Positions 1-11,783 of a stretch of 11,783 nt of DNA are shown here, piece after piece; positions within the stretch are counted from its first letter, which is position 1; each line of letters starts with the position of its first letter. A program made the translations under genes and the position numbers. The notes under the pieces are model-generated. The model was not told the DNA's origin and ran no database searches. It saw nothing but the letters and a program-made list of their open reading frames with translations. Source of the stretch: Geobacteraceae bacterium (GTDB lineage: Bacteria; Desulfobacterota; Desulfuromonadia; Desulfuromonadales; Geopsychrobacteraceae); the NCBI GenBank assembly GCA_027064785.1, contig JAMOPE010000243.1, positions 1 through 11,783 of the forward strand. Direction: 5' to 3'.

Positions 1-1821
1 CGTTCCAGCAATACGACTGCGGTCATTGTCCTTAGTTTGCTGGCTTTCCTTGCGGGAGTTTTCTGGTTATCACACCGGAATCTGTTTCGTAGGCATATTC
101 AGATGCCGATGGAATTGATCAGTCAACGACTTGAAGATTTTCAGCAGGGCGACCATTTAACGCCGATGTCTCTGGGGCGGAATGATGAGTGGGAAAGTAT
201 TGAGATTGTTTTCAACAAGATGCTGGCTAATCTGGAAAAGAGTATGTCGGCACTGCGTGAGTCAGAAAAGCGTTACCGCGAGATCTTTACCAATACCACC
301 GAAGGAGTTTTCCGGGCTACACTGTCGGGGCAGTTTGTTGAGTTGAATCCGGCTGGCGCTTTTATCTTTGGTTTTGATTCTGCAGACGAGGCGATCAAGG
401 CTTATCCCGACCTTGGTGAATATTTATATTCCGATCCTCAGGAGCGGGATCGAGTCCTCGCTCGTTTGTACCGTTACGAGAAGAGCCTCAATTACGAAAC
501 GATCATGCGGCGTAAAGACGGGACATCAATCTGGGTTTCTATCAGCAATTACTTGGTACGGGATGATGACGGGAATATCCTGTATATTGAGGGAACATTT
601 CGCGATATTTCGGAACAACGGGCAGCTCAGGAATCGTTGCAGCAGCTGAAAACCTACTTGCAGAATATTATTGATTCAATGCCATCGGTTCTGGTCGGTG
701 TTGATATCAACATGACTGTCACGCTGTGGAATAAACGGGCCACGGAAGAGAGTTGTATCCTTTCCAAGGATGCAATTGGGCTTCCTTTTACCGGGGTGTG
801 CCAACTTTTTGAGTCGGAGGTCTATCTGCCGAAACTGACAGAGACACTTCGTCGTCGTAAACCGAACCGTTTACTGAAGGTTGAAAGCATCAAAAAAACA
901 GCAGCCGGCAAGAACCGTTATTTTGATATTCTGATTTATCCATTGTCATTGACCGAGGTAAGCGGGGCCGTTATTCACATGGACGATGTGACGGAACGGA
1001 TTCATCTTGAAGAGATGATGGTACGTTCTGAAAAAATGCAATTGATCGGTGGTCTGGCTGCGGGTCTGGCACATGAAATCAACAATCCTCTTGCCGTTAT
1101 TTTGCAAAATGCCCAGGTTCTGGGGCGGCGCTTATCGCCAAGTTTGGATAAAAATCACCAGACAGCCCGGGAGCTTGGAACGACAGTTGAAACGATTGCG
1201 GAATATATTAAATTGCGTGGCTGTGAAAAGATGATCCACTCAATTTCTGATGCCGGGCAGCGGGCGGCTAAAATTGTAGAGAATATGCAGAGCTTCAGCC
1301 GCCGTGGCGCATCAAGCTTTATCCCCTGTTCTCTATCCGATCTTATTGAGCGGACAATTGATCTGGCCGGCAGCGATCACGACATGCGGAAAAATTTTGA
1401 TTTTAAGAAGATTCGCATTGTCCGTGATTATGACACGGTTCCCCATGTTTGCTGTGAAGCCAGTCAGATTCAGCAGGTTGTTCTCAGCCTGTTGAAAAAC
1501 GCGGCTCAAGCTTTGAGCTCTGGAGCGGAAGATCCGCAGATTACCATTCGACTGAGCTCTCCGGCGAACGATCGTGTTTCTCTGCAGATTGAGGATAACG
1601 GTCCAGGGATGACTGCTGATGTCGTTGCACGGATTTTTGATCCGTTCTACACCACCCGTGACGTTGGGCAGGGAACAGGGCTGGGATTGTCAGTCGCCTA
1701 TTTTATTGTGACCCAGAACCATCGGGGAAACTTGAGCGTGAGGTCGGAAGAAGGGCGTGGTAGCCAGTTTGACCTGCTACTGCCCGTATCTCATGATACT
1801 GAGGTCTGTGCTTTAGTCTGA
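1..1821 (+). CDS. Membrane PAS-PAS sensor histidine kinase (5' end outside window)
   Basis: The frame is open from the first base, so the real start lies upstream; residues here are counted from the TTG at 37. A hydrophobic segment (about 1-12, extending upstream to the window edge) is the last transmembrane helix. It is followed by a HAMP-like linker (about 18-70), a first PAS domain (about 78-198, ending in the typical GTFRDISEQRAAQ), a second PAS domain (about 204-325), HisKA and HATPase_c. The phosphoacceptor is His346 in HEINNPL. ATPase boxes are visible: N box with Asn488, G1 with Asp520 (DNGPGM), F box (DPFYTT), and G2 GQGTGLGL at 544-551. The protein should autophosphorylate on His and pass phosphate to a response regulator that is not encoded just downstream, so its partner may lie upstream or elsewhere. 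The signal is unknown; a periplasmic sensor may precede the window. The HisKA hairpin is about 25 residues longer than usual. The hemerythrin gene follows after 12 bases, suggesting co-transcription. Confidence 0.93.
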   Translation, partial: RSSNTTAVIVLSLLAFLAGVFWLSHRNLFRRHIQMPMELISQRLEDFQQGDHLTPMSLGRNDEWESIEIVFNKMLANLEKSMSALRESEKRYREIFTNTTEGVFRATLSGQFVELNPAGAFIFGFDSADEAIKAYPDLGEYLYSDPQERDRVLARLYRYEKSLNYETIMRRKDGTSIWVSISNYLVRDDDGNILYIEGTFRDISEQRAAQESLQQLKTYLQNIIDSMPSVLVGVDINMTVTLWNKRATEESCILSKDAIGLPFTGVCQLFESEVYLPKLTETLRRRKPNRLLKVESIKKTAAGKNRYFDILIYPLSLTEVSGAVIHMDDVTERIHLEEMMVRSEKMQLIGGLAAGLAHEINNPLAVILQNAQVLGRRLSPSLDKNHQTARELGTTVETIAEYIKLRGCEKMIHSISDAGQRAAKIVENMQSFSRRGASSFIPCSLSDLIERTIDLAGSDHDMRKNFDFKKIRIVRDYDTVPHVCCEASQIQQVVLSLLKNAAQALSSGAEDPQITIRLSSPANDRVSLQIEDNGPGMTADVVARIFDPFYTTRDVGQGTGLGLSVAYFIVTQNHRGNLSVRSEEGRGSQFDLLLPVSHDTEVCALV

Positions 1822-1833
1822 TATGTGAGACTT

Positions 1834-2249
1834 ATGGCAGTTATCGGTTGGAAAGAGGTTTACGCAACGGGGATTGTCGCACTCGATAACGAGCATCGAG
1901 GGCTGATTGCTGAAATTAATCGTCTTTACGAGGCGATTCGTGATAAACGCAGCGAAAAAATACTGGCAGAAATATTGGCATTATTGACGGTTTATACTGT
2001 TGAACATTTTCAGCATGAAGAGAGGTTGATGGCCGCATATCATTTTCCGGGCTGGATGATCATCGCAAAATTCATCAGGCACTGATTGCCAGGGTCGATG
2101 AGTTTCGACAACGGTCAGAAGCGGGGGACGAGGGTATTTCGCAAGAGTTGCTGCAGTTTCTCCGATCGTGGTTGTTGGAGCATATTGTTGAAGTTGATAA
2201 GCAATACGGTCCGTATCTGGAATCACGTGGTGGTCGCTTCATCGAGTAA
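1834..2249 (+). pseudogene. Bacteriohemerythrin, frameshifted
   Basis: Bacteriohemerythrins bind O2 at a carboxylate-bridged di-iron site and serve as oxygen sensors or carriers. The first frame (ATG 1834, stop about 2085) gives MAVIGWKEVYATGIVALDNEH with ligand His21, then HFQHEE with His58 and Glu62. It then runs out of register after YHFPG. The frame starting at 2055 continues the family perfectly with DDHRKIH (the H-x3-H ligand pair) and HIVEVD (the H-x4-D ligand pair), ending at TAA 2247-2249. Joined, the product would be about 138 residues, a normal full length. One base is missing between GGC (2050-2052) and GAT (2055); a lost C or T would restore PGLDDHRK. An upstream GTG at 1825 is possible, but ATG 1834 fits the family start better. 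There is no strong ribosome-binding site. The break is either a recent real mutation or a sequencing error. The downstream half shows no decay: it has no internal stops and all ligands are intact. Confidence 0.88.
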
Positions 2250-2284
2250 TCTCTTTGAAATGTAAAATGTTGAGTAAAACGAGA

Positions 2285-2311
2285 GGCTGTTCCTGACGGA
2301 GCCGCCTTTTT
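2285..2311 (+). terminator. Possible weak rho-independent terminator
   Basis: GGCT (2285-2288) can pair with AGCC (2300-2303), extended by GT/AC with a bulge. GCC and a run of five T (2307-2311) follow. It sits 36 bases after the hemerythrin stop and would end the kinase-hemerythrin transcript. The stem is short, so this is tentative. Confidence 0.35.
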
Positions 2312-2323
2312 GTTTGATATCTC

Positions 2324-2353
2324 TTGCAGATCGTGACTTAATCTGCTGATAAT
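2324..2353 (+). promoter_or_regulatory. Candidate sigma-70 promoter for asnS
   Basis: TTGCAG (2324-2329) and GATAAT (2348-2353) are separated by 18 bases and would start transcription about 40 bases before the asnS ATG. The -10 box is good and the -35 box is only partial. The position, between a possible terminator and a housekeeping gene, is the main support. Confidence 0.35.
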
Positions 2354-2400
2354 CTCCAAAAGGTTTCTTTGTTTCTGAAAAGTTTGAAAGGATATAGAAA

Positions 2401-3792
2401 ATGAGTGACACCAAAAAGACATCGATTAAACAGATTTTGCAGTCGCAGCAAGCCGAGCCGGAAATCTGTGTTAAAGGTTGGGTGCGTTCGATCCGTCGCG
2501 GCAAAGACGTTGCCTTTCTCACCATGAACGATGGTAGTTGCTTTGCTTCGGTACAAATTGTTTTGAGCCCGGACATTGATAATTACGATGCTGTCTCCCG
2601 TGTCGGAACCGGGGCGTGTCTTGTCGTTGTCGGGGCTCTGGTTGAATCCCCGGCAAAAGGTCAGGACTGGGAACTTCAGGCTCAGACTATTGAGATCATT
2701 GGTGCTGCAGATGAGAGTTATCCTTTACAGAAAAAGCGTCATACTCTCGAATATCTGCGGACTATTGCTCACCTGCGTCCCCGCTCCAATACATTTGGAG
2801 CTGTTTTCCGGATGCGTAGTGCCCTGTCGTTTGCGGTTCACCAGTTTTTTCAACAGCGTGGTTTTCTTTATGTTCAAACTCCGATTATTACTGCCAACGA
2901 TTGTGAGGGTGCGGGGGAACTTTTTCGGGTGACGACTCTTGATCCGCAAAATCCACCTCTTTTGGATGGAAAGGTCGACTGGAGCCGTGATTTCTTTGGC
3001 GAACAAACGGGGCTAACGGTGAGTGGACAGTTGCAGGGGGAATTATTTGCGACAGCTTTCTCCGATATCTACACTTTTGGACCGACTTTCCGTGCTGAAA
3101 ACTCCAATACCAGTCGTCATGCCGCTGAGTTCTGGATGATTGAACCCGAGATTGCATTTGCTGACCTACGTGATAACTGTCAATTGGGGGAGGATTTTCT
3201 CCGCTATCTGGTGACGTATGCCCTGGATCATTGTCACGAAGACCTCGACTTTTTCAATCAGCGGATTGAAAAGGGGCTGATTGAAAAACTTGAAACACTG
3301 GCAAAAGCTAACTTTACAACGGTGACTTATACCGAGGCCGTTGAACGACTGCAGAAATCGGGACAGAAATTTGAGTTCCCGGTTGAATGGGGACTCGATC
3401 TGCAATCGGAACATGAACGCTATCTGACCGAGAAAGTTTTTAACGGGCCGGTTTTTGTCACCGATTATCCGAAACAGATCAAAGCATTTTATATGCGGAT
3501 GAACGATGACGGGAAAACTGTTGCGGCGATGGATCTTCTCGTCCCAAGGGTCGGAGAAATTATCGGTGGCAGCCAGCGGGAAGAACGTCTCGATGTCCTG
3601 CAGGCACGGATGGCGGCCCAGGGGATTGCTCCTGACGACATGAGCTGGTATCTCGATATCCGTCGCTGGGGAAGTTGTCCGCATGCCGGATTTGGACTTG
3701 GTTTTGAGCGGTTAATTATGTACCTGACCGGGATGGAAAACATCCGCGACGTTATCCCGTTCCCGCGGACTCCTGGACATGCACGGTTCTAG
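2401..3792 (+). CDS. asnS: Asparaginyl-tRNA synthetase
   Basis: This class IIb cytoplasmic enzyme charges tRNA-Asn with asparagine using ATP. At 463 residues it is a normal length. An N-terminal OB-fold anticodon-binding domain (about 20-105; VKGWVRSIRRGKDVAFLTMNDG) precedes the catalytic core. Motif 2 is at 230-240 (FRAENSNTSRH, Arg231 contacting ATP) followed by EFWMIEPE. Motif 3 is GFGLGFER at 430-437 with the invariant Arg437. The C-terminus (DVIPFPRTPGHARF) matches the usual AsnRS ending, so the gene is complete. The start ATG 2401 is preceded by GAAAGG (2386-2391) at about 9 bases. The oddity is at the 3' end: the last Phe codon and TAG stop are the first unit of a heptamer array, and the next gene's ATG (3779) lies inside asnS, a 14-base overlap in another frame. 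No terminator is visible after asnS, so read-through into the sensor kinase gene is likely. Confidence 0.98.
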   Translation: MSDTKKTSIKQILQSQQAEPEICVKGWVRSIRRGKDVAFLTMNDGSCFASVQIVLSPDIDNYDAVSRVGTGACLVVVGALVESPAKGQDWELQAQTIEIIGAADESYPLQKKRHTLEYLRTIAHLRPRSNTFGAVFRMRSALSFAVHQFFQQRGFLYVQTPIITANDCEGAGELFRVTTLDPQNPPLLDGKVDWSRDFFGEQTGLTVSGQLQGELFATAFSDIYTFGPTFRAENSNTSRHAAEFWMIEPEIAFADLRDNCQLGEDFLRYLVTYALDHCHEDLDFFNQRIEKGLIEKLETLAKANFTTVTYTEAVERLQKSGQKFEFPVEWGLDLQSEHERYLTEKVFNGPVFVTDYPKQIKAFYMRMNDDGKTVAAMDLLVPRVGEIIGGSQREERLDVLQARMAAQGIAPDDMSWYLDIRRWGSCPHAGFGLGFERLIMYLTGMENIRDVIPFPRTPGHARF

Positions 3793-5650
3793 GTTCAAGG
3801 TTCTAGGTTCTAGGTTCAAGGTTCTAGGTTCTAGGTTCAAGGTTCTAGGTTCTAGGTTCAAGGTTCAAGGTTCTAGGTTCAAGGTTCTAGGTTCTAGGTT
3901 CAAGGTTCTGTGTTTCTGGTCTTGCCTGTCCTTGCTCCTTGTCCCTTGTGCCTTGGTCCTTCTTCTTTACATTGCACCAGCTTTTGCCGAAGAACCGGTA
4001 CGTCAGGATCTGCCGGTACGGATCGGTGGGGACTATAATTATCCCCCCTACGAGTACCTCGACTCGGATGGGTTGCCGACGGGATATAATGTCGAGCTGA
4101 CTCAGGCGATTGCCCGGGTGATGGGGATGGAGATTAATATCCAGCTTGGCTCGTGGGGAAGTATGCGACAGGCGCTGGATAAGGGTGATGTTGATATCCT
4201 GATGGGGATGGCGCACACCAAAGAGCGTCTTGACGAGGTCGACTTCTCAATTCCTCACGCTAAAGTTCATCAATCTATCTGGATTCGCAATGATAACCGG
4301 ACAATTCGTTCGGTAAAAGACCTTGAAGGGAAAGAGGTCATTGTGATGAAGGGAAGTGTGATGCACGACTACATGATCGAGAACGGCATTGTTGCTGATC
4401 TGTTTATGGTGCAGTCGCTTGCTGATGCACTCAATTTGCTTGCATCGGGACATCACGATTGTGCTTTGGTGGCAAAATTGCCCGGTGAATATCTCCTCAG
4501 CAGTTTGCATCTGAGCAATATTCATCCGATCGCCCGACCTCTGGTTGCCCAAAATTATGGTTTTGCTGTTAAAAAGGGAAATCTTGAGTTGCTGGCTCCC
4601 TTCAATGAAGGTTTGGCACTGCTTAAAAAGACCGGTGACTATCGCCGGATTCGTGAGAAATGGCTGGGGGTTTTACAGCCGGAGCCTATTTCGTGGCACA
4701 ATATCATCCGTTATGGCGCACTGGTCATTGGGCCGCTGCTTCTGGTGCTGATTGCTTTTGCACTGTGGTCGCGGACGTTACGCCGACAGGTGGCTCTGCG
4801 AACTAAGGAGTTGGAGCGGGAAATTGCTGAGCGGATGAAATCGGCAGAAGAATTACAGATTCGCCAGAAACAGCTTCTCCATGCCGACAAAATGACCTCA
4901 CTGGGGGTGTTGGTCGCGGGGGTTGCTCATGAAATTAACAATCCTAATGGCTTAATTCAGTTGAGTTTGCCTCAGTTAAGTAAGACATATCAAAGCATTG
5001 AGCCTATTTTGGATAAATATTACGAAGAGCAGGGAAATTTCAAGCTTGGCTGGTTCCCCTATTCACGAATGCGTCGCGAAATTCCAAAGATGCTTGAGGA
5101 GATGCTGGAAAGCTCCAACCGGATTAAGCGAATTGTCGAGGACCTTAAAGATTTTGCCCGGCGAAATGATTCGGGGCTGGACGATGCGGTTGATCTGAAT
5201 GATGTTGTCTCTTCGGCGTTGCGCTTGGTTGATAACACTCTCCGTAATGCGACCCATAATTTCAGTATCGATTATGCTGCCGATCTCCCGTTGTTCCGGG
5301 GAAATGGGCATCGGATCGAACAGGTTGTCGTTAATCTGATTTTAAATGCCTGTCAGGCGTTGACATCGGTTGAGCAATCGATACAGTTGCGCACTTATGC
5401 ACTTGCTGATGAAAAAATGGTTGTCCTTGAAGTGACGGATGAAGGCTGTGGCCTGGATGAAGAGACCCTGAGCCGCATTACCGATCCGTTTTTTACGACA
5501 AAACGTGAATCTGGCGGAACCGGTCTGGGACTTTCCGTTTCGGATGGCATCGTCAAAGACCACCATGGACGCCTAGAATTCAGCTCACAGCCGGAAGAGG
5601 GGATGGTTGTGACGCTTTTGTTGCCAATTAAAGAGGAAGAACATGATTGA
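3779..5650 (+). CDS. Sensor histidine kinase with periplasmic SBP_bac_3 ligand-binding domain
   Basis: A 623-residue membrane kinase. Residues 3-44 are six copies of GSRFKVL (one ends in Q), encoded by the heptamer array, giving a strongly cationic N-terminal region. A hydrophobic signal segment (about 49-67) follows, with an AFA cleavage site after residue 70. The SBP_bac_3 domain (about 81-296) keeps Arg150 in HTKER and Asp227 in HHDCAL, the positions that in amino-acid-binding proteins hold the ligand's carboxylate and amine, so an amino-acid-like ligand is plausible. A transmembrane helix (309-330), a coiled-coil linker, HisKA (His384 in HEINNPN) and HATPase_c (Asn523, Asp554, GGTGLGL 579-585) complete it. 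There is no receiver domain. The gene overlaps the next by 8 bases, so the downstream regulator is its obvious partner. ATG 3779 has no convincing ribosome-binding site. TTG 3932 and TTG 3953 are in-frame alternatives, but they would leave a signal peptide without its positive charges. Confidence 0.92.
   Translation: MHGSRFKVLGSRFKVLGSRFKVLGSRFKVQGSRFKVLGSRFKVLCFWSCLSLLLVPCALVLLLYIAPAFAEEPVRQDLPVRIGGDYNYPPYEYLDSDGLPTGYNVELTQAIARVMGMEINIQLGSWGSMRQALDKGDVDILMGMAHTKERLDEVDFSIPHAKVHQSIWIRNDNRTIRSVKDLEGKEVIVMKGSVMHDYMIENGIVADLFMVQSLADALNLLASGHHDCALVAKLPGEYLLSSLHLSNIHPIARPLVAQNYGFAVKKGNLELLAPFNEGLALLKKTGDYRRIREKWLGVLQPEPISWHNIIRYGALVIGPLLLVLIAFALWSRTLRRQVALRTKELEREIAERMKSAEELQIRQKQLLHADKMTSLGVLVAGVAHEINNPNGLIQLSLPQLSKTYQSIEPILDKYYEEQGNFKLGWFPYSRMRREIPKMLEEMLESSNRIKRIVEDLKDFARRNDSGLDDAVDLNDVVSSALRLVDNTLRNATHNFSIDYAADLPLFRGNGHRIEQVVVNLILNACQALTSVEQSIQLRTYALADEKMVVLEVTDEGCGLDEETLSRITDPFFTTKRESGGTGLGLSVSDGIVKDHHGRLEFSSQPEEGMVVTLLLPIKEEEHD
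3787..3905 (+). repeat. Perfect heptamer tandem array, 17 x TTC(T/A)AGG
   Basis: Seventeen uninterrupted 7-base units differ only at base 4. Writing T for TTCTAGG and A for TTCAAGG, the order is TATTATTATTAATATTA. Unit 1 supplies the final Phe codon and TAG stop of asnS. In the sensor kinase frame, three units (21 bases) encode GSRFKVL. The units that would place TAG in that frame are numbers 2, 5, 8, 11, 14 and 17, and all six are the A form, so the frame stays open. A degenerate TTCTGTG (3906-3912) follows the array. It resembles in style the short tandem heptamer repeats known from cyanobacteria. No spacers or longer repeats are present, so it is not a CRISPR. Confidence 0.97.
3930..3964 (+). 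repeat. Degenerate heptamer run, CCTTGNN, opposite orientation to the main array
   Basis: CCTT recurs at 3930, 3937, 3944, 3951 and 3958, exactly seven bases apart. The first four units are CCTTGCT, CCTTGTC, CCTTGTG and CCTTGGT, and the fifth is CCTTCTT. Since CCTTGAA is the reverse complement of TTCAAGG, this looks like a decayed, inverted relative of the array 25 bases upstream. It codes for part of the signal-peptide core (about residues 51-62) of the sensor kinase. The spacing is seen directly; common origin is inference. Confidence 0.7.
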
Positions 5651-7058
5651 GACAAAACCGTATCCCTCTTTCGGGGTATTGTTAGTTGATGATGAGCTAC
5701 CATGGCTGCGTAGTTTAAGTTTGGCTCTGGAAGGGCCGGGGGGGATTACAAATCTGCATCAGTGTGCGGACAGTCGCGATGTTATGTCGACCCTGGAGTC
5801 CAATGAAATCGGTTTAGTTCTTCTCGATTTGACGATGCCCCACCTTTCCGGGGATGAATTGCTTGAACAGATTGTTGAGGACTTTCCACACGTCAGGGTG
5901 ATCATCCTCAGCGGCATGAATCAGTTGGAAACGGCAGTGAATTGTATGCGTGCCGGTGCGTTCGATTACTACGTCAAGACGATTGATGAAGAACGGCTGG
6001 TTGAGGGAGTTCTGCGTGCGATCCGGATGGTTGAACTGGAGTATGAAAACCGTGCGATCAGGCGGCGGTTTTTCCGGGAAAAGCTTGATACTCCTGAAGT
6101 TTTCTCCTCCATTGTGACGAATAATGCAGCGATGCGTGCCTGTTTTCAATATCTGGAGGCGGTCGCACCCAGCCATCAGCCAATTTTGATTACCGGTGAA
6201 AGCGGCGTTGGTAAAGAGCTGATTGCCGAAGCTGTCCATACGCTCAGCGGTAATCGCGGTGAACTGGTGTCGGTCAACGTTGCCGGGCTTGATGATAATG
6301 TTTTCGCCGATACTTTGTTCGGTCATGTCCGTGGTGCTTTTACCGGTGCCGATAATATTCGCAAGGGGATGATAGAAAAGGCTGCCGGCGGGACACTCTT
6401 CCTTGATGAAATCGGAGATCTGAACGCAGCCTCTCAGGTGAAATTACTCAGGCTGTTGCAAAGCGGGGAATATTATCCGCTGGGAAGTGATCAGCCTAAG
6501 CAGATGACCGCCCGTGTTGTGGTTGCAACCCATGCCGACCTCGATGCCAAGATGGCACTGGGTGAATTTCGTCGCGATTTATATTATCGTTTGTATTCAC
6601 ACCATGTCCACGTGCCGCCGCTGCGCGAACGTAAGGATGATCTGGTGCTTCTTCTCGATCATTTTTTAACCGAGGCGGCTAAGAACCTGGGAAAAAAGAA
6701 GCCGACTCCGCCAAAAGAACTGGCAGTCTTGCTCTCGACCTATGATTTTCCCGGGAACATTCGTGAATTGGAAGCGATGGTTTATGATGCGGTCAGTCAA
6801 CACCAGCAGAAGACGCTGTCGATGCAAAGTTTTCTTGCCCGTATCGGCTCTCAGGCGGAACATCCTACCGTTGATTACTCCCCGGAGGTGGGAAATCCCT
6901 TTGCTGTTCTGACCCCTTTGCCGACACTGCAGCAGGCTGGACAATTGCTGGTTGAAGAGGCGATGCAGCGTTCTGATGGGAATCAGAGTATTGCCGCGCG
7001 TCTGTTGGGGATTTCTCAGCCAGCACTGAGTAAGAGACTGAAAGAGAAACGCCGCTAA
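5643..7058 (+). CDS. NtrC-family sigma-54-dependent response regulator
   Basis: A 471-residue activator. The receiver domain (about 10-125) has acidic pocket Asp16/Asp17, phosphoacceptor Asp62 (LLDLTMP), Ser90 and Lys112. The AAA+ domain (about 155-395) has Walker A GESGVGKE (185-192), the sigma-54-contacting loop GAFTGA (231-236), Walker B (GGTLFLDEIGDL) and an arginine-rich sensor region (PPLRERKDD). The C-terminus (about 430-470, ending in NQSIAARLLGISQPALSKRL) is a Fis-type helix-turn-helix. It should, when phosphorylated, bind upstream sites and remodel sigma-54 RNA polymerase using ATP. Its ATG lies inside the last codons of the kinase gene (8-base overlap, translational coupling), making the pair a two-component system. 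The nearest downstream target is the TRAP transporter, which has a matching sigma-54 promoter at 7265-7280. No strong terminator directly follows; a bulged hairpin lies at 7165-7189. Confidence 0.96.
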   Translation: MIETKPYPSFGVLLVDDELPWLRSLSLALEGPGGITNLHQCADSRDVMSTLESNEIGLVLLDLTMPHLSGDELLEQIVEDFPHVRVIILSGMNQLETAVNCMRAGAFDYYVKTIDEERLVEGVLRAIRMVELEYENRAIRRRFFREKLDTPEVFSSIVTNNAAMRACFQYLEAVAPSHQPILITGESGVGKELIAEAVHTLSGNRGELVSVNVAGLDDNVFADTLFGHVRGAFTGADNIRKGMIEKAAGGTLFLDEIGDLNAASQVKLLRLLQSGEYYPLGSDQPKQMTARVVVATHADLDAKMALGEFRRDLYYRLYSHHVHVPPLRERKDDLVLLLDHFLTEAAKNLGKKKPTPPKELAVLLSTYDFPGNIRELEAMVYDAVSQHQQKTLSMQSFLARIGSQAEHPTVDYSPEVGNPFAVLTPLPTLQQAGQLLVEEAMQRSDGNQSIAARLLGISQPALSKRLKEKRR

Positions 7059-7061
7059 ACA

Positions 7062-7166
7062 CCTATAACTTTAGTTATATTTATTGTTATGGTTATAATT
7101 CCTAACCCATTGAAACTGAAACAGTATTTTGTTTTTATTGGGAGTTTTTTTAAATGTGGTTATAGG
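7062..7166 (+). promoter_or_regulatory. Putative activator binding sites (GTTATA half-sites)
   Basis: A perfect inverted repeat TATAAC-TTTA-GTTATA lies at 7064-7079. A further GTTATA is at 7092-7097, preceded by the near copy GTTATG at 7086-7091. Another is at 7159-7164 within GGTTATAGG, whose reverse complement CCTATAACC nearly matches CCTATAACT at 7062-7070. They lie roughly 100-200 bases upstream of the sigma-54 promoter, the usual distance for enhancer sites of NtrC-type activators. Binding by the regulator encoded just upstream is inference. An imperfect IHF-like stretch (TATCAG then a T-run, 7235-7247) lies between sites and promoter. Confidence 0.5.
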
Positions 7167-7189
7167 CGTTGACCTCTTTGGATCACGCC
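7165..7189 (+). other. Bulged hairpin between regulator and transporter genes
   Basis: GGCG pairs with CGCC, TGA with TCA and CC with GG, around a TCTTT loop, with one bulged base on each side. Only a broken pyrimidine stretch follows (TTACTCTCCCT), so if it terminates the kinase-regulator transcript it does so weakly. It is also close to the 7159 GTTATA site. Confidence 0.35.
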
Positions 7190-7264
7190 TTACTCTCCCT
7201 GCTACTTTAAAACACCATTATGATATCGGTTGTTTATCAGTTTTTTTCTGAAATCCCGCCATGC

Positions 7265-7280
7265 TGGTATCGTCCTTGCT
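7265..7280 (+). promoter_or_regulatory. Sigma-54 (-24/-12) promoter of the TRAP transporter genes
   Basis: TGGTATCGTCCTTGCT fits the TGGCACG-N4-TTGCW consensus with the invariant GG (7266-7267) and GC (7278-7279) separated by exactly 10 bases. The start site would fall near 7291, leaving an 84-base leader before the binding-protein gene. A GAFTGA-containing activator is encoded immediately upstream. I see no good sigma-70 promoter nearer the gene. No riboswitch-like structure is evident in the leader. Confidence 0.75.
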
Positions 7281-7374
7281 GTACTCTTCTCATTAGTTCG
7301 TTTGTTTTGTAAAATCTGATAAATGGTCCACACTGGGTGGGCAGTCACTAATTCTCTTTGAGGAGGAGTTCCAA

Positions 7375-8349
7375 ATGAAGAAAATGTTTATGTATCTTTT
7401 GGCTTTTGCTGTTGCAGCCAGCTTTGTTCCTGTTAGCCCGGCTAACGCAATGGAGCAACAGTTTGTTACAATCGGTACCGGTGGTGTTACCGGCGTTTAC
7501 TACCCAACTGGTGGTGCTATTTGTCGTCTGGTTAACAAAACCAGAAAAGAGCACGGTATCCGTTGCTCGGTCGAAAGTACCGGTGGTTCTGTTTACAACC
7601 TGAACACCATTCGTGCTGGCGAACTAGACATGGGTGTTGCTCAGTCTGACTGGCAGTACCATGCATATCACGGCACCAGCAAATTCAAAGACCAAGGTCC
7701 TAACAAGAAACTGCGCGCAGTTTTCTCTGTTCACCCTGAGCCCTTCACTGTTGTTGCCCGTAAAGATGCCAACATCAGAAACTTTGATGACCTCAAAGGT
7801 AAGCGCGTTAACATCGGTAACCCGGGTTCCGGTCAACGTGGCACCATGGAAGTTGTTATGGCAGCCAAAGGCTGGACTAACAAAGATTTCAAACTGGCTT
7901 CCGAGCTGAAGTCCTCTGAGCAGTCTAAAGCTCTGTGCGACAACAAAATTGATGCCATCGTTTTCACCGTTGGTCACCCAAGTGGTTCGATCAAAGAAGC
8001 TTCGACTTCCTGTGACACAACTTTGGTTAACGTCACCGGTCCTGCAATTGACAAGCTTGTCAAAGACAATGACTACTATCGTTATGCAACTATCCCTGGT
8101 GGTATGTATCGTGGCACCCCTGAAGACACCAAGACCTTCGGTGTTGGCGCAACCTTCGTAACGTCTTCTGACGTTCCCGAAGATGTTATCTACAATGTTG
8201 TTAAAGCTGTTTTTGAAAACTTTGACGATTTCAAAAAGCTTCACCCTGCATTCTCTGTCCTGAAAAAAGAAGAAATGATCAAGGACGGCCTGTCTGCACC
8301 TCTTCATCGTGGTGCTGCTAAGTACTACAAAGAAGCTGGTTTGATGTAA
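7375..8349 (+). CDS. TAXI-family TRAP transporter periplasmic binding protein
   Basis: This 324-residue secreted protein captures substrate in the periplasm and delivers it to the TRAP permease. Residues 1-25 are a clear signal peptide (MKK, hydrophobic core, cleavage after ANA). The mature protein starts with the family's [24 protein letters not shown], followed by the conserved [25 protein letters not shown] pattern and [16 protein letters not shown]. Cys50/Cys64 and Cys188/Cys213 could form two disulfides (inference). The substrate cannot be read from sequence; characterised TAXI proteins bind glutamate/glutamine-like or other organic acids. The start is firm: GAGGAGGAG (7360-7368) lies six bases before ATG. 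Codon choice is visibly more biased than in the neighbours (mostly AAC for Asn, GGT for Gly, GTT for Val), as expected for an abundant protein. It is controlled by the sigma-54 promoter upstream and followed by a strong terminator before the permease gene. Confidence 0.96.
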
Positions 8350-8364
8350 TTTATGTGATGCAGT

Positions 8365-8399
8365 AAAAAAATGCACCGTTTCGGCGGTGCATTTTTTTT
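8365..8399 (+). terminator. Rho-independent terminator between binding protein and permease
   Basis: ATGCACCG (8371-8378) pairs perfectly with CGGTGCAT (8385-8392) around TTTCGG. It is flanked by an A-run (8365-8370) and eight T (8392-8399). The flanking A/T runs could make it work in both directions. It starts 15 bases after the binding-protein stop and should cut most transcripts there, leaving partial read-through to the permease. Confidence 0.9.
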
Positions 8400-8494
8400 C
8401 TCTCATCAGCCTTATGGGTGAGTCTGAAGGAACGACTTAGTGATACTTCCCAGAAAGGTTTGATCTATTTTTGTTGCGCTGAAGGATCTCTGTT

Positions 8495-11089
8495 ATGAGC
8501 GAAGTAACAACTCAGATTAAAACCGAAGAAGAACTCCAAGAGATGATTGCCGAAACGGAATCGGGAGCTCGAAATCCAACCGGGTCTTTTCCTAAAAAAG
8601 TTCTGTTTGGGGTGCCGTTGATCTGGACGATTTTTCAACTTTGGTATGCCTCACCCCTGCCGTTCATTTTTAATTTCTTTGTCATAAATGATACTGAGGC
8701 GCGAGCAATTCACCTTGCTTTTGCCGTGTTCCTCGCATTTACAGCCTTTCCGACTTTTAAGAAATCTCCCAAGAACTATATTCCTATTCAGGATTGGGCG
8801 ATGGGGCTGGCCGGTGCCTTCTGTGCCGGTTATCTCTACCTATTTTATAATGAGCTGTCTAGTCGTCCCGGTTTACCGACTCAGATGGACCTGATTGTTT
8901 CGGTTTGTGGCTTGATTCTGCTTCTTGAAGCAACACGACGGGCTCTTGGTCCTCCACTGATGATTGTAGCGCTGATTTTTATCTCCTACACCTTTGGTGG
9001 TCAGTACATGCCCGATGTTATTGCTCACCAAAGTGCCAGTCTGTCAAAAGGTATGTCTCACTACTGGCTGGGAACAGAAGGGGTTTTTGGTGTTGCGCTG
9101 GGTGTTTCCACCGGGATGGTCTTTATGTTCGTCCTTTTTGGGGCCCTTCTTGAGGCCGGTGGCGCCGGTAACTATTTTATCCGTACTGCTTTTGCTGCCC
9201 TTGGGCACCTGAAAGGCGGTCCGGCGAAAGCTGCTGTCGTCTCTTCAGGTTTAACTGGACTTGTTTCTGGTTCTTCTATCGCAAATGTTGTGACAACCGG
9301 AACCTTCACGATCCCGCTAATGAAGAAAGTTGGATTTAAGGCCGAAAAGGCGGGTGCTATCGAAGTTGCCTGCTCGACGAATGGTCAGTTGATGCCCCCG
9401 GTTATGGGCGCTGCTGCCTTCCTGATGGTTGAATATGTCGGAATTACCTACATCGAAGTCATAAAGCACGCATTCCTCCCGGCGATTATCTCTTACGTGG
9501 CGCTGGTTTACATCGTCCACCTTGAAGCTTGTAAAATGGGGCTAAAGGGGATGGAAAAGACTATTACAAAAACAGCGGCACAACGTTTGATGTCTTTTGT
9601 TCTATCGTTCCTAACTATGATTATTCTCGCTGGCGGAACATATTATGGTTTAGGCTGGATCAAGGGTGTTGCCGGTGACGCTACGATTTACGTTGTATCG
9701 GTTCTATTACTCATTGCGTATCTGTTTTTGCTTTGGGTTGCCTGCCGGGTTCCTGAATTGGAGCAAACAACTGAGATTAATGAGCTTCCTCATCTTGGGA
9801 AAACAGCTCAGGCGGGTTACTATTTTCTCCTGCCGGTTGTTGTGCTGATGTGGTGCTTGACTGTTGAACGACTGTCTCCGGCATTGTCAGCTTTTTGGGC
9901 AACAGTATTAATGATTTTTATCCTCCTGACGCAGCGACCGTTGAAAGGCATTTTCCGTAAGGGACAAGGGAAAGAATTTTCCTTTAAATCTGGAATCATG
10001 GATCTGATTGACGGCAGTGTTGCTGGCGCCCGGAATATGATCGGTATTGGTGTTGCGACGTCAGCTGCCGGTATTATTGTTGGTACTGTTACTTTGACCG
10101 GTATCGGGCTGGTTATGACCGAATTTGTCGAGTTTATTTCCGGTGGTAGTTTGATGCTGATCCTGCTGTTTACTGCAATCATCAGTCTAATTCTGGGAAT
10201 GGGCCTACCGACAACGGCTAACTATATTGTTGTGTCGACTCTGATGGCTCCGGTTATCGTTAACCTTGCTGCACAGAATGGTCTGATCGTTCCTCTGATT
10301 GCTGCTCACCTGTTTGTCTTTTATTTCGGGATTCTTGCGGATGATACCCCGCCAGTGGGGTTAGCTGCCTTTGCAGCTGCCGGTATATCGGGGGGTGATC
10401 CGATTAAGACGGGTATACAGGGTTTTATCTACGATATCCGAACAGCGATATTACCCTTCATGTTTATCTTTAATACGAAGTTGCTGATGATCGGAGTCGA
10501 TCATTGGTATCAGCTTGTTATTGTTATTGTTTCTGCTGTTCTTGCAATGCTTTCTTTTGCCGCCGGAACGCAAGGGTATTTTCTGGTTAAATGCCGGGTG
10601 TGGGAGACGGTGATGTTGCTATTGATCGCTCTGATTTTGTTTCGCCCGGGTATCGTCTGGGATAAAATTTTCCCCCCATTGCTTGAAGAACCTGCTACAC
10701 AAATTGTTGAGTATGTCGGTGACATGGACCCGGGTTCATCTCTGCGTATGACGGTTGCCGGCGAAAAGATGAATGGTAAAAAGTTCAAAAAAACACTGAT
10801 GCTGACAATTGGTGATGAGGCTACCGGTGCAGAGAGACTGGGTGCTGTTGGTATTGAAACCCGTGAGGAAGGTGGAAAGATCTATATCGATAATGTTGTT
10901 TTTGGCAGTGTCGCCGAAAAATCGGGCATCGATTTTGATCAGGAAATTCTTCACCTCCAGGTGCCAAGCCACCGCTTGCCACCAGAGCTGATGTATTTTC
11001 CCGCTGTTGGACTCTATATTCTGTTATATGTCATTCAATCTCGCAGGAGAAAGAAAGAGGAAGAGGCAGAACTGGAAGCTGCTGCTTGA
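8495..11089 (+). CDS. Fused TRAP transporter permease (DctQ-DctM type) with C-terminal PDZ-like extension
   Basis: An 864-residue inner-membrane protein that uses an ion gradient to import the substrate delivered by the TAXI protein. After an acidic cytoplasmic tail (1-32), about four or five helices (about 36-165) correspond to the small DctQ-like subunit. The DctM-like part follows with signature stretches GLVSGSSIANVVTTGTFTIP (from about 255), GMGLPTTANYIVVST (from about 568) and ADDTPPVGLAAFAAAGI (from about 615). After residue about 715 comes an extension typical of DUF3394-bearing TAXI permeases, including a PDZ-like stretch (about 778-830, IDNVVFGSVAEKSGIDFDQEIL). A last helix (about 833-849) and an RRRKK tail follow. 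Positive-inside logic places the extension in the periplasm. The start ATG is preceded by GAAGGA (8481-8486) at 8 bases. Expression probably depends on read-through of the terminator at 8365-8399, since no clear promoter is visible in 8400-8494. Confidence 0.95.
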   Translation: MSEVTTQIKTEEELQEMIAETESGARNPTGSFPKKVLFGVPLIWTIFQLWYASPLPFIFNFFVINDTEARAIHLAFAVFLAFTAFPTFKKSPKNYIPIQDWAMGLAGAFCAGYLYLFYNELSSRPGLPTQMDLIVSVCGLILLLEATRRALGPPLMIVALIFISYTFGGQYMPDVIAHQSASLSKGMSHYWLGTEGVFGVALGVSTGMVFMFVLFGALLEAGGAGNYFIRTAFAALGHLKGGPAKAAVVSSGLTGLVSGSSIANVVTTGTFTIPLMKKVGFKAEKAGAIEVACSTNGQLMPPVMGAAAFLMVEYVGITYIEVIKHAFLPAIISYVALVYIVHLEACKMGLKGMEKTITKTAAQRLMSFVLSFLTMIILAGGTYYGLGWIKGVAGDATIYVVSVLLLIAYLFLLWVACRVPELEQTTEINELPHLGKTAQAGYYFLLPVVVLMWCLTVERLSPALSAFWATVLMIFILLTQRPLKGIFRKGQGKEFSFKSGIMDLIDGSVAGARNMIGIGVATSAAGIIVGTVTLTGIGLVMTEFVEFISGGSLMLILLFTAIISLILGMGLPTTANYIVVSTLMAPVIVNLAAQNGLIVPLIAAHLFVFYFGILADDTPPVGLAAFAAAGISGGDPIKTGIQGFIYDIRTAILPFMFIFNTKLLMIGVDHWYQLVIVIVSAVLAMLSFAAGTQGYFLVKCRVWETVMLLLIALILFRPGIVWDKIFPPLLEEPATQIVEYVGDMDPGSSLRMTVAGEKMNGKKFKKTLMLTIGDEATGAERLGAVGIETREEGGKIYIDNVVFGSVAEKSGIDFDQEILHLQVPSHRLPPELMYFPAVGLYILLYVIQSRRRKKEEEAELEAAA

Positions 11090-11098
11090 TATAATTGT

Positions 11099-11139
11099 TT
11101 GTCCCCTGACTTTTCTTTTGAATCGTCAGGTGGAGACAA
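11099..11139 (+). other. Intercistronic hairpin between permease and usp genes
   Basis: CCTGAC (11105-11110) pairs with GTCAGG (11125-11130). An outer stem TTGTC (11099-11103) pairs with GACAA (11135-11139) across a small asymmetric internal loop. No T-run follows, so it is unlikely to be a terminator. It could protect or process the mRNA. Confidence 0.45.
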
Positions 11140-11170
11140 ATAGATAGGCTGAGAGGAAAGAGAGACCATT

Positions 11171-11665
11171 ATGGAAATGAAGATAAATAAAATTCTGGTT
11201 GCCAAAGATTTAAGCAAAGATTCTTCACGGGTGATCCGCTATGCATTGGAACTTGGCTGTAAGTTTCATGCACAGATTCATGTTTTGCATGTTATGCCGA
11301 CTGTTGATTCTTCGGTTCTTAACATGGTTGCGTTGACAATGGGACCAGACAATCTGGCAAAATTTAACGCCGTGAATGAATCAGAATTGTCCGAGAAGAC
11401 CAAAGAGCAGTTGCACGCCATCATTGCGCAGGAAACTGAACTGATGGAGGAGGAGACGATCCATCCACCTCAGGTTGAAGTTCATCATGGGGAACCTGTT
11501 CCAATGATTCTTGAGGTTGCTGATCGTCTTGATGTCGACATGATCGTTCTCGGCAGTCATAGTAAAGGAAAGCTCCATTACGCTTTTCTCGGGAGTGTTG
11601 CTGAAAAGATATTGCGCAAAACAAACCGGGTGGTGACAATCGTCCCTCCTCATGTAGGGCGCTAG
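11171..11665 (+). CDS. Universal stress protein (UspA family)
   Basis: A 164-residue soluble cytoplasmic protein with a single Usp fold: KINKILVAKDLSKDSSRVIRYALEL at the start (Asp13 at the nucleotide-binding position), IHVLHVMP, and the C-terminal DMIVLGSHSKG...LGSVAEKILRKTNRVVTIVP. The ATP-binding signature is normally G-x2-G-x9-G(S/T). Here the first Gly is 128 and the last pair Gly141-Ser142, but the middle Gly is Ser131, so nucleotide binding may be kept but altered. Usp proteins are often encoded with TRAP transporters; TeaD beside the ectoine transporter TeaABC of Halomonas is the known case and modulates uptake. A similar accessory role is inferred. ATG 11171 follows GAGGAAAG (11153-11160) at 10 bases; an ATG two codons later is also possible. 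The gene lies 81 bases after the permease with a hairpin but no terminator between, so it is probably co-transcribed. Confidence 0.94.
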   Translation: MEMKINKILVAKDLSKDSSRVIRYALELGCKFHAQIHVLHVMPTVDSSVLNMVALTMGPDNLAKFNAVNESELSEKTKEQLHAIIAQETELMEEETIHPPQVEVHHGEPVPMILEVADRLDVDMIVLGSHSKGKLHYAFLGSVAEKILRKTNRVVTIVPPHVGR

Positions 11666-11685
11666 CTTTGTGATTTTGATTTTGA

Positions 11686-11719
11686 CCCCGCCGCATGAAT
11701 ATGTGAGCGGGGTTTTTTT
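11686..11719 (+). terminator. Rho-independent terminator after usp
   Basis: CCCCGC (11686-11691) pairs with GCGGGG (11707-11712), with CAT/ATG pairing possible in the loop. Seven T follow (11713-11719). It closes the transporter-usp transcription unit 20 bases after the stop codon. Confidence 0.92.
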
Positions 11720-11733
11720 ATGGCAATTATTTG

Positions 11734-11761
11734 ATTGACAGAGATGTTTTGAAATGTCAAT
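11734..11761 (+). promoter_or_regulatory. Inverted repeat ATTGACA...TGTCAAT, possible operator/promoter of the next gene
   Basis: Seven-base arms at 11734-11740 and 11755-11761 flank 14 bases. The left arm contains a perfect -35 hexamer (TTGACA), but the best -10-like sequence (TATATA, 11761-11766) sits 20 bases away, longer than ideal. It may be a regulator site for a gene beyond the window edge; otherwise nothing is seen in 11720-11783. Confidence 0.3.
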
Positions 11762-11783
11762 ATATAACCGGATTAGTCATATA

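Follow-up and report, generated by a model that had tools for sequence, protein, structure and literature searches.

Rickettsia palindromic elements are translated in frame inside genes. They are palindromic, like the element described here, but unlike it they are not known to have a heptamer structure.

In the parts of the sources cited, the signal peptide predicted for YPO1552 consists in part of the RU-2 (Yersinia palindromic) repeat (PMC2759123; PMC2229807). RU-2 is described there as a 168-bp unit (PMC2759123; PMC2229807), whereas the present element is built from heptamers, its two arms would be different parts of a signal peptide, and its copy number varies in a frame-keeping way. The CTCTT pentamers of the Neisseria opa leaders (PMC3745409) are comparable in that a short repeat, not a multiple of three, lies in leader-peptide coding sequence. 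According to the passages cited these pentamers switch the reading frame (PMC3745409), but all five known alleles of the array at this junction are in frame.

The heptanucleotide repeats of Haemophilus influenzae are also alike, being 7-base repeats in promoters or coding sequence whose unit number varies; they lie mostly upstream of the gene, and the cited part of the source mentions no complementary second arm (PMC2651432). Abundant, mainly intergenic heptamer arrays are reported in the excerpts cited: GGGAATC of Xanthomonas and related repeats of Nostoc (PMC4692102), and TAACTGA of the Beggiatoaceae (PMC4679880). Those of Xanthomonas differ in length and sequence from one relative to another (PMC4692102). 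As described there, these heptamers have other units and are not an AAGG/CCTT inverted element. By analogy, repeat elements fused into signal peptides would be an already known kind; the heptamer build and the apparent split over two arms would be what differs here.

The window, meaning the whole stretch of DNA that was analysed, is 11,783 nucleotides long and comes from a sediment bacterium. Its features around the array are as follows.

2401..3792, + strand: asnS, asparaginyl-tRNA synthetase, an open reading frame with PF00152 and PF01336 and the C-terminal tail NIRDVIPFPRTPGHARF before the stop.
3779..3781, + strand: ATG that starts the sensor kinase, located within asnS; its A is the first of the last 14 bases of asnS, stop included.
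3779..5650, + strand: sensor histidine kinase with SBP_bac_3 (PF00497, 4.5e-33) and HATPase_c (PF02518, 2.8e-22).
3779..3988, + strand: proposed signal peptide of 70 residues (1-70), with APAFA as its end and EEPV next, as judged by inspection.
3787..3905, + strand: 5' arm, 17 TTCWAGG heptamers, whose GSRFKVL/Q product would be the basic n-region of that signal peptide.
3906..3912, + strand: unit 18, TTCTGTG, degenerate last unit of the 5' arm, read directly.
3913..3928, + strand: spacer or loop of the element, TTTCTGGTCTTGCCTG, common to four relatives, with one base different in G010.
3929..3965, + strand: 3' arm, complementary to the 5' arm and made of degenerate CCTTGNN heptamers, which code for the hydrophobic core SLLLVPCALVLL.
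5643..7058, + strand: NtrC-type response regulator overlapping the kinase end (PF00072, PF00158, PF02954).

HisKA in the kinase scored 26.3, just under the cut-off of 26.9. Judging by its position, the response regulator is likely the partner of the kinase. Searches of plasmid records, and of Rfam at its gathering scores, gave no match.

The first heptamer begins 8 bases past the A of the kinase start codon, so that a tandem unit that is not a multiple of three lies inside a coding sequence, near its start, as in coding simple-sequence-repeat contingency (phase-variation) loci. From 3787, each of units 1-17 is TTCTAGG (written T) or TTCAAGG (written A), and they run T A T T A T T A T T A A T A T T A. 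Read from the ATG at 3779, a TAG would be in register at units 2, 5, 8, 11, 14 and 17. An earlier note on this DNA claimed that exactly these six are TTCAAGG and ten of the eleven others TTCTAGG, inside an open kinase frame. Direct reading bears this out, unit 12 being the exception; given 7 A-forms among 17 units, the chance of placing one at all six is 11/19448, or 5.7e-4.

The array is also stop-free, as had been claimed, yet it encodes GSRFKVL five times and GSRFKVQ once instead of GSRFKVL six times, the Gln coming from unit 12. The idea that such a repeat codes only if its variants alternate is not supported. Pure TTCAAGG is stop-free in all three frames, giving the same seven residues from each because 7 and 3 share no factor, so alternation is unnecessary for coding, and the arrays of relatives do without it.

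The repeat extends past 3905, to the complementary arm at 3929-3965 (TRF period 7, score 39), which the predicted fold pairs with the 5' arm. Its four CCTTG pentamers are identical in all five genomes with the element. At the other end, the first six bases of unit 1 are the last asnS codon and stop (TTC TAG). The earlier note mentioned neither of these, nor the signal peptide, the conserved start or the element elsewhere.

The reading put forward here, and considered probable, is that a 7-base inverted element across the asnS/kinase overlap is translated as the signal peptide of the kinase and has grown in frame-keeping steps. The inverted element (AAGG units, loop, CCTT units) would span the overlap of asnS stop and kinase start. 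Because the kinase start codon sits upstream, inside asnS, the element would be translated, the 5' arm as the basic n-region and the 3' arm as the hydrophobic core of the signal peptide, ahead of a cleavage region (AxA-EEP) that looks native. By inspection, a basic n-region and a hydrophobic core are present and small residues precede the proposed cut; a simple test gave a net charge of +12 before the core and a mean core hydropathy of 2.55.

Heptamers could be gained or lost, and steps other than multiples of three units would shift the kinase frame and get lost. In this genome the array would have lengthened to 18 units from about 6, for the most part by 21 bases at a time. The TTCTAGG form would have been carried along, originating from the asnS stop-codon heptamer, and steps of 21 bases would keep its TAG out of the kinase frame. 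This would be a natural case of a hairpin repeat, elsewhere mostly between genes, that seems to have been turned into most of a signal peptide.

The ATG is found at the same asnS position in all 11 genus genomes that show the junction, out of 14 searched. From it, the frame is open into the kinase in 8 of the 11 and closed in three (L128, L131, L132), which hold another repeat at the junction and where a later kinase start seems to be used. Outside the genus, an overlapping ATG in the kinase frame occurs at no fewer than 8 asnS-linked loci (L022, L024-L030), taken from 17 of 80 loci listed.

The element itself is at the junction in 5 of the 11 genomes, with 18 units here and 6 in G006, G009, G010 and G012, and in all five the kinase frame is kept. 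A TTCTAGG with two TTCWAGG units after it was found in 3 of 136 genomes, always at the asnS/kinase junction, in G006 and G009 by way of unit 1 only. The four shorter arrays are without TTCTAGG beyond unit 1, and unit 1 of G010 is TTTTAGG. A comparison suggested earlier, of in-register units in relatives, came out as expected: units 2 and 5 of these arrays are never TTCTAGG (seven TTCAAGG, one TACAAGG), which is weak because they hold no TTCTAGG beyond unit 1 in any case.

Relatives without the element have signal-like starts at the same place and are available for comparison. A different repeat occupies the same junction in G004, G005, G008 and G011.

In the kinase tree (15 rows) the distribution of the element is patchy. 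The five genomes with it need 4 changes, at least 3 of which are forced by supported branches, and a single origin is not established on such a tree. The asnS tree is mostly unresolved (13 names were entered and 12 rows obtained; L024 gave none). The shared loop and position would argue for one insertion, then loss or exchange.

Within the array, units three apart agree in 12 of 14 cases (permutation 0.004), those one apart in 5 of 16 and those two apart in 5 of 15. A possible, if tentative, explanation is that a 21-base T-A-T unit was copied as a block and the frame plays no part, 21 being a multiple of three anyway. TRF prefers period 21 (score 243) to period 7 (201), which favours such copying. 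A rough growth simulation from six units, counting only runs with 7-13 T-forms, does so too: unfiltered 3-unit steps gave the observed pattern in 1757 of 4417 runs, mixed 1-3 steps in 34 of 4655 and steps of one unit in 1 of 5119. The best fit is to growth in blocks of 21 bases.

Longer arrays elsewhere do not behave like this, however. The control took 52 arrays of at least 5 units outside the kinase junction, of which 15 had at least 2 unit types in at least 2 copies each (10 of 9+ units, 3 of 6-8, 2 of 5); the 37 others were dropped as uninformative. Agreement at lag 3 exceeded that at lag 1 in none of the 13 mixed arrays of at least 6 units. The ten with at least 9 units gave 99/122, 81/112 and 64/102 at lags 1, 2 and 3. 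Both five-unit arrays, one of them in this genome (G000:C262), did have lag 3 above lag 1, their units alternating and not in runs. In addition, among the pairs listed, the two complete orthologous elements of G006 and G009, beside argG (a name presumed from the translation) and argH, differ by one unit per arm.

Given the lack of a lag-3 preference elsewhere and these one-unit differences, the 21-base preference at the junction needs a reason, and the frame supplies one. A frame filter would explain the retention of 21-base steps. The T-form, which is the same as the asnS stop-codon heptamer, probably spread mainly in such steps; T-forms at the third register (units 3, 6, 9, 15) cannot be derived from unit 1 by 21-base steps alone.

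Block duplication and frame selection were earlier posed as an either/or. Block growth stands as the best fit, but the two are not exclusive, can act together and are not separated by the data. With a stop filter, 3-unit steps gave the pattern in 2429 of 2465 simulated runs; the filter adds little given such steps, so selection and block duplication are not told apart. Because the expanded array is in one genome only, and the four 6-unit arrays are probably a single inherited state, the evidence that unit number keeps the frame comes from one net change, with a chance of 1/3. The locus does offer a direct test of a reading-frame filter on repeat growth: comparable heptamer arrays at other places show growth by single units, and the five known junction arrays are all multiples of three.

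It is also possible, if again tentative, that an RNA (or DNA) hairpin at the junction is what is selected, controlling translation or stability of the kinase message, with coding tolerated. The RNA fold z-scores are -4.2 to -7.5 in the five genomes with the element, versus 0.98 and -0.11 in two genomes without a junction repeat; the different repeat of G004, G005, G008 and G011 gives -3.25, -5.42, -1.51 and -1.41. Over 115 columns around the element the four relatives are 97% identical, against ~79-90% over the flanking 490 bases, among the pairs listed. Paired with G000, this genome, the 20 element codons of the core have 0, 0, 0 and 2 synonymous changes (2-12 in 76 other 20-codon windows) and 3-4 that change the amino acid. 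Differences that mostly change the amino acid would not be expected from constraint on the protein alone.

Against selection on a hairpin stand the 18 units facing a short 3' arm in this genome and the greater divergence between relatives of elements elsewhere. Homogenisation or exchange of a short tract could reduce divergence as well. A hairpin does not exclude the signal-peptide reading. A combined version has the element do three jobs, in which the arms form the signal peptide, the gene downstream is controlled by an RNA hairpin, and kinase export is tuned or switched as units slip; this is improbable.

Unlikely too is a phase-variable switch, where slippage of one or two heptamers toggles the kinase in the manner of the opa pentamers and the out-of-register TAG units tighten the off state. 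The unit length of 7, the position of the array between start codon and signal-peptide core, the stops inside the element in both other frames in this genome, and the one-unit differences in relatives' intergenic elements all suit a switch. The kinase is in the on frame in every one of the five element genomes, however, and the interrupted T/A order should reduce slippage.

Unit order or number could be wrong in a draft contig. The genome is in 468 contigs, some contigs of relatives break off within arrays of this kind (L142, L145, L146, L148), and one locus has an N run beside an array (L172). Such an error is nonetheless very unlikely here, as the array is ~126 bases, internal to an 11.8 kb contig and has unique flanks, and TAG kept out of frame is not what one would expect of a mis-assembly. 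Translation from a downstream start, with the array as untranslated spacer, is less credible still: there are in-frame TTG codons within the core, and L128, L131 and L132 have the closed frame and apparent later start noted above, but a TTG start in the core leaves no basic n-region, there is no in-frame ATG or GTG between array and core, and the frame from the overlap ATG is open in 5/5 element genomes.

The inverted AAGG/CCTT heptamer element whose 5' arm is this array is also found, by direct reading, elsewhere in the genus (Desulfuromusa-type) and the order. In the genus, 39 places are listed in 8 of 14 genomes, with 1 control hit. There are several places per genome, as with scattered inverted repeats of the MITE or REP-like kind, and they are mainly intergenic, a judgement made by eye for some loci only. 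This genome has three (C243, C83 and C262, the last with one arm only). The argG site in G011 is without the element. G009 and G011 have equal unit numbers at argH, in a third ortholog pair (L231/L141) one arm differs by several units, and other pairs, among those listed, are interrupted by contig ends.

That elements serve as portable signal peptides in general is unsupported. Of 201 frames from 67 non-kinase elements, most of the elements being listed on both strands, overlapping and not independent, only 42 are stop-free versus 41.5% in controls, partly because CCTTGAA carries TGA. Frames both stop-free and signal-like number 12 of 201 (6.0%), against 1.7% of 4020 control frames. Judging from this junction, it may be a mistake to write off heptamer arrays close to gene starts as annotation errors.

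Among 136 genomes of the order, 9 have non-junction places that a relative's n- plus h-region peptide matches, some through the first arm only, so both arms are one kind of repeat. The best match, G009:C162, has 65% identity over residues 2-35 (E 1.8e-8). Of the 42 matches listed, 21 have stops and 21 do not. Two lie in long frames of 409 and 517 amino acids (L207/L218 and L225) that look antisense by eye; there may be other coding cases of the element.

The source genome is a draft of 2.37 Mb in 468 contigs. ORF and domain searches place the following genes in the window:

37–1821, PAS histidine kinase
2401–3792, asnS
3779–5650, sensor kinase with SBP_bac_3 domain
5643–7058, NtrC-type regulator
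7375–8349, NMT1-like solute receptor
8495–11089, DctM-type permease
11171–11665, universal stress protein

The nearest named relatives of the SBP_bac_3 sensor kinase belong to Desulfuromusa genomes. The heptamer array sits within the frame of this kinase, downstream of its ATG in the asnS overlap (3779). Writing T for TTCTAGG and A for TTCAAGG, units 1 to 17 read directly from 3787 are T A T T A T T A T T A A T A T T A, followed immediately by TTCTGTG.

A TAG at units 2, 5, 8, 11, 14 or 17 would stop the kinase frame. As the earlier note claimed, all six are A-form (chance 5.7e-4, given seven A-forms in 17 places), and the pattern is genuine. The six copies of GSRFKVL it described are five in translation, plus one GSRFKVQ. 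It also held that the repeat is coding only when its variants alternate. Plain TTCAAGG is in fact stop-free in all three frames, so alternation matters only when T-forms are present.

The genus search covered 14 genomes. Twelve have the kinase (E <= 1e-150), and one of these lacks its 5' end. All 11 genus genomes in which the junction of the two genes is visible have an ATG within asnS, 14 bases ahead of where the asnS stop ends, and in eight of them the frame from this ATG continues into the kinase without a stop. At three loci (L128, L131, L132) a different repeat closes the frame; these seem to use a later start (ATG, ATG and TTG respectively). At L129 the frame passes through the different repeat. 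This repeat is C-rich (AATCCCCCTC...GGGGGA type) and lies just past the asnS end, at the asnS/kinase junction, in all four (L128, L129, L131 and L132). D. kysingii (L020; L133 has the same junction) has no repeat, and the overlap ATG runs directly into a signal-like start, as it does outside the genus in at least eight asnS-linked loci (L022, L024–L030).

The kinase is in frame in all five genomes with the element at the junction. Before a common TTTCTGG there are 6 units in four relatives (G006, G009, G010, G012) and 18 in the window's own genome, G000. In-register units of the four relatives are TTCAAGG seven times and TACAAGG once; none contains TAG.

Of the 136 genomes of the order, 3 contain TTCTAGG with two TTCWAGG units directly after it, solely at the junction. 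Outside G000 this run is confined to unit 1, which contains the asnS stop codon, so the T-form most likely spread from there; T-forms in the third register need at least one further event.

Elsewhere variants mostly lie in runs. Lag 3 agreement exceeds lag 1 in none of 13 comparison arrays (six or more units, at least two repeated unit types). The ten longest agree at 99/122, 81/112 and 64/102 for lags 1, 2 and 3, the G000 junction array at 5/16, 5/15 and 12/14. There is a counter-case: alternation instead of runs is seen in two five-unit arrays, one of which is the TTTTAGG/TTCGAGG array of G000 at L164/L234 (G000:C262).

A rough simulation favours three-unit steps, and adding a stop filter changes little. 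The pattern thus shows step size, and we infer the reading frame as its reason.

On its 3' side the array gives way to a spacer and then to a second arm of degenerate CCTTGNN heptamers, which is complementary to the first. In the proposed signal peptide the first arm encodes the basic part, and the hydrophobic core, SLLLVPCALVLL, comes from the second. The peptide passes a simple charge and hydropathy test, and its end, APAFA-EEP, is similar to that of relatives without the element. The whole is best explained by frame-keeping growth of one of the two arms of the element, which would supply the signal peptide.

The details are new; precedents are known in kind. These are the RU-2 repeat within YPO1552's predicted signal peptide (PMC2759123; PMC2229807), CTCTT repeats of the opa leader (PMC3745409), the heptanucleotide repeats of H. 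influenzae (PMC2651432) and heptamers in intergenic places (PMC4692102; PMC4679880). Among the matches listed for heptanucleotide repeats, phase variation, signal-peptide repeat elements, Desulfuromusa repeats and Geobacter palindromes, titles and abstract openings do not mention a recognisable form of this element.

Over the 20 codons that follow the array, pairwise comparisons with G000 give 0, 0, 0 and 2 synonymous changes, compared to 2–12 in 76 other 20-codon windows; amino-acid changes there number 3–4. The trough, at 3914–3973, covers element-derived codons; the amino-acid changes are at loose heptamer bases. All four CCTTG pentamers are invariant in five genomes, and their loose bases vary at 3 of 8. 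Around the element, 115 columns are 97% identical among four relatives. The predicted RNA fold is strong in the five element genomes (z −4.2 to −7.5; 220 bases folded in G000, 130 in the others) but not in the two without any repeat there (0.98 and −0.11). Together this suggests that the hairpin or the heptamer itself is under constraint. Alternatively, exchange of a short tract between lineages may have kept divergence low, which the element's patchy distribution on the kinase tree would fit.

Among 136 genomes of the order, 12 contain matches to a 45-residue peptide taken from a relative, five of them at the junction and nine at other places. Some non-junction matches cover the first arm only, and 21 of the 42 listed contain stops. 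In the other elements a loop separates an arm of AAGG heptamers from one of CCTT heptamers; the cases closely read are intergenic. A strict arm pattern is found in 8 of 14 genus genomes; a reversed control pattern gave one match. Contigs of relatives (L142, L145, L146, L148, L172) break off inside such arrays or have adjoining N runs, so draft genomes probably yield underestimates of the number of elements.

Orthologous elements of G006 and G009 at L230, L162 and L166 lie beside genes that we take, from their translations, to be argG and argH; one heptamer has been gained or lost in both arms jointly. Among the pairs listed, two are complete, with one unit difference per arm. G011 has no element at argG. 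TAGG/CCTA might be the point at which the element inserts or grows: at the kinase site, at L230 (argG side) and at L144, its first TAGG coincides with an apparent TAG stop of the gene upstream.
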